Shown: positions 1 to 53,616 of the stretch, one piece after another
How the letters are laid out: every line of letters starts with the position of its first letter
Numbering within the stretch: the first letter of the stretch is position 1
NCBI GenBank assembly: GCA_016790425.1
Contig: JAEUPF010000108.1
Coordinates: 1-53,616 of the forward strand
DNA length: 53,616 nucleotides
DNA from: Rubrivivax sp.
GTDB lineage: Bacteria; Pseudomonadota; Gammaproteobacteria; Burkholderiales; Burkholderiaceae_C
Reading direction: 5' to 3'
Translations under genes and position numbers: made by a program
Notes under the pieces: generated by a model
Told to the model about the DNA's origin: nothing
The model's input: only the letters and a program-made list of their open reading frames with translations
Databases searched by the model: none

Positions 1-1
1 G

Positions 2-2102
<2,101 letters not shown>

Positions 2103-2122
2103 GGCGCGCGCCTCCGTACATG

Positions 2123-2162
2123 AGTCCGATGCATCATAAGTTCCAGAACAATGCATTGGACT
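2123..2162. promoter_or_regulatory. Long inverted repeat, candidate LysR operator
   Basis: AGTCCGATGCAT (2123-2134) and ATGCATTGGACT (2151-2162) form an inverted repeat of two 12-base arms with one mismatch and a 16-base gap. A second, imperfect dyad, GTTCCAGAAC, lies in the gap at 2139-2148. The element sits between the divergent LysR and Bug genes, where LysR-type regulators bind. Seen directly: the symmetry. Inferred: that it is the regulator's binding site. Confidence 0.6.
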
Positions 2163-2242
2163 TGGAAGCAGCGCGTTCCTAGAGTCCGCCCCGCATCAGC
2201 CCGGTCCGTCATCGACATTCGCGACACGAGGAGACAACTGCC

Positions 2243-3250
2243 ATGCCGCTCGCCCCGAAAAGCCTCGCGCGCGGAGTCGCGCTGGCCGCCGCGTTCACCC
2301 TCGCGACCGCAACGGCTGCGGCACAGGGTTTTCCGACCAAGCCCGTGACGCTGCTGGTGCCGTATCCGGCCGGCGGGCTCTCGGACGTCATCGCGCGCCT
2401 GGTCGAAAGGCCGCTGGCCAAGTCGGCCGGCCAGATGGTCATCGTCGACAACCTCGGCGGCGCCGGCGGCTCGATCGCCGCGCAGAAGGTGCTGGGCGCA
2501 CCGGCCGACGGCCACCTGGTCTACCAGGGCTCGCCCAACGAGCTGATCCTGGCGCCGCTGGCGATGCAATCGGTGAAGTACAAGAGCGAAGACTGGCGGA
2601 TGGTGCAGATCATCGGCAGCTTCCCGATGGCGGTGATCGCGCGCAAGGGGCTCGAAGCCAACACCATCGACGAACTCGTCGCGCTGGCCAGGAAGGCCGA
2701 GGCCGCCGGCAAGCCGCTGACCTACGGCAGCGTCGGCATCGGTTCGTTCTATCACGTGGTCGGCGAACACTTCGCGCAGACCATCGGCACGAAGATGACG
2801 CACATCCCGTACAAGGGTGGCGCGCCGATGCTGCAGGACATGGGCGGCAACCTCGTTGACGTGGCCTTCTTCGTCGTCGACGCGCGGCTGCCCGGCTTCG
2901 TCGAGAAGGGCATGTTCAAGGTGCTGGCGACGATGGCGCAGCCTGGCAAGCCCGAGGCCAGGTTCCTCGACGCCTACCCGAGCATCAACGACAGCAAGTC
3001 GGTCAAGGACTTCGCCTTCGACACCTGGACCGGCTACTTCGTGCGCAAGGACACCCCCGAGGCCGTGGTGAGCGCGCTCAACAGGCAACTGGCCACGGCG
3101 ATGGCCGACCCCGAGGCGCGCAAGCGGCTCGATGAACTCGGCGGCCGCGTGCCGCCGATGATGAGCGTGGCCGAGGCGCAGAAGGAGTACGAGCGCCAGA
3201 CCGCACGCTTCCGCGCCATTGCCAGGAGCATCAAGCTCGAAGCGCAATGA
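2243..3250 (+). CDS. Bug/TctC-family tripartite tricarboxylate transporter substrate-binding protein
   Basis: A 335-residue periplasmic receptor of the Bug (Bordetella uptake gene) family, homologous to TctC, which captures carboxylates or related small molecules. It has a signal peptide (hydrophobic core ALAAAFTLATATAAAQG, cleavage near residue 28) followed by the family opening FPTKPVTLLVPYPAGGLSDV and the motif HIPYKGGAPMLQD. The ATG follows a GAGGAG ribosome-binding site. No TctA or TctB membrane genes are adjacent, which is common for orphan Bug receptors. The divergent LysR gene is its likely regulator. The ligand cannot be deduced. Confidence 0.93.
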   Translation: MPLAPKSLARGVALAAAFTLATATAAAQGFPTKPVTLLVPYPAGGLSDVIARLVERPLAKSAGQMVIVDNLGGAGGSIAAQKVLGAPADGHLVYQGSPNELILAPLAMQSVKYKSEDWRMVQIIGSFPMAVIARKGLEANTIDELVALARKAEAAGKPLTYGSVGIGSFYHVVGEHFAQTIGTKMTHIPYKGGAPMLQDMGGNLVDVAFFVVDARLPGFVEKGMFKVLATMAQPGKPEARFLDAYPSINDSKSVKDFAFDTWTGYFVRKDTPEAVVSALNRQLATAMADPEARKRLDELGGRVPPMMSVAEAQKEYERQTARFRAIARSIKLEAQ

Positions 3251-3366
3251 TCGGCGCGGCGACCGGCGCACCGGCGGCGTGATCACCGCGCCGCGATCGA
3301 CACGCATTCACGAGGAGACCTTCGGCGGCCAGGGTTCGCGTTCCGCCGCCTCGAATTCGCAAACTC

Positions 3367-3590
3367 ACGACGGTGCAGGAGAGCGCCGCATCGGCAGGGC
3401 CACCTGCCGGCGCAGCCACCGAAGGCGCAAGCTCCCATACACGCTCAGGTTCCGTACTGCGCCGTCGTTCATTGGCCGTCTGGAGAGCCTTCGCGCGGAG
3501 CACATCCGCGCGAAGCACCGAAGGAGCAACGCCGGGCCGGCTGCGCCGTGCAGCCCCGGGCGGAATCTCTCAGGTACCGGGGACAGGGGG
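3367..3590 (+). promoter_or_regulatory. Tandem glycine riboswitch
   Basis: Two consecutive glycine aptamers lie in the leader of the dadA-like gene. Aptamer 1 is closed by ACGACGG (3367-3373) pairing with CCGTCGT (3462-3468) and contains GGAGAG (3378-3383), CACCGAAGG (3418-3425, with upstream C) and GCTCAGGTTCCGTAC (3443-3457). Aptamer 2 contains GGAGAG (3482-3487), CACCGAAGGAGCAA (about 3516-3529), AATCTCTCAGGTA (about 3564-3576) and GGACAG (about 3580-3585). These are the conserved cores of the glycine riboswitch, and the tandem arrangement is the usual cooperative form. It ends about 75 bases before the start codon at 3665. It also accounts for most of the gene-free stretch 3251-3664. The mechanism (translation or transcription) is not resolved. 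Confidence 0.9.
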
Positions 3591-3664
3591 AGCGGCACAC
3601 ACGCGCAATGGAGGCGATGCCTTCATCGCCCGCGTGCCCTCCCTCTGCTGCAAGGAACCTGACG

Positions 3665-4915
3665 ATGAAAGTGATCGTGCTCGGCGCCGGCCTGCTCGGC
3701 GTGACCTCGGCCTACTACCTGCGCCAACTCGGCCACCACGTGACGGTGGTCGACCGCCAGGCCAGCCCGGCTGCGGAAACCAGCTTCGCCAACGGTGGCC
3801 AGATCTCGGTGAGCCACGCCGAGCCGTGGGCCAACCCGAGCGCGCCGCTCAAGGTGCTGAAGTGGCTGGGCCAGGAGGATGCGCCGCTGCTCTTTCGCCT
3901 GCGCAGCGACATGCGGCAGTGGTTGTGGGGCCTGGCCTTCCTGCGCGAATGCACGCCGGCGCGGACGCGCCACAACATCGAGCAGATCGTGCGCCTGGGC
4001 ACCTACAGCCGGCAGATGCTGCGTTCGCTGCGCAGCGAGCGCGGCATCGAGTACGACCAGCGCACGCAGGGCATCCTTCACTTCTACACGAGCCAGCGGG
4101 AGTTCGACGGCGCCGAGGCGCCCGCCGCGCAGATGCGCGAGCTCGGCTGCGACCGCCGCGTGATCTCTGCCGACGAGGCGGTGCGGCTCGAGCCGGCGCT
4201 GGCGCACATCCGGCCGCAGCTGGCCGGGGCCACCTACACCGCCGAAGACGAATCGGGCGATGCCAACTGCTTCGCGCGCGAGCTGGTGGCGCGCTGCCGC
4301 GAAGACGGCGTGCAGTTCCTGATGAGCCACACGGTGACGGCGCTGCGCGAAGCCGGCGGCGCCATCGACCATGTCGAGGCCACCGACGACGAAGGCCGCT
4401 TCCAGCGCCTGCGCGCCGATGCCTATGTGCTGGCGATGGGGAGCTTGTCGCCGCTGTATGCGGCGCCGCTCGGCCTGCGGCTGCCGATCTACCCGGCCAA
4501 GGGCTATTCGGTGACGATGCCGGTGAAGGATGCGGCCAAGGCACACCAGGTGTCGCTGACCGACGACGAGTTCAAGCTGGTCTTCTCGCGGCTCGGGGAC
4601 CGGCTTCGCATCGCCGGCACCGCCGAGCTGAACGGCTACGACCGCGACCTCAACCGCGTACGCTGCGAGGCCATCGTGCGCCGCGTGGAACAGCTGTTCC
4701 CCGGTGCCGGTGACGCCAGCCAGGCGCAGTTCTGGACGGGCCTGCGGCCCGCGACGCCGAGCAACGTGCCGCTGATCGGCCGCAGCAAGCTGCCCAACCT
4801 GTTCCTCAACACCGGCCACGGCACGCTCGGCTGGACGCACTCGTGCGGTTCGGGCAAGAGCATCGCGCGCATCGTCAGCGGCCTGAAGCCGGAAGTGGAT
4901 TTCGCCTTCACCTGA
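3665..4915 (+). CDS. dadA: FAD-dependent D-amino acid dehydrogenase / glycine oxidase-like protein
   Basis: A 416-residue flavoprotein of the DadA/DAO family, which oxidatively deaminates D-amino acids (or glycine) to oxoacids, passing electrons to the membrane chain or oxygen. The FAD Rossmann motif GAGLLG is at residues 7-12, the DadA signature FANGGQIS at 41-48, and the C-terminal TGLRPATPSNVPLIGR plus NTGHGTLGWTHSCGSGK match the family. The ATG at 3665 was chosen because it starts directly before the FAD-binding strand; an in-frame upstream ATG at 3548 lies inside the riboswitch. Control by a glycine riboswitch suggests induction by glycine, so glycine, sarcosine or a related amine is a candidate substrate. 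Name by family; substrate uncertain. Confidence 0.88.
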   Translation: MKVIVLGAGLLGVTSAYYLRQLGHHVTVVDRQASPAAETSFANGGQISVSHAEPWANPSAPLKVLKWLGQEDAPLLFRLRSDMRQWLWGLAFLRECTPARTRHNIEQIVRLGTYSRQMLRSLRSERGIEYDQRTQGILHFYTSQREFDGAEAPAAQMRELGCDRRVISADEAVRLEPALAHIRPQLAGATYTAEDESGDANCFARELVARCREDGVQFLMSHTVTALREAGGAIDHVEATDDEGRFQRLRADAYVLAMGSLSPLYAAPLGLRLPIYPAKGYSVTMPVKDAAKAHQVSLTDDEFKLVFSRLGDRLRIAGTAELNGYDRDLNRVRCEAIVRRVEQLFPGAGDASQAQFWTGLRPATPSNVPLIGRSKLPNLFLNTGHGTLGWTHSCGSGKSIARIVSGLKPEVDFAFT

Positions 4916-4931
4916 TCGGGCCGCACCGGGA

Positions 4932-4961
4932 GGGCCGGGGCGGCCGGGGCGGCCGTGGCGG
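4932..4961. repeat. 9-bp tandem repeat between convergent genes
   Basis: About three copies of a CGGCCGGGG-type 9-base unit fill most of the 46 bases between the stop codons of the dadA-like gene and the VOC gene, ending directly at the VOC stop codon. Confidence 0.6.
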
Positions 4962-5345
4962 TCACCCGCCGCTGCCATAAGGCCGCGTGATGATCTCCAG
5001 GTAGTGCCCGTCCGGGTCGTTCCAGTACACGCCGCGCCCGCCGTCGTGGTGGTTGATGCGGCCCGGCTGCTGGTGCGCCGGGTCGGCCCAGTACGGCAGC
5101 GCCCGGGCCTGGATGCGTTCGAAGACGCGGTCGAACTCCTCCTCGCTGACGAGGAAGGCGTAGTGCTCGATGGTGAGGTGCTCGTCGGCGCGGAGGTAGG
5201 CCAGCGTCGCGTGGTTGTCGAGCTCGACGTCCCAGAACGGGCCGAAGCGCACCGGGGCCGGGCGGCCCAGCATCTCGGCGAGGAACGTCGCCGAAGCGAG
5301 CGGGTCGCGGGCGTGAACGATGGTGTGGTTCAGTTCGATCGACAT
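4962..5345 (-). CDS. VOC-family (glyoxalase/dioxygenase superfamily) protein
   Basis: A 127-residue single-domain vicinal-oxygen-chelate protein. It begins MSIELNHTIVHARD, has the conserved ATFLAEMLG helix, and ends with VYWNDPDGHYLEIITRPYG, where the histidine/glutamate region is typical of metal-binding VOC proteins. Such proteins serve as dioxygenases, isomerases, glyoxalases or resistance proteins; nothing here chooses among these. The start at 5345 is the natural beginning of the first beta-strand; an upstream continuation of the frame is the antisense of other genes. It is convergent with the dadA-like gene. Confidence 0.85.
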   Translation of the reverse strand: MSIELNHTIVHARDPLASATFLAEMLGRPAPVRFGPFWDVELDNHATLAYLRADEHLTIEHYAFLVSEEEFDRVFERIQARALPYWADPAHQQPGRINHHDGGRGVYWNDPDGHYLEIITRPYGSGG

Positions 5346-5561
5346 CGCGTGGGTTCTCCCGGTCAAGGGGTGCAGGGTACGCTTCCTCGACCGGCAACGG
5401 ACCCGGCGTGCAGTTGGTCCGCAAGGCCCGGCATTCGCGGGCCCCGGCTTGCGGGGGCGGCGCCTCCCGGCGGGCCTGCAAGGTGGCAAGCTTTTCGGTG
5501 ACGCCCACGCTCGAACGCGCGCGCGGGCGAAAGCTCCGAATCCACTGCTGTCCCACCCACC

Positions 5562-7199
5562 ATGAAGTCCCCTCACGCCACCTCGACCCGATCCTTCTTC
5601 TTCCGCGGCGCACTCACGGTTGTCGCCGCCGCGGCGGCGCTCACCGCCTGCGGTGGCGGCGGTTCGAGCGATCCGGCCAACGAGGCGCCCACGGTGGCCC
5701 TCGGCGCGCCCGCCGCGGGCACCACGGTGACGTGGGGCCAGCCGGTCACCCTCACGGCCACCGCCTCCGACAGCGACGGCACCATCGCCCGCGTCGAGTT
5801 CTACGACGGCACCACCAAGATCGGCGAGGACAGCACGGCGCCTTACGAGTTCACGTGGACCAACGCGCCGGCCGGCACGCGCACCGTCACCGCGCGCGCC
5901 ATCGACAACGCGGGCGGATCGACCGTCTCGGCCGAGCGCACGGTGGTGATCTCGAACACCGCCCCCACGGTCAGCCTCACCGCGCCGGCGCCTGGCGCTG
6001 CCATCTCGGCAGGCCGGTCGGTGAAGATCACGGCCACCGCCGCCGACACCGAAGGGCCCGTCGCACGCGTCGAGTTCTACGACGGCACCACCAAGCTCGG
6101 CGAGAGCACCGCGGCGCCGTACGAGTTCACCTGGGCGAACCCGCCCACGGGCACGCACACTCTCACGGTGCGCGCCATCGACGGCGCCGGCGCCGCGGCC
6201 ACTTCGGCGGCGCAGTCGCTGGCCGTCGTCGACGTCGAAGGCCCGTGGGCGAGCCTTGGCGCCGCGCTGCAAGGCGGCATCACGGCCGCGCCGAGCAAGC
6301 CGATCGAGGCCGGCGGCCTCGACGCCATCGAGGTGCTGACGACCGTGGGCACCAACGCCGTGGCGCCGGTGTGGCGTGCCGCGATGGCCCAGGCGGCCAA
6401 GAGCATGGCCACGGCGAACTTCACCCCGGCCGGCGGCTTCCTCGACTGTGCCGGCGGCGGCCGCATGATCGTGGCGCCCGGCGCCGGCACGCGCCGCCTC
6501 GTGAGCTTCGACAACTGCGTGCTCGGCGGCTTCACGTTCTACGGCGGCGTCAACGTGGCGCCGTACAGCCACACCTCGGTGACGGGCGCGACGCCGGGCA
6601 CGATCCTGATCGGCTCCACGATCAACTGGGACCCCACGGCCGACGGCTTCACGCTCACGATCGACGGCGTGCGCGTCACCGGCAACGGCGCGCCCGACGC
6701 GGGCAACGGCGACTACCCGCGCAACGCGCTCGGCGCCACCACCACCGTCACCTGCGCCGGCAGCGGTGCCAACCCGAGCTGCCTGACCACCTATGCCACG
6801 GGCAACCACTGGGGCACCGACCTCCTGTGGGACAGCTTCGCGGCCGGGCCGCTGGCCACGCCGGCCGCCGGGGCGCTGTACGCCACCGACGACGCCTATC
6901 GCGTCAACGGCACCTTCCGCGGCGGCTTCGGCGCGGGCAACGAGCGCAACATCCGCTTCGAGGACTTCACGCCCACGAGCGGCCGCGCCATCGTCTACGG
7001 CAGCAATGGCTGGTCGGTGGTCACGCGGCTGGCGCCGCTGGCGCCGGGGGTCGAACAGCTCCAGGTCAAGCGCTTCCTGACTGCGGAAGTGGTGGTGGGC
7101 GCGGTGACGTATCCGGTCGGGCCCGGTCCCACCGAGCGCTATCGTTGCGAGGTGGCCGTCAGCGGCGACTGGAACTGCACGCTGATCGTCGGGCCTTGA
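5562..7199 (+). CDS. Lipoprotein with two bacterial Ig-like repeats
   Basis: A 545-residue predicted lipoprotein: signal peptide with lipobox LTAC followed by a glycine tether (CGGGGSS). Two tandem Ig-like modules of about 95 residues follow (around residues 43-130 and 134-225), each containing RVEFYDGTTK and ending in a TVRAID-type strand. A long C-terminal region of about 310 residues, which I do not recognise, contains cysteine pairs that may form disulfides. The two modules share a perfect 30-base direct repeat (5790-5819 and 6066-6095), suggesting recent duplication or gene conversion. Probable role: outer-membrane-anchored surface or extracellular protein. No enzymatic motif was seen and no strong ribosome-binding site precedes the ATG. 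Confidence 0.75.
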   Translation: MKSPHATSTRSFFFRGALTVVAAAAALTACGGGGSSDPANEAPTVALGAPAAGTTVTWGQPVTLTATASDSDGTIARVEFYDGTTKIGEDSTAPYEFTWTNAPAGTRTVTARAIDNAGGSTVSAERTVVISNTAPTVSLTAPAPGAAISAGRSVKITATAADTEGPVARVEFYDGTTKLGESTAAPYEFTWANPPTGTHTLTVRAIDGAGAAATSAAQSLAVVDVEGPWASLGAALQGGITAAPSKPIEAGGLDAIEVLTTVGTNAVAPVWRAAMAQAAKSMATANFTPAGGFLDCAGGGRMIVAPGAGTRRLVSFDNCVLGGFTFYGGVNVAPYSHTSVTGATPGTILIGSTINWDPTADGFTLTIDGVRVTGNGAPDAGNGDYPRNALGATTTVTCAGSGANPSCLTTYATGNHWGTDLLWDSFAAGPLATPAAGALYATDDAYRVNGTFRGGFGAGNERNIRFEDFTPTSGRAIVYGSNGWSVVTRLAPLAPGVEQLQVKRFLTAEVVVGAVTYPVGPGPTERYRCEVAVSGDWNCTLIVGP

Positions 7200-7200
7200 C

Positions 7201-7254
7201 AACGGCGAAAACGGCGAAAAAGGCGAAAACGGCGAAAACAGCGAAAGCGGCGAA
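7201..7254 (+). repeat. 9-bp tandem repeat, six copies
   Basis: Six near-identical copies of a 9-base AACGGCGAA unit start two bases after the stop codon of the Ig-repeat lipoprotein. The block is strikingly A-rich for this genome and lies 140 bases before the nitrilase start. No function is evident. Confidence 0.9.
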
Positions 7255-7394
7255 AGCGCGGAACCGGCGGCCGTTCGCCGCGGCGCCGGTTCCAACGGTC
7301 GCTCCAACGCTGCTGCGGCATCGTGAAGCCGTGGCCCGTTTCGCGATCGACTCGTGCTGACGCATTGCGGGCCTGCCACACCGAGGAGCGCACC

Positions 7395-8357
7395 ATGACC
7401 GATCCGACCCAGGCCACGCGCATCGCCATCGTCCAGCAGCCGCCGATCTTCCTCGACCGCGAAGCGACGCTCGCCCGCGCCGCCGCCCTGGCCGCCGAGG
7501 CCGCGCGCGGCGGCGCCAGGCTCGTCGTCTTTCCCGAAGCCTTCGTGCCCGGCTACCCGGCGTGGGTGTGGCGCCTGCGGCCCGGCGGCGACATGGGTCT
7601 GGCCGAGCGCATCCATGCGCGGCTGCTGGCCAACGCCGTCGACATCGCCGCCGGGCAGCTGGCGCCGTTGCAGGCCGCCGCGCGCGAGCACGGCATCGCC
7701 ATCGTCTGCGGGCTGCACGAGCGTGACGGCGAGTTCAGCCGCGCCACGCTGTACAACGCCGCGGTGACGATCGGCCCCGGCGGCGAGCTTCTCAACCGCC
7801 ACCGCAAGGTGATGCCCACCAACCCCGAGCGCATGGTGTGGGGCTTCGGCGACGCCAGCGGCCTGCGGGTGGTGCCCACTGCGGCGGGACGCCTGGGCAC
7901 GCTGATCTGCTGGGAGAACTACATGCCCCAGGCGCGCCTGGCGCTGTACGGCGAAGGCGTCGAAGTGCTCGTCGCGCCCACCTACGACAGCGGCGAACGG
8001 TGGCTGGCCAGCGCGCAGCACATCGCGCGCGAAGGCGGCTGCTGGGTGCTCGGCGCCGGCTGCGTGCTGCAAGGGCGCGACCTGCCGCGCGACCTGCCCG
8101 GCCGCGAGCAGATGTTCGCCGACGACGACGAGTGGATCAACGGCGGCGACTCGGTGGTCGTGGCACCGGGCGGCAAGATCGTCGCCGGGCCGCTGCACAA
8201 CGAGCGCGGCGTGCTCTTCGCCGAGATCGACCTCGAGCGCGTCGGCAGCGCCCGGCGCAGCCTCGACGTGGCCGGCCACTACGCGCGGCCGGACCTCTTC
8301 ACGCTGCACATCGACCGCCGGCCGCAGCGGCCGGTGTCTTCGACGCCGGCGGACTGA
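7395..8357 (+). CDS. Nitrilase-family carbon-nitrogen hydrolase
   Basis: A 320-residue enzyme of the nitrilase superfamily, true-nitrilase branch, expected to hydrolyse a nitrile to the carboxylic acid and ammonia. The catalytic Glu48 (VFPEAF), Lys138 (HRKVMPT) and Cys172 (ICWENYMP) are all present in their family contexts. The start MTDPTQ was chosen because a GAGGAG site lies seven bases upstream; an in-frame ATG at 7323 would add 24 atypical residues. The 3' end overlaps the convergent flavoprotein gene by 59 bases. Neighbours are not nitrile genes, so the natural substrate is unknown. Confidence 0.92.
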   Translation: MTDPTQATRIAIVQQPPIFLDREATLARAAALAAEAARGGARLVVFPEAFVPGYPAWVWRLRPGGDMGLAERIHARLLANAVDIAAGQLAPLQAAAREHGIAIVCGLHERDGEFSRATLYNAAVTIGPGGELLNRHRKVMPTNPERMVWGFGDASGLRVVPTAAGRLGTLICWENYMPQARLALYGEGVEVLVAPTYDSGERWLASAQHIAREGGCWVLGAGCVLQGRDLPRDLPGREQMFADDDEWINGGDSVVVAPGGKIVAGPLHNERGVLFAEIDLERVGSARRSLDVAGHYARPDLFTLHIDRRPQRPVSSTPAD

Positions 8358-9630
8358 CCTGCCGTTCGAGATGCAGCGCGAGGTCGGCCGCGATCTCGCG
8401 CACGTCGTCTTCGGCGCCGTGGATGAAGCTGGACTTGCGCCGGCGCAGGAACGGCAGGCCGAGCGCATAGAGCCCCGGTGCTTCGGTCACCACGCCGCGG
8501 TCGTGCCGTAGCTGGCCCTGGCGGTCGAACGCCTGCGGCACGGCGAGCCAGCCGAAGTCCGGCCGGTAGCCGGTGGCCCACACGATCGTGCGGATCTCGC
8601 TGCCGAGCGCCGCCTGCAGCCGCGGCGGTGCCGGCACCGCGGTCGGCTCGAACCGCTGCACCGGGCCGACGTCCGCCTCGATGCCGTGCTCGCGTGCCCA
8701 GGCGTCGAACGCATCGAGCAAGCGGTTCATCTTCAGATCCGCCAGCGCGCAGACGTTGGCCAGCGAGCCGGAGAACAGCGCCTGGCCGCCGCGCACCGCG
8801 GCGAAGCGGCCGACGATCTCGACACCGGCGCGCTGCACCGCGTTGAGGTCGAGGGTCGTGCGCGCCTGGCTGCCCACGAGTTGCGGCGAAGGCAGGCGGC
8901 GGGCGCGCAGCGGGTCGTCCATCGCTTCGATGCGCTGGTCGAGCACGCCGCTCTCCAGCAGCCACCACTGCACGTCGCGGCCGCGGTAGAGCCGCGGCAT
9001 GCGCACGTGCTCGCCGGTGGCCAGCAGCACCGGGCGGCCGCTGGCCCGGATCTCCGCCGCCAGCTGCACGCCGGTGGCCGAAGCGCCGACGACGAGCACG
9101 CCGCCGGTGCCGAGGTCGGCGCTGCGCCGGTATTGGCGCGGCGTCCACTGCGCCACCGTGGCCGGCACGTCGGCGGCCAGTTTCGGCACCAGCGGCCGGC
9201 TGCACGCGCCGGTGGCCAGCACCACGGCGCGGCAGTGCCACGTGCCGCGGTCCGTGTGCACCGCGTAGCCGCCGGCAGCCCGGTGCTCCACCCGCCGCAC
9301 CGCCGTGTGCGTGTGCACCGGTGCGCGCGAGCGCTCGGCGTAGCGGGCGATGAACGCGGCCACCTCGACCGCGCTCATGAAGCCGTCGGGGTCGTCGCCG
9401 TCGTAGGCCTGGCCGGGCAGCCGGCACATCCAGTTGGGCGTCAGCAGCCGCAGCGAGTCCCAGCGCTCGCTGCGCCAGGCCTGGGCCACCTCGCCGCGCT
9501 CGAGCACCACGTGCGCGATGCCGCGCCCGGCCAGCACGTGGCTCATCGCGAGGCCCGAGTGGCCGCCGCCGACGACGACGACCTCCACCGCGGCCGGCGC
9601 AGCGAGCGCGCCGGGCGCCCCGGCGCTCAC
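8299..9630 (-). CDS. FAD/NAD(P)-dependent flavoprotein monooxygenase-like protein
   Basis: A 443-residue protein related to the flavin-containing monooxygenase/YUCCA-like group. The FAD motif GGGHSG is at residues 21-26, the second Rossmann (NADPH) motif is VLVVGASATGVQLAAE, and IVWATGYRPDF is a typical late ATG motif. The start is GTG at 9630, which overlaps the TGA stop of the upstream osmC-like gene in GTGA, with a GAGGAAGG site before it; this coupling decided the start. It probably oxidises a sulfur- or nitrogen-containing or carbonyl substrate. Pairing with an OsmC protein may hint at peroxide or thiol chemistry, but that is inference. Confidence 0.88.
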   Translation of the reverse strand: MSAGAPGALAAPAAVEVVVVGGGHSGLAMSHVLAGRGIAHVVLERGEVAQAWRSERWDSLRLLTPNWMCRLPGQAYDGDDPDGFMSAVEVAAFIARYAERSRAPVHTHTAVRRVEHRAAGGYAVHTDRGTWHCRAVVLATGACSRPLVPKLAADVPATVAQWTPRQYRRSADLGTGGVLVVGASATGVQLAAEIRASGRPVLLATGEHVRMPRLYRGRDVQWWLLESGVLDQRIEAMDDPLRARRLPSPQLVGSQARTTLDLNAVQRAGVEIVGRFAAVRGGQALFSGSLANVCALADLKMNRLLDAFDAWAREHGIEADVGPVQRFEPTAVPAPPRLQAALGSEIRTIVWATGYRPDFGWLAVPQAFDRQGQLRHDRGVVTEAPGLYALGLPFLRRRKSSFIHGAEDDVREIAADLALHLERQVSPPASKTPAAAAGGRCAA

Positions 9631-10229
9631 GCCTTCCTCGAGGAGACGGTGATCTCGGTCGGATTGGCGACGATGTCGAACACCGCCGAGCGCTTCTGCG
9701 ACTGCGCCACCAGCGCGGCGATCTGCTCGGGCGTCGCGTCGGCGTCGATCTCGTAGTGGACCTTGATGCCGTCGAAGCCGTTGCGCACATGCTCGTCGAT
9801 GCCGAGCACGCCTTGCAGGTCCATGCCCGCTTCGAGCGTGGCGCGCACCGAACGCAGCTGGATGTTGCGGTGCTGCGCCACCGAGGCGATGCCGGCCGAC
9901 AGGCAGCCGGCCAGCCCGACGAGCACGTATTCCACCGGCGTGGCGCCGTTGTCCTCCGAAGCGAAGATCTCGGGATGGTCGGAGTCGAACTCGAACGTGC
10001 GCCGGTGCCGCTGCTCTTCGCCCAGGCCGAAGAAGCCGTCCACCGTGGCGCGGCTGTGCGTGCCGCTGACCCACTGGCTGGTGGCGCGCCACTTGAAGGC
10101 GGCGCCGGCGGGTGCTTCGGTGAGCGCGGCGCGCGCGGTGAGCAGGGCGTCGACGTTGACGCCGTTGTCGGCGCGGCGGGCCGGCGTGGCGGACGTGGCG
10201 GACGCAGCGGAAGGGGCGGGCTTGGACAT
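9627..10229 (-). CDS. OsmC-family protein
   Basis: A 200-residue OsmC-like protein. Family members reduce organic hydroperoxides with a reactive cysteine. The motif VGLAGCLSAGIASVAQHR carries the conserved cysteine; the second position is SAVFDIVANPTEI rather than a cysteine-bearing version, as in an OsmC subgroup often encoded near oxidoreductases. This protein may therefore not be a classical two-cysteine peroxidase. The N-terminal 30 residues are low-complexity Ala/Ser/Pro. The start at 10229 follows an AGGAG site. The stop codon overlaps the start of the flavoprotein gene downstream, so the two are translationally coupled. Confidence 0.88.
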   Translation of the reverse strand: MSKPAPSAASATSATPARRADNGVNVDALLTARAALTEAPAGAAFKWRATSQWVSGTHSRATVDGFFGLGEEQRHRRTFEFDSDHPEIFASEDNGATPVEYVLVGLAGCLSAGIASVAQHRNIQLRSVRATLEAGMDLQGVLGIDEHVRNGFDGIKVHYEIDADATPEQIAALVAQSQKRSAVFDIVANPTEITVSSRKA

Positions 10230-10350
10230 GGCTGGAGCTCCTGGACAGGGGGTGCAACGGCGCCCGGCACGCGGCCGGGCGGTGCGCACTGTGGCCGCGC
10301 GGCGTTGGAGCCAGCGTTGAAGCGGGCGTGGCAAAGATCGGCCGCACCGC

Positions 10351-11637
10351 TCAGTGCAGCACCGCCTGCACGGCCGCTTCGTGAAAGCCGCGTTGCAGCG
10401 CCAGATCGGCAGGCGAGAAGACCAGCTGCGCGAAGAGCGCGAAGACGAGTTCTTCCTTCGGGTCGACGCGGAAGTAGGTGTTGTAGCCGCCGCTCCAGCC
10501 GTAGGTGCCCGGCGTGCCGGGCCAGGCGCGGGGATCGTCGGCCTTGCGGATGGCCACCCCGAGCCCGAACGAATGCCCCGGCACGGAAAGCAGCGGCAGG
10601 TCCGCGACCTGGGCGGTGGTCATCAGCGCCACCGAGCGGCGGCTCAGGATGCGCGCGCCGGCCAGTTCGCCGCCGTTGAGCAGCATCTGGCAAAAGCGCA
10701 GGTAGTCGGCCGCGCTGCCGAAGAGGTTGCCGCCGGCCGAGAGGAAGCGCGGCGCCATCGGGTCCTGCGGCGCGCGCACGAGGCCCTGGCCCGGCCTGAC
10801 GGCATAGGGCGAGGCGACGCGCGAGCGCTTCGCTTCGGGCACGGTGAAGAAGGTGTCGTTCATGCCCAGCGGCTCGAGCACCTGCTCGTGCAGGGCCACG
10901 TCCAGCGGCTTGCCGGTGACCACCTCGATGACGCGGCCCAGCACGATGGTCGCCGGGCCGTAGCGGAACTCGGCGCCGGGTTGCGCCTCCAGCGGCACCG
11001 TGGCCAGGCGGGCGACGAACTGTTCGAGCGTGAAGTCCAGCTCCGCCGGCAGCGACCGGAACGCCTCGCGCTGCAGCCGCGCCGCCGGCGAGTCGCGCGG
11101 CGGCAGGCCGGGGAAACCGGCACGATGGGTCAGCAGGTCGAGGATCGTCATCGGCCGCCCGGCCGGCACGAGCGCGAAGCCGCCCGGCGCCTCGGCCCGT
11201 TCGACCGCGACCGACAGGTTCGCGAACGCCGGCAGGAATTTCGCCACCGGGTCCGACAGCCGCATGAGCCCGCGCTCCACGAGTTGCAGCGCGGCCACCG
11301 ACGCGATCGGCTTGGTCATCGACTGCAGCTGGAACAGGTCGTCGACGCGCATCGCGCGCCGGCTTTCCAGGTCGGCGAAACCGTGCGCCTTCAGCCAGAC
11401 CAGCTTGCCGCGGCGCGCCACCAGCACCACCGCGCCGGCGACGCGGCCTTCGCGCTGCATGCGCTCGATGAACTCGTCGATGCGGGCCAGCCGTTCACTC
11501 GCCAGGCCGACGGCCTCGGGCGCTGCCGCCGGGACGGGCGACTCGGCGGGCCCGCCGGCGCAGGCCGCGCCCAGCAGCACGAGGCCGGCCGTCCGCGCGA
11601 AGCGCACGAACACCTGCATGCCCTGCAGCCGGTCCAT
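10351..11637 (-). CDS. Serine hydrolase of the beta-lactamase/esterase (class C) family
   Basis: A 428-residue predicted lipoprotein or secreted hydrolase of the AmpC/EstB superfamily. It has a signal peptide ending in LLGAAC (Cys26), the nucleophile motif SMTK at residues 106-109 and the second-motif region YGP at 226-228. The class-C tyrosine is kept but YxN is not strict, which favours an esterase or peptidase over a true beta-lactamase. The C-terminal block contains HSFGLGVAI and GTYGWSGGYNT, typical of the family. The start could be Met1 or Met7; both leave the signal peptide intact. It is downstream of the chemoreceptor on the same strand, with a 127-base gap. Confidence 0.9.
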   Translation of the reverse strand: MDRLQGMQVFVRFARTAGLVLLGAACAGGPAESPVPAAAPEAVGLASERLARIDEFIERMQREGRVAGAVVLVARRGKLVWLKAHGFADLESRRAMRVDDLFQLQSMTKPIASVAALQLVERGLMRLSDPVAKFLPAFANLSVAVERAEAPGGFALVPAGRPMTILDLLTHRAGFPGLPPRDSPAARLQREAFRSLPAELDFTLEQFVARLATVPLEAQPGAEFRYGPATIVLGRVIEVVTGKPLDVALHEQVLEPLGMNDTFFTVPEAKRSRVASPYAVRPGQGLVRAPQDPMAPRFLSAGGNLFGSAADYLRFCQMLLNGGELAGARILSRRSVALMTTAQVADLPLLSVPGHSFGLGVAIRKADDPRAWPGTPGTYGWSGGYNTYFRVDPKEELVFALFAQLVFSPADLALQRGFHEAAVQAVLH

Positions 11638-11764
11638 CGCGCCACGCTAGCACCGTTTGCCCGGCACCAGGCGAGCCGGCGCGCCCGCCGCTGGGCCGGG
11701 CGCGGCGCCGCGGCCCGACCTCGCAGCGCGGCGCGGGCGGCGCGTTCGCCCGCGCCCGCGCTGC

Positions 11765-13315
11765 TCAGCCCGCGCGGGCGAGGCGGAAGGCGCCGACGAT
11801 CTCGACGAGCCTGGAGGCCTGCAGGCGCAGGCTGTCCGCGGCGGCGGCGCTCTGCTCGACCAGCGCGGCGTTCTGCTGGGTGGCGCTGTCCAGGCTGGTC
11901 ACGGCCTGGCCGACCTGGCCGATGCCGCTGGCCTGCTCCAGGGTGGCCGAGCTGATCTCGCCGATCAGGTCGGTGACGCGCTTCACCTGCGCGACGATCT
12001 CGTCCATCGTCGAGCCGGCGTCGCCGACCAGGCGCGAGCCGCTTTCGACGCACCCGACGCTGGCGCCGATCAGCGCCTTGATCTCGCGCGCCGCCTCGGC
12101 GCTGCGCTGCGCCAGGCTGCGCACCTCGCCCGCCACGACCGCGAAGCCGCGCCCTTGTTCGCCGGCGCGGGCCGCCTCGACGGCGGCGTTGAGGGCGAGG
12201 ATGTTGGTCTGGAATGCGATCCCGTCGATCACGCCGATGATGTCGGCGATCTTCCGCGAGCTGGCGCTGATCTGGTCCATGGTGCTGACGACCCGGCCGA
12301 CGACCTCGCCGCCCTTTTGCGCCGCGGCGCTGGCCGAGTCCGCCAGCTGTGCCGCCTGCCGCGCCGTGTCGGCGTTGGCGCGCACGGTGCCGTTCATCTG
12401 CTCCATCGACGCGGCCGTCTGCTGCAGGCTCGAAGCCTGCGACTCCGTGCGCTGCGACAGGTCGGCATTGCCGCTGGCGATCTGCGCCGAGCCGGTGGCG
12501 ATCGAGTCACTCACCGAGCGCACCTGCGTCACCGTCTCGCTGAGCCTCGCCTGCATCTGGCCCATGGCGGCGATCAGGCTGCCGGGCAGCGCTGCCGGCA
12601 CCGGGGAGGCGAGGTCACCCTCGGCGATGCGGCGGGCGATGGCCGCTGCATCCGCCGGCTCGCCGCCGAGGGAACGCACGAGCGAGCGCACCACTGCGAA
12701 CACGGCCGCGCACGCGAGCGCCGTCGCCAGCAGGCCGATGGCGACGATCGCCCAGCGCAGCGTGCCGAGCGCGGCGATGCTGTGCTCGCTGCGCTCGCGC
12801 GACAGCGTGCGCTGCAGCTCGATGAGCTCGGCGAAGGCCTTGCTGCTCGCGGCCCCGGCCGGCGTGAGCGTGCCGTTGCGCAACGCGGCCGCCTCGTCGG
12901 CCTTGCCGGCGCCGATCAGCTCGAGGAAGCGGGAGCGCGCATCGGCATAGCCGGCGAAGGCGGTGCGCAGCGCGGCGAGCTTCGCACGCTCGCGATCGCT
13001 GATGCCCAGGCTCTCGAAGGTCTTCATGGCCCGCTCGAAGTCCGAGCGCAGCTTCGGGCCGTCGGCCACCCCCTTCGCACGGGCCGCCGCGTCGTTCGCC
13101 GAGAGGGCGTTGGCCACGCCCCAGCGCAGGGCCCAGACGGCGCTCTGCGCATCGGCCAGGGCGGCCGTGGCGGCCGTGGCATCGCGCTCGTCGGCGACCC
13201 CGGCGATCGCCGAGCGGCCGAGCTGCCAGGACAGAACGGTGGCCAGCAGCAGCGCCAAGGCGGCGATGGCGAAGGCGCCGAACAGGCGCTGCCGAAGGGT
13301 CAGATTCCTGAACAT
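11765..13315 (-). CDS. Methyl-accepting chemotaxis protein
   Basis: A 516-residue chemoreceptor that relays ligand binding to the CheA/CheW array. Membrane segment 1 is at about residues 11-33, followed by a periplasmic helical sensor of about 150 residues, membrane segment 2 at about 190-210 ([21 protein letters not shown]), a HAMP linker and a cytoplasmic signalling hairpin. The tip [20 protein letters not shown] is diagnostic. No clear C-terminal CheR pentapeptide was seen. The ATG at 13315 precedes [15 protein letters not shown], the usual start of this class; upstream in-frame ATGs lack support. It is divergent from the acyl-CoA synthetase. The ligand is unknown. Confidence 0.95.
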
Positions 13316-13466
13316 GCGAGGTTCTCGGGCTGAAGAACGACCGGGCCGCAACGAGCCGCCGGGGCAGCGGCAGCGCGATTCAATATCGTCCCGCAGCGCC
13401 GCCGACTTGAGGCCCCGGCAGAATCGCCGGGGTCCGCGGCACCGCCTGCGGCGCGAGGAGGCCCCC

Positions 13467-15050
13467 TTGTACATCGGCAACCGCTGGCACCAGCACCCCG
13501 ACCGCGCCGCCTTCGTCATGGCCGGCAGCGGCGAGACGGTCACCTACGCCGAGCTCGAAGCGCGCAGCAACCGCTTCGCCCACCTGCTGCGCGCCGAGGG
13601 CCTGAAGCGGCTGGACCACTACGCCGTGTTCATGGAGAACAACAGCCGCTACCTCGAGACGAACGCCGCCGGCGAGCGCAGCGGCCTGTACTACACCTGC
13701 ATCAACAGCTTCCTCACCGCCGAGGAGCTGGCCTACATCGTCGACAACAGCGAGTCGCAGGTGCTCGTGACCTCGATCGCCAAGTGGCCGGTGGCGCGCG
13801 CCGCGCTGGCGCATTGCCCGCGCCTGCGGCTGTGCCTGGTGGTCGATGGCGGCGACGAAGTGCGGGCAGCACGAGAGGCCGGCGACATCGGCACCGCGCG
13901 CGTGGCCGACTACGCCGAAGCGGTGGCACCGTTCCCGACCACGCCGATCGCCGACGAGTGGCTGGGCGCGGCGATGCTGTACTCGTCGGGCACCACCGGG
14001 CGGCCGAAGGGCATCCTGCGGCCGCTGCCCGAGAACCCGCCGTCGCAGCCGCTGGCGCTGTTCGAGTTCCTGTTCAGGCTGTGGCAGGCCGAGGAGGGCA
14101 TGCGCTACCTCTCGCCGGCGCCGCTGTACCACTCGGCGCCGCAGGCCAACGTCGGCGTGGCACTGCGCTTCGGCGGCACGGTGGTGATCATGGAGCACTT
14201 CGAGCCCGAGGCCTACCTGGCGCTCGTCGAGCGGCACCGCATCACGCACACGCAGCTCGTGCCGACGATGTTCGCGCGCATGCTCAAGCTGCCCGAGGCG
14301 GCGCGCCGGCGCCACGACCTCCGCTCGCTGAAGATCGCCGTGCACGCCGCCGCGCCGTGCCCGGTGCCGGTGAAGGAACGCATGATCGAGTGGTGGGGGC
14401 CGATCATCCACGAGTACTACGGCGCCACCGAAGGCCTCGGGTTCACCGCCTGCGACACGCCGCAATGGCTGGCGCACCGCGGCACCGTGGGCAAGGTGCT
14501 GCTGGGCGACCTGCACGTGCTCGATGCGCAACGCCAGCCGCTGCCCAAGGGCCAGCCCGGCGAGCTGTGGTTCAAGACAGCGTCGCCGTTCACCTACTTC
14601 AACGACCCCGAGCGCACCGCCGCCACGCGCAGCGCCGACGGCACGATGACGACGGTGGGCGACGTCGGCTACCTCGACGACGACGGCTACCTCTACCTCA
14701 CCGACCGCTCGACGTTCATGATCATCAGCGGCGGCGTGAACATCTACCCGCAGGAGTGCGAGAACCTGCTCATCACGCACCCGCAGGTCGCCGACGCCGC
14801 CGTCTTCGGCGTGCCGAACGAGGACCTCGGCGAGGAGGTGAAGGCCGTGGTGCAGCCGCTGCCGGGCGTCGCCGCCGACCTCGCCTTCGAACAGGCGCTG
14901 ATCGCGTTCTGCCGCGAACACCTGGCGCCGATGAAGTGCCCCCGCTCGGTGGACTTCACCGAGCAACTGCCGCGCCTGCCTACCGGCAAGCTGTACAAGA
15001 AGGCGCTGCGCGACACGTACTGGGCAGGGCACGCGAGCCGGATCGTCTGA
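13467..15050 (+). CDS. Acyl-CoA synthetase (AMP-forming), TTG start
   Basis: A 527-residue AMP-dependent acyl-CoA ligase that activates a carboxylic acid through an acyl-adenylate. The phosphate-binding loop [12 protein letters not shown] is near residue 172, the A5 motif EYYGATEG follows, then the [19 protein letters not shown] hinge, and the C-terminal catalytic lysine is in [11 protein letters not shown]. No ATG fits the N terminus. TTG at 13467 follows a GAGGAGG-like site (13453-13460) by six bases and gives (M)[15 protein letters not shown], matching the usual start of this family. It resembles the long- or medium-chain synthetases found in Burkholderiales; the substrate cannot be assigned. 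Confidence 0.92.
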
Positions 15051-15116
15051 GGCCCGGGGCCGATTTCGAGGCGAGCGCATGGGCCGCCGCGCGGCGCCGC
15101 GCTCAATCCGCTTGTC

Positions 15117-15130
15117 TTGAGTCATGTCAA
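15117..15130. promoter_or_regulatory. FNR/CRP-type palindrome upstream of the Kor operon
   Basis: TTGAGTCATGTCAA is a dyad whose half-sites match the FNR/ANR consensus TTGAT-N4-ATCAA at eight of ten positions. It lies 197 bases before the first gene of the operon encoding oxygen-sensitive Fe-S enzymes. Seen: the symmetry and position. Inferred: control by oxygen or a related CRP-family regulator. Confidence 0.45.
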
Positions 15131-15327
15131 GCGGCCCCGCGCCGAACGGCGTAGCTTCGCAACCGGTTCGTCGCTCGGCATGAGGTTCCCTTCCACACCA
15201 AGGAGGCAGGGCACACCCGTGTAAGGGCTGCCGGCGTCGGCATGCTGCGGGGTGTGAGGGGCGCGCGAGCGACGGGGGTGCATCGCCGCAGCCTAGGGCC
15301 GGTCGTCAACCGGCAGGCGGGGCTCGC
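15131..15327 (+). promoter_or_regulatory. Leader region of the Kor operon with orphan Shine-Dalgarno and start-proximal hairpin
   Basis: The leader holds a consensus AAGGAGG (15200-15206) with no convincing coding frame after it; the first possible start, GTG at 15219, is followed at once by TAA. A hairpin with stem GCCGGT/ACCGGC (15298-15303 with 15309-15314) directly abuts the AGGCGGGG sequence that serves the ATG at 15328. This could be a leader involved in translational control, but no known riboswitch class was recognised. Confidence 0.35.
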
Positions 15328-16266
15328 ATGGGACCGCAAGGTGGCACGCAGGCGCGCTACCACATCGCCGCGCGGCAGGACTTCTCCGACGTCACGTACC
15401 TGCTGGAAGTCGAGCACCCGCTGCTGGCACGGGCCGCGCGGCCCGGCCAGTTCGTCATCGTGATGGCCGGTGAGCACGGTGAGCGCATCCCGCTGACGAT
15501 CGCCGACTTCGACCGCACGAAGGGCACCTTCACGCTCGTCATCCAGGCGGTGGGCAAGACGACGCGCTGGATGCAGCGCAACTGCCACGCCGGCGGCACG
15601 CTGTACGCGGTGGTGGGCCCGATGGGCATTCCGAGCAGCATCCCCGGCCACATCGGCAAGGCACGCAAGGTGGTGTGCGTCGGCGGCGGCCTCGGCGTCG
15701 CGCCGGTCTTTCCGCAGGCACGCGCCTGGCACGAGGCGGGCGCCCAGGTGATCGGCGTCGTCGGCTTTCGCAACCGCGACCTGATCTTCTGGCAGGACAA
15801 GTTCGCTGCCGTGTGCGACGAGCTCATCGTCTGCACGGACGACGGGTCGGCGGGGCTGCAGGGCCGCGTCACCGACGGGCTCGCGCAGGCGCTGGCGCGG
15901 CATGCCGACATCGACGAGGTGGTCGCCATCGGCCCCCCGGTGATGATGAAAGGCTGCGCCGAGGTGACGCGCGCGCGCGGCATCCGCACGGTGGTGAGCT
16001 TGAACCCGGTGATGGTCGACGGCACCGGCATGTGCGGCGGCTGCCGCGTGAAGATCGGCGAGCAAGTGAAGTTCGCCTGCGTCGACGGCCCCGACTTCGA
16101 CGGCCACCAGGTCGACTTCGACGACCTGATGGCGCGCCTCGTGCGCTTCAAGCGCGCCGAGGCCGAGGCGATGCATCGCTTCGGCGAGAGCTGCCGCCTG
16201 CAGATGGCGCCCGCGGCCGCAGCGGCTGCGCCGCCGGCGCTGGACAGCCCTTCGACCGACGCCTGA
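15328..16266 (+). CDS. FAD/NAD-binding, [2Fe-2S] ferredoxin-NAD(P) reductase subunit (NfnA/SudB-like)
   Basis: A 312-residue protein of the dihydroorotate-dehydrogenase electron-transfer subunit family, equivalent to the small subunit of Nfn transhydrogenase or sulfide dehydrogenase. The FAD-binding barrel includes ARPGQFVIVMAG (about residues 37-48), the nucleotide-binding motif is VGGGLGVAPVFPQ (118-130), and the C terminus holds DGTGMCGGCR with Asp231, Cys236, Cys239 and Cys251, the expected ligands of a [2Fe-2S] cluster. It is the first gene of a five-gene same-strand operon (gap to the next gene 61 bases). In the complex it should exchange electrons between NAD(P)H and the Fe-S chain of the next subunit. 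Confidence 0.9.
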   Translation: MGPQGGTQARYHIAARQDFSDVTYLLEVEHPLLARAARPGQFVIVMAGEHGERIPLTIADFDRTKGTFTLVIQAVGKTTRWMQRNCHAGGTLYAVVGPMGIPSSIPGHIGKARKVVCVGGGLGVAPVFPQARAWHEAGAQVIGVVGFRNRDLIFWQDKFAAVCDELIVCTDDGSAGLQGRVTDGLAQALARHADIDEVVAIGPPVMMKGCAEVTRARGIRTVVSLNPVMVDGTGMCGGCRVKIGEQVKFACVDGPDFDGHQVDFDDLMARLVRFKRAEAEAMHRFGESCRLQMAPAAAAAAPPALDSPSTDA

Positions 16267-16327
16267 CGAGCGAGCACCGCACTGCCCGTACCCGGCACAA
16301 CGGCCCGCGCCGAGGAGGAGACCGCCG

Positions 16328-17833
16328 ATGGCCAGCCCCAGGAAGAAGACGATCCGCACGATTGCGCAACAGCGCACCCCGTGCCCCGAGCAGGACGCCA
16401 AGGCGCGGGCGCGCAACTTCGATGAGGTCTCGCTCGGCTACGGTCTCGAGGAAGCGCTGCGCGAGGCCGAGCGTTGCCTGCAATGCGCCGACGAACCGTG
16501 CGTGCGCGGCTGCCCGGTGGGCATCGACATCCCGGCCTTCATCCAGAAGATCGCCGAGAAGCATCTGCACGGTGCCTACGACATCATCACCGACACCAAC
16601 CTGCTGCCTTCGGTGTGCGGCCGCGTGTGCCCGCAGGAGAACCAGTGCGAAGGCGTCTGCACGGTGGGCGACACGCTGGAGCCGGTGGCCATCGGCCGGC
16701 TCGAGCGCTTCGTCGGCGACACCGCCATCCGCGAGGGCTGGGCCAACGTGCCCTACATCGAGCCGAACGGGCTCAAGGTGGGCGTCGTCGGTGCAGGGCC
16801 CGCGGGCATGGCCTGCGCAGCCGACATGGCCAAGGCCGGCTGCGAGGTCATCGTCTACGAGGCCTTCCACCAACCGGGCGGCGTGCTGAAGTACGGCATC
16901 CCCGACTTCCGCCTGCCCAACGACGTGATCGACGCCGAGCTGCGCAAGCTCGAGGCGCTGGGCGTGCGCTTCGAGTGCAACACGCTCGTCGGGCGCCTGT
17001 TCACCATCGAGCAGATGCTCACCGAGATGGGCTTCGCCGCCGTGTTCGTCGGCACCGGCGCGGGCTACCCCAGCTTCATGGGCATCCCGGGCGAGTCGCT
17101 CAATGGCGTGCTCTCGGCCAACGAGTTGCTGACGCGCTGCAACCTGATGCGAGCGCGCGACTTCCCGAACTTCGACACGCCGCTGCAGCCGGGCAGGCAC
17201 GTCGCCGTCATCGGCGCGGGCAACACGGCGATGGATGCGCTGCGTGTCTCGCTGCGCCTGGGCGCCGAGAGCGTGCACTGCATCTACCGCCGCTCGCGCA
17301 CCGAAGCGCCGGCGCGCGTGGAGGAGATCCACCACGCCGAGCAGGAGGGCGTGGACTTCCACTGGCTGACGAGCCCGGTGGAGATCCTCGGCCATGGCGA
17401 CGGCACGGTGCGCGCGCTGCGCTGCGTGAAGATGGAGCTGGGCGAGCCCGACGCCTCGGGCCGCCGCAAGCCGGTGGTCATCGCCGGCAGCGAGTTCGAG
17501 TTCGCCTGCGACGCGGTGGTGTTCGCGATCGGCACCAACGCCAACCCGATCCTCGGGCAGACCTGCAAGCTCGGGCTCGACAAGCGCGGCTACATCGCCA
17601 CCGACGACGCGCTGCGCACCTCGATCGTCGGCGTCTGGGCCGGCGGCGACATCGTCACCGGCGCGGCCACCGTGATCCAGGCGATGGGCGCCGGCCGCCG
17701 CGCGGCGCGCTCGATGAAGGCCTGGCTCGGCCTGCGCGACAGCGACGCGGTGTACGGCGCGGCCGGGCCCGACGGCACGCTCTTCGGCATCGCGCGCGAG
17801 GAGCACGGCGCGGCGCGGCTGCGCGTGGCCTGA
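16328..17833 (+). CDS. GltD/NfnB-like NADPH oxidoreductase subunit (glutamate synthase small-subunit family)
   Basis: A 501-residue flavoprotein of the glutamate synthase beta-subunit family. Cys50, 53, 58 and 62 (CLQCADEPCVRGC) and Cys97, 101, 107 and 111 (CGRVCPQENQCEGVC) would bind two [4Fe-4S] clusters. FAD sits on GAGPAG (155-160) and the NADPH Rossmann motif is VIGAGNTAMDA. A GGAGGAG site precedes the ATG. Together with the preceding gene this is an Nfn/SudAB-type NAD(P)H:ferredoxin module. Because no GltB large subunit is present and KorAB follow, it is more likely an electron-transfer partner of the oxidoreductase than a glutamate synthase. Confidence 0.92.
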   Translation: MASPRKKTIRTIAQQRTPCPEQDAKARARNFDEVSLGYGLEEALREAERCLQCADEPCVRGCPVGIDIPAFIQKIAEKHLHGAYDIITDTNLLPSVCGRVCPQENQCEGVCTVGDTLEPVAIGRLERFVGDTAIREGWANVPYIEPNGLKVGVVGAGPAGMACAADMAKAGCEVIVYEAFHQPGGVLKYGIPDFRLPNDVIDAELRKLEALGVRFECNTLVGRLFTIEQMLTEMGFAAVFVGTGAGYPSFMGIPGESLNGVLSANELLTRCNLMRARDFPNFDTPLQPGRHVAVIGAGNTAMDALRVSLRLGAESVHCIYRRSRTEAPARVEEIHHAEQEGVDFHWLTSPVEILGHGDGTVRALRCVKMELGEPDASGRRKPVVIAGSEFEFACDAVVFAIGTNANPILGQTCKLGLDKRGYIATDDALRTSIVGVWAGGDIVTGAATVIQAMGAGRRAARSMKAWLGLRDSDAVYGAAGPDGTLFGIAREEHGAARLRVA

Positions 17834-17875
17834 GCGACATCCGGTGCGGCCCGACAACTCACAAGGACGACATCC

Positions 17876-19780
17876 ATGAGCGACTCCGTCGTGCTCGAGC
17901 GGCCGGCCAGCGCGGCCGCCGCGCCCAAACCCGTGCGCGAGCTGCCCGAGCACATCGTCGAGGTCATCAGCGATTCGGGCGAAGGCGCGCAGCGCTGCGG
18001 CCAGAGCCTGGCGGCGATCGCCGCGCGCAGCGGCAACGGCATCTGGACCGTGGAGATCATCCCCGCCGAGATCCAGCCGCCGGCGCGCAGCGTCGCCGGC
18101 GCCAGCGGCATCCGCATCCGCATCGGTGCGAAGCGCGTCACCAACGGCGGCGACCAGACCGATCTCGCGGTGGCCTTCAACGAGCAGGTGCTGCTCGGCC
18201 GCGTCAAGGCCGGTGAGCTGAAGAAGGGCGCCACGATCATCCTCGAGAACCTGTGGCGCGAGCACGCCGACGCCAAGATCGCCGCCTCCTACGCCGAGAC
18301 GGTGGCGGCGCTGCGCGAGGCGGCGTTCCACGTCATCGAGGCGCCGCTCGAGCAGGAGTGCAGGAAGCTCGTCGCCGACCCGCGGCGCGGCAAGAACATG
18401 TTCGTGCTCGGCATGCTGTGCAGCATCTACAGCCTCGACCTGGCGCTGGCGCGGGCGCAGATCGCGCTCGTCTTCGGCAAGAAGGAGAGCAAGGTCATCG
18501 CCAGCAACGTGGCGCTGATGGAGGCCGGCTTCGCCTGGGCCGAGGCGAACCTCGAGTTCAAGGTCCGCATCCCGGCGCCGAAGATCACCGAGCCGCAGGT
18601 CGTGGTGAGCGGCAACACCGCCATCGCGCTCGGCGTGCTCGCCTCGGGCATGGACATCTGCGCGATGTACCCGATCACGCCGGCCACGAGCGCCTCGCAC
18701 TACCTGAGCGAATGCTTCGAGAAGGTGGGCGGCCTCGTGCACCAGGCCGAAGACGAGATCGCCGCCTGTGCCTTCGCCATCGGCGCCAGCTACGCCGGCC
18801 GCTGCGCGGTGACCATCACCTCCGGCCCCGGCTATTCGCTCAAGCAGGAGGGCATCGGCCTGGCGGTGATGGCCGAGATCCCGCTCGTCGTCGTCAACGT
18901 GCAGCGCGGCGGCCCGAGCACCGGCCAGCCGACGAAGGTCGAGCAAGGCGACCTGCTCACCTCCATCTACGGCAGCCACGGCGACGCGCCGAAGGTCGTG
19001 ATGGCGGTGTCGGGCATCGAGGACTGCTTCCACTCGATGATCACGGCGCGCAAGATCGCCGAGACCTTCAACATGGTGGTCGTCGTGTTGTCGGACGCGA
19101 GCCTGTCGACGGCGCAGCAGCCGTTCGCGCGGCCCGTCTTCAGCGAAGACTGGCTGGCGCCGCCGATCGACCAGACGCCGGTCCCCGAGGGCGCCAAGCC
19201 CTACGACTGGGACCCGGTGACCGGCATCGCGCGCCGCTTCATCCCCGGGCAGCCGGGCGGCATGCACACCGTCACCGGCCTCGCGCACGACCGCGCGAGC
19301 AAGGTCGCCTACGACCCGGCCATCAACGAGGAAGGCCTGCGCATGCGCAGCCTGAAGCTCGCGGCGCTGCAGAAGACGCTGAGGGCGCCTCCTGTCTACG
19401 GTGCAGAAGCCGGCGAACTGCTGCTCGTCGGCTGGGGCAGCACGCAAGGCGTCATCGAAGAAGCGGTGGACCGCCTGCGCGCCAAGGGGCACGCCGTGTC
19501 GTCGCTGCACCTGCGCTTCATCCAGCCGCTGCCTTCGGGCATCCAGGCGATCCTCAAGCGCTTCCAGCGCGTGATGACGATCGAGGGCAACTGGAGCGAC
19601 CGCATCGAAGACGAGCTCATCGATGCCGAGAACCGCCGCTACGCGGCGCTGGCGATGATGCTGCGCGCGCGCTTCCTGGTCGACGTCGACTGCTGGAGCG
19701 AGGCACGCGGACAGCCGATCAAGCCGGGCAACGTGGTCGACGTGGCGCTCGCGAAGCTGGCGCAGCCGGTCGAGGCCTGA
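17876..19780 (+). CDS. korA: 2-oxoacid:acceptor oxidoreductase, fused gamma-alpha subunit
   Basis: A 634-residue fusion of the gamma domain (about residues 30-215) and the alpha domain (about 230-634) of a 2-oxoacid:ferredoxin oxidoreductase, the reversible enzyme forming acyl-CoA, CO2 and reduced ferredoxin. The alpha domain has the YPITPATSAS motif near residue 265, EDEIAACAFAIGASYAG and QRGGPSTGQPTKVEQGDL, characteristic of KorA/OorA rather than pyruvate enzymes. The N-terminal 25 residues are low-complexity. The spacing of 42 bases upstream and 31 downstream indicates one transcript. 2-Oxoglutarate is the likeliest substrate by family, but isopropylmalate-derived or aryl-pyruvate oxoacids are possible. 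Confidence 0.92.
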   Translation: MSDSVVLERPASAAAAPKPVRELPEHIVEVISDSGEGAQRCGQSLAAIAARSGNGIWTVEIIPAEIQPPARSVAGASGIRIRIGAKRVTNGGDQTDLAVAFNEQVLLGRVKAGELKKGATIILENLWREHADAKIAASYAETVAALREAAFHVIEAPLEQECRKLVADPRRGKNMFVLGMLCSIYSLDLALARAQIALVFGKKESKVIASNVALMEAGFAWAEANLEFKVRIPAPKITEPQVVVSGNTAIALGVLASGMDICAMYPITPATSASHYLSECFEKVGGLVHQAEDEIAACAFAIGASYAGRCAVTITSGPGYSLKQEGIGLAVMAEIPLVVVNVQRGGPSTGQPTKVEQGDLLTSIYGSHGDAPKVVMAVSGIEDCFHSMITARKIAETFNMVVVVLSDASLSTAQQPFARPVFSEDWLAPPIDQTPVPEGAKPYDWDPVTGIARRFIPGQPGGMHTVTGLAHDRASKVAYDPAINEEGLRMRSLKLAALQKTLRAPPVYGAEAGELLLVGWGSTQGVIEEAVDRLRAKGHAVSSLHLRFIQPLPSGIQAILKRFQRVMTIEGNWSDRIEDELIDAENRRYAALAMMLRARFLVDVDCWSEARGQPIKPGNVVDVALAKLAQPVEA

Positions 19781-19811
19781 GCAACATCGAAGGACTCTGG
19801 AGACAAGACAG

Positions 19812-20846
19812 ATGGGCTCCGCACTCCACCAATGCGTGATCCGGCTGCACGAAGAGCACCACGCGCTCGAGGACTACCAGGGCGGCGTGCCGCGCTGGTG
19901 CAGCGGCTGCGGCGACAACGCCATCCTCACCGCGGTGCAGCGGCTGTGCCGCGACGAGGACCTCGCGCCCGAGCGCACGGTGTTCGTCTCCGGCATCGGC
20001 TGCTCGAGCCGGCTGCCGCACTACATGAAGACCTACGGCTTCCACGGCATCCACGGGCGCGCGTTCCCGCTGGCGGAGGGCGTGAAGATGGCGCGGCCCG
20101 ACCTGCACGTCTTCGTCAACACCGGCGACGGCGACTGCTGCTCGATCGGCGCGGCGCACTGGATCCACGCCATCCGCTACAACATGAACCTGACGGTCAT
20201 GCTGCACGACAACCACGTGTACGGGCTGACCAAGAAGCAGGCCTCGCCCACTTCGCCCGCCGGGCTGAAGAGCAACACCACGCCGCGCGGCGCGCTGCTC
20301 GCGGCGCTCAACCCGCTGACGGTGACGCTGGGGGTGCAGAACGTCAGCTTCGTCGCGCAGGCGGTCGACTGGATGCCCGAGCAGGTCTACGACATCGTGC
20401 GCCGGGCCTTCCATCACCGCGGCTTCAGCTTCATCCGCATCATCCAGCGCTGCCCCGAGTTCCTGCCCAGGATGTTCGAGCCGTGGCTGCACGACCCGGG
20501 CAAGACGCTGCTGCTGACGCACGAGCGCGGCCTGCAGCCGAGCGCCGAGGTGAGCCGCATCTATCGCAACCAGCGGCAGCACGACCCGCTGGACATCCAC
20601 GCCGCACGCGAGATCGCGAGCAGCGAAGACCCGATCCCGGTGGGCATCCTGTTCCACGACCCGAGCGTGCCCTGCTACGAAGACCTGCGCCACGCCGGCG
20701 CGCCGCGCTCGCCCGAGCGCACGCGCGCGGGCCTGGAGGCCGAGCTCGACAAGTACACGATCTGGCCGGACGGGGACGACGCGGCCGGCGCGCAGCAGCG
20801 AGGCGATAAGGCAGCACCCCCACGCGCCGCGTTGCCGGCTGGATGA
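19812..20846 (+). CDS. korB: 2-oxoacid:acceptor oxidoreductase beta subunit
   Basis: A 344-residue TPP-binding beta subunit. Cys30 and Cys33 (WCSGCGDN), Cys64 (GIGCSS) and Cys214 (QRCPEF) occupy the positions of the four [4Fe-4S] ligands in OFOR beta subunits. The TPP/magnesium motif GDGD is at 106-109, followed by LHDNHVYGLTKKQASPTS, which shapes the TPP and oxoacid site. With KorA it forms the catalytic heterodimer that decarboxylates the oxoacid and passes electrons to ferredoxin. A C-terminal tail of about 30 low-complexity residues is extra. The next gene begins 28 bases downstream. Confidence 0.93.
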   Translation: MGSALHQCVIRLHEEHHALEDYQGGVPRWCSGCGDNAILTAVQRLCRDEDLAPERTVFVSGIGCSSRLPHYMKTYGFHGIHGRAFPLAEGVKMARPDLHVFVNTGDGDCCSIGAAHWIHAIRYNMNLTVMLHDNHVYGLTKKQASPTSPAGLKSNTTPRGALLAALNPLTVTLGVQNVSFVAQAVDWMPEQVYDIVRRAFHHRGFSFIRIIQRCPEFLPRMFEPWLHDPGKTLLLTHERGLQPSAEVSRIYRNQRQHDPLDIHAAREIASSEDPIPVGILFHDPSVPCYEDLRHAGAPRSPERTRAGLEAELDKYTIWPDGDDAAGAQQRGDKAAPPRAALPAG

Positions 20847-20874
20847 CGGGTGCAAGAGCGAGCGGAAGACGGCC

Positions 20875-23154
20875 ATGGACGCCCCCACCTCCTACCAGGA
20901 CCAGTTGCTGTTCGTGATGACCGGCCAGCGCCAGGGCGACGGCTTTGCCGACGTCGACATCGGCACGCTGTGCCCGGCCCTGCTGGCGCCGTATCGCGAC
21001 CTCGAGCGCCGGCGCCACGACTACCCGCTCGTGCTGCTCGAAGAGCCCGGGCCCGACGGCTTCACGCTGCCGCTCGCCGGCGTCGTCAGCCGGCTGGCCG
21101 CGGAGCTGGCGCCGCGCGGCATCGAAGGCGAGCGGCTGCGCCGCCATCTGCTGCGGCTGGAGCGCGAGCTGCGCGCCCTCGTCGCCGAGGGCCACGAAGG
21201 GCGGCTGGCCGACCTGTGGCCGGTTGCGCTGGAGCGCATGGCGCCCGCTGCGACGACCGCGCTGCGCCAGCTGCCGGCCGACGACGAGGCCGCCCGTGCC
21301 GTGCTGGCGCAGGCCGCGGAAACGCTCGGCGCGATGAAGCTCGACGGCGAGCTCGTGCGCTGCGACGAGCGCGTACCGGCGCGCCTGGTGACGATGGCCT
21401 GGCGCCATGCGCAGCTGGCGAAGGCGCGCGAGTTCCACCGCGTGGTCGATGCGCTGATGCGCCAGCTCTCGGACATCCGGCGCGCGGCCTGGGTGCACTC
21501 GCAGGCCGGGCAGCAGCCGCAGGCGTTGCGGCTGGCGGTGAGCGCTCGCCATGCCGAGGCCTTCGACTTCGAGGTCATGTCGCGCCTCGTCGCGCGCCGC
21601 GCCCCGGCCGACGAGCTGCCGGCCGCGAGGCGCCAGCGCATCGAATGGGCGCTGGCGGTGCTGTCGCGGCAGACGTTCTGGCCCGACGCGCGCGCCGAGG
21701 ACCCGCTGCCGCAGGCGTGCGTGTTCGACAACTGCGCCGCGGCGATGGCGGCCTTCCGCGAGCGCCTGCCCGAGGCGGTGGAGCTGCTGAAGGCGATGGC
21801 GGTGGCCGAGCTCGAGGTGGCCGGGCGCTACGTCGAGGCCGAGCACGATGCGGTGTTCCGGCGCTACGGGCTCGAGTCGCTCGGCGCCGAAGACTTCGCG
21901 CTGCTGCCCGACAGCCTGGTGTGCATCCCGCCGGCGCGCAACGACGCACGCGAGAACGCCGGCCTGCTGGAGATGCTGTCTTCGGGCATGCCGGTGAAGG
22001 TGCTGGTGCAGGTGGACGACCTGCTGCAGGAGGCCGCCTTCGGCACCGGCCACTTCGCCTTCGGCGTGCGCGCCGCGCGCCTGGCGACCACCGCGATGGG
22101 CCTGGGCGGGCGGTTCGTCATGCAGTGCGCCGTCTCGGCATTGCCGGCGCTGAAGGCGCGCGTGGTGCAGGGCATGGTTGGCCACGGGCCGGCGCTCTTC
22201 ACCGTGTTTGCCGGTTCGCCGCGGCCGGCCGCCGGCCTGCCGCGCTACCTCACTGCCGCCGCGGCGATGGAAGCGCGCGCCTTCCCTGCTTTCACCTACG
22301 ACGCGGCGGCCGGGGCCAACTGGGCCGGGCGCTTCTCGCTCGAAGGCAACCGCAATGCCGAAAGCGATTGGGCCATGGAGCCGCTCGAATATGCCGACGA
22401 GATGCTGCAGCGGGTGCGCGAGAACACGGCCTTCACCTATGCCGACTTCGCGCTCACCGACCAGCGCCACGCGGCGCACTTCGCCGCCGTGCCGCGCGAG
22501 CGCTGGCACGCGGGCATGGTGAGCGCCGGGCACTGGCTCGAGCTCGACGAGGCGGCCGCGAACCGCAGCGTGCCCTACGTGTGGGCCGCCGGGCCCGACG
22601 ACCGCCTGCACCGTGTGCTGGTGGACCTGCGCCTGATGAAGGCGGCGCGCGCCTGCCTGCTGCTGTGGCACCGCCTGCAGGAGCACGGCGGCATCCACGA
22701 CTCGCACGCCGAGCGCGCGTTGGCCCAAGAGCGGGCGAAGGTGGCGGCGGAAACTGCGAGAGCAGCGGCGGCCGTGCAGGCAGCCCCGGCATCAGTGCCC
22801 GCGCTGGCAGCGGCGGCGCAAGGCCCGCAAGCCGCAACGGCTGCCGCCGCGCCGCTTGCCGAAAAGAACGGCGCCGCGGCGATGGCGGCCGAAGCGAAGC
22901 CGCCGTCGGACGAGGCCTGGATCGAAACGATCCGCTGCCCGAGCTGCAACGAGTGCCAGCTCGTCAACCCGCGCATGTTCACCTACAACGAAAACAAGCA
23001 GGCCTACATCAAGGACATCGACGCCGGCACCTACCGCGACCTGGTGGAAGCGGCCGAGTCGTGCCAGGTGGCCATCATCCACCCGGGCAAGCCGCGCAAT
23101 GCAGAGGAGGCCGGGCTGGAGGAACTGCTGGAAAGGGCCAAGCCGTTCTTGTAG
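20875..23154 (+). CDS. Unrecognised 759-residue protein with C-terminal ferredoxin-like cysteine motif; putative KorAB partner
   Basis: I do not recognise the first 620 residues. They are soluble, alpha/beta, without signal peptide or membrane spans, and contain stretches such as MPVKVLVQVDDLL and GPALFTVFAG that look like a folded enzyme-like domain. An Ala-rich linker (about 625-680) joins them to a ferredoxin-like module: Cys688-x2-Cys691-x2-Cys694, then Cys730 in ESCQVAIIHPG, enough to bind one [4Fe-4S] cluster. The gene is last in the operon, 28 bases after korB, so it probably supplies or docks the electron carrier between KorAB and the Nfn-like pair. The large N-terminal part may be a structural or regulatory subunit. 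The functional claim is inference. Confidence 0.8.
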   Translation: MDAPTSYQDQLLFVMTGQRQGDGFADVDIGTLCPALLAPYRDLERRRHDYPLVLLEEPGPDGFTLPLAGVVSRLAAELAPRGIEGERLRRHLLRLERELRALVAEGHEGRLADLWPVALERMAPAATTALRQLPADDEAARAVLAQAAETLGAMKLDGELVRCDERVPARLVTMAWRHAQLAKAREFHRVVDALMRQLSDIRRAAWVHSQAGQQPQALRLAVSARHAEAFDFEVMSRLVARRAPADELPAARRQRIEWALAVLSRQTFWPDARAEDPLPQACVFDNCAAAMAAFRERLPEAVELLKAMAVAELEVAGRYVEAEHDAVFRRYGLESLGAEDFALLPDSLVCIPPARNDARENAGLLEMLSSGMPVKVLVQVDDLLQEAAFGTGHFAFGVRAARLATTAMGLGGRFVMQCAVSALPALKARVVQGMVGHGPALFTVFAGSPRPAAGLPRYLTAAAAMEARAFPAFTYDAAAGANWAGRFSLEGNRNAESDWAMEPLEYADEMLQRVRENTAFTYADFALTDQRHAAHFAAVPRERWHAGMVSAGHWLELDEAAANRSVPYVWAAGPDDRLHRVLVDLRLMKAARACLLLWHRLQEHGGIHDSHAERALAQERAKVAAETARAAAAVQAAPASVPALAAAAQGPQAATAAAAPLAEKNGAAAMAAEAKPPSDEAWIETIRCPSCNECQLVNPRMFTYNENKQAYIKDIDAGTYRDLVEAAESCQVAIIHPGKPRNAEEAGLEELLERAKPFL

Positions 23155-23341
23155 GGTGCGCGCGACCGGTGCCGGGCCGGGAGGGTCATTGCCGGCGATT
23201 TGCCTCGGGATGCCGGGTCACTGCGAACGGCCACAAGCGGTCGATCACGACCGGCATCTCTGGGGACTCCAATTGGGTATGCGGGGGATCGCTGCGCCGC
23301 TGTGCCGGGCACCGGCGCGGTCAATGGCGATGTTGGAGTGA

Positions 23342-23370
23342 TTGACAACATGATGATGTGTTGTTATGTT
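23342..23370 (+). promoter_or_regulatory. Sigma-70-type promoter of the toxin-antitoxin module
   Basis: A perfect -35 TTGACA (23342-23347) and a -10-like TATGTT (23365-23370) are separated by exactly 17 bases. The predicted transcription start, about 23376-23378, is at or one to three bases before the ATG at 23379, so the mRNA may be leaderless. The region is visibly less GC-rich than its surroundings. Confidence 0.65.
23345..23364. promoter_or_regulatory. Inverted repeat within the promoter, candidate antitoxin operator
   Basis: ACAACA (23345-23350) and TGTTGT (23359-23364) are perfect inverted arms separated by eight bases. They overlap the end of the -35 box and fill the spacer to the -10 box. 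A dimeric DNA-binding antitoxin bound here would block RNA polymerase, the usual autoregulation of toxin-antitoxin operons. Confidence 0.6.
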
Positions 23371-23378
23371 CTCCAGCA

Positions 23379-23675
23379 ATGAAGGCTGTGCCACTGATCC
23401 GTCGGCGTGTCGTGCTGGCGACGGACGCATTTGCCGAGGCCGTCGTGTGGCGGGTGCACGAGCCTGTGCCGCCTTCGTCGCACTTGTTCAAGTACCGGCT
23501 CGCCTATGTCGTGGGCGGGGAGTGCGTCCTGCGGTACGACAACGAGCGAGGCAAGGGCGATCATCGGCATGCCGGCGGAACGGAGAAGGTCTATGCCTTC
23601 ACGACGGCGGATCAGTTGATCGCCGATTTCGAAGCAGACGTGATGAGGTGGAATCGTGAACACGGTCGTGCTTGA
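23379..23675 (+). CDS. tumE: TumE-family (DUF6516) toxin
   Basis: A 98-residue basic protein with the hallmark of the TumE/DUF6516 toxins: LRYDNERGKGDHRHAGGTEKVYAF-like sequence with the KGDHRH core at about residues 58-63, followed by a helix of the LIADFEADVMRW type. Members are toxins of two-gene toxin-antitoxin systems; the KGDHRH residues probably form the catalytic or RNA-binding site. The ATG at 23379 was chosen over the GTG at 23358, which lies inside the promoter. Its end overlaps the antitoxin start by 20 bases. Toxin-first order and lower GC suggest acquisition by transfer. The name follows the family; activity is not shown here. Confidence 0.8.
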   Translation: MKAVPLIRRRVVLATDAFAEAVVWRVHEPVPPSSHLFKYRLAYVVGGECVLRYDNERGKGDHRHAGGTEKVYAFTTADQLIADFEADVMRWNREHGRA

Positions 23676-24003
23676 GGTTCGTTCTCTGACTCGGACGCTC
23701 GCCGATGTCGCGAATGCGATGAAGGTGGGTCGAGGCGACCGCGAGGCGCGCATTGCCTTCGCGACGCCGGAACTGCTATGGCAAGTCCTGACCGCCAAGC
23801 GGTGGGAGCTTCTCAAGGCCATGTGCGGGGCGGGTGCGATGTCAATACGCGAGGCAGCACGTCGGGTGGGCCGCGATGTCAAGGCAGTTCACGGCGATGT
23901 CACCGCACTGCTGGATGCCGGTGTCCTCAGCCGAACGCCGGAGGGGGAGATTGAGTTTCCCTTCGACGCCGTCAAGGTCGAGTTCCTTCTGCAGGCCGCA
24001 TAG
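23656..24003 (+). CDS. tumA: Winged-helix antitoxin (TumA / HVO_A0114-like DNA-binding protein)
   Basis: A 115-residue protein with a C-terminal winged helix-turn-helix: WELLKAMCGAGAMSIREAAR, then VGRDVKAVHGDVTALLDAGV and LSRTPEGEIEFPFDAVKVEF. This SIREAARRVGRDVKAVHGDV pattern is that of the HVO_A0114-type regulators encoded beside TumE toxins. It should neutralise the toxin and repress the operon through the dyad at 23345-23364. The GTG at 23656 is used because the first 50 residues match the expected N-terminal dimerisation segment; it overlaps the toxin gene by 20 bases, indicating coupled translation. Confidence 0.82.
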   Translation: MNTVVLEVRSLTRTLADVANAMKVGRGDREARIAFATPELLWQVLTAKRWELLKAMCGAGAMSIREAARRVGRDVKAVHGDVTALLDAGVLSRTPEGEIEFPFDAVKVEFLLQAA

Positions 24004-24109
24004 CGCAAGCGGTCCGAACGGCGCGGGGCCGGTCCGCCAAGCCAATCGCAGGCGCGCGCGCTGCGTCCATGGCCCGATCGTTCAGCCCCATTTTTCGCCG
24101 GAGGCCCCC

Positions 24110-24487
24110 GTGAGTCACACCCCTGCAGCGACCGCGATCGTCAAGAAGCGCGACGGCACGGCAACCAACGCGATGGCGCAGCCGCAGGTGCAGAGCTACC
24201 TGCTCAACCTGCTTGGCGTCAACCGGCACGCGAACCTGAAGCAGGCGCTGAACGACGTCTTCAGCGGCAAGGGCAAGGCTTCGGGCTCGCACATCCAGGA
24301 CGGCCTTGCGGTGCTGCACGCGTCGTCGGGCAACATGCAGCAAAGCGTGACGCTCTTCTACGTGATGCAAGGCGCGCAGGCGATCATCTTCGCGATGGGC
24401 GAGCACGCGGGTTCGAGCAGCTACAAGGTCAGCGACTTCGGCCAGCCGAGTGGCACGTTCGTGCAGGGCGCCAAGATCGCCCTTTAG
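24110..24487 (+). CDS. Hypothetical 125-residue protein
   Basis: I do not recognise this protein. A GGAGG site (24100-24104) precedes a GTG start at 24110 by five bases; no ATG fits. Residues 1-20 are polar, and the rest (QSYLLNLLGVNRHANLKQALNDVF, LFYVMQGAQAIIFAMGEHAG) looks like a compact alpha/beta domain of about 100 residues, without signal peptide, cysteine or membrane segment. It has 106 bases between it and the antitoxin gene and may be transcribed with it or alone. It is convergent with glgX. Codon use is typical of the chromosome, which argues for a real gene. Confidence 0.7.
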   Translation: MSHTPAATAIVKKRDGTATNAMAQPQVQSYLLNLLGVNRHANLKQALNDVFSGKGKASGSHIQDGLAVLHASSGNMQQSVTLFYVMQGAQAIIFAMGEHAGSSSYKVSDFGQPSGTFVQGAKIAL

Positions 24488-24505
24488 CCGGGCCACGCGC
24501 GGCGG

Positions 24506-24519
24506 GCGCGGGCCCGCGC
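24506..24519. terminator. GC-rich palindrome between convergent genes, possible terminator hairpin
   Basis: GCGCGGGCCCGCGC is a perfect 14-base palindrome between two convergent stop codons (24487 and 24520). A T-tract is absent on both sides, so intrinsic termination is not assured. Confidence 0.3.
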
Positions 24520-26655
<2,136 letters not shown>

Positions 26656-26897
26656 GTCGTTCCTCCGTGCGCGACCGAAGGCGTTGATTGGAGCCGATCG
26701 CGGCCCGCGGCGGCAAGCCGGCGCAGCCGCCACACCCGCCGCGTCGAGCGCCGAGCGACCGCCGCCCGCCGCCCCCCGGGCGAAGGATCGGCGAAGGAAA
26801 GCCCGCTCGCGGGAGCGCGCGTTTCGCGCTAGTGTCGGCGCCAGAAGAAGATCGAAACGCCGGCGCCTCGCGTGCGCCGGCCGCCGCGGGGGTTTGC

Positions 26898-29804
26898 ATG
26901 AGGTCCGCCCGTGTTCGGGCAGCAGCGTGCGTGCTGCTGTCGCTGCTCTGTGCCGAGGCGTCGCCGCAATCGGCCGGCGCCGATTCGCCGCGCCGGGCCT
27001 CGATCGGCACCACGGCCGGCGGCGCCCGCTTCGAGGCGCAGCTGCTGATCGACGTCGGCAGCCACGGGGCGGCGGTGCGCCGGCTGGCCGTCGACGTGGC
27101 CCGCGACTGGCTCGTCAGCGCATCAGACGACAAGTCGGCGCGCGTGTGGCGCCTCGCTTCGGGCGAGGCCGTGCACACGCTGCGCGTGCCGGTGGGCGCG
27201 GGCGAGCAAGGCCGCCTCTACGGTGCCGCCATCCACCCGCAGCGGGCCGAGGTGGCCGTGGCCGGGACGGGCCTGGCGCCGGTGCCCGGTGGCGCCACCG
27301 AAGCGACAGCGCACGTGTTCTCGCTGGCCAGCGGCCAGTGGACGGCCTCGTTCCGGCTGTGCCGCTGCGAGATCAAGCGGCTGGCCTGGTCGCCCGACGG
27401 CAAGTGGCTCCTCGCCGCCGCCGCGGGGCCCGAGCGCGGCGTGCACGCCTTCGATGAACACGGGCGCCCGGGCGGCCGCTTCACGACCGGTGGCGACGTC
27501 TTCGGTCTTTCGGTGCATCGCGCGCAGGTGCTGGCCACCGACATGTCGGGGCGCCTGCTCGTCTTCGAGCTCGGCGCCGCCGGTCTCGGGCCACCGCGGT
27601 CGCTGGCCAGCCCCGGCCCGCTGCCCGTCAGCGTGAGCCATGCGCCCGACGGCAGCCGCGCCGTCGTCGGGCACCTGTCGGCACAGGCGCCGGCGATCGT
27701 CGAGCTGCCCGGCGGGCGCGTCGTGCGCACGCTCGAGCCGCCCGAGCGCGGCCTCGACGACGGGCAGCTGATGACGGTGGCCTGGGCGCCCGACGCGCCG
27801 ACGGTATGGGTGGGTGGTCGCAAGGCGCGCGGGCGCGACTACCTGCTGTGGTCGTTCGACGCCGCAGCAGGCACCCCGGCGGCGGCCGGCGCGCGCGTGG
27901 CCGCCGACTCGCTGCTCGACCTGGTGGCGCTGCCGCGCGGCCGCGTCGCCTTCGCGTCGTTCGACGGCAGCTGGGGCGTCTTCGACGGCAAGGCGATTGC
28001 CCCGCATCGCACGAGCGCGCTGGCCGGTGCGCAGGCCACGTCGGCCCTGCTGACGAGCCCGGACGGCACGCTCGTCTCGTGGCAGCTCGGCGGCGGCCAG
28101 CGGCTGCAGTTCAACCTGCGGCTGCGGCGGCTGGCCGTGGTCGAAACCGGTGTCGGCCACGGCGCGCGCGTGCGCCAGGGCGGACCGTTCAGCGCCGAAC
28201 TCCAGGTCGCCGACGCGCGCGGCTTCTTCTCCGGCTTCTACCGGCTCGGCGGCCGCGAGATCCGGCTCGAGCCGGGCGAGACGGCCCGCGCCGGCACCTT
28301 CGTGCCCGGCAGCACCGATGCGTTCGTCGGCACGTCGCGCGCGCTGCAGCGCGTCGACGCCTCGGGGCAGGTGCTGTGGCGCCGCAGCGCCGGCGCCGAG
28401 GTCAACGCGCTGGTGTTCGCCAACGCGGGCGAGCGCATCGTCACCACGCTGAGCGACGGCACGGTGCGCTGGTGGCATGCGGCCAGCGGCGAGCCGTTGC
28501 TGGCCGCGCTGGCGCTACCGACGGGCCAGTGGCTGGCGTGGACGCCCGAGGGCTACTTCGACGCCGGTGCCGGCGGTGATTCGCTCGCCGGCTGGCTGGT
28601 GCGCGCCCCGGGCAGCGCGCGTGTCGAGCACCACCCGCTCGGGCGCTTCCGCGCCGCCTTCCGCCGGCCCGACCTGATCGACGTGGCGCTGGGCATCGCC
28701 GGCACGCCACGCGCCGCGCCGCCGCACGACGCGATGCTCCTGCTGCCGCCGCAACTCGTGGCCCAGGCCGAGAGGAAGGCGAAGTCGACCGGCGGCCCGG
28801 TGGCGCTGCCCTTCGCGCTGCGCAGCGCCGAGGACGGCACGGCACGGGTCAGCGTGCGGCTGAACGGCCGGCCGTGGGAGTCGGCGCGCGTCGCGATGCC
28901 CGCACGCCTGGACGGCGAGACGGCCGGCCGGGTCGACGTCCTGCTGCCGCCCGGGCGGCACCTCGTGCAGCTGATCGCGCGCGATCCGAACGGCACCTCG
29001 GCGCCGCTGGACTTCGACGTGCAGGTCGATGCCCCGCCGCGGCCGGCGGGCACCGCGGGCCCGCGGCTGCTGGTGCTGGCGGTGGGCGTGAGCGAGTACG
29101 CCGAGGCCAGCCTCAACCTCGGCCTCGCGGCCAAGGACGCCTCGGACTTCCGCGCCGTGCTCGCCAGCCTGGGCGGCAGGCGCTACCGCGAGGTCGCCAC
29201 GCGCTTGGTCGTCGATCGGCAGGCGACCCGCCGCGCCGTGCTGCAGCAGCTGGAGTGGCTGGCCAGCGAGGCCACCGGCGACGACGTGGCGGTCGTCTTC
29301 CTGGCCGGCCACGGCGCCCACGACGACGAGGGCCGCTACCACTTCGTCACCCACGACGGCGACATCGCCCGCCTGGCGCAGACGGCCATCTCGGAAGCCG
29401 AGCTGCGCGACGCGCTGGCCGCCATCCGCGCGCGCACCGTGCTCTTCGCCGACACCTGCCATGCGGGCAGCGTCACCACCACCCGCGCGGGCTCGCTCAG
29501 CCGCGACCACGGGCGCTTGGCCGACGAACTGCGCGCGCCGGAGAACGGCGTCATCGTGCTCGCCTCCAGCGCGCGCAGCGAGGAGTCGCTGGAATTGCGC
29601 TCGCTCGGCAACGGCGTCTTCACGAAGGCCGTGGTCGACGGCCTGCGCGGCCGCGCCGACCTGCTCAAGCGCGGCGAGATCACGGTCAAGGGCCTGGACT
29701 ACTACGTCGCTTCGCAGGTGGCCGCGATGACCAAGGCGGCGCAGAACCCGGTGAGCCTGATCCCGCCGGGCATGCCGGACTTCCGGCTGATCGAGTTGCC
29801 GTGA
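26898..29804 (+). CDS. Secreted beta-propeller protein with caspase-like (peptidase C14) domain
   Basis: A 968-residue protein with a cleavable signal peptide (about 1-24), a long beta-propeller of WD40-like repeats (about 50-560; for example VSASDDKSARVWRLASGEAVHTL and RIVTTLSDGTVRWWHAASGEP), an Ig-like linker and a C-terminal caspase-hemoglobinase domain (about 720-968). The predicted dyad is His805 (AGHGAHDDE) and Cys854 (ADTCHAG). Bacterial relatives are metacaspase- or orthocaspase-like cysteine peptidases cleaving after basic residues. Export to the periplasm or outside is implied. The start ATG at 26898 is the last before the signal peptide. Its own cleavage targets are unknown; the lipoprotein 39 bases downstream is a candidate partner. 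Confidence 0.88.
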   Translation: MRSARVRAAACVLLSLLCAEASPQSAGADSPRRASIGTTAGGARFEAQLLIDVGSHGAAVRRLAVDVARDWLVSASDDKSARVWRLASGEAVHTLRVPVGAGEQGRLYGAAIHPQRAEVAVAGTGLAPVPGGATEATAHVFSLASGQWTASFRLCRCEIKRLAWSPDGKWLLAAAAGPERGVHAFDEHGRPGGRFTTGGDVFGLSVHRAQVLATDMSGRLLVFELGAAGLGPPRSLASPGPLPVSVSHAPDGSRAVVGHLSAQAPAIVELPGGRVVRTLEPPERGLDDGQLMTVAWAPDAPTVWVGGRKARGRDYLLWSFDAAAGTPAAAGARVAADSLLDLVALPRGRVAFASFDGSWGVFDGKAIAPHRTSALAGAQATSALLTSPDGTLVSWQLGGGQRLQFNLRLRRLAVVETGVGHGARVRQGGPFSAELQVADARGFFSGFYRLGGREIRLEPGETARAGTFVPGSTDAFVGTSRALQRVDASGQVLWRRSAGAEVNALVFANAGERIVTTLSDGTVRWWHAASGEPLLAALALPTGQWLAWTPEGYFDAGAGGDSLAGWLVRAPGSARVEHHPLGRFRAAFRRPDLIDVALGIAGTPRAAPPHDAMLLLPPQLVAQAERKAKSTGGPVALPFALRSAEDGTARVSVRLNGRPWESARVAMPARLDGETAGRVDVLLPPGRHLVQLIARDPNGTSAPLDFDVQVDAPPRPAGTAGPRLLVLAVGVSEYAEASLNLGLAAKDASDFRAVLASLGGRRYREVATRLVVDRQATRRAVLQQLEWLASEATGDDVAVVFLAGHGAHDDEGRYHFVTHDGDIARLAQTAISEAELRDALAAIRARTVLFADTCHAGSVTTTRAGSLSRDHGRLADELRAPENGVIVLASSARSEESLELRSLGNGVFTKAVVDGLRGRADLLKRGEITVKGLDYYVASQVAAMTKAAQNPVSLIPPGMPDFRLIELP

Positions 29805-29843
29805 AACGGAACTTCCCGGTTCGTTGCAGTGGAGGAACACGTC

Positions 29844-32669
29844 ATGCCTGACGCTTCGGCTCGCTCTTCGCCTCGCTCTCCGGCTCGCTCTTCGCCTCGC
29901 TCTTCGCCTCGCTCTTCGCCTCTCGCGCGTCTCGCCGTCGGGTGCCGTCTTCTCGAAGGCCGCGGCGCTTCGCTCGCCGCCTGGTTCGCCACCTCTGCCG
30001 CCGCCTTGCTGCTGGCCGGTTGCGGTGGCGGCGGTGGCGGCGCGCCGGAGGACCTCACCCAGGGCGAGTTCTCCGGCACCGCCGCGGTGGGCCGCCCGGT
30101 GGCCGGCGGCACGCTGGAACTGCGCTGCGCCAGCGGCACGCGCACCGCCAGCACGGGCCCCGACGGGCGCTATCGCGTCGAGCTGGAGAAGTCGCTGCAG
30201 CTGCCGTGCGTGATGTTCGTTCGCGACGGCACGGTGGGCGGCCAGCCCAACCGCGACAGCCTGGCCGGCATCCTGCTGCGCCTGGGCGGCGTGGCCAACG
30301 TGACGCCGTGGACGCACCTCGTCGCCGCGCGGCTGCTCGGCGGCGAACCCAACAGCGCCATCCGCAGCATGTCGGCCAGCGAGCTGACGCGCCTGCTCGC
30401 CGAGGACAAGGTGGCGGCTGCCCGCGCCTTCGTGCGCGAGCAGCTGGCCAAGGTGCTGGGCAATTCGCCTTCGGCGGACATCGACCCCATCGGCACCGCC
30501 TTCGAGGCCGTGCCGGGCAACGGCATGGACGACCTCGTCGCTGCCATCCAGCTCGGGCTGGCAGACGGCGGCAAGAGCCTGAGCCTGGCCGCGCAGGAGA
30601 TGGCGCTGAACGGCCTGGAGATGTACTTCGTGCCCAAGACCTGCCGCGCCGGCGTGCTGACCGGCTTCGGCGGCAGCTTCACCGACGTGATGGTGCAGAC
30701 GCCCTATCGCCCGCCGCCCAGCGGCGCCTTGGGCGGCACCGACAGCTACGGCGGCACCGCCGATGGCGACAGCGGCGGCGGCGGCGTGGGGGCGGGCGTG
30801 GGCGGGTCGCTCGGCCAGTTCCTGCGCACCCGCGTCGAGGTGCGGCGCGCCGACGGCAGCCTGCTCGGCTCGGCGACCACCGACAACGACAGGGGCATGG
30901 CGACGCTCGTCACCTGCGACTACCGCGGGCCGCTGCGCATCACGCTGCGCGGCGAGCGCGCCGACGCCACCTACTACGACGAGGCGCGCAAGGTCAACGT
31001 CTCGTTCGCCGGGCGCAGCATGTGCGCGGTGCTGCCCGACCGCAGCAAGAACATCGGCGTGACGCCGCTGACCAACGCGGCCTGCGCCTACCTCGACGAA
31101 CTGGTCAAGGGACGTGCCGCCACCCCGGGCCGCGCACCCTGGGCCGACGCAGCACTGATCGAGCAGGCCAACGCAGCGGCATTGAAGGCGTACAACGACA
31201 ACGCCGGGCCGAACTTCCGGCTCGACGACATCACGCGGCTGCCGGTGGTGATCGGGCAGAGCCTGGACCAGCAGCAGGACGTGCTGGGCTTCAACCCCAA
31301 CGGCATCTACGCCGCCGTGCTGGCCGGGCTCGTGCAGTCGGCCGGGCGCTACGACCCCGACACACCGTCGCCGGCGCTGTCGTTCACCGACCAGATCGCC
31401 AGCGACCTGAGCGACGGCGCGCTGGACCATGCCACCGCCGCGGGCGGCTCGCCGTTCGCGGGCGGCACGCCTTCGTACCTCGTCGACCAGATGGCGATGC
31501 AGACGCACTCGGACGCGAGCGGCAACGCGCTGCGGCTGGGCGACGCGGCGCTGCGCAGCACGGGGACCTCGGTGGTCAAGGCCATCTACGTGCCGGGCTG
31601 GCACCGCGAGAACCACTTCAATCCTTTCTACCCGCAGCCGTACTCGGCCAGCGCCGCGCTGCGCGGCGACGGCTCGGTGGTGGTCAGGATCGTGCGCAAC
31701 GCCGTCGCCGGCTACGCCCCGCAGTTCGACTATCCCGAGCTCGTCACGCCCGCCGGCGTGCGCATCGTCGACTTCCGCTTCATTCCGCCGACCGACGCGC
31801 TGCGCGTGACCTCGACGCCGGCCCAGATCGTCGCCTTCTCCGACAAGGGCGAGGTGCACACCCTCACCGGCCTCGACTTCGCCTGGGTGCTGACCAGCGG
31901 CGCCCAAGGCAAGGTCATCGACGTCACGCCCGCGCCGCGCCACCAGGGCGCCGCGGAGGTCATCCGCCTCACGTCGGACGGGCGCGTCAGCGGCGAGGAA
32001 GTGGAGACCAAGCTGCCGAGCGGGGCGCGCTTCGAAGCCATCGGCGAGCTGGGCGCGAGCAGCTTCCACCTGATCGACGCCGATCGCGCCCTCGGCGCGT
32101 TCATCGGCGGCGGCGACCGCTACGACCCGGCCGGGCGCAACGGCTGGTTCGCCAGGATGCCGCCGTTCCGCGGCCTGCGCGCGAAGATGGTCGGCGGCAG
32201 CGGCAACATCGCCCGCGCCTTCACGACCGGCGACCCGCCCACCGAGACCGGCACGCTGCTCGTGCTGGACATGCGCGGCCAGGTCTGGAAGGGGCCGGCG
32301 AGCATCCTGGAAGCGAACGCCGGCACGGCGCAGCGCGTGGCCGGGCTCGACGACTCCTGCTACGTGCACGTGTGGTACGTGGTCGGCTGCAACGGGGCGT
32401 TGAACTCGCTGCACGACCTGGCCCAGCCGCCGTTCAGGCTGCAAATCCCTCTCTTCCCCGGCTTCTCGCAGATCTGGCGCGTCTTCAGCGGCCAGCAGGA
32501 AAGCGGCACCGACGAGGTGACGCGCGCCGTCTCCTTCACCGGCTGCATCTATGAGATCCGCTACTCCGCCGCCGCCGGCTGGATGGTGACGCCCGACACC
32601 GCGAGCCGCACGCGCAGCGAATGCGTCAGCGCGCAGTGGTCGGGCGACCCGGTGGTCCTCGTTCGCTGA
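29844..32669 (+). CDS. Large unrecognised lipoprotein with repeat-extended signal peptide
   Basis: A 941-residue protein that I do not recognise. A lipobox LLAGC (Cys60) with a glycine tether marks it as a lipoprotein, but about 44 residues precede the hydrophobic core, of which 8-26 are repeated SSPR units encoded by the 12-base tandem repeat. Residues about 70-165 resemble a carboxypeptidase-regulatory-like beta-sandwich. Later are a Gly-rich loop (GGTADGDSGGGGVGAGVGG) and a region reminiscent of RCC1- or propeller-like domains. The ATG at 29844 sits eight bases after GGAGG (29831-29835). It is 39 bases after the caspase-like gene and likely co-transcribed with it. Confidence 0.7.
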   Translation: MPDASARSSPRSPARSSPRSSPRSSPLARLAVGCRLLEGRGASLAAWFATSAAALLLAGCGGGGGGAPEDLTQGEFSGTAAVGRPVAGGTLELRCASGTRTASTGPDGRYRVELEKSLQLPCVMFVRDGTVGGQPNRDSLAGILLRLGGVANVTPWTHLVAARLLGGEPNSAIRSMSASELTRLLAEDKVAAARAFVREQLAKVLGNSPSADIDPIGTAFEAVPGNGMDDLVAAIQLGLADGGKSLSLAAQEMALNGLEMYFVPKTCRAGVLTGFGGSFTDVMVQTPYRPPPSGALGGTDSYGGTADGDSGGGGVGAGVGGSLGQFLRTRVEVRRADGSLLGSATTDNDRGMATLVTCDYRGPLRITLRGERADATYYDEARKVNVSFAGRSMCAVLPDRSKNIGVTPLTNAACAYLDELVKGRAATPGRAPWADAALIEQANAAALKAYNDNAGPNFRLDDITRLPVVIGQSLDQQQDVLGFNPNGIYAAVLAGLVQSAGRYDPDTPSPALSFTDQIASDLSDGALDHATAAGGSPFAGGTPSYLVDQMAMQTHSDASGNALRLGDAALRSTGTSVVKAIYVPGWHRENHFNPFYPQPYSASAALRGDGSVVVRIVRNAVAGYAPQFDYPELVTPAGVRIVDFRFIPPTDALRVTSTPAQIVAFSDKGEVHTLTGLDFAWVLTSGAQGKVIDVTPAPRHQGAAEVIRLTSDGRVSGEEVETKLPSGARFEAIGELGASSFHLIDADRALGAFIGGGDRYDPAGRNGWFARMPPFRGLRAKMVGGSGNIARAFTTGDPPTETGTLLVLDMRGQVWKGPASILEANAGTAQRVAGLDDSCYVHVWYVVGCNGALNSLHDLAQPPFRLQIPLFPGFSQIWRVFSGQQESGTDEVTRAVSFTGCIYEIRYSAAAGWMVTPDTASRTRSECVSAQWSGDPVVLVR
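29861..29920 (+). repeat. 12-bp tandem repeat, five copies, in frame
   Basis: Five copies of TCGCTCTTCGCC, one with two changes, encode repeated Ser-Ser-Pro-Arg in the lipoprotein's N region. The unit is a multiple of three, so slippage would keep the frame while changing the length of the signal peptide's n-region. Confidence 0.92.
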
Positions 32670-32693
32670 GCGCCGCAGCCGGCGGCCGCGGCC

Positions 32694-32723
32694 CGGTCAC
32701 TCGCGGTCACTCCCGGTCACTAC
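32694..32723 (-). repeat. 10-bp tandem repeat, three copies, containing a stop codon
   Basis: CGGTCAC recurs at 32694, 32704 and 32714 with ten-base spacing. On the minus strand the first unit holds the TAG stop codon of the NAD(P)-binding gene, directly followed by a TGA. Confidence 0.85.
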
Positions 32724-33388
32724 CTCGGGCCGCGGTCGCTGACGATACCCACGCGCTGGCCGAACGAACCCGCGTCGTCGACGAGGTCGCACATCGCCAG
32801 CGCGAGATCGGGCATGCCGGTCTCGCCGCTGCCTTCGGGCAGCGCTTCATAGGCGCGGCGCGCGTGGCCGGCCGCGATGTCGTCGACCAGGTTGAGCGGG
32901 CACATCAGCGTCCACTGCAGGCCCCATTCGTCGCCCGCCTGTCGCAGCGTGCGGAGGTTGCGCAGGTGCTCGGCGGCGACGTTCTTCAGCACCTCGGGCA
33001 CGCCGTGCTCGCCGCGGGTGCCGCCGCGTGCGTCGGGCAACGCCACGCCGGAGGCCACGGCGACGATGCGGCGGATGCCGGCGCGGCGCATGCCGGCGAC
33101 GATGGCGCGCACGCTGTCGGAGAAGTCGGTGGCGGGCTTTTCGATGTCGGCCATGCCGAGGGTGCACAAGACGGCGCGGGGCGCGCCGGCAGCGCCCGCG
33201 CCGGCGCGCAGCGTCTCGTCGATGGCGCCGCTGTCGCGCGCGTCGCCGACGATTGTTTCGACGCCGGCTTGCTGCGGCAGCCTCGCCGCGTCGCGCACCA
33301 GCGCGCGCACCGGCCAGCGGCGGCGCTGCGCCTCGGCCAGCAGCAGCCGGCCGGTGCGCCCGCTGGCGCCGAACAGGGCTACGGTCAT
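32720..33388 (-). CDS. NAD(P)-binding Rossmann-fold protein (atypical SDR / NmrA-like)
   Basis: A 222-residue protein of the atypical short-chain dehydrogenase group. It starts MTVALFGASGRTGRLL, the glycine-rich NAD(P) motif GASGRTG at residues 7-13, followed by a VETIVGDARD motif and a helix carrying the usual RRIVAVASGVA strand. No Tyr-x3-Lys catalytic pair is obvious, so it may be an isomerase, reductase or redox sensor. The ATG follows a GAGGAG site. It lies 20 bases downstream of the maleylacetate reductase gene on the same strand and is most likely co-transcribed. The exact reaction cannot be read. Confidence 0.85.
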   Translation of the reverse strand: MTVALFGASGRTGRLLLAEAQRRRWPVRALVRDAARLPQQAGVETIVGDARDSGAIDETLRAGAGAAGAPRAVLCTLGMADIEKPATDFSDSVRAIVAGMRRAGIRRIVAVASGVALPDARGGTRGEHGVPEVLKNVAAEHLRNLRTLRQAGDEWGLQWTLMCPLNLVDDIAAGHARRAYEALPEGSGETGMPDLALAMCDLVDDAGSFGQRVGIVSDRGPR

Positions 33389-33408
33389 GGTCGTTCTCCT
33401 CGAAAGCG

Positions 33409-34515
33409 TCAGTCGGCTGCCGGTGCCGCCCCGTCGTAGGCGCGTTGCAGCAGCGCGCGCAGCGCGGCGCGTTCGAGCGGCCGCGGGTTCGGGTACGGGG
33501 TGGTCACCGCCAGGTCGGCGGCGCGGTCGATGCCGGCGGCCGGCATGCCCAGCGCGCGCAGCGAGGTCGGCGCGCCGTGCCTTGCCGCCAGCGCCTGCAC
33601 CGCGCGCGGCACGGCATGCTGCACGTCGGCGGCCGCGTCGAGCCCCGTGAGGCCCAACGCGCGCGCGATGCGCGCCATCGCTTCGGGCGCAGCGGCGGCG
33701 TTGTAGGCCAGCGCGTGCGGCAGCACCACGGTGTGCGTCTGCGCGTGCGGCAGGTTGAAGGTGCCGCCCAGCGTATGGCACAGCTTGTGGTGCAGCCCCA
33801 TCGCCACGCTGCCGAGCACGGTGCCGCACAGCCACGCGCCGGCCAGCGCGTCGCCGCGCGCTTCGATGTCGCGCGGGTCGCGCGCCAGCGCCGGCAGCGC
33901 CGCGGCGCTGGTGCGGATGCCTTCCTCGGCCATCAGCGCGACCACCGGGTTGCCGTCCGGCGCGTACAGGCCCTCGGCGGCGTGGGCGATGGCGTTGAGG
34001 GCGCTCGTCACCGTCATCGGCAACGGCAGCGTCAGTGTCAGCTCGGGGTCGTAGATGACCGTCCTGGGCAGCACGCGCGCATCGCGGCCGGTCTTCTTGA
34101 CGCCGCCTTCGGTGAGGCCCCAGATCGAGGTCACTTCGCTGCCGGCATAGGTGGTGGGAATGGCGATGATCGGCAGCGGCGAATCGGGCGGCGCTTCGAG
34201 CGCGATGGCCTTGCCCAGCCCCGTGGTCGAGCCGCCGCCGATGGCCACGGCGCAATCGGCGCCGAGCCGGCGCGCCGTCTCGCGCGCTTCGCGCGCGGTC
34301 TCGACGGGCACGTGCATCGCCGCCTTGGCGAAGACGCCGGCGGCGCGCTCGCCCAGCAGCGCGGCGACGCGCCCGGCCGCATCGGCCTGCTCCGGCGTGG
34401 CGAGCACCAGAGCGCGCCGGGCGCCCAGCCGCTCGACCTCGGCGCCGACTTCGCGCAACGCGCCGGCGCCGAAGACGATGCGCGCCGGGGCGGCGGTGTA
34501 GGTGAAGGCATTCAT
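33409..34515 (-). CDS. Maleylacetate reductase (iron-containing alcohol dehydrogenase family)
   Basis: A 368-residue enzyme of the iron-type alcohol dehydrogenase family, best matching maleylacetate reductases, which convert maleylacetate to 3-oxoadipate in chloroaromatic and hydroxyquinol breakdown. The NAD motif GGGSTTGLGKAIALE, the PTTYAGSEVTSIWG segment, and the metal-site sequence LHHKLCHTLGGTFNLPHAQTH are diagnostic. The start at 34515 matches the family's MNAFxYxAxPxRIVFG opening; the longer upstream frame is not supported. Its usual partners (hydroxyquinol or chlorocatechol dioxygenases) are not in the window. Confidence 0.9.
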   Translation of the reverse strand: MNAFTYTAAPARIVFGAGALREVGAEVERLGARRALVLATPEQADAAGRVAALLGERAAGVFAKAAMHVPVETAREARETARRLGADCAVAIGGGSTTGLGKAIALEAPPDSPLPIIAIPTTYAGSEVTSIWGLTEGGVKKTGRDARVLPRTVIYDPELTLTLPLPMTVTSALNAIAHAAEGLYAPDGNPVVALMAEEGIRTSAAALPALARDPRDIEARGDALAGAWLCGTVLGSVAMGLHHKLCHTLGGTFNLPHAQTHTVVLPHALAYNAAAAPEAMARIARALGLTGLDAAADVQHAVPRAVQALAARHGAPTSLRALGMPAAGIDRAADLAVTTPYPNPRPLERAALRALLQRAYDGAAPAAD

Positions 34516-34765
34516 CGCTGGTGTGCTGCGTGCCGCGTGCTGCTGCCGCTGCGCAGCAGGGGTCTCGATTGAAGCCGAACGCGGCCCGCCGCCGCAAGCC
34601 GCGGAACACCCGGCCGGCGAAGAACTGATTTCCGCGCCGAACCGCTGCGGCCGGGGTTCGCCCCGGGGGCCGCCGCGGCCCGCCGGTGCTTCAATGCCGG
34701 CTCGTCGCACCCCGCGGTCCTTCGCCGCGCCGCCGCCCTCCTCCACCGCAAGACGAGCCGCCGCC

Positions 34766-35794
34766 ATGCTCTTCCCCACCACCCTCGTCGGCAGCTTTCC
34801 GCAACCCGACTGGCTGATCGACCGCGAGAAGCTCGCCGGCCGCTTTCCGCCGCGCGTGCGCGCCAAGGAACTGTGGCGCGTGGCCGAGCCGTATCTGCGC
34901 GAGGCCTGGGAAGACGCGACGCGGCTGGCCATCCGCGCCCAGGAAGACGCCGGGCTGGACATCATCACCGACGGCGAGATCCGCCGCGAGAGCTACTCGA
35001 ACCGCTTCGCCACGGCGCTGGACGGCATCGACCTCGACAACCCGGGCAGCGCGCTCGACCGCTCGGGCCACCCCAACCCGGTGCCGCGCATCACCGGCCC
35101 CATCCGCCGCCGCCACGCGGTGGAGGTGGAAGACCTCGTGTTCCTGAAGTCGCAGACGAAGAAGCCCGTGAAGATGACCGTGCCCGGCCCCTTCACGATG
35201 AGTTGCCAGGCGCAGAACGACTACTACACCACCGACGCCGAAGCGGCGATGGACTACGCGGTGGCGGTGAACGCCGAGATCCGCGACCTCTTCGCCGCCG
35301 GCGCCGACATCGTGCAGGTCGACGAGCCGTACATGCAGGCGCGGCCCGAGAAGGCGCGCGAGTACGGCCTGGCGGCACTCAACCGCGCCCTCGAAGGCAT
35401 CACCGGCAAGACGGCGGTGCACATCTGCTTCGGCTACGCGGCCATCATCCACGTGCGGCCGAGCGGCTACTCGTTCCTGCCCGAGCTGCGCGGCTGCCCG
35501 TGCCGCCAGGTGAGCATCGAGACAGCGCAGTCGCACCTCGACTGCTCGGTGCTGGCGACCCTGCCCGACAAGGAGATCATGGTCGGCTGCATCGACCTGT
35601 CGGACATGGCGGTGGAGACGCCTGAAGTGGTCGCTGCGCGCGTGCGGCGGGCGCTGCCGTACGTGGCGAAGGAGCGCGTGATCCTGGCGCCCGACTGCGG
35701 CATGAAGTACCTGCCGCGGGCGGTGGCGGTGGGCAAGCTGCGCTCGATGGTCGCGGCGGCACGCATGCTGCGGCGGGAGCACGAGCCCGGCTGA
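34766..35794 (+). CDS. Cobalamin-independent methionine synthase-like (MetE C-terminal domain) protein
   Basis: A 342-residue stand-alone relative of the MetE catalytic domain. It starts LFPTTLVGSFPQP, has the zinc ligands His219 and Cys221 (VHICFGY) and Cys311 (APDCGMKYL), with Glu240 or Glu252 as the fourth. It lacks the MetE N-terminal half, so it may be a methyl or alkyl transferase acting on another thiol, as the epoxyalkane:coenzyme M transferases of this family do. It heads a same-strand run of four genes, with gaps of 27 bases and then overlaps, which suggests a specific catabolic or salvage role. No MetE partner is present. Confidence 0.85.
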   Translation: MLFPTTLVGSFPQPDWLIDREKLAGRFPPRVRAKELWRVAEPYLREAWEDATRLAIRAQEDAGLDIITDGEIRRESYSNRFATALDGIDLDNPGSALDRSGHPNPVPRITGPIRRRHAVEVEDLVFLKSQTKKPVKMTVPGPFTMSCQAQNDYYTTDAEAAMDYAVAVNAEIRDLFAAGADIVQVDEPYMQARPEKAREYGLAALNRALEGITGKTAVHICFGYAAIIHVRPSGYSFLPELRGCPCRQVSIETAQSHLDCSVLATLPDKEIMVGCIDLSDMAVETPEVVAARVRRALPYVAKERVILAPDCGMKYLPRAVAVGKLRSMVAAARMLRREHEPG

Positions 35795-35821
35795 CGCCCG
35801 CGCCGTCCAGCGAGGAACCCC

Positions 35822-37216
35822 ATGAGCCTTCACCAGCAACTGAAGCAGCGCGCCGCCGCCGCAAAGCCCATCCGCGTCGGCCTCATCGGCGCCGGCAAGT
35901 TCGGCGCGATGTACCTCGCGCAGGTGCCGCGCATCCCCGGCATGCAGGTCGTGGCCATCGCCGACCTCTCGCCCGACGGCGCCCGCCGCAACCTGGCACG
36001 CGTCGGCTGGCCCGACGAGGCCACGCGCGCCCGTTCCATCGACGAGGCGGTGGCGCAGAACCGCACGCACATCGGCGAGGACTGGCGCGCCCTCGTCGCG
36101 CACCCGGCGGTGGAGGTGGTCGTCGAGTGCACCGGGCATCCGGTCGCTGCCGTCGAGCATTGCCTGGCCGCCTTCGCGCTCGGCAAGTCGGTGGTCAACG
36201 TCACCGTCGAGGCCGACGCCTTCTGCGGCCCGCTGCTGGCGCGGCGCGCCGCCGAGGCCGGCGTCGTCTACTCGCTGGCTTTCGGCGACCAGCCGGCGCT
36301 CATCTGCGACCTCGTCGACTGGGCGCGCACCTGCGGCTTCCCGGTGGTGGCCGCGGGGCGCGGGCACAAGTGGCTGCCGCATTTCGCGCAGAGCACGCCC
36401 GAGACGGTGTGGGGGCACTACGGCCTCACGCCCGAGCAGGCCGCGCGCGGCGGGCTCAACCCGAAGATGTTCAACAGCTTCCTCGACGGCAGCAAGCCTT
36501 CGATCGAATGCGCCGCGGTGGCCAACGCCACCGGCCTGGCGGTGCCTTCCGACGGGCTCACGTACCCGCCGGCGAGCATCGCCGACATCCCGCGCGTGAC
36601 GCGGCCGCGGAGCGAAGGCGGCGTGCTCGAGCGCAAGGGCATGGTCGAGGTCGTCTCCAGCCTCGAAGCCGACGGCCGCCCCATCGCCTACGACATCCGC
36701 ATGGGCGTGTGGGTCACCGTCGAAGGCGAGACCGACTACATCCGCCACTGCTTCGAGGAGTACAACGCCCAAACCGACGACAGCGGCCGCTACTTCACGC
36801 TGTACAAGCGCTGGCACCTGATCGGCCTGGAAGTGGGCCTGTCGGTGGCGAGCGTCGCGCTGCGCCGCGAAGCCACCGGCGCCGCCGCCACCGAAGCCGG
36901 CGGCTGGCGCGCCGACGTCGTGGCCACCGCCAAGCGCGACCTGAAGGCCGGCGAGGTGCTCGACGGCGAAGGCGGCTACACCGTGTGGGGCAAGCTGCTG
37001 CCGGCGGCCACCTCGCTGGGGCTGCGCAGCGCCGGCGGCGCCGGCGGCGGCCTGCCGCTGGGCCTGGCGCACGACGTGACAATGGTGCGCCCGGTGCGGC
37101 AAGGCCAGTGCCTCACCTGGGACGACGTGGCCATCGACACCGGCACCGAGGCGTACCGGCTGCGCCGCGCGATGGAAGGCCTCTTTGCACCCGAGCGCAT
37201 CGCCCCGAGCCGCTGA
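35822..37216 (+). CDS. COG4091-type NAD(P)-dependent oxidoreductase with SAF-like C terminus
   Basis: A 464-residue protein related to predicted homoserine dehydrogenases. The N-terminal Rossmann fold has IRVGLIGAGKFGAMYL (residues 17-32) and an ECTGHPVA motif, followed by a central catalytic-like domain (GRGHKWLPHF, LNPKMFNSFLDGSK) and a C-terminal SAF-like domain (VVATAKRDLKAGEVLDGEG). Such proteins often accompany sugar-acid or amino-acid catabolism. Its stop codon lies inside the first unit of the 12-base repeat. The next gene starts within its last 32 bases. The substrate is unknown. Confidence 0.85.
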   Translation: MSLHQQLKQRAAAAKPIRVGLIGAGKFGAMYLAQVPRIPGMQVVAIADLSPDGARRNLARVGWPDEATRARSIDEAVAQNRTHIGEDWRALVAHPAVEVVVECTGHPVAAVEHCLAAFALGKSVVNVTVEADAFCGPLLARRAAEAGVVYSLAFGDQPALICDLVDWARTCGFPVVAAGRGHKWLPHFAQSTPETVWGHYGLTPEQAARGGLNPKMFNSFLDGSKPSIECAAVANATGLAVPSDGLTYPPASIADIPRVTRPRSEGGVLERKGMVEVVSSLEADGRPIAYDIRMGVWVTVEGETDYIRHCFEEYNAQTDDSGRYFTLYKRWHLIGLEVGLSVASVALRREATGAAATEAGGWRADVVATAKRDLKAGEVLDGEGGYTVWGKLLPAATSLGLRSAGGAGGGLPLGLAHDVTMVRPVRQGQCLTWDDVAIDTGTEAYRLRRAMEGLFAPERIAPSR

Positions 37217-38339
37217 CCAGCCCGCCGACCCAGCCGCCGACCCAGCCGCTGACCCAGCCGCTGACCAGCCCGCTGACCCAGCCGCGGCCCCAGCCGCGGC
37301 CCCAGCCGCCGCCCCGGCCGCCGGCACCCACGCCGACGCCGCCGCCGTTCGCATTTCCCCCGGCGCCGCCCGCGTCGCCCTCGGCGCGCGCTGGCGCCGC
37401 CGCGCGGCCGGCTGGAGCCCCACCACGCGCGGCCTGCTGTGGACCACGGCGGCGGGCTTCTTCTTCTGCGTGCTCAACGCGCTGATGCGGGCGCTGGCGC
37501 TGTCGGTCGACCCGCTGCAGTCGCAGTTCCTTCGTTATGCGATGGGCCTGCTGGTGCTGCTGCCGGTGGTGCTGTGGCGCGGCTGGCGCCGCTACGTCGC
37601 CAAGGACATCGCCGGCCAGTTCTGGCGCGGCGGCGCGCACAGCGCCGGGCTCGTGCTGTGGTTCCTGGCCCTGCCTCACATCCCGCTCGCCGACACCACC
37701 GCGATCGGCTTCACGGGGCCGCTGTTCATCATGATCGGCGCCCGCGTCTTCTTCGGCGAGCCGATGCACTGGGAGCGCTGGCTGGCCACGGCGCTCGGCT
37801 TCGCCGGCGTGCTGATCGTCGTCGGGCCGCAGCTCGGCCTCGGCCTCGGCGGCGGTGGCGGTGGCGGCAGCGGCGGCCCCTCCGGTGTCTGGCACCTCGT
37901 GATGCTGGCCAGCGCACCGCTGTTCGCGGCCAGCTTCCTCATCACCAAGGCGCTGACGAAGCAGGAGACGGCCGGCGTCATCCTCGTGTGGCAGTCGCTC
38001 ACCGTGACCGTGTTCAGCCTGCCCCTGGCGTGGTGGCACTGGGGGCCGCTCAGCGCTGCGCAGTGGGCCGGCTTCCTGATGTGCGGGCTGCTGGGCAGCA
38101 GCGGCCACTACTGCCTGACGCGCAGCTTCGCCGCCACCGACATCTCGGCCACGCAGCCGGCGAAGTTCCTCGATCTCGTCTGGTCGGCGTTCTTCGGCTT
38201 CGCGTTCTTCGGCGACGTTCCCACCGAGACCACGGTCGTCGGCGGCTCGGTCATCGCCGCGGCCACGTTGTGGGTGGCACGCCGTGAAGGCCGCCGCGGG
38301 GCGGCCGCGGCGCGCCTGGGCAACGGCGGCGGGCGCTGA
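37185..38339 (+). CDS. EamA/DMT-family transporter with repeat-encoded N-terminal extension, TTG start
   Basis: A 384-residue member of the drug/metabolite transporter superfamily, with ten predicted membrane helices in two EamA modules, from GLLWTTAAGFFFCVLNALMRAL to the last helix TTVVGGSVIAAATLWV. No ATG or GTG precedes helix 1; the best start is TTG at 37185, five bases after GGAAGG, overlapping the previous gene by 32 bases. This predicts about 80 cytoplasmic residues before helix 1, many of them Asp/Pro/Ala repeats from the tandem repeat. A Gly-rich loop (GLGGGGGGGSGG) lies between helices 5 and 6. It probably exports or imports a metabolite of the neighbouring enzymes. Confidence 0.75.
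   Translation: MHPSASPRAADQPADPAADPAADPAADQPADPAAAPAAAPAAAPAAGTHADAAAVRISPGAARVALGARWRRRAAGWSPTTRGLLWTTAAGFFFCVLNALMRALALSVDPLQSQFLRYAMGLLVLLPVVLWRGWRRYVAKDIAGQFWRGGAHSAGLVLWFLALPHIPLADTTAIGFTGPLFIMIGARVFFGEPMHWERWLATALGFAGVLIVVGPQLGLGLGGGGGGGSGGPSGVWHLVMLASAPLFAASFLITKALTKQETAGVILVWQSLTVTVFSLPLAWWHWGPLSAAQWAGFLMCGLLGSSGHYCLTRSFAATDISATQPAKFLDLVWSAFFGFAFFGDVPTETTVVGGSVIAAATLWVARREGRRGAAAARLGNGGGR
37210..37317 (+). repeat. 12-bp tandem repeat, nine copies, spanning a stop codon
   Basis: Nine variants of CCGCTGACCCAG run from inside the end of the COG4091 gene into the transporter gene. The first copy contains the TGA stop of the upstream gene. In the transporter frame it encodes Ala-Asp-Pro-Ala units. 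Confidence 0.9.
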
Positions 38340-38421
38340 AGCGGCGCGGCGATACTGCGCCACGGGCTCGACAGGCCGAACGAGCGAGCCCGCGAAGCCG
38401 ACGAGGGAGCACGAACCGTCC

Positions 38422-39462
38422 ATGGACGCCTGGTACAGCGACCACCACCTGGCCCACCACGGCCACAGCGAGCTCTTCGGCGGCCGGCTCGTCGAGAGCT
38501 TCGAGCAGCCGCTGCGCGCCGAGCGCGTGCTCGACGCATTCCTCGAAGCCAACCTCGGCCTCGTGCACACGCCGCCCGATGCCGGGCTGGCGCCGATCCT
38601 CGCCGTGCACGATGCGACCTACGTCGACTTCCTGCGCGGCGCCTGGGATGCCTGGCGCGCCCTCGGCCGCGCCCACCCGGCGTTGCCGATGGCGTGGCAC
38701 GCCGGCATGGGCCTGGCCGCCGTCCGGCCGCGCCACATCGAGGGCCAGCTCGGCTACCACTCGATGGATGCCGGTTGCGCCATCGTGGCCGGCACCTGGC
38801 CCGCGGCGTACGGGAGCGCACAGTGCGCCATCGCCGCGGCCACCGCGCTGGCGCATGGCGAGCAGCCGGCCGCCTTCGCCATCTGCCGCCCGCCGGGCCA
38901 CCACGCCACGGCGCGCGCGATGGGCGGCTACTGCTACCTCAACAACGCCGCCATCGCCGCGCAGCTGCTGCGCAGCCTGGGGCGCCAGCCGCGCGTGGCC
39001 GTGCTCGACATCGACTACCACCACGGCAACGGCACGCAGGCGATCTTCTGGCAGCGCGGCGATGTCTTCTTCGCCAGCCTGCATGCCGATCCGCACGACG
39101 ACTACCCGTACTTCAGCGGCCATGCCGGCGAGCGCGGCGAGGGCGACGGCTTCGGCGCCACGCTGAACCTGCCGCTGCCGGCCGGCACCGAGGCGCCGGA
39201 ATACCTGGCTGCGCTCGACACCGCGCTCGACGCGGTGCGCTCCAGCGGCTGCACGGCCAGCGTCGTCTCGCTGGGCGTCGACACCTTCGAGCGCGACCCG
39301 ATCTCGCGCTTCAAGCTGCGCGGCGAGGACTACGCCGTGATCGGCCGCGCCTTGCAGCGGCTGCCGCGGCCGGTGCTGTTCGTCTTCGAAGGCGGCTACG
39401 CCACCGACGAGATCGGCCGCAATGCGGTGGCGGTGCTGCAGGGATTCGAGGCGCCGGGCTGA
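38422..39462 (+). CDS. Histone deacetylase-like / acetylpolyamine amidohydrolase family protein
   Basis: A 346-residue zinc amidohydrolase of the arginase-deacetylase fold. Catalytic His160 and His161 (RPPGHHA), zinc ligands Asp198 and His200 (DIDYHHGNGT) and Asp287 (GVDTFERDP) are present. The long N-terminal segment resembles that of acetylpolyamine amidohydrolases, which remove acetyl groups from acetylputrescine and similar amines. A GAGGGAG site precedes the ATG. It is the last gene of the four-gene run. Polyamine or acetyl-amine substrates are likely by family; the neighbouring enzymes do not settle it. Confidence 0.92.
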   Translation: MDAWYSDHHLAHHGHSELFGGRLVESFEQPLRAERVLDAFLEANLGLVHTPPDAGLAPILAVHDATYVDFLRGAWDAWRALGRAHPALPMAWHAGMGLAAVRPRHIEGQLGYHSMDAGCAIVAGTWPAAYGSAQCAIAAATALAHGEQPAAFAICRPPGHHATARAMGGYCYLNNAAIAAQLLRSLGRQPRVAVLDIDYHHGNGTQAIFWQRGDVFFASLHADPHDDYPYFSGHAGERGEGDGFGATLNLPLPAGTEAPEYLAALDTALDAVRSSGCTASVVSLGVDTFERDPISRFKLRGEDYAVIGRALQRLPRPVLFVFEGGYATDEIGRNAVAVLQGFEAPG

Positions 39463-39512
39463 GGACGACAACGGGCAGGAGCGCGCCGACAGGGCGCTCG
39501 TGCACCACAGCG

Positions 39513-40388
39513 TCAATCGAACCGCGGCAGCTCGAAGCCGTAGAAGACCGAGTCCTGCGTCGCCTTCAGCCAGGGCCCCTCGCCGATCTCGACCCTCAGT
39601 GCGCTCAGCCGGCCGTAGGGGCGCGATTCGACGTGCCCGGCGCCTTGCGCGCACACCAGCAGCAGCACCTGCTCGCCGCGCGGCAGCACGAGTTCGGCGC
39701 CGCTGTCCAGGCGAAGCTGCGTGATGCCCAGGCCGCGCTCGCTGAAGCGCCCGAGCGTGCGCAGCCACACGCCCTGGCGGTGCGGCATCGGCACCCAGGC
39801 GAAGCGCTCGGGGTCCATCAGCACCGGCGCCGCGTACTGCGGCCGCGGGTAGTGGATCGGGCGGCCGTGCACGTGCTCCCACACCGCTTCGTAGCTGTCC
39901 TTGTCGTGCTTGATGCCCTGCACGTCGTACCAGGTGAAGGTGCCGCCGTGGAACTCGCCCTTGCCGCGCAGCGCCGAGATGCCCTCGCGCAGCTGGCGCC
40001 GGCTCATGAAGCCCGCGCCGGAGGGGCCGCCCACCTGCAGCAGCAGCGTCTGGCTGCGGCCGGCGCCCTGCTGCACGTACCAGGTGCCTTCGCAGAAGTA
40101 GCCCACGCTGCCGGCCTGCTGCACCAGGCCGTTGCCGAAGCCGAACGCGCCTTCCAGCACCACCCGCACCTGTTCGAAGTTATGCCGGTGGCGCCCGGTC
40201 TGGTAGCCGCCGTTCACCTCCAGCAGCTGCAGGCCGAAGTTGTCGGGCGCCCCTTCGCGGCCGACGAGGAGGTCGCGGTAAGTGACCGACTCGGTCACAT
40301 GGCCATTGCCATTGCCGTTGCCATGCCCGTTGCCGTTGCCGCGCGGCGGCTCGAAGCGCGGGGCGTCTTCCAGCCTGACCAGTTGCAT
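39513..40388 (-). CDS. Cupin-domain protein with Asn-Gly repeat near the N terminus
   Basis: A 291-residue protein with two cupin-like halves. The first carries GYQTGRHRHNFEQVRVVLEG, the His-x-His and Glu metal-site pattern, and the second LDSGAELVLPRGEQVLLLV. It may be a dioxygenase, isomerase or sensor. The ATG at 40388 is preferred because GGAG lies six bases upstream; an in-frame GTG at 40583 would add 65 Pro/Arg-rich residues. Residues 17-30 are GNGNGHGNGNGNGH, from a CCATTG/CCGTTG simple repeat. It is divergent from the first MlrC gene. Substrate unknown. Confidence 0.8.
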   Translation of the reverse strand: MQLVRLEDAPRFEPPRGNGNGHGNGNGNGHVTESVTYRDLLVGREGAPDNFGLQLLEVNGGYQTGRHRHNFEQVRVVLEGAFGFGNGLVQQAGSVGYFCEGTWYVQQGAGRSQTLLLQVGGPSGAGFMSRRQLREGISALRGKGEFHGGTFTWYDVQGIKHDKDSYEAVWEHVHGRPIHYPRPQYAAPVLMDPERFAWVPMPHRQGVWLRTLGRFSERGLGITQLRLDSGAELVLPRGEQVLLLVCAQGAGHVESRPYGRLSALRVEIGEGPWLKATQDSVFYGFELPRFD

Positions 40389-40749
40389 GCGCATCTCCGC
40401 GCCGCCTCGCCCTACGCCGCGGCCCGTCTGCCGGGCCCGCGGCAAAGGCCATGCCGCAGGGCGCTGCCACCGAGGCGGCGCTGCCGGGGCCGAAGGTCGG
40501 GCAGGCTCAGCGGGTTCGGGTGCATCGCGGTGGACGGGACGGACAGGGGGGCGCGGCGTGGTCTGCACATCGTCGTAGGGCACGGCGGCATTGTGGCGGC
40601 GCGTCCGCCGCGCCCGCCCCCTCAACCCCCGGGGGCGGAAAGCCCCGATCCGCGGGTACCGGGTGCCGTTCCCGCGCTGCGGCGCGCCAGCCGCCCGGGC
40701 AAGCACCGCCGGCCGCCCGGCGGCGGCGGCGGCGACAATGGCGGCCACC
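40389..40749. other. Intergenic region between the divergent cupin and MlrC genes
   Basis: This 361-base stretch is very GC-rich. No promoter, RNA, terminator or repeat stands out, and the only open frame worth noting is the possible 65-residue upstream extension of the cupin gene (GTG at 40583, minus strand). It should contain both promoters by position. Confidence 0.5.
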
Positions 40750-42252
40750 ATGACGCGCATCCTCATCGCTGGCTACCAGCACGAGACGAACACCTTCGCG
40801 CCGAGCCTGGCGGACTGGGCCGCGTTCACGCGCGGCGACTCGTTTCCCGCCTTCGTGCGCGGCGAGGCGATGGCGCGCACGCTGGCCGGCATCAACATCC
40901 CCGTGGCCGGCTTCATCGAAGCGGGCCGGCGGCGCGGCTGGACGCTGGTGCCCTCGGCCTGGGCCGGCGCCATTCCTTCGTCGTACGTCACCGAGGACGC
41001 CTTCGAGCGCATCGCCGGTGCCATCTGCGAAGACGTGCGCGCTGCGCGCGATCGCGGCGGCCTGGACGCCATCTACCTCGACCTGCACGGCGCCGCCGTG
41101 GCCGAGCACGCGCTGGACAGCGAAGGCGAGCTGCTGGCACGCCTGCGCGGCATCGTCGGCGCCAACGTGCCCATCGTCGCCAGCCTCGACCTGCACGCCA
41201 ACGTCACGCGGCGCATGCTGGAACTGGCCGACGCGCTGGTGTCGTACCGCACCTACCCGCACGTGGACATGGCCGACACCGGCGAACTCGCTGCCGAGCT
41301 GCTGGCGCGCCGCCTGAAGGCCGGCCGCAAGGAGCCGCAGCACGCGCGGCGCTTTCCGTACCTCATCGCGCTGAACGCGCAGAGCACGTTCCTCGAGCCG
41401 GCGCAGGGCTTGTACGACGAGCTGAAGGCACTCGACCGCGAGTTCGGCACCGTGCTCAGCTTCTGCCCCGGCTTCCCCGCCGCCGACTTCGACGAATGCG
41501 GCCCGGTGCTGTGGGGCCACGGCGAGCGGGCCGAGGCAGCCGTCGAACGCCTGTGGCAGCGCGCCGGCGAAGCGGCGCAATGGCGCATCGAGGTGCTGCC
41601 GGCGCGCGACGCGGTGGCGCAGGCGCTGGCGCTGGCGGCGAACGCGAGCCAGCCGGTCGTCGTCGCCGACACGCAGGACAACCCGGGCGCCGGGGGCGAC
41701 AGCAACACCACCGGCATGCTGCACGCGCTGCTCGCGCAGGAGGCAGGGCGGCGCTTCCCCGGCCGCGTCGCGCTCGGCCTGCTGTTCGATCCGGCGGCGG
41801 CGCGCGCCGCACACGAGGCGGGCCTGGGCAGCGAGATCGAACTCGCGCTCGGCAAGGCGGTTCCCACCTTCACCGGCAGTGCCAGCGACGCGCCGGTGCG
41901 CGGCCGCTTCAAGGTGCTGGCGCTGGCCGACGGCAAAGTGACGCTGAAGGGGCCGATGATGACCGGCCTCACCGTGGCGCTGGGCCCCTGCGCCTGCCTG
42001 GAGATCGAAGGCATCCGCATCGCCGTGACCAGCGGCAAGAAGCAGTTGCTCGACCGCGAGCTGCTGCGCATGGTGGGCATCCACGCCGAGCAGATGCGGC
42101 TCGTCGTCGTGAAAAGCTCGGTGCACTTCCGCGCCGACTTCCAGCCCAACGCCAGCCATGTGCTGGTGGCCAAGGCCGCCGGGCCGATGGCCGCCGACCC
42201 GGGCGACCTGCCGTGGCGGCGGCTGGCGGCGGGAACGCGTACGCGACCTTGA
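40750..42252 (+). CDS. M81-family metallopeptidase (MlrC-like), copy 1
   Basis: A 500-residue enzyme of the M81/microcystinase C family, the type that cleaves tetrapeptides and linearised microcystin in MlrC. It begins MTRILIAGYQHETNTFAPS, the strongly conserved family opening, with DLHGAAVAE, SLDLHANV and DTQDNPGAGGDSNTTG as probable zinc and catalytic regions. The ATG at 40750 was chosen by this motif; an ATG at 40738 is possible. In soil betaproteobacteria MlrC homologues are broad and mostly of unknown substrate. Copy 2 is 6.5 kb downstream on the other strand and is clearly divergent in sequence. Confidence 0.9.
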   Translation: MTRILIAGYQHETNTFAPSLADWAAFTRGDSFPAFVRGEAMARTLAGINIPVAGFIEAGRRRGWTLVPSAWAGAIPSSYVTEDAFERIAGAICEDVRAARDRGGLDAIYLDLHGAAVAEHALDSEGELLARLRGIVGANVPIVASLDLHANVTRRMLELADALVSYRTYPHVDMADTGELAAELLARRLKAGRKEPQHARRFPYLIALNAQSTFLEPAQGLYDELKALDREFGTVLSFCPGFPAADFDECGPVLWGHGERAEAAVERLWQRAGEAAQWRIEVLPARDAVAQALALAANASQPVVVADTQDNPGAGGDSNTTGMLHALLAQEAGRRFPGRVALGLLFDPAAARAAHEAGLGSEIELALGKAVPTFTGSASDAPVRGRFKVLALADGKVTLKGPMMTGLTVALGPCACLEIEGIRIAVTSGKKQLLDRELLRMVGIHAEQMRLVVVKSSVHFRADFQPNASHVLVAKAAGPMAADPGDLPWRRLAAGTRTRP

Positions 42253-42277
42253 GCCGGCCGCGGCGGCGCGTGATCGC

Positions 42278-43096
42278 ATGAACCTGCACGGCCGCCCGCG
42301 AGGCCCCTGCCGCAGCGCGAGGCACGAGGGTCCTCCGGCAAGCCGCGGCCACGCCCTTGCCGTTGCGGCTGCCGCCGCCTCGCTGCTGGTCGTGCTGGCC
42401 GCGACCGGCGCGCTTGCGGCAGGGCCGGCCGCCGGGTCGGCCGCCGGATCGGCCGCCGGATCGGCCGCCGGATCGGTCGCCGCGCGAGCCGACCCGCTGT
42501 CCGACGCGCCCGAGGGACCGCGCATCGTGGCTGCGCCGCCGCCGCCCGATGCCGCGTCGTACGACGAAGCGCTGCGCCGCTGGCGCGACGCCGCCGACAT
42601 CAACGCCTGGATCGGCGCGCGCTTCGCCTACGACCCGGCGCGCGCCTTGCTGCTGTCGGAGACGCAGCGGCAGAGGAACGGCCGCCTGCCCATCGCCGCG
42701 CCGGCCGAGTTCTTCACCCACCCCACGGGCGTGTGCGTCGACCTGGCACGCTTCGGCGTCGAGACCCTGCGCGCCGTCGACCCGGCGGCGAAGGCGAGCT
42801 ACCTGATGATCGAGTTCGACCCGGTCGCCGTCGCCGGCAACACCTTGCGCCGGCACTGGCTCGCGGCCTACGAGCACCAGGGCCGGCACTACTTCTTCGC
42901 CGACTCCAAGCGCCCGGGCTTCGTCGCCGGCCCGTACGCGAGCACGCGGGAATTCATCGACGAGTACGCTGCCTGGCGCGGCCGGCGCATCGTCGCCTTC
43001 CAGGAGCGCGATTCCTTCGAGCGCCGCCTGCGCGCCGCCGCGCCGCAGCGCCAGCGCACACCGCAAGAAGGCGCGGCAGCGGCGCCGCCGCGCTGA
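42278..43096 (+). CDS. Secreted transglutaminase-like cysteine peptidase-fold protein
   Basis: A 272-residue protein with a signal peptide (hydrophobic core AVAAAAASLLVVLAATGALA) and a transglutaminase-like domain. A candidate triad is Cys153 (GVCVDLARF), His193 (RRHWLAAYE) and Asp209 (FADSKRPG). The Ala-Ala-Gly-Ser repeat at about residues 50-65 lies directly after the signal peptide. It resembles bacterial transglutaminase-like proteins of unassigned substrate. The ATG is 25 bases after the MlrC stop, so co-transcription is likely; a role in protein or peptide processing would fit, but this is inference. Confidence 0.8.
   Translation: MNLHGRPRGPCRSARHEGPPASRGHALAVAAAAASLLVVLAATGALAAGPAAGSAAGSAAGSAAGSVAARADPLSDAPEGPRIVAAPPPPDAASYDEALRRWRDAADINAWIGARFAYDPARALLLSETQRQRNGRLPIAAPAEFFTHPTGVCVDLARFGVETLRAVDPAAKASYLMIEFDPVAVAGNTLRRHWLAAYEHQGRHYFFADSKRPGFVAGPYASTREFIDEYAAWRGRRIVAFQERDSFERRLRAAAPQRQRTPQEGAAAAPPR
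42427..42474 (+). repeat. 12-bp in-frame repeat, four copies
   Basis: GGCCGCCGGATC is present in four copies (one variant) and encodes Ala-Ala-Gly-Ser repeats next to the predicted signal-peptide cleavage site of the transglutaminase-like protein. Confidence 0.88.
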
Positions 43097-43141
43097 CCCA
43101 TCCACCCGCAACCCTGCGCACTGCACACCACAGCCACCGCC

Positions 43142-43588
43142 ATGACGCTCGACCGCCCTTCGCTGCAGGCCCTGCTCGAGCCGCTGCTGCCCGGCCTGAT
43201 GGGCATGAAGCTGCTCGAACTCGAGCCCGCACGCGTGCTCGCCGAGATGACCGTGCGGCCCGACCTGTGCACCACCGGCGGCGTGCTGCATGGCGGCGCG
43301 GCGATGGCCTTCGCCGACACGCTGGGCGCGGTGGGCACGTTTCTCAATCTCGACCCGGCCAGGCAGCGCACCACGACCACCGCCTCGAGCACCCAGTTCA
43401 TCGCCGCGGCGAAGGCGGGCAGCCGCGTCAGCGGCGAATGCGTGGCCCTGCACCGCGGCCGCACCACGATGGTCTGGCAGACCTCGGTGCGCAACGAGGA
43501 CGGCAAGCTCTGCGCCGTGGTGACGCAGACGCAGCTCGTGCTCGACGTTTCCCCGGCGCCCGCGGCGACGAAGCCGCCGCCGGCATGA
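43142..43588 (+). CDS. PaaI-family thioesterase (hotdog fold)
   Basis: A 148-residue hotdog thioesterase that cleaves an acyl-CoA to free acid and CoA. The motif GGVLHGGAAMAFADTLGAVG with His50 is the PaaI/YdiI substrate-binding helix, followed by the TTTASSTQFIAAAKAG strand. The protein is intracellular and probably tetrameric like its relatives. The ATG has no strong ribosome-binding site. One base separates its stop from the GTG of the next gene. The substrate is unknown; PaaI enzymes commonly handle phenylacetyl or hydroxybenzoyl thioesters. Confidence 0.9.
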   Translation: MTLDRPSLQALLEPLLPGLMGMKLLELEPARVLAEMTVRPDLCTTGGVLHGGAAMAFADTLGAVGTFLNLDPARQRTTTTASSTQFIAAAKAGSRVSGECVALHRGRTTMVWQTSVRNEDGKLCAVVTQTQLVLDVSPAPAATKPPPA

Positions 43589-43589
43589 A

Positions 43590-44255
43590 GTGAAGCCGGG
43601 CCGCCTCGCCGCCGCCACAGCTGCCGCCGTGCTGCTGGCTGCCGGGCTGGCCTGGACGCTGCGGCCGAAGGACCAGGCGGCCGGCCGCGTCACGGTGACC
43701 GCGGCCGACGTGCCGGTGGTCATGCACACCTCGGGCGGCCGGCTCGAGGTAGCCACCGTCACCGCCACCGAACTGTTCCGGCTCGACGCGCCGCCGCGCA
43801 CGTTCTTCGGCATCGACCTCGGCAGCACCGTCTCGCAGGTGCGCGTGAAGGTCGTCTACCGCTACCACATCGAGATGGCCAAGGAGTGGCCGATCCGCTT
43901 CCAGGGCGCCGGCGCTGTCGTCGAGGCCGGCGCGGTGAAGCCGACGCTGCCGGTCGCCTTCGACACGGCGACGCTGGAGAAGGAAACGCGCAGCGGCTGG
44001 GGCCGCTTCGACAAGCACCAGAACCTCTTCGAGCTCGAGCGCCGCATGACGCCCGAACTCGACCGGCGCTCGCTCGGCTACCAGGGCCTGGCGCTCGAAG
44101 CGGCGCGCCGCTCGGTGGGCGACTTCGTGCGCACCTGGCTCGTCAAGGAGAGGTTCTGGCCCGCGGGCACGGCGACCACGGTGCAGGTGGTCTTCCCCGG
44201 CGAGCCGCTGCCCGCGGCAACCACGGCGCGTCCTGCCAGCGCCGCCGTGCCATGA
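43590..44255 (+). CDS. Membrane-anchored protein of unknown function (DUF4230-like)
   Basis: A 221-residue protein with an N-terminal membrane anchor (LAAATAAAVLLAAGLAWTL) and a periplasmic domain. The pattern TVTATELFRLD, FFGIDLGSTVSQVRVKVVYRYHIEM and FVRTWLVKE resembles DUF4230 proteins, which I recall only as unknown. The GTG start at 43590 follows the thioesterase stop by one base, with the sequence TGAAGTGA at the junction, so it depends on coupling. It is the third gene of a chain that begins at 42278. A role in the cell envelope is inferred from topology only. Confidence 0.65.
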   Translation: MKPGRLAAATAAAVLLAAGLAWTLRPKDQAAGRVTVTAADVPVVMHTSGGRLEVATVTATELFRLDAPPRTFFGIDLGSTVSQVRVKVVYRYHIEMAKEWPIRFQGAGAVVEAGAVKPTLPVAFDTATLEKETRSGWGRFDKHQNLFELERRMTPELDRRSLGYQGLALEAARRSVGDFVRTWLVKERFWPAGTATTVQVVFPGEPLPAATTARPASAAVP

Positions 44256-44289
44256 AGGCCATCAGGGCCACGACCAGGAGACTACCGCG

Positions 44290-44799
44290 ATGACTGCCGA
44301 CACCCCGCTGCACGAAGGCGGCTGCACCTGCCGCTTCGTGCGCTACCGCCTGACGAGCCGGCCGCTGTTCGTGCATTGCTGCCACTGCCGCTGGTGCCAG
44401 CGCGAGACCGGCAGCGCCTTCGCGCTCAACGCGATGATCGAAGCCGATCGCGTGCTCGTGCTCGAAGGCGAGCCCGAGCTCGTGCCGACGCCTTCGCTCA
44501 GCGGCAAGGGCCAGAAGATCTGGCGCTGCCCGCGCTGCCGTGTGGCGGTGTGGAGCAACTACGCCGGCGCCGGCGACGCGGTGCGCTTCGTGCGCGTGGG
44601 CACGCTCGACGAGCCCGACCGGTTGCCGCCGGACATCCACATCTTCACCAACTCGAAGCAGCCGTGGGTGGTGCTGCCGCGCGGCGTGCCGGCGGTGCCC
44701 GAGTACTACCGGACGGGTGAGATGTGGCCGAAGGAAAGCCTCGAACGGCGTGCGGCGCTGGTCGCCCGCGCGCAGCAGCAGCGGCAGCCCCCGGGCTGA
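44290..44799 (+). CDS. GFA-family (glutathione-dependent formaldehyde-activating-like) zinc protein
   Basis: A 169-residue protein with the GFA/CENP-V zinc-binding fold. Zinc ligands are in GGCTCRFVRY, HCCHCRWCQRETGS and WRCPRCRV. The C-terminal half is family-typical (TLDEPDRLPPDIHIFTNSKQPW). Most members are not proven glutathione-dependent formaldehyde enzymes, so the name is a family label. It follows the DUF protein by 34 bases and precedes the PLP enzyme by 22. Confidence 0.88.
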   Translation: MTADTPLHEGGCTCRFVRYRLTSRPLFVHCCHCRWCQRETGSAFALNAMIEADRVLVLEGEPELVPTPSLSGKGQKIWRCPRCRVAVWSNYAGAGDAVRFVRVGTLDEPDRLPPDIHIFTNSKQPWVVLPRGVPAVPEYYRTGEMWPKESLERRAALVARAQQQRQPPG

Positions 44800-44821
44800 C
44801 CCGCCGCGGGAGCACAACCCC

Positions 44822-45823
44822 ATGACCACCCCCGCGGACGCGGCGCCGCCCGGCAGCAACGGCAGCAACGGCAGCGGCGGCGGCATCGTCGGCGCCGTCG
44901 GCGGCACCCCGCTCGTCGAGCTCGGGCGTATCGTGCCGCCCGGCGCGGCGCGCATCGTCGTCAAGCTCGAGAGCGCCAACCCCACCGGCAGCATGAAGGA
45001 CCGCATGGCGCTGGCGGTCGTCGCCGGCGCCCGCGCCCGCGACCGCCTGGCCCCCGGCGGCCGCGTCGTCGAGTACACCGGCGGCAGCACCGGCACCTCG
45101 CTCGCCTTCGTCTGCGCGGCGCTTGGCATCCCGATCACCCTCGTCACGGCCGACGCCTTCAGCCGCGACAAGCGCGACCACATGCGCGCCCTCGGCGCCG
45201 AGGTCATCGAACTAAGGAGCGACAACGGCCGCACGACGAAGGAACTCATCGAACGCATGATCGCCAAGGCGGCTGAACTGGCTGCGGCGCCCGGCGCGTT
45301 CTTCGCCGACCAGTTCAACAACCCCGACGCCGCCGGCGGCTACGCGCCGCTGGCCAGCGAGCTGTGGCAGCAGACCGGCGGCCGCCTCGACGCGTTCGTG
45401 CAGTCGGTGGGCACGGCCCAGTGCATCACCGGCGTGGCGCGCGCGCTGCGCCAGTGCCAGCCGCGGCTGCACGTGCTGGCGGTGGAGCCGGCCGAGTCGC
45501 CGGTGCTGGCCGGCGGCGCCCCCGGCGCGCACAAGATCGAAGGCGTCGGGCCGGGCTTCGTGCCACCGCTGTGGCACGCCGGCATCGCCGACGAGATCGC
45601 CGCCGTTTCCACCGCAGAAGCCAAGGCGATGGCGCGGCGGCTGGCGCGCGAGGAAGCGCTCTTCGCCGGCACTTCCACCGGCGCCAACGTGGTCGCGGCG
45701 CTGCGCCTGGCCGCACGGCTCGGCCCGCGGGCGACGGTGGCGACGATCGCCTGCGACAGCGGGCTCAAGTACCTGTCGACCGACCTGTACTCGGCGCCGG
45801 CACCGGCGCCGGCGCCGGCGTGA
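44822..45823 (+). CDS. PLP-dependent cysteine synthase/threonine synthase-fold protein (beta-family)
   Basis: A 333-residue fold-type-II PLP enzyme. Lys59 in NPTGSMKDRMA is the Schiff-base lysine; GGSTGTSLAFVCAALG forms the substrate carboxylate loop, and GTSTGANVVAALRLA is the PLP-phosphate loop. It resembles cysteine synthase/cystathionine beta-synthase relatives; the exact reaction could be cysteine formation, or lyase or deaminase chemistry. The N terminus is a SNGSNGSGGG simple repeat. The C-terminal tail APAPAPAPA is followed by the 7-base tandem repeat, whose first unit contains the TGA stop codon. Confidence 0.88.
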   Translation: MTTPADAAPPGSNGSNGSGGGIVGAVGGTPLVELGRIVPPGAARIVVKLESANPTGSMKDRMALAVVAGARARDRLAPGGRVVEYTGGSTGTSLAFVCAALGIPITLVTADAFSRDKRDHMRALGAEVIELRSDNGRTTKELIERMIAKAAELAAAPGAFFADQFNNPDAAGGYAPLASELWQQTGGRLDAFVQSVGTAQCITGVARALRQCQPRLHVLAVEPAESPVLAGGAPGAHKIEGVGPGFVPPLWHAGIADEIAAVSTAEAKAMARRLAREEALFAGTSTGANVVAALRLAARLGPRATVATIACDSGLKYLSTDLYSAPAPAPAPA

Positions 45824-45945
45824 GGCGTGAGGCGTGAGGCGTGAGGCGTGAGGCGTGAGGCGTGAGGCGTGAGGCGTGAGGCGTGAGGCGTGAGGCGTGA
45901 GGCGTGAGGCGTGAGGCGTGAGGCGTGAGGCGTGAGGCGTGAGGC
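45820..45945 (+). repeat. 7-bp tandem repeat, 18 perfect copies
   Basis: Eighteen uninterrupted copies of GTGAGGC (126 bases). The first copy includes the TGA stop codon of the PLP enzyme. Because seven is not a multiple of three, TGA recurs in every forward frame, whereas the minus strand is open in all three frames and would read as repeats of ASRLTPH. The remaining 102 bases to the next gene show nothing else. Confidence 0.97.
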
Positions 45946-46047
45946 GGCGCCCGCCGCACGAGCCGCTCGCCGGGTGCGCGCGCAACGCCGCTACCCTTGC
46001 ATCTGCCGACGGCTCCCGCGCCGCTTCCTTCACCGGACACATCCGAC

Positions 46048-46446
46048 ATGCCCCCTCCCACGCCCCGCCAGCTCATCAGCTCCGGCTCCCCCTTCGAAGC
46101 GCAGATCGGCTACAGCCGCGCGGTGCGGCAGGATCCGTGGGTCTTCGTCTCCGGAACCACCGGCTTCGACTACGCGACGATGACGATCGCCGACGGCGTC
46201 GAGGCGCAGGCCGAGCAGTGCCTGAAGAACATCGCCGCGGCGCTGCAGCAGGCCGGCGCGACGATGGCCGACGCGGTGCGCGTGGTCTACGTGCTGCCCG
46301 ACGCCGACGACTTCCCGCTGTGCTGGCCGGTGCTGCAACGCTGGTTCGGCGAAGTGCGCCCGGCAGCGATGATGATCAGCGCCGGCCTGGCCGACCCGCG
46401 CATGCGCATCGAGATCGAGGTGACTGCGCTCAAGCGCGGCGGCTGA
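46048..46446 (+). CDS. Rid-family (RidA/YjgF) protein
   Basis: A 132-residue Rid protein; the archetype deaminates reactive enamine/imine intermediates made by PLP enzymes. It contains YSRAVRQDPWVFVSGTTGFD, EQCLKNIAAALQQAGATMAD and a C-terminal PRMRIEIEVTALKR with the conserved arginine before the last strand. Placement next to a fold-type-II PLP enzyme fits the Rid role of removing its 2-aminoacrylate by-product. The start MPPPTPRQL at 46048 leaves a short leader. Its stop codon sits in the first unit of a 14-base tandem repeat. Confidence 0.92.
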   Translation: MPPPTPRQLISSGSPFEAQIGYSRAVRQDPWVFVSGTTGFDYATMTIADGVEAQAEQCLKNIAAALQQAGATMADAVRVVYVLPDADDFPLCWPVLQRWFGEVRPAAMMISAGLADPRMRIEIEVTALKRGG

Positions 46447-46471
46447 GCGGCGGCGGCTGAGCGGCGGCGGC
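46437..46471 (+). repeat. 14-bp tandem repeat (2.5 copies) containing a stop codon
   Basis: CGGCGGCTGAGCGG occurs twice in full and once in part; the first copy contains the TGA stop of the Rid gene. Confidence 0.85.
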
Positions 46472-46500
46472 AGGCGGGCGCGCTACGGCTGCTGCCGCCT

Positions 46501-46518
46501 CTACCGCTTCTACCGCTT
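46501..46518 (-). repeat. 9-bp duplication of the last two codons plus stop
   Basis: CTACCGCTT is duplicated. On the minus strand it reads Lys-Arg-stop twice, so the end of the PNPOx gene has been tandemly duplicated in frame. Confidence 0.85.
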
Positions 46519-47100
46519 CCCCGGCAACACATCCACCGCGAACGGCATCGACTTCCACTTCGGCTCGGGCGGCGTGTAGCCCTCGCGCGGCACGTACACC
46601 GAAGGCTCCGCCGCGCCGGCCACGTGGATGTAGCGCGGGCAGTTCGGGAAGATGCGCTCGGCGCGCACGCGCACGACCAGCTGCGCCCCGACGAAGCGGG
46701 CCAGCGCCTCGGGCGTGTCGTCCAGGACCGCCCGGCCGTTGACGCGCAGCCGCCGCGGCGACTGGAAGTCGATGAACAGCAGGCCCACGCCCGGGTTGGC
46801 GACGATGTTGCCCAGGCTGCGGAACATGCCGTTGCCGTCGTAGCTCGGGAACATCAGCTCCGAGGGGCCGCTCACCCGCACGAAGCCGGGGTCGCCGCCC
46901 TTGTGCGAGCAGTCCGGGCGCCCGTGGGCGTCGCAGGTGGCCAGGAAGAACAGCGGCCGCGACTCGATGAACTCGCGGTCGTCTTCGGTGAAGGCGCCGC
47001 GGCCGAGGCGCTCGTCCAGGCGGTCGGCCAGCCGCCGCGTGTCGAAGCGGTCCTGCAGCGTGCGCATGCCGGCGTGGTAGGTCTCGCGGATCTCGTTCAT
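46510..47100 (-). CDS. Pyridoxamine 5'-phosphate oxidase-family flavoprotein
   Basis: A 196-residue FMN-binding split-barrel protein of the PNPOx-like group. The core is FIESRPLFFLATCDAHGRPDCS, GDPGFVRV, and GNIVANPGVGLLFIDFQSPRRLRVNGRA, followed by a C-terminal IFPNCPRYIHV. Such proteins bind FMN or other flavins and reduce or oxidise small substrates; a role in vitamin B6 synthesis is unlikely because the pyridoxine-specific residues are not obvious. The ATG at 47100 follows a GAGGGG sequence. It is convergent with the Rid gene and shares the strand with the second MlrC gene 155 bases upstream. Confidence 0.88.
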   Translation of the reverse strand: MNEIRETYHAGMRTLQDRFDTRRLADRLDERLGRGAFTEDDREFIESRPLFFLATCDAHGRPDCSHKGGDPGFVRVSGPSELMFPSYDGNGMFRSLGNIVANPGVGLLFIDFQSPRRLRVNGRAVLDDTPEALARFVGAQLVVRVRAERIFPNCPRYIHVAGAAEPSVYVPREGYTPPEPKWKSMPFAVDVLPGKR

Positions 47101-47255
47101 CGCCCATCCCCTCACGGTGGTTGCGCGGCCGGAACAACGCGGACCCGTTCCCGGCCACGCAGGCACTCTACGGCGGCAGCGTTGAAAGCAGCGTTGAAAG
47201 CCGCGTCAGCGGAGCAAGGCACCAGGACCGACCGGCCATCGGACGCGCAGCCGCA

Positions 47256-48773
47256 TCAGATCGCCTCGAGCGGGTAGATCGGCCGGCGAACCTTCTTGAA
47301 CGCGAGCAGGTCGTAATCCGACGTGCACACGCCCGTGCCGGCGCATTCGACCACCGCGTGCGCCAGCGGCTTCAGGCCGGCGCGCCAGTGCACGCGGCTC
47401 TTCAGCATCAGGAAGCGCTTCTGCTGCGGCGCGATGCCCAGCGCCGCGAACGCCGCCAGGTCGTGCGGCTCGACGTGGTCGCTGATCACCGCCACCTCGA
47501 TGCCGGCCACCTCGAACAGCGCCGACAGGCCCATGTTGTTGGCCTCGCCGCGCGCCATCGGGCCGAAGTTGCGGTAGCGGCCGTCGGAGAGCCGGCGCAC
47601 GCGGCCGGTCACGATTCGCGGCTGACCCTTCAGGCCGATCGCGGGCATGTCGAGCTTGCCGCCCAGCGGCAGCGTCAGCTCGGCGCCGATGCCGGCGGCG
47701 GCCATCGCGCGCGCCGCCTCGGGATCGAAGATCGCGAAGGCGGCGGCGTCGGTGAGGCCGGCATCGAGCATCGCCCCGAGCACCGTCATCGTGTCCATCG
47801 TGCCGCCGCTGGCGCAGTTGTCACTGTGGTCCAGCAGCACCACCGGCCCCGCCCGCGGCGCACCCGGGGGCCCGTCGGCCGCCAGCCGTTGCGCGCGGGC
47901 CATCGAGTCGGCCAGCGGCTCGATGCGGTAGACGAACTTCGAGCGCTCGCGCCAGGCCATCTCCAGCAGCTCGTCGCACCAGCGCCGCGCCAAGGCCGGG
48001 TCGTTGTCGGTGACCACCACCGCCGAGAGCCCGGCGAACTCGATGTCGGCGTTCGGGAAGCCGACGAACACGCTGGCGGCCAGCGCCCCTTCGGCTTCCA
48101 TCGCCTTGCAGCGCGCCTGCAGCGTGCGGTTCGGCTCGTCGTCGCTGCCCTGGCGCATCACGTGCGGCAGCATCGGCTGCCGGCCCCAGGCCATCGTCGG
48201 CCGCGCCTTGCCGGCCAGCTGCGCCAGGATGGCGCGGCCGGCGCGCAGCCCGGTGCCGTGCATGTCGACGTGCGGGTAGGTCTGGTAGCCGGCGATGACG
48301 GTGGCGTTGGCCCCCATCGCGTCGTACAGGTTGGTGTGCATGTCCAGCGCCACGCCGATGGGCACCTCGCGCGTCCACGGTGCGATGGCGCGGATGCGCC
48401 GCAGCAGCTCGCCTTCGCCGTCGTCGAAGCGCTCGGTGACCATCGCCCCGTGCAGGTCCAGCAGCACCGCGTCGCAGCCCTTGGCCACGGCCTCGCAGAT
48501 GCGGCCGGCGATGTGCTCGAACGCGGCGTCGTGCACCGGCCCGCTCGGCCACGCCGACGCGGCGACGGGCACCGTGAACTCGGCGCCGGCCTGCTCGGCC
48601 AGTTCGATGAAGGCGCCGATGGCCGAGCCCGTGCCGCGGTAGGCCGCCACCGCCGCCGCGCCTTCGGACGGCACGGCGGGCCCTGCGGCGCCGGTGGCGA
48701 AGCGTGCCAGCGGCGTGGGCACCGGCGAGTAGGTGTTGGTCTCGTGCTTCATCTGCGCGATGACGAGCTTCAT
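47256..48773 (-). CDS. M81-family metallopeptidase (MlrC-like), copy 2
   Basis: A 505-residue MlrC homologue. It begins MKLVIAQMKHETNTYSPVPT and has LLDLHGAMVTE, ALDMHTNLYDAM and LLDHSDNCASGGTMDT, the probable metal and catalytic sites. The ATG has a AAGGAG site. It is divergent from the LivK-type receptor, with only 71 bases between them, so a shared regulatory region is likely. It may hydrolyse a peptide or amide imported through that receptor. Confidence 0.92.
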   Translation of the reverse strand: MKLVIAQMKHETNTYSPVPTPLARFATGAAGPAVPSEGAAAVAAYRGTGSAIGAFIELAEQAGAEFTVPVAASAWPSGPVHDAAFEHIAGRICEAVAKGCDAVLLDLHGAMVTERFDDGEGELLRRIRAIAPWTREVPIGVALDMHTNLYDAMGANATVIAGYQTYPHVDMHGTGLRAGRAILAQLAGKARPTMAWGRQPMLPHVMRQGSDDEPNRTLQARCKAMEAEGALAASVFVGFPNADIEFAGLSAVVVTDNDPALARRWCDELLEMAWRERSKFVYRIEPLADSMARAQRLAADGPPGAPRAGPVVLLDHSDNCASGGTMDTMTVLGAMLDAGLTDAAAFAIFDPEAARAMAAAGIGAELTLPLGGKLDMPAIGLKGQPRIVTGRVRRLSDGRYRNFGPMARGEANNMGLSALFEVAGIEVAVISDHVEPHDLAAFAALGIAPQQKRFLMLKSRVHWRAGLKPLAHAVVECAGTGVCTSDYDLLAFKKVRRPIYPLEAI

Positions 48774-48844
48774 GCGGTGTCTCCTTCGTGTGCGCAGGGA
48801 TGATGCCGCAAGCGCCGGGCGCCAGCGGGCGGAGAATCCAGGCC

Positions 48845-50005
48845 ATGCGTTTCTCCGCGAGGTTCCGGGCGACCTGGCTGCGCTCGTGCGCCGTCGGCGC
48901 AGTGATCGTTGCCGCGTGCGCCGCCGCGGCCGTGGCGCGCGCCGAGCCCGGCGTCAGCGACAACACCATCGTCATCGGCCGCAGCGCCGGCCTCACCGGC
49001 AGCCTGGCCGAGCGCATGAAGCCGGCGACGCAGGCGATAGAGGCCTATTTCGGCGCCGTCAACGCCGCCGGCGGCATCCACGGCCGGCGGCTGCGCCTCA
49101 TCAACGTCGACGACGGCAACGACCCGGCGCGCGCGGCCGAGAACACGCGCCGCCTCGTCGACGAGGAGCGCGTCTTCGTGATGTTCGCCAACAGCGGCAC
49201 GCCGCAGACGGTGGCGGCGATGAAGGTGCTGGCCGAACGCGGCGTTCCCCTGGTGGGCACCACCTCGGGCGCCGACAGCGTGCAGGCGTTCAACCCGCTG
49301 CTGTTCCACTACAAGGCCAGCTACGGGCAGGAGCTCAGGCGCATCGCCGAGCACCTGAAGACGATCAACATCACCCGCGTCGCGCTCGTCTACAGCCCCG
49401 ACCCCACCGGCGAGGAAGGGCGCGCGCTGGCCAAGGCGGCGCTGGAGGGCGTGGGCATCCAGCCGCTGGCCGTGTCGTCGACGAAGCCCGAGGACGCGGC
49501 GCGCCTGCTCGCCGGCTTCGCCACCGCTTCGCCGCAGGCGGTGGTGATGACGGCGCTGGCCGGCCCGGGCGCCGCGTTCTACAAGCAGCTGGTGCAGCTG
49601 ACGGCGCCGCCGCAGGTCTTCACCTGGTCCGTCGCCGGCGTCGAGGCCATCCACAAGCTGGTGGGCGAGCGCATCCGCGGCCTCGTCGTCTCGCAGGTGT
49701 TCCCGTCGCCCCAAAGCCAGGTCTCGCGCGTGGCCGTCGAGTACCGCGCGCTGATGCAGGCCGCCGGGCTGCCCAACGGCGGCTACCCGGGCATGGAGGG
49801 CTACGTGTCGGCGCGCATCCTCGTCGAAGGCCTGAAGCGCGCCGGCCGTGAGCTCACGCGCGAGCGGCTCGCCGAGGGGCTGCGCTCGCTGCGCGGCTTC
49901 GACCTGGGCAGCGGCGACCTCGTCACGTTCGGCCCCGGCGACCACGTCGGGCGCAGCTTCGTCGAGCTGACGATGGTCGACGCCAACGGCCGCTTCGTGC
50001 GCTGA
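48845..50005 (+). CDS. ABC-transporter substrate-binding protein, LivK-type (branched-chain amino acid/amide family)
   Basis: A 386-residue periplasmic receptor of the leucine/isoleucine/valine or amide binding family. Signal peptide: SCAVGAVIVAACAAAAVARAE (cleavage about residue 33). The core has IGRSAGLTGSLAERMKPA, VNAAGGIHGRRLRLINVDD and a C-terminal GFDLGSGDLVTFGPGDHVG, as in this family. No permease or ATPase genes are adjacent, so it must use distant partners or act as a sensor. Its neighbours, a second MlrC and three amidases, suggest amide or short-peptide ligands. Confidence 0.9.
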   Translation: MRFSARFRATWLRSCAVGAVIVAACAAAAVARAEPGVSDNTIVIGRSAGLTGSLAERMKPATQAIEAYFGAVNAAGGIHGRRLRLINVDDGNDPARAAENTRRLVDEERVFVMFANSGTPQTVAAMKVLAERGVPLVGTTSGADSVQAFNPLLFHYKASYGQELRRIAEHLKTINITRVALVYSPDPTGEEGRALAKAALEGVGIQPLAVSSTKPEDAARLLAGFATASPQAVVMTALAGPGAAFYKQLVQLTAPPQVFTWSVAGVEAIHKLVGERIRGLVVSQVFPSPQSQVSRVAVEYRALMQAAGLPNGGYPGMEGYVSARILVEGLKRAGRELTRERLAEGLRSLRGFDLGSGDLVTFGPGDHVGRSFVELTMVDANGRFVR

Positions 50006-50159
50006 AAACGGGCGCTGCACGGACGCTGCACGAGCACCGAACGAGGCGCTGAAGCGCACCGGCGCGGCCGCCTGCCGCGCCGCCGCCGGCGGGCACGGCG
50101 GGCGCCGGCGTAGGGCAATCCCCGGCGCGGCCGCTGCCGCGCCGGGCCAAGATCGGCGC

Positions 50160-51674
50160 ATGAACGCTCCTCGCCCGTCCTCGCCGCCGGCACCCAGGCC
50201 GCCGGCACCGCACACCACGCGCACGGCCACGCTCACCGGCGAGATCCGGCCGCGCGCCACCGATCTGGCGGAGTTCACCGCCGCCGAACTCGTCTCGCTG
50301 TACCACACGCGCAGCCTGTCGCCGGTGGAGGCGACGCAGGCGGTGCTGGCGCGCATCGACCGCCTGAACCCGCGCCTGAACGCCTTCTGCCACCTGGCGC
50401 CCGAGGAGGCACTGGCCAGCGCGCGCGCGAGCGAGGAACGCTGGATGCGCGGCGAGCCGCGCTCGGTGCTCGACGGCGTGCCCTGCTCGATCAAGGACCT
50501 CATCCTCACCAAGGGCTGGCCGACGCTGCGCGGCAGCCTCACCGTCGACCCGAACCAGCCGTGGGATGTCGACGCGCCCGTCGCCGCCCGCCTGCGCGAA
50601 GGCGGCGTCGTGCTCGTCGGCAAGACGACGACGCCCGAGTTCGGCTGCAAGGGCGAGACCAATTCGCCGAAGACCGGCATCACGCGCAACCCGTGGAACC
50701 GGCTGAAGACGCCGGGCGGCAGCTCAGGCGGCAGCGCTGCCGCGGTGGCCGCCGGCATGGCGCCGCTGTCGATCGGCACCGACGGCGCCGGCAGCGTGCG
50801 CATCCCGGCCGCCTTCTGCGGCAACTTCGGCCTGAAGCCGAGCTTCGGCCGCGTGCCGGCGTACCCGCTGAGCCCGTTCGGCACCGTCGCCCACCTGGGC
50901 CCGCACACGATGAGCGTGCGCGACGCGGCGCTGGTGATGAGCCTCATCACGCGAGCCGACGCGCGCGACTGGACGAGCCTGCCGCCCGAGACGCCGCACG
51001 GCGGCGCGCACGACTACACCGTCGGCCTCGAAGACGGCATCCGCGGCCTGCGCGTGGCCTGGTCGCCCACGCTCGGCTACGCGAAGCACGTCGACCCCGA
51101 AGTGGCCGCGGCCTGCGCCGGCGCCGTGCAGCGGCTGGCCGAGCTCGGCGCCGTCGTCGAGCAGGTGGACCCCGGCTTCGATGACCCGCTGGAGATCACG
51201 ACGGGGCTGTGGTTTGTCGGCGCGTGGACGCTGTGGAACACGCTCACGCGCGAGCAGCAGCAGCGCACCGACCCCGACTTCGCCGCCGAGGCGGCGCTCG
51301 GCTCCAAGCTGAGCGCGCTCGAAGTGCAGCGGCTCAACCTGCGGCGCGGCGTGCTCGGCTCGCACATGCGCCAGTTCATGCAGGACTGGGACCTGCTCGT
51401 CACGCCCACCGTCGCCGTGCCCGCCTTCGACGCCAAGCCGGCCGGCCACGCGCCGATGGACCCCGAGACGATGCTCGGCTGGACGCCGTTCAGCTACCCG
51501 TTCAACCTGACGCAGCAACCGGCCTGCACGATGCCCTGCGGCCTGACGCGCGAGGGGCTGCCGATCGGCGTGCAGTTCGTCGGCCCGATGTTCGCCGATG
51601 CCCTCGTGCTGCGCGCTGCGCGCGCGTTCGAAAGCATCGCGCCGATCGACCGGCCCGATGTGGCGCGGCTTTGA
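50160..51674 (+). CDS. Amidase-signature family hydrolase 1
   Basis: A 504-residue amidase-signature enzyme with the Ser-cisSer-Lys triad: Lys112 (CSIKDLI), the PGGSSGGSAA loop at about 185-194 and nucleophile Ser212 (GAGSVRIPA). It hydrolyses a carboxylic amide to acid and ammonia. The N-terminal 25 residues are Pro/Ala-rich. The start at 50160 lacks a strong ribosome-binding site but is the first ATG. It lies 154 bases after the LivK gene and heads a run of three amidase genes. The substrate is unknown. Confidence 0.93.
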   Translation: MNAPRPSSPPAPRPPAPHTTRTATLTGEIRPRATDLAEFTAAELVSLYHTRSLSPVEATQAVLARIDRLNPRLNAFCHLAPEEALASARASEERWMRGEPRSVLDGVPCSIKDLILTKGWPTLRGSLTVDPNQPWDVDAPVAARLREGGVVLVGKTTTPEFGCKGETNSPKTGITRNPWNRLKTPGGSSGGSAAAVAAGMAPLSIGTDGAGSVRIPAAFCGNFGLKPSFGRVPAYPLSPFGTVAHLGPHTMSVRDAALVMSLITRADARDWTSLPPETPHGGAHDYTVGLEDGIRGLRVAWSPTLGYAKHVDPEVAAACAGAVQRLAELGAVVEQVDPGFDDPLEITTGLWFVGAWTLWNTLTREQQQRTDPDFAAEAALGSKLSALEVQRLNLRRGVLGSHMRQFMQDWDLLVTPTVAVPAFDAKPAGHAPMDPETMLGWTPFSYPFNLTQQPACTMPCGLTREGLPIGVQFVGPMFADALVLRAARAFESIAPIDRPDVARL

Positions 51675-51842
51675 GCGCGAGCCAGGATCCTGGCCGCGCA
51701 GTGCTGTGAGGGAGGCCGCCGCGTCGGAAGGCTGTCGAGGTCGGCGCGGCAAAGGGCTGCGCGGGCAGCGCGGGCTCGCGCCCGCGGCCTTGCCCGCGCC
51801 GCCTGTCGAACTCGCCCAACGCATCCTGTAAAACCCATCCCG

Positions 51843-53348
51843 ATGGACGACACCGCCTTCCTTCCCGCGCACGAACTGGCGCGGCGGCTGCGCCGGCGCG
51901 AGATCGGCGCCCGCGAGTTGCTCGAGCACTACCTCGCGCGCGTCGAGCGGTTGAACCCGAAGGTCAACGCCGTGGTCGTGCTCGACGCGGCACGCGCCCG
52001 CCGCCGCGCCGACGAGGCCGACGCGGCGCTCGAACGCGGTGAAGCGTGGGGCCCGCTGCACGGCCTGCCGATGACGGTGAAGGAGTCGTTCGCCGTCGCC
52101 GGCCTGCCCAGCACCTACGGCGTGCCGGCGTTCGCCGAGCGCAGGCTGGAAGCCGACGCGCTCACCGTGGCGCGGCTGAAGGCCGCCGGCGCAGTGGTGT
52201 TCGGCAAGACCAACGTGCCGGTCGCGCTGGCCGACTGGCAGACCTTCAACCCGGTCTACGGCACCACCCACAACCCGTGGGATCTGCAGCGCACGCCCGG
52301 CGGTTCTTCCGGCGGCTCGGCGGCGGCGCTGGCCGCGGGGCTCACCGCGCTGGAACTGGGCAGCGACATCGGCGCGTCGATCCGCAACCCGGCGCACTAC
52401 TGCGGCGTGTGGGGCCTGAAACCGAGCTGGGGCGTGCTGCCGATGGCCGGGCACGAGCTGACGCCGGTGCCCGACGCCGACACCTACGACATCGCCGCCG
52501 TCGGGCCGATGGCACGCAGCGCCATCGACCTGGCGCTGGCGCTGGAGGTGCTGGCCGCGCCGCTGTCGATGCACACCGCGCTCGGCCGCGTGCCGCTGGC
52601 CTGGCGCACGCGAGGTACGCCGGCCAGGCGTTGCCGCGTCGCCATCGTGCCCGACGACGACGTCGCCGCGGTGGACGGCGCCGTCTCGGGCGCATTGGCG
52701 CGGCTGGCCGATTTCCTGAGGCGCGAAGGCGTCGCCGTGAGCGTCAATGCGCGGCCGGTGGACAGCGCCGAGACGCACGAGGTCTACGTGCACCTGCTGC
52801 GCGCCGCCACCGGCGCCCGCTACGAAGATGCCGACTACGCCACCGCATGCGCGCGGGCGGGCACCTTCGCCGCGGCCGACAGCAGCTACCCGGCGCGCCA
52901 CTTCCGCGGCATCGCCAGCAGCCACCGCCGCTGGGCGCAGATGGACCTCAGGCGCGACCGCCTGCGCCAGCAGTGGGCAGCGTTCTTCGAGCGCTTCGAC
53001 TTCCTCATCTGCCCGACGGCGACGACACCCGCGTTCACCCAGAACCAGCAAGGCGAGCGCTGGGAGCGGCTGATCCCGGTGCAGCGAGCGGGCAGCGCCG
53101 GCACGCTGATGCAGCCCAGCACCGATGCGCTCTTCTGGGCCGGCTACCCGGGCCTCGTCGGGTTGCCGGCGTGCGCGGTGCCGCTGGAGCTGGCCGCTAA
53201 CGGTCAAAGCGATGCGACGGGCGGGCTGCCGGTGGGCGCGCAGATCATCGGCCCGGCCTTCGGCGACATCGACGTGCTCGCCTTCGCGCAGTGGCTCGAG
53301 CGCGAGTACCGCGCCTTCGTGCCGCCGCCGCTGGCGGCAGCGGCCTGA
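51843..53348 (+). CDS. Amidase-signature family hydrolase 2
   Basis: A 501-residue amidase-signature enzyme, distinct from its neighbour. The triad is Lys80 (MTVKESF), the PGGSSGGSAA loop (152-161) and Ser179 (GASIRNPA). The start MDDTAFLPAHEL at 51843 gives the family's short N terminus. The gap from the preceding stop is 168 bases and two bases separate it from the next start, so the second and third amidases form an operon. It resembles GatA-like or fatty-acid-amide-like enzymes only at the family level. Confidence 0.93.
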   Translation: MDDTAFLPAHELARRLRRREIGARELLEHYLARVERLNPKVNAVVVLDAARARRRADEADAALERGEAWGPLHGLPMTVKESFAVAGLPSTYGVPAFAERRLEADALTVARLKAAGAVVFGKTNVPVALADWQTFNPVYGTTHNPWDLQRTPGGSSGGSAAALAAGLTALELGSDIGASIRNPAHYCGVWGLKPSWGVLPMAGHELTPVPDADTYDIAAVGPMARSAIDLALALEVLAAPLSMHTALGRVPLAWRTRGTPARRCRVAIVPDDDVAAVDGAVSGALARLADFLRREGVAVSVNARPVDSAETHEVYVHLLRAATGARYEDADYATACARAGTFAAADSSYPARHFRGIASSHRRWAQMDLRRDRLRQQWAAFFERFDFLICPTATTPAFTQNQQGERWERLIPVQRAGSAGTLMQPSTDALFWAGYPGLVGLPACAVPLELAANGQSDATGGLPVGAQIIGPAFGDIDVLAFAQWLEREYRAFVPPPLAAAA

Positions 53349-53350
53349 CG

Positions 53351-53616
53351 ATGGACACCGCTGCCGCTGCTGCCGCCACCGTGGCCCGCGCCGGCGCGGA
53401 CCGCGGCGGTCGTCGCGACGAGCATCCCGATCCCGTCACGGCGCTCGACGCCATCTCGCTGTCGCGCGCCATCCACGCGCGCCAGGTCTCTTGCCGCGAA
53501 GTGATGCAGGCTTACCTGGCGCGCATCCACCGCCTGAACCCGGCGGCCAACGCGATCGTCAACCTCGTCGACGACGAAGTGGCACTGGCCGAGGCCGACC
53601 GCTGCGACAGCGAACT
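53351..53616 (+). CDS. Amidase-signature family hydrolase 3 (3' truncated)
   Basis: The first 88 residues of a third amidase-like gene, cut by the window end. It begins MDTAAAAAATVARAG, an Ala-rich leader, then has ALDAISLSRAIHARQVSCRE and VMQAYLARIHRLNPAANAIVN, the conserved N-terminal helices of amidase-signature enzymes (compare LSPVEATQAVLARIDRLNP in amidase 1). The ATG lies two bases after the amidase 2 stop. The catalytic region is outside the window. Confidence 0.85.
   Translation, partial: MDTAAAAAATVARAGADRGGRRDEHPDPVTALDAISLSRAIHARQVSCREVMQAYLARIHRLNPAANAIVNLVDDEVALAEADRCDSE

Follow-up and report, generated by a model that had tools for sequence, protein, structure and literature searches.

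The window, a stretch of 53,616 nucleotides from a Rubrivivax genome (contig JAEUPF010000108.1), carries a gene, P0001, whose product has a ferredoxin-like C-terminus and is encoded beside what looks like a complete two-subunit OFOR, raising the question of what the rest of this protein is and what it does there. P0001 is the final gene of a cassette in the order NfnA-NfnB-KorA-KorB-P0001, all on the forward strand with 28-61 bp between neighbors (Table 1). The 759-residue reading frame, the gene order with KorA, KorB and an Nfn-like pair, and the cysteines 688, 691, 694, and 730 are all as described in the original prediction, which had proposed P0001 as a possible new subunit of a Kor complex and had found about 620 of its residues unassignable. 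An upstream CoA ligase gene (13434-15050) was considered as a further cassette member and rejected, as among the best 80 of 297 relatives of P0001 a match to it lies beside the NfnA-P0001 genes in L149 alone, on the opposite strand and at 28%. A promoter and terminator scan of positions 14900-24000 gave nothing assignable to the cassette; its two returns were a promoter-like site located downstream of P0001 and a terminator-like site on the opposite strand.

Table 1. Genes of the cassette and parts of P0001, with positions in the window.
Feature	Position	Strand	Evidence
NfnA-like FAD/NAD-binding protein with [2Fe-2S] motif (sulfide/dihydroorotate dehydrogenase-like, PRK06222 type)	15328-16266	+	NF004862, E 2.6e-109; PF10418, E 1.8e-12; Cys motif present
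NfnB-like flavoprotein with N-terminal 4Fe-4S domain (NADPH-dependent glutamate synthase small subunit family)	16328-17833	+	PF14691, E 1.1e-42; TIGR01316, E 2.3e-175
KorA, 2-oxoacid:acceptor oxidoreductase alpha, domains III-I-II	17876-19780	+	TIGR03710, E 1.7e-150, above cut-off
KorB, intact TPP/[4Fe-4S] beta subunit, domain VI	19812-20846	+	TIGR02177, E 3.4e-71; cluster and TPP motifs
P0001, ATG open reading frame of 759 residues	20875-23154	+	
P0001 residues 1-282, PFOR domain V in degenerate form and the beginning of domain VI	20875-21720	+	hhalign, motif map
P0001 residues 283-606, degenerate TPP-binding domain VI and its C-terminal part	21721-22692	+	hhalign, Foldseek
P0001 residues 607-680, helix then Ala/Pro-rich linker	22693-22914	+	AlphaFold confidence, block identity
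P0001 residues 681-759 and stop codon, predicted single-cluster [4Fe-4S] ferredoxin domain	22915-23154	+	PF13370, PDB match

A scan of genome contigs with the single P0001 sequence returned nothing, and relatives were obtained with an alignment as the tblastn query; 297 were found, of which the best 80 were analyzed. The titles of these 80 name Rubrivivax, Ideonella, Rhizobacter, Ramlibacter, and Propionivibrio, besides numerous unnamed Betaproteobacteria MAGs; some are titled as alpha- or gammaproteobacterial and a few as other phyla, although MAG titles can be wrong. Ideonella sp. A 288 (L116), which is not titled as a MAG, is among the carriers of the cassette. Alignment A2 comprises 77 of the 80 loci together with P0001 (78 rows), L150 with its in-frame stop, L148 with an unknown residue, and L125 with a truncated gene being excluded; alignment A3 holds 67 of these 77 loci, and alignment A1 was made without the two fragments of G035 and the contig-cut L102.

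Relatives are of two main kinds: type A proteins of ~700-760 residues that match P0001 end to end, and type B proteins that match from about residue 275-285 to the end and mostly occupy open frames of 1,640-1,801 residues (the 13 long proteins that we aligned have 1,634-1,765). In a sample of the order, 30 of 399 genomes had a match, representing 12 of type A (the window genome included), 16 of type B (one of which, G301, lies in a 1,190-residue open frame) and two short, weak matches with stops; the division was made by frame length and matched range, with at most two candidates scored per genome. Among the nearest relatives, 11 of 61 genomes had a match (eight type A, three type B), and as two genomes are common to both samples, 18 genomes with type A were available for comparison. 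Type A was found in seven of 37 genomes of the window's own genus and its distribution is therefore patchy. In a sample of the phylum, 51 of 398 genomes matched, and the matches include, in addition to type B proteins, frames of ~550 residues matching part of domain VI only. Pfam found POR_N, PFOR_II, POR, and 4Fe-4S motifs in all three type B proteins searched (L068, L078, and L079), and the TPP domain and C-terminal Fer4_13 in L068 and L078 and not in L079. With the PFOR model TIGR02176, L068 and L079 also gave matches, although these fall below its curated cut-off, and a PDB sequence search with L068 returned PFOR (E 3e-91). These longer PFOR-like proteins, which share only the P0001-type half, are complete enzymes themselves.

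The sole Pfam match of P0001, covering residues 685-736, was Fer4_13 (PF13370), which at 24.9 bits (E 3.4e-05) just exceeds its cut-off of 24.5; NCBIfam gave no match up to E 1, and a PDB sequence search returned ferredoxin I (1dax, E 6.8e-04). The family is recognized by neither Pfam nor NCBIfam, its ferredoxin tail excepted, so that for family look-up the description of some 620 residues as unassignable stands. A PHROGs search gave nothing, no viral structure matched at E <= 0.001, and a plasmid search produced two partial matches, one of them covering the ferredoxin alone. The predicted ferredoxin ligands are Cys688/691/694/730 in a CxxCxxC...C pattern, which occurs in all of the best 80 of the 297 relatives, and the four cysteines are invariant in 78/78 aligned type A sequences; on this pattern the tail is predicted to be a single-cluster [4Fe-4S] ferredoxin domain. 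The linker that precedes it is probably flexible as judged from the AlphaFold model, in which residues 643-673 have pLDDT values below 50, and its block (residues 607-680) has the lowest identity between types A and B, 13%.

Profile alignment and Foldseek, by comparison, do assign the core of P0001: we consider the evidence strong that it represents PFOR domains V and VI in degenerate form, and the unknown N-terminal domain of the original prediction is replaced by this identification. With a profile of 16 type A proteins, the alignment to the 13 long PFOR-like proteins covers 728 of 735 columns and corresponds to their last 880-900 residues (E 2e-115). The N-terminal part also matches the type B profile by itself (residues 1-280, E 2e-12; residues 1-282 under other settings, E 5e-9). 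When aligned with the long-type profile by hhalign, residues 1-282 scored 74.2 and residues 283-606 scored 362.6, against maxima of 20.8 and 22.4, respectively, in column shuffles (30 for residues 1-282), and all seven sub-blocks beat their 30 column-shuffled controls (real scores 48 to 363, top control 30). Moorella PFOR was the first Foldseek match both for the AlphaFold model of the whole protein (pLDDT 87.4; E 2.3e-4) and for that of residues 276-608 (pLDDT 88.2; E 6.7e-5), and every match at E <= 0.001 (11 and 15, respectively) was a PFOR or oxalate oxidoreductase, with model-normalized TM-scores that are modest, at most 0.47 for residues 276-608 and at most 0.23 for the top matches of the full model. 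Direct PDB sequence searches with P0001 or its profile did not return PFOR, only ferredoxin and one apparently unrelated protein, and consequently the assignment runs via the long relatives and the fold. A weak PDB match of the profile to the THA8 RNA-binding protein (4me2, E 0.0029) involves a helical stretch and was taken as chance. The whole type A profile matched five of the ~550-residue proteins (E 3e-17), and its N-terminal part had no match to split PFOR subunits of 545-558 residues (E 0.65). In a tree of the domain-VI region (33 rows, L070 excluded) the P0001-type proteins form one group (100/100), on a long branch that was flagged as possibly falsely joined; the tree leaves the donor unplaced.

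To map the cofactor motifs we used an alignment of 16 type A and 13 type B rows (A-B). Both CxxCxxCxxxC motifs of domain V are gone from type A, with seven of the eight cysteine columns being gaps in 16/16 rows and the eighth in 15/16. (The first domain-V cluster of L070 lies outside the motif-map cut, giving a value of 0.92 there.) At the positions which we take to be the ligands of the proximal cluster, one of four cysteines is left, Cys163, and CxxC occurs in this stretch in one of 78 rows. Cys163 is alone conserved in P0001-type proteins among the 12 core cluster cysteines, while all four ferredoxin cysteines are kept; these five are the only invariant cysteines among the 78 rows. In the type A rows of the A-B alignment, other residues stand in place of the GGDG stretch and the SNTGGQ loop is deleted, and SNTGG is retained in none of the 78 type A rows. 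GDG occurs in ten of the 78, at the motif position (by eye) in L164 and L171 only, where it looks like a relic. Without the TPP/Mg loop, the proximal cluster, or either of the domain-V clusters, P0001 should be unable to oxidize 2-oxoacids. The earlier idea of a large partner fused to a ferredoxin gained support, the partner being devoid of cofactor motifs of its own.

The association of P0001 with Kor genes, predicted to be fixed, proved to be so among the best 80 of the 297 relatives: korB is directly upstream in 76 loci, and in the other four the contig starts 28-221 bases before the P0001 match. Among these, end-to-end homologs do not occur mainly outside Kor operons. The complete order NfnA-NfnB-KorA-KorB-P0001 is present in 53 of these 80 loci, and of the 27 others, 25 start either inside the cassette or less than 0.25 kb upstream of the first gene with a match. 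NfnAB had no match upstream of L104 (5.0 kb) or L122 (2.2 kb); the genome of L104 (G009) carries the cognate nfnB on another contig (89%), and a cognate NfnB (at least 70%) is present in 18/18 type A genomes. Within the order sample 12 of the 399 genomes, and among the near relatives eight of the 61, have a KorA of one clade (at least 71% identity); these genomes are exactly the type A carriers, and the next KorA-like proteins in both samples have at most 43% identity. With linkage this strict, P0001 is genetically fixed with KorAB. The gene linkage to KorAB and NfnAB, and the occurrence in the same 18 genomes as the cognate KorA clade, support the proposal that P0001 would be a subunit of a Kor complex.

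KorA and KorB themselves have the features of an active enzyme. The closest solved relative of KorA is the Magnetococcus marinus OGOR (6n2n_A, E 3.6e-79) and that of KorB the Sulfolobus tokodaii OFOR (5b46_B, E 2.1e-50). KorB scored below the TIGR02177 cut-off (240.1 vs. 261.9 bits); its CxxC, third and fourth cysteines, GDGD, and YGLT are all present. Its relatives that could be aligned have WCxGCG in 70/70, SGIGCSS in 70/70, GDGD in 71/71, and QRCP in 75/75 rows, and YGLT in its eight commonest variants in 65/73; a narrower motif pattern missed 31/69 due to V/I variants. The substrate of KorAB is perhaps 2-oxoglutarate. Although many of the flanks are short, gltA was found in those of five of the best 80 of 297 loci, and the cassette of L120 stands between odhA and gltA-sdhB-sdhA-mdh. 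Replacement of 2-oxoglutarate dehydrogenase by Kor was considered and rejected for the 18 type A genomes, all of which have an E1 match (15 over the cut-off).

The first two cassette genes belong to the NfnAB families, which transfer electrons between ferredoxin and NAD(P) and are here fixed to an OFOR. Our main reading, to which we give a probability of about 65%, is that P0001 is a pseudoenzyme scaffold whose tethered ferredoxin wires KorAB, perhaps acting on 2-oxoglutarate, to NfnAB. P0001 would derive from a single-chain PFOR-like enzyme with an extra single-cluster ferredoxin at its C-terminus, namely from its domain V-VI half, if the direction of descent is as we propose. Its dead core would dock as a scaffold on the active KorAB and/or NfnAB in a physical complex, and the ferredoxin would take electrons from the sole [4Fe-4S] cluster of KorB, possibly sitting in the pocket left empty as KorAB is without domain V. 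Such a pocket, beside the sole [4Fe-4S] cluster and with a ferredoxin modeled in it, is described for the S. tokodaii OFORs in PMC5020499. Electrons would pass from the 2-oxoacid via TPP, the KorB cluster, the P0001 ferredoxin, and NfnAB to NAD(P)+, so that the whole assembly would be a 2-oxoacid:NAD(P)+ oxidoreductase, acting perhaps on 2-oxoglutarate, that has its ferredoxin built in. More tentatively, and at somewhat less than even odds, the cassette may represent an undescribed OFOR class, a five-gene 2-oxoglutarate:NAD(P)+ oxidoreductase of respiring proteobacteria, in which the decayed PFOR half would be a pseudo-symmetric partner of KorAB and a molecular wire, its tethered single-cluster ferredoxin replacing domain V and swinging between KorB and NfnAB.

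Selection on the different parts of P0001 bears on whether the core matters at all. The matched frame is free of stops in 79 of the best 80 of 297 relatives (L150 has one); the gene is not a pseudogene, nor is it a chance ORF. Against three relatives P0001 had dN/dS values of 0.35-0.40 (0.12-0.29 in the ferredoxin and 0.29-0.52 in the core blocks), compared to 0.20-0.22 in three KorA/KorB comparisons, values which indicate that P0001 is constrained yet faster-evolving than the KorAB enzyme. That the ferredoxin is the most constrained part, also being the best conserved of eight blocks both within type A (73%) and between types A and B (41%), could mean that P0001 is essentially the ferredoxin of KorAB and its core a mere remnant that helps in folding or anchoring and has no specific role. 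We regard this as unlikely, since one would expect some 620 residues without use to erode, whereas the long core has stayed open in nearly all of these relatives, has invariant residues outside the ferredoxin, and has dN/dS values in the constrained range given above.

The block identities (eight blocks, 12 type B rows, L070 excluded) show where else the two types agree. The TPP block is the best conserved of the eight within type B (71%), yet is only 21% identical between types A and B, and the part that follows it, residues 453-606, is comparatively similar to the long enzymes (31%). As OFOR dimer interfaces involve domain VI, according to PMC5020499, this similarity could suit a regulatory or assembly pseudo-subunit, in which the dead domain VI would pair with KorA or KorB as a pseudo-heterodimer and tune activity or cluster insertion, with electron carriage secondary. 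The conservation of the ferredoxin ligands throughout the aligned type A sequences points instead to a redox role, and we think this alternative quite unlikely.

COX1-family genes over the cut-off were present in 18/18 type A genomes, and hence the hosts can probably respire oxygen. This would fit the oxygen shield suggested earlier, in which the large domain would cover the KorB cluster and let the enzyme work in air; we judge it highly improbable, as no sequence feature of P0001 points to protection and PMC5020499 describes KorAB-type two-subunit OFORs as relatively tolerant of oxygen and the C-terminal part that protects the Desulfovibrio africanus PFOR as an additional domain, whereas the P0001 tail is a predicted ferredoxin. 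That P0001 has remained catalytic, as a TPP enzyme whose cofactor site is unusual, is scarcely credible despite the retained fold and the GDG of L164 and L171, given that SNTGG is missing in 78/78 rows and GDG at the motif position in 76/78, that three of four proximal-cluster cysteines are not conserved, and that the adjoining KorB has the motifs.

With respect to known systems, P0001 is colinear over domains V and VI with single-chain PFOR (Moorella thermoacetica, 6cin; D. africanus, 1b0p) and with long PFOR-like proteins (e.g., L068), and the latter end, as P0001 does, in a module with the four ferredoxin cysteines, present in 13/13 aligned long-type rows. Unlike these, P0001 lacks domains I-III and the TPP loop as well as the proximal and both domain-V clusters, and is a separate subunit encoded beside a complete KorAB. 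The multi-subunit OFORs (Helicobacter OorDABC, 8ys5; phenylglyoxylate dehydrogenase, Pad; and the Azoarcus evansii 2-oxoglutarate:NADP+ oxidoreductase) likewise combine an OFOR core with electron-transfer subunits, and in Pad and the A. evansii enzyme NAD(P) coupling is via a flavin subunit; to our knowledge none of the three has a decayed PFOR half. The two-subunit OFORs (S. tokodaii, 5b46-5b48; M. marinus OGOR, 6n2n) are of the same kind as KorA (domains III-I-II) and KorB (domain VI with a single cluster and without domain V), and the electron acceptor of the S. tokodaii enzyme is a free dicluster ferredoxin, as given in PMC5020499. Apart from the ferredoxin tail, nothing resembling P0001 was found among PDB sequences, nor did we find an earlier description of a decayed PFOR half as subunit of another OFOR in the open-access literature, most subscription papers lying outside it. 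OFORs with extra electron-transfer subunits are known already, and as far as we found it is the decayed PFOR half as OFOR subunit that is apparently new. If our main reading is true, one half of an enzyme has been kept after losing its catalytic cofactors and serves an active member of its superfamily as an electron-transfer scaffold, and it offers a testable account of how organisms that have terminal oxidases and the usual 2-oxoglutarate dehydrogenase could supplement them with ferredoxin-type, NAD(P)-coupled 2-oxoacid oxidation. The intact long-type enzymes L079 and L080, from the two genomes examined out of eight of their genus with a match, are followed downstream by nfnB-nfnA, and so such a PFOR can pair with Nfn without KorAB.

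Possible traces of the active site are seen in the P0001-type proteins, which are relatives of the 759-residue protein (P0001) formed by a degenerate PFOR domain V and domain VI with a ferredoxin tail. By eye, the GDG at the TPP motif position, otherwise lost, was found to be kept in two relatives (L164 and L171), and judging from sequence it is possible that these are relics of an active ancestor. The single proximal-cluster cysteine of P0001, Cys163 (window 21361-21363), is invariant in the alignment of P0001 and 77 P0001-type loci (78/78 rows), and its three proximal-cluster partners are not conserved.

Stand-alone proteins of 545-558 residues consisting of PFOR domain V and domain VI were observed at five loci (L081-L085) and in this composition resemble a split-PFOR beta subunit. 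The motifs are intact in the three that were inspected (L081, L083, and L085); the Pfam scan covered L081. Intact single-chain PFOR-like proteins are followed by Nfn genes at two loci, whose hosts belong to another family within the phylum.

Loci encoding intact single-chain PFOR-like proteins
Locus	Coordinates	Protein length (aa)	Downstream genes
L079	632-8556	1,677	nfnB-nfnA
L080	3574-11504	1,679	nfnB-nfnA

At the P0001-type locus L104 (2752-6906, G009:C66), nuoD (complex I, 49-kDa subunit) lies upstream of korA at the place expected for nfnAB, and the cognate nfnB of this genome is on a different contig. This arrangement may reflect a rearrangement or misassembly. The Kor cassette has TCA genes as neighbours at five loci. 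At L120 (2605-10205 and flanks), it is bordered by odhA on one side and gltA-sdhB-sdhA-mdh on the other, and gltA is near the cassette in four further loci (L107, L109, L114, and L178).
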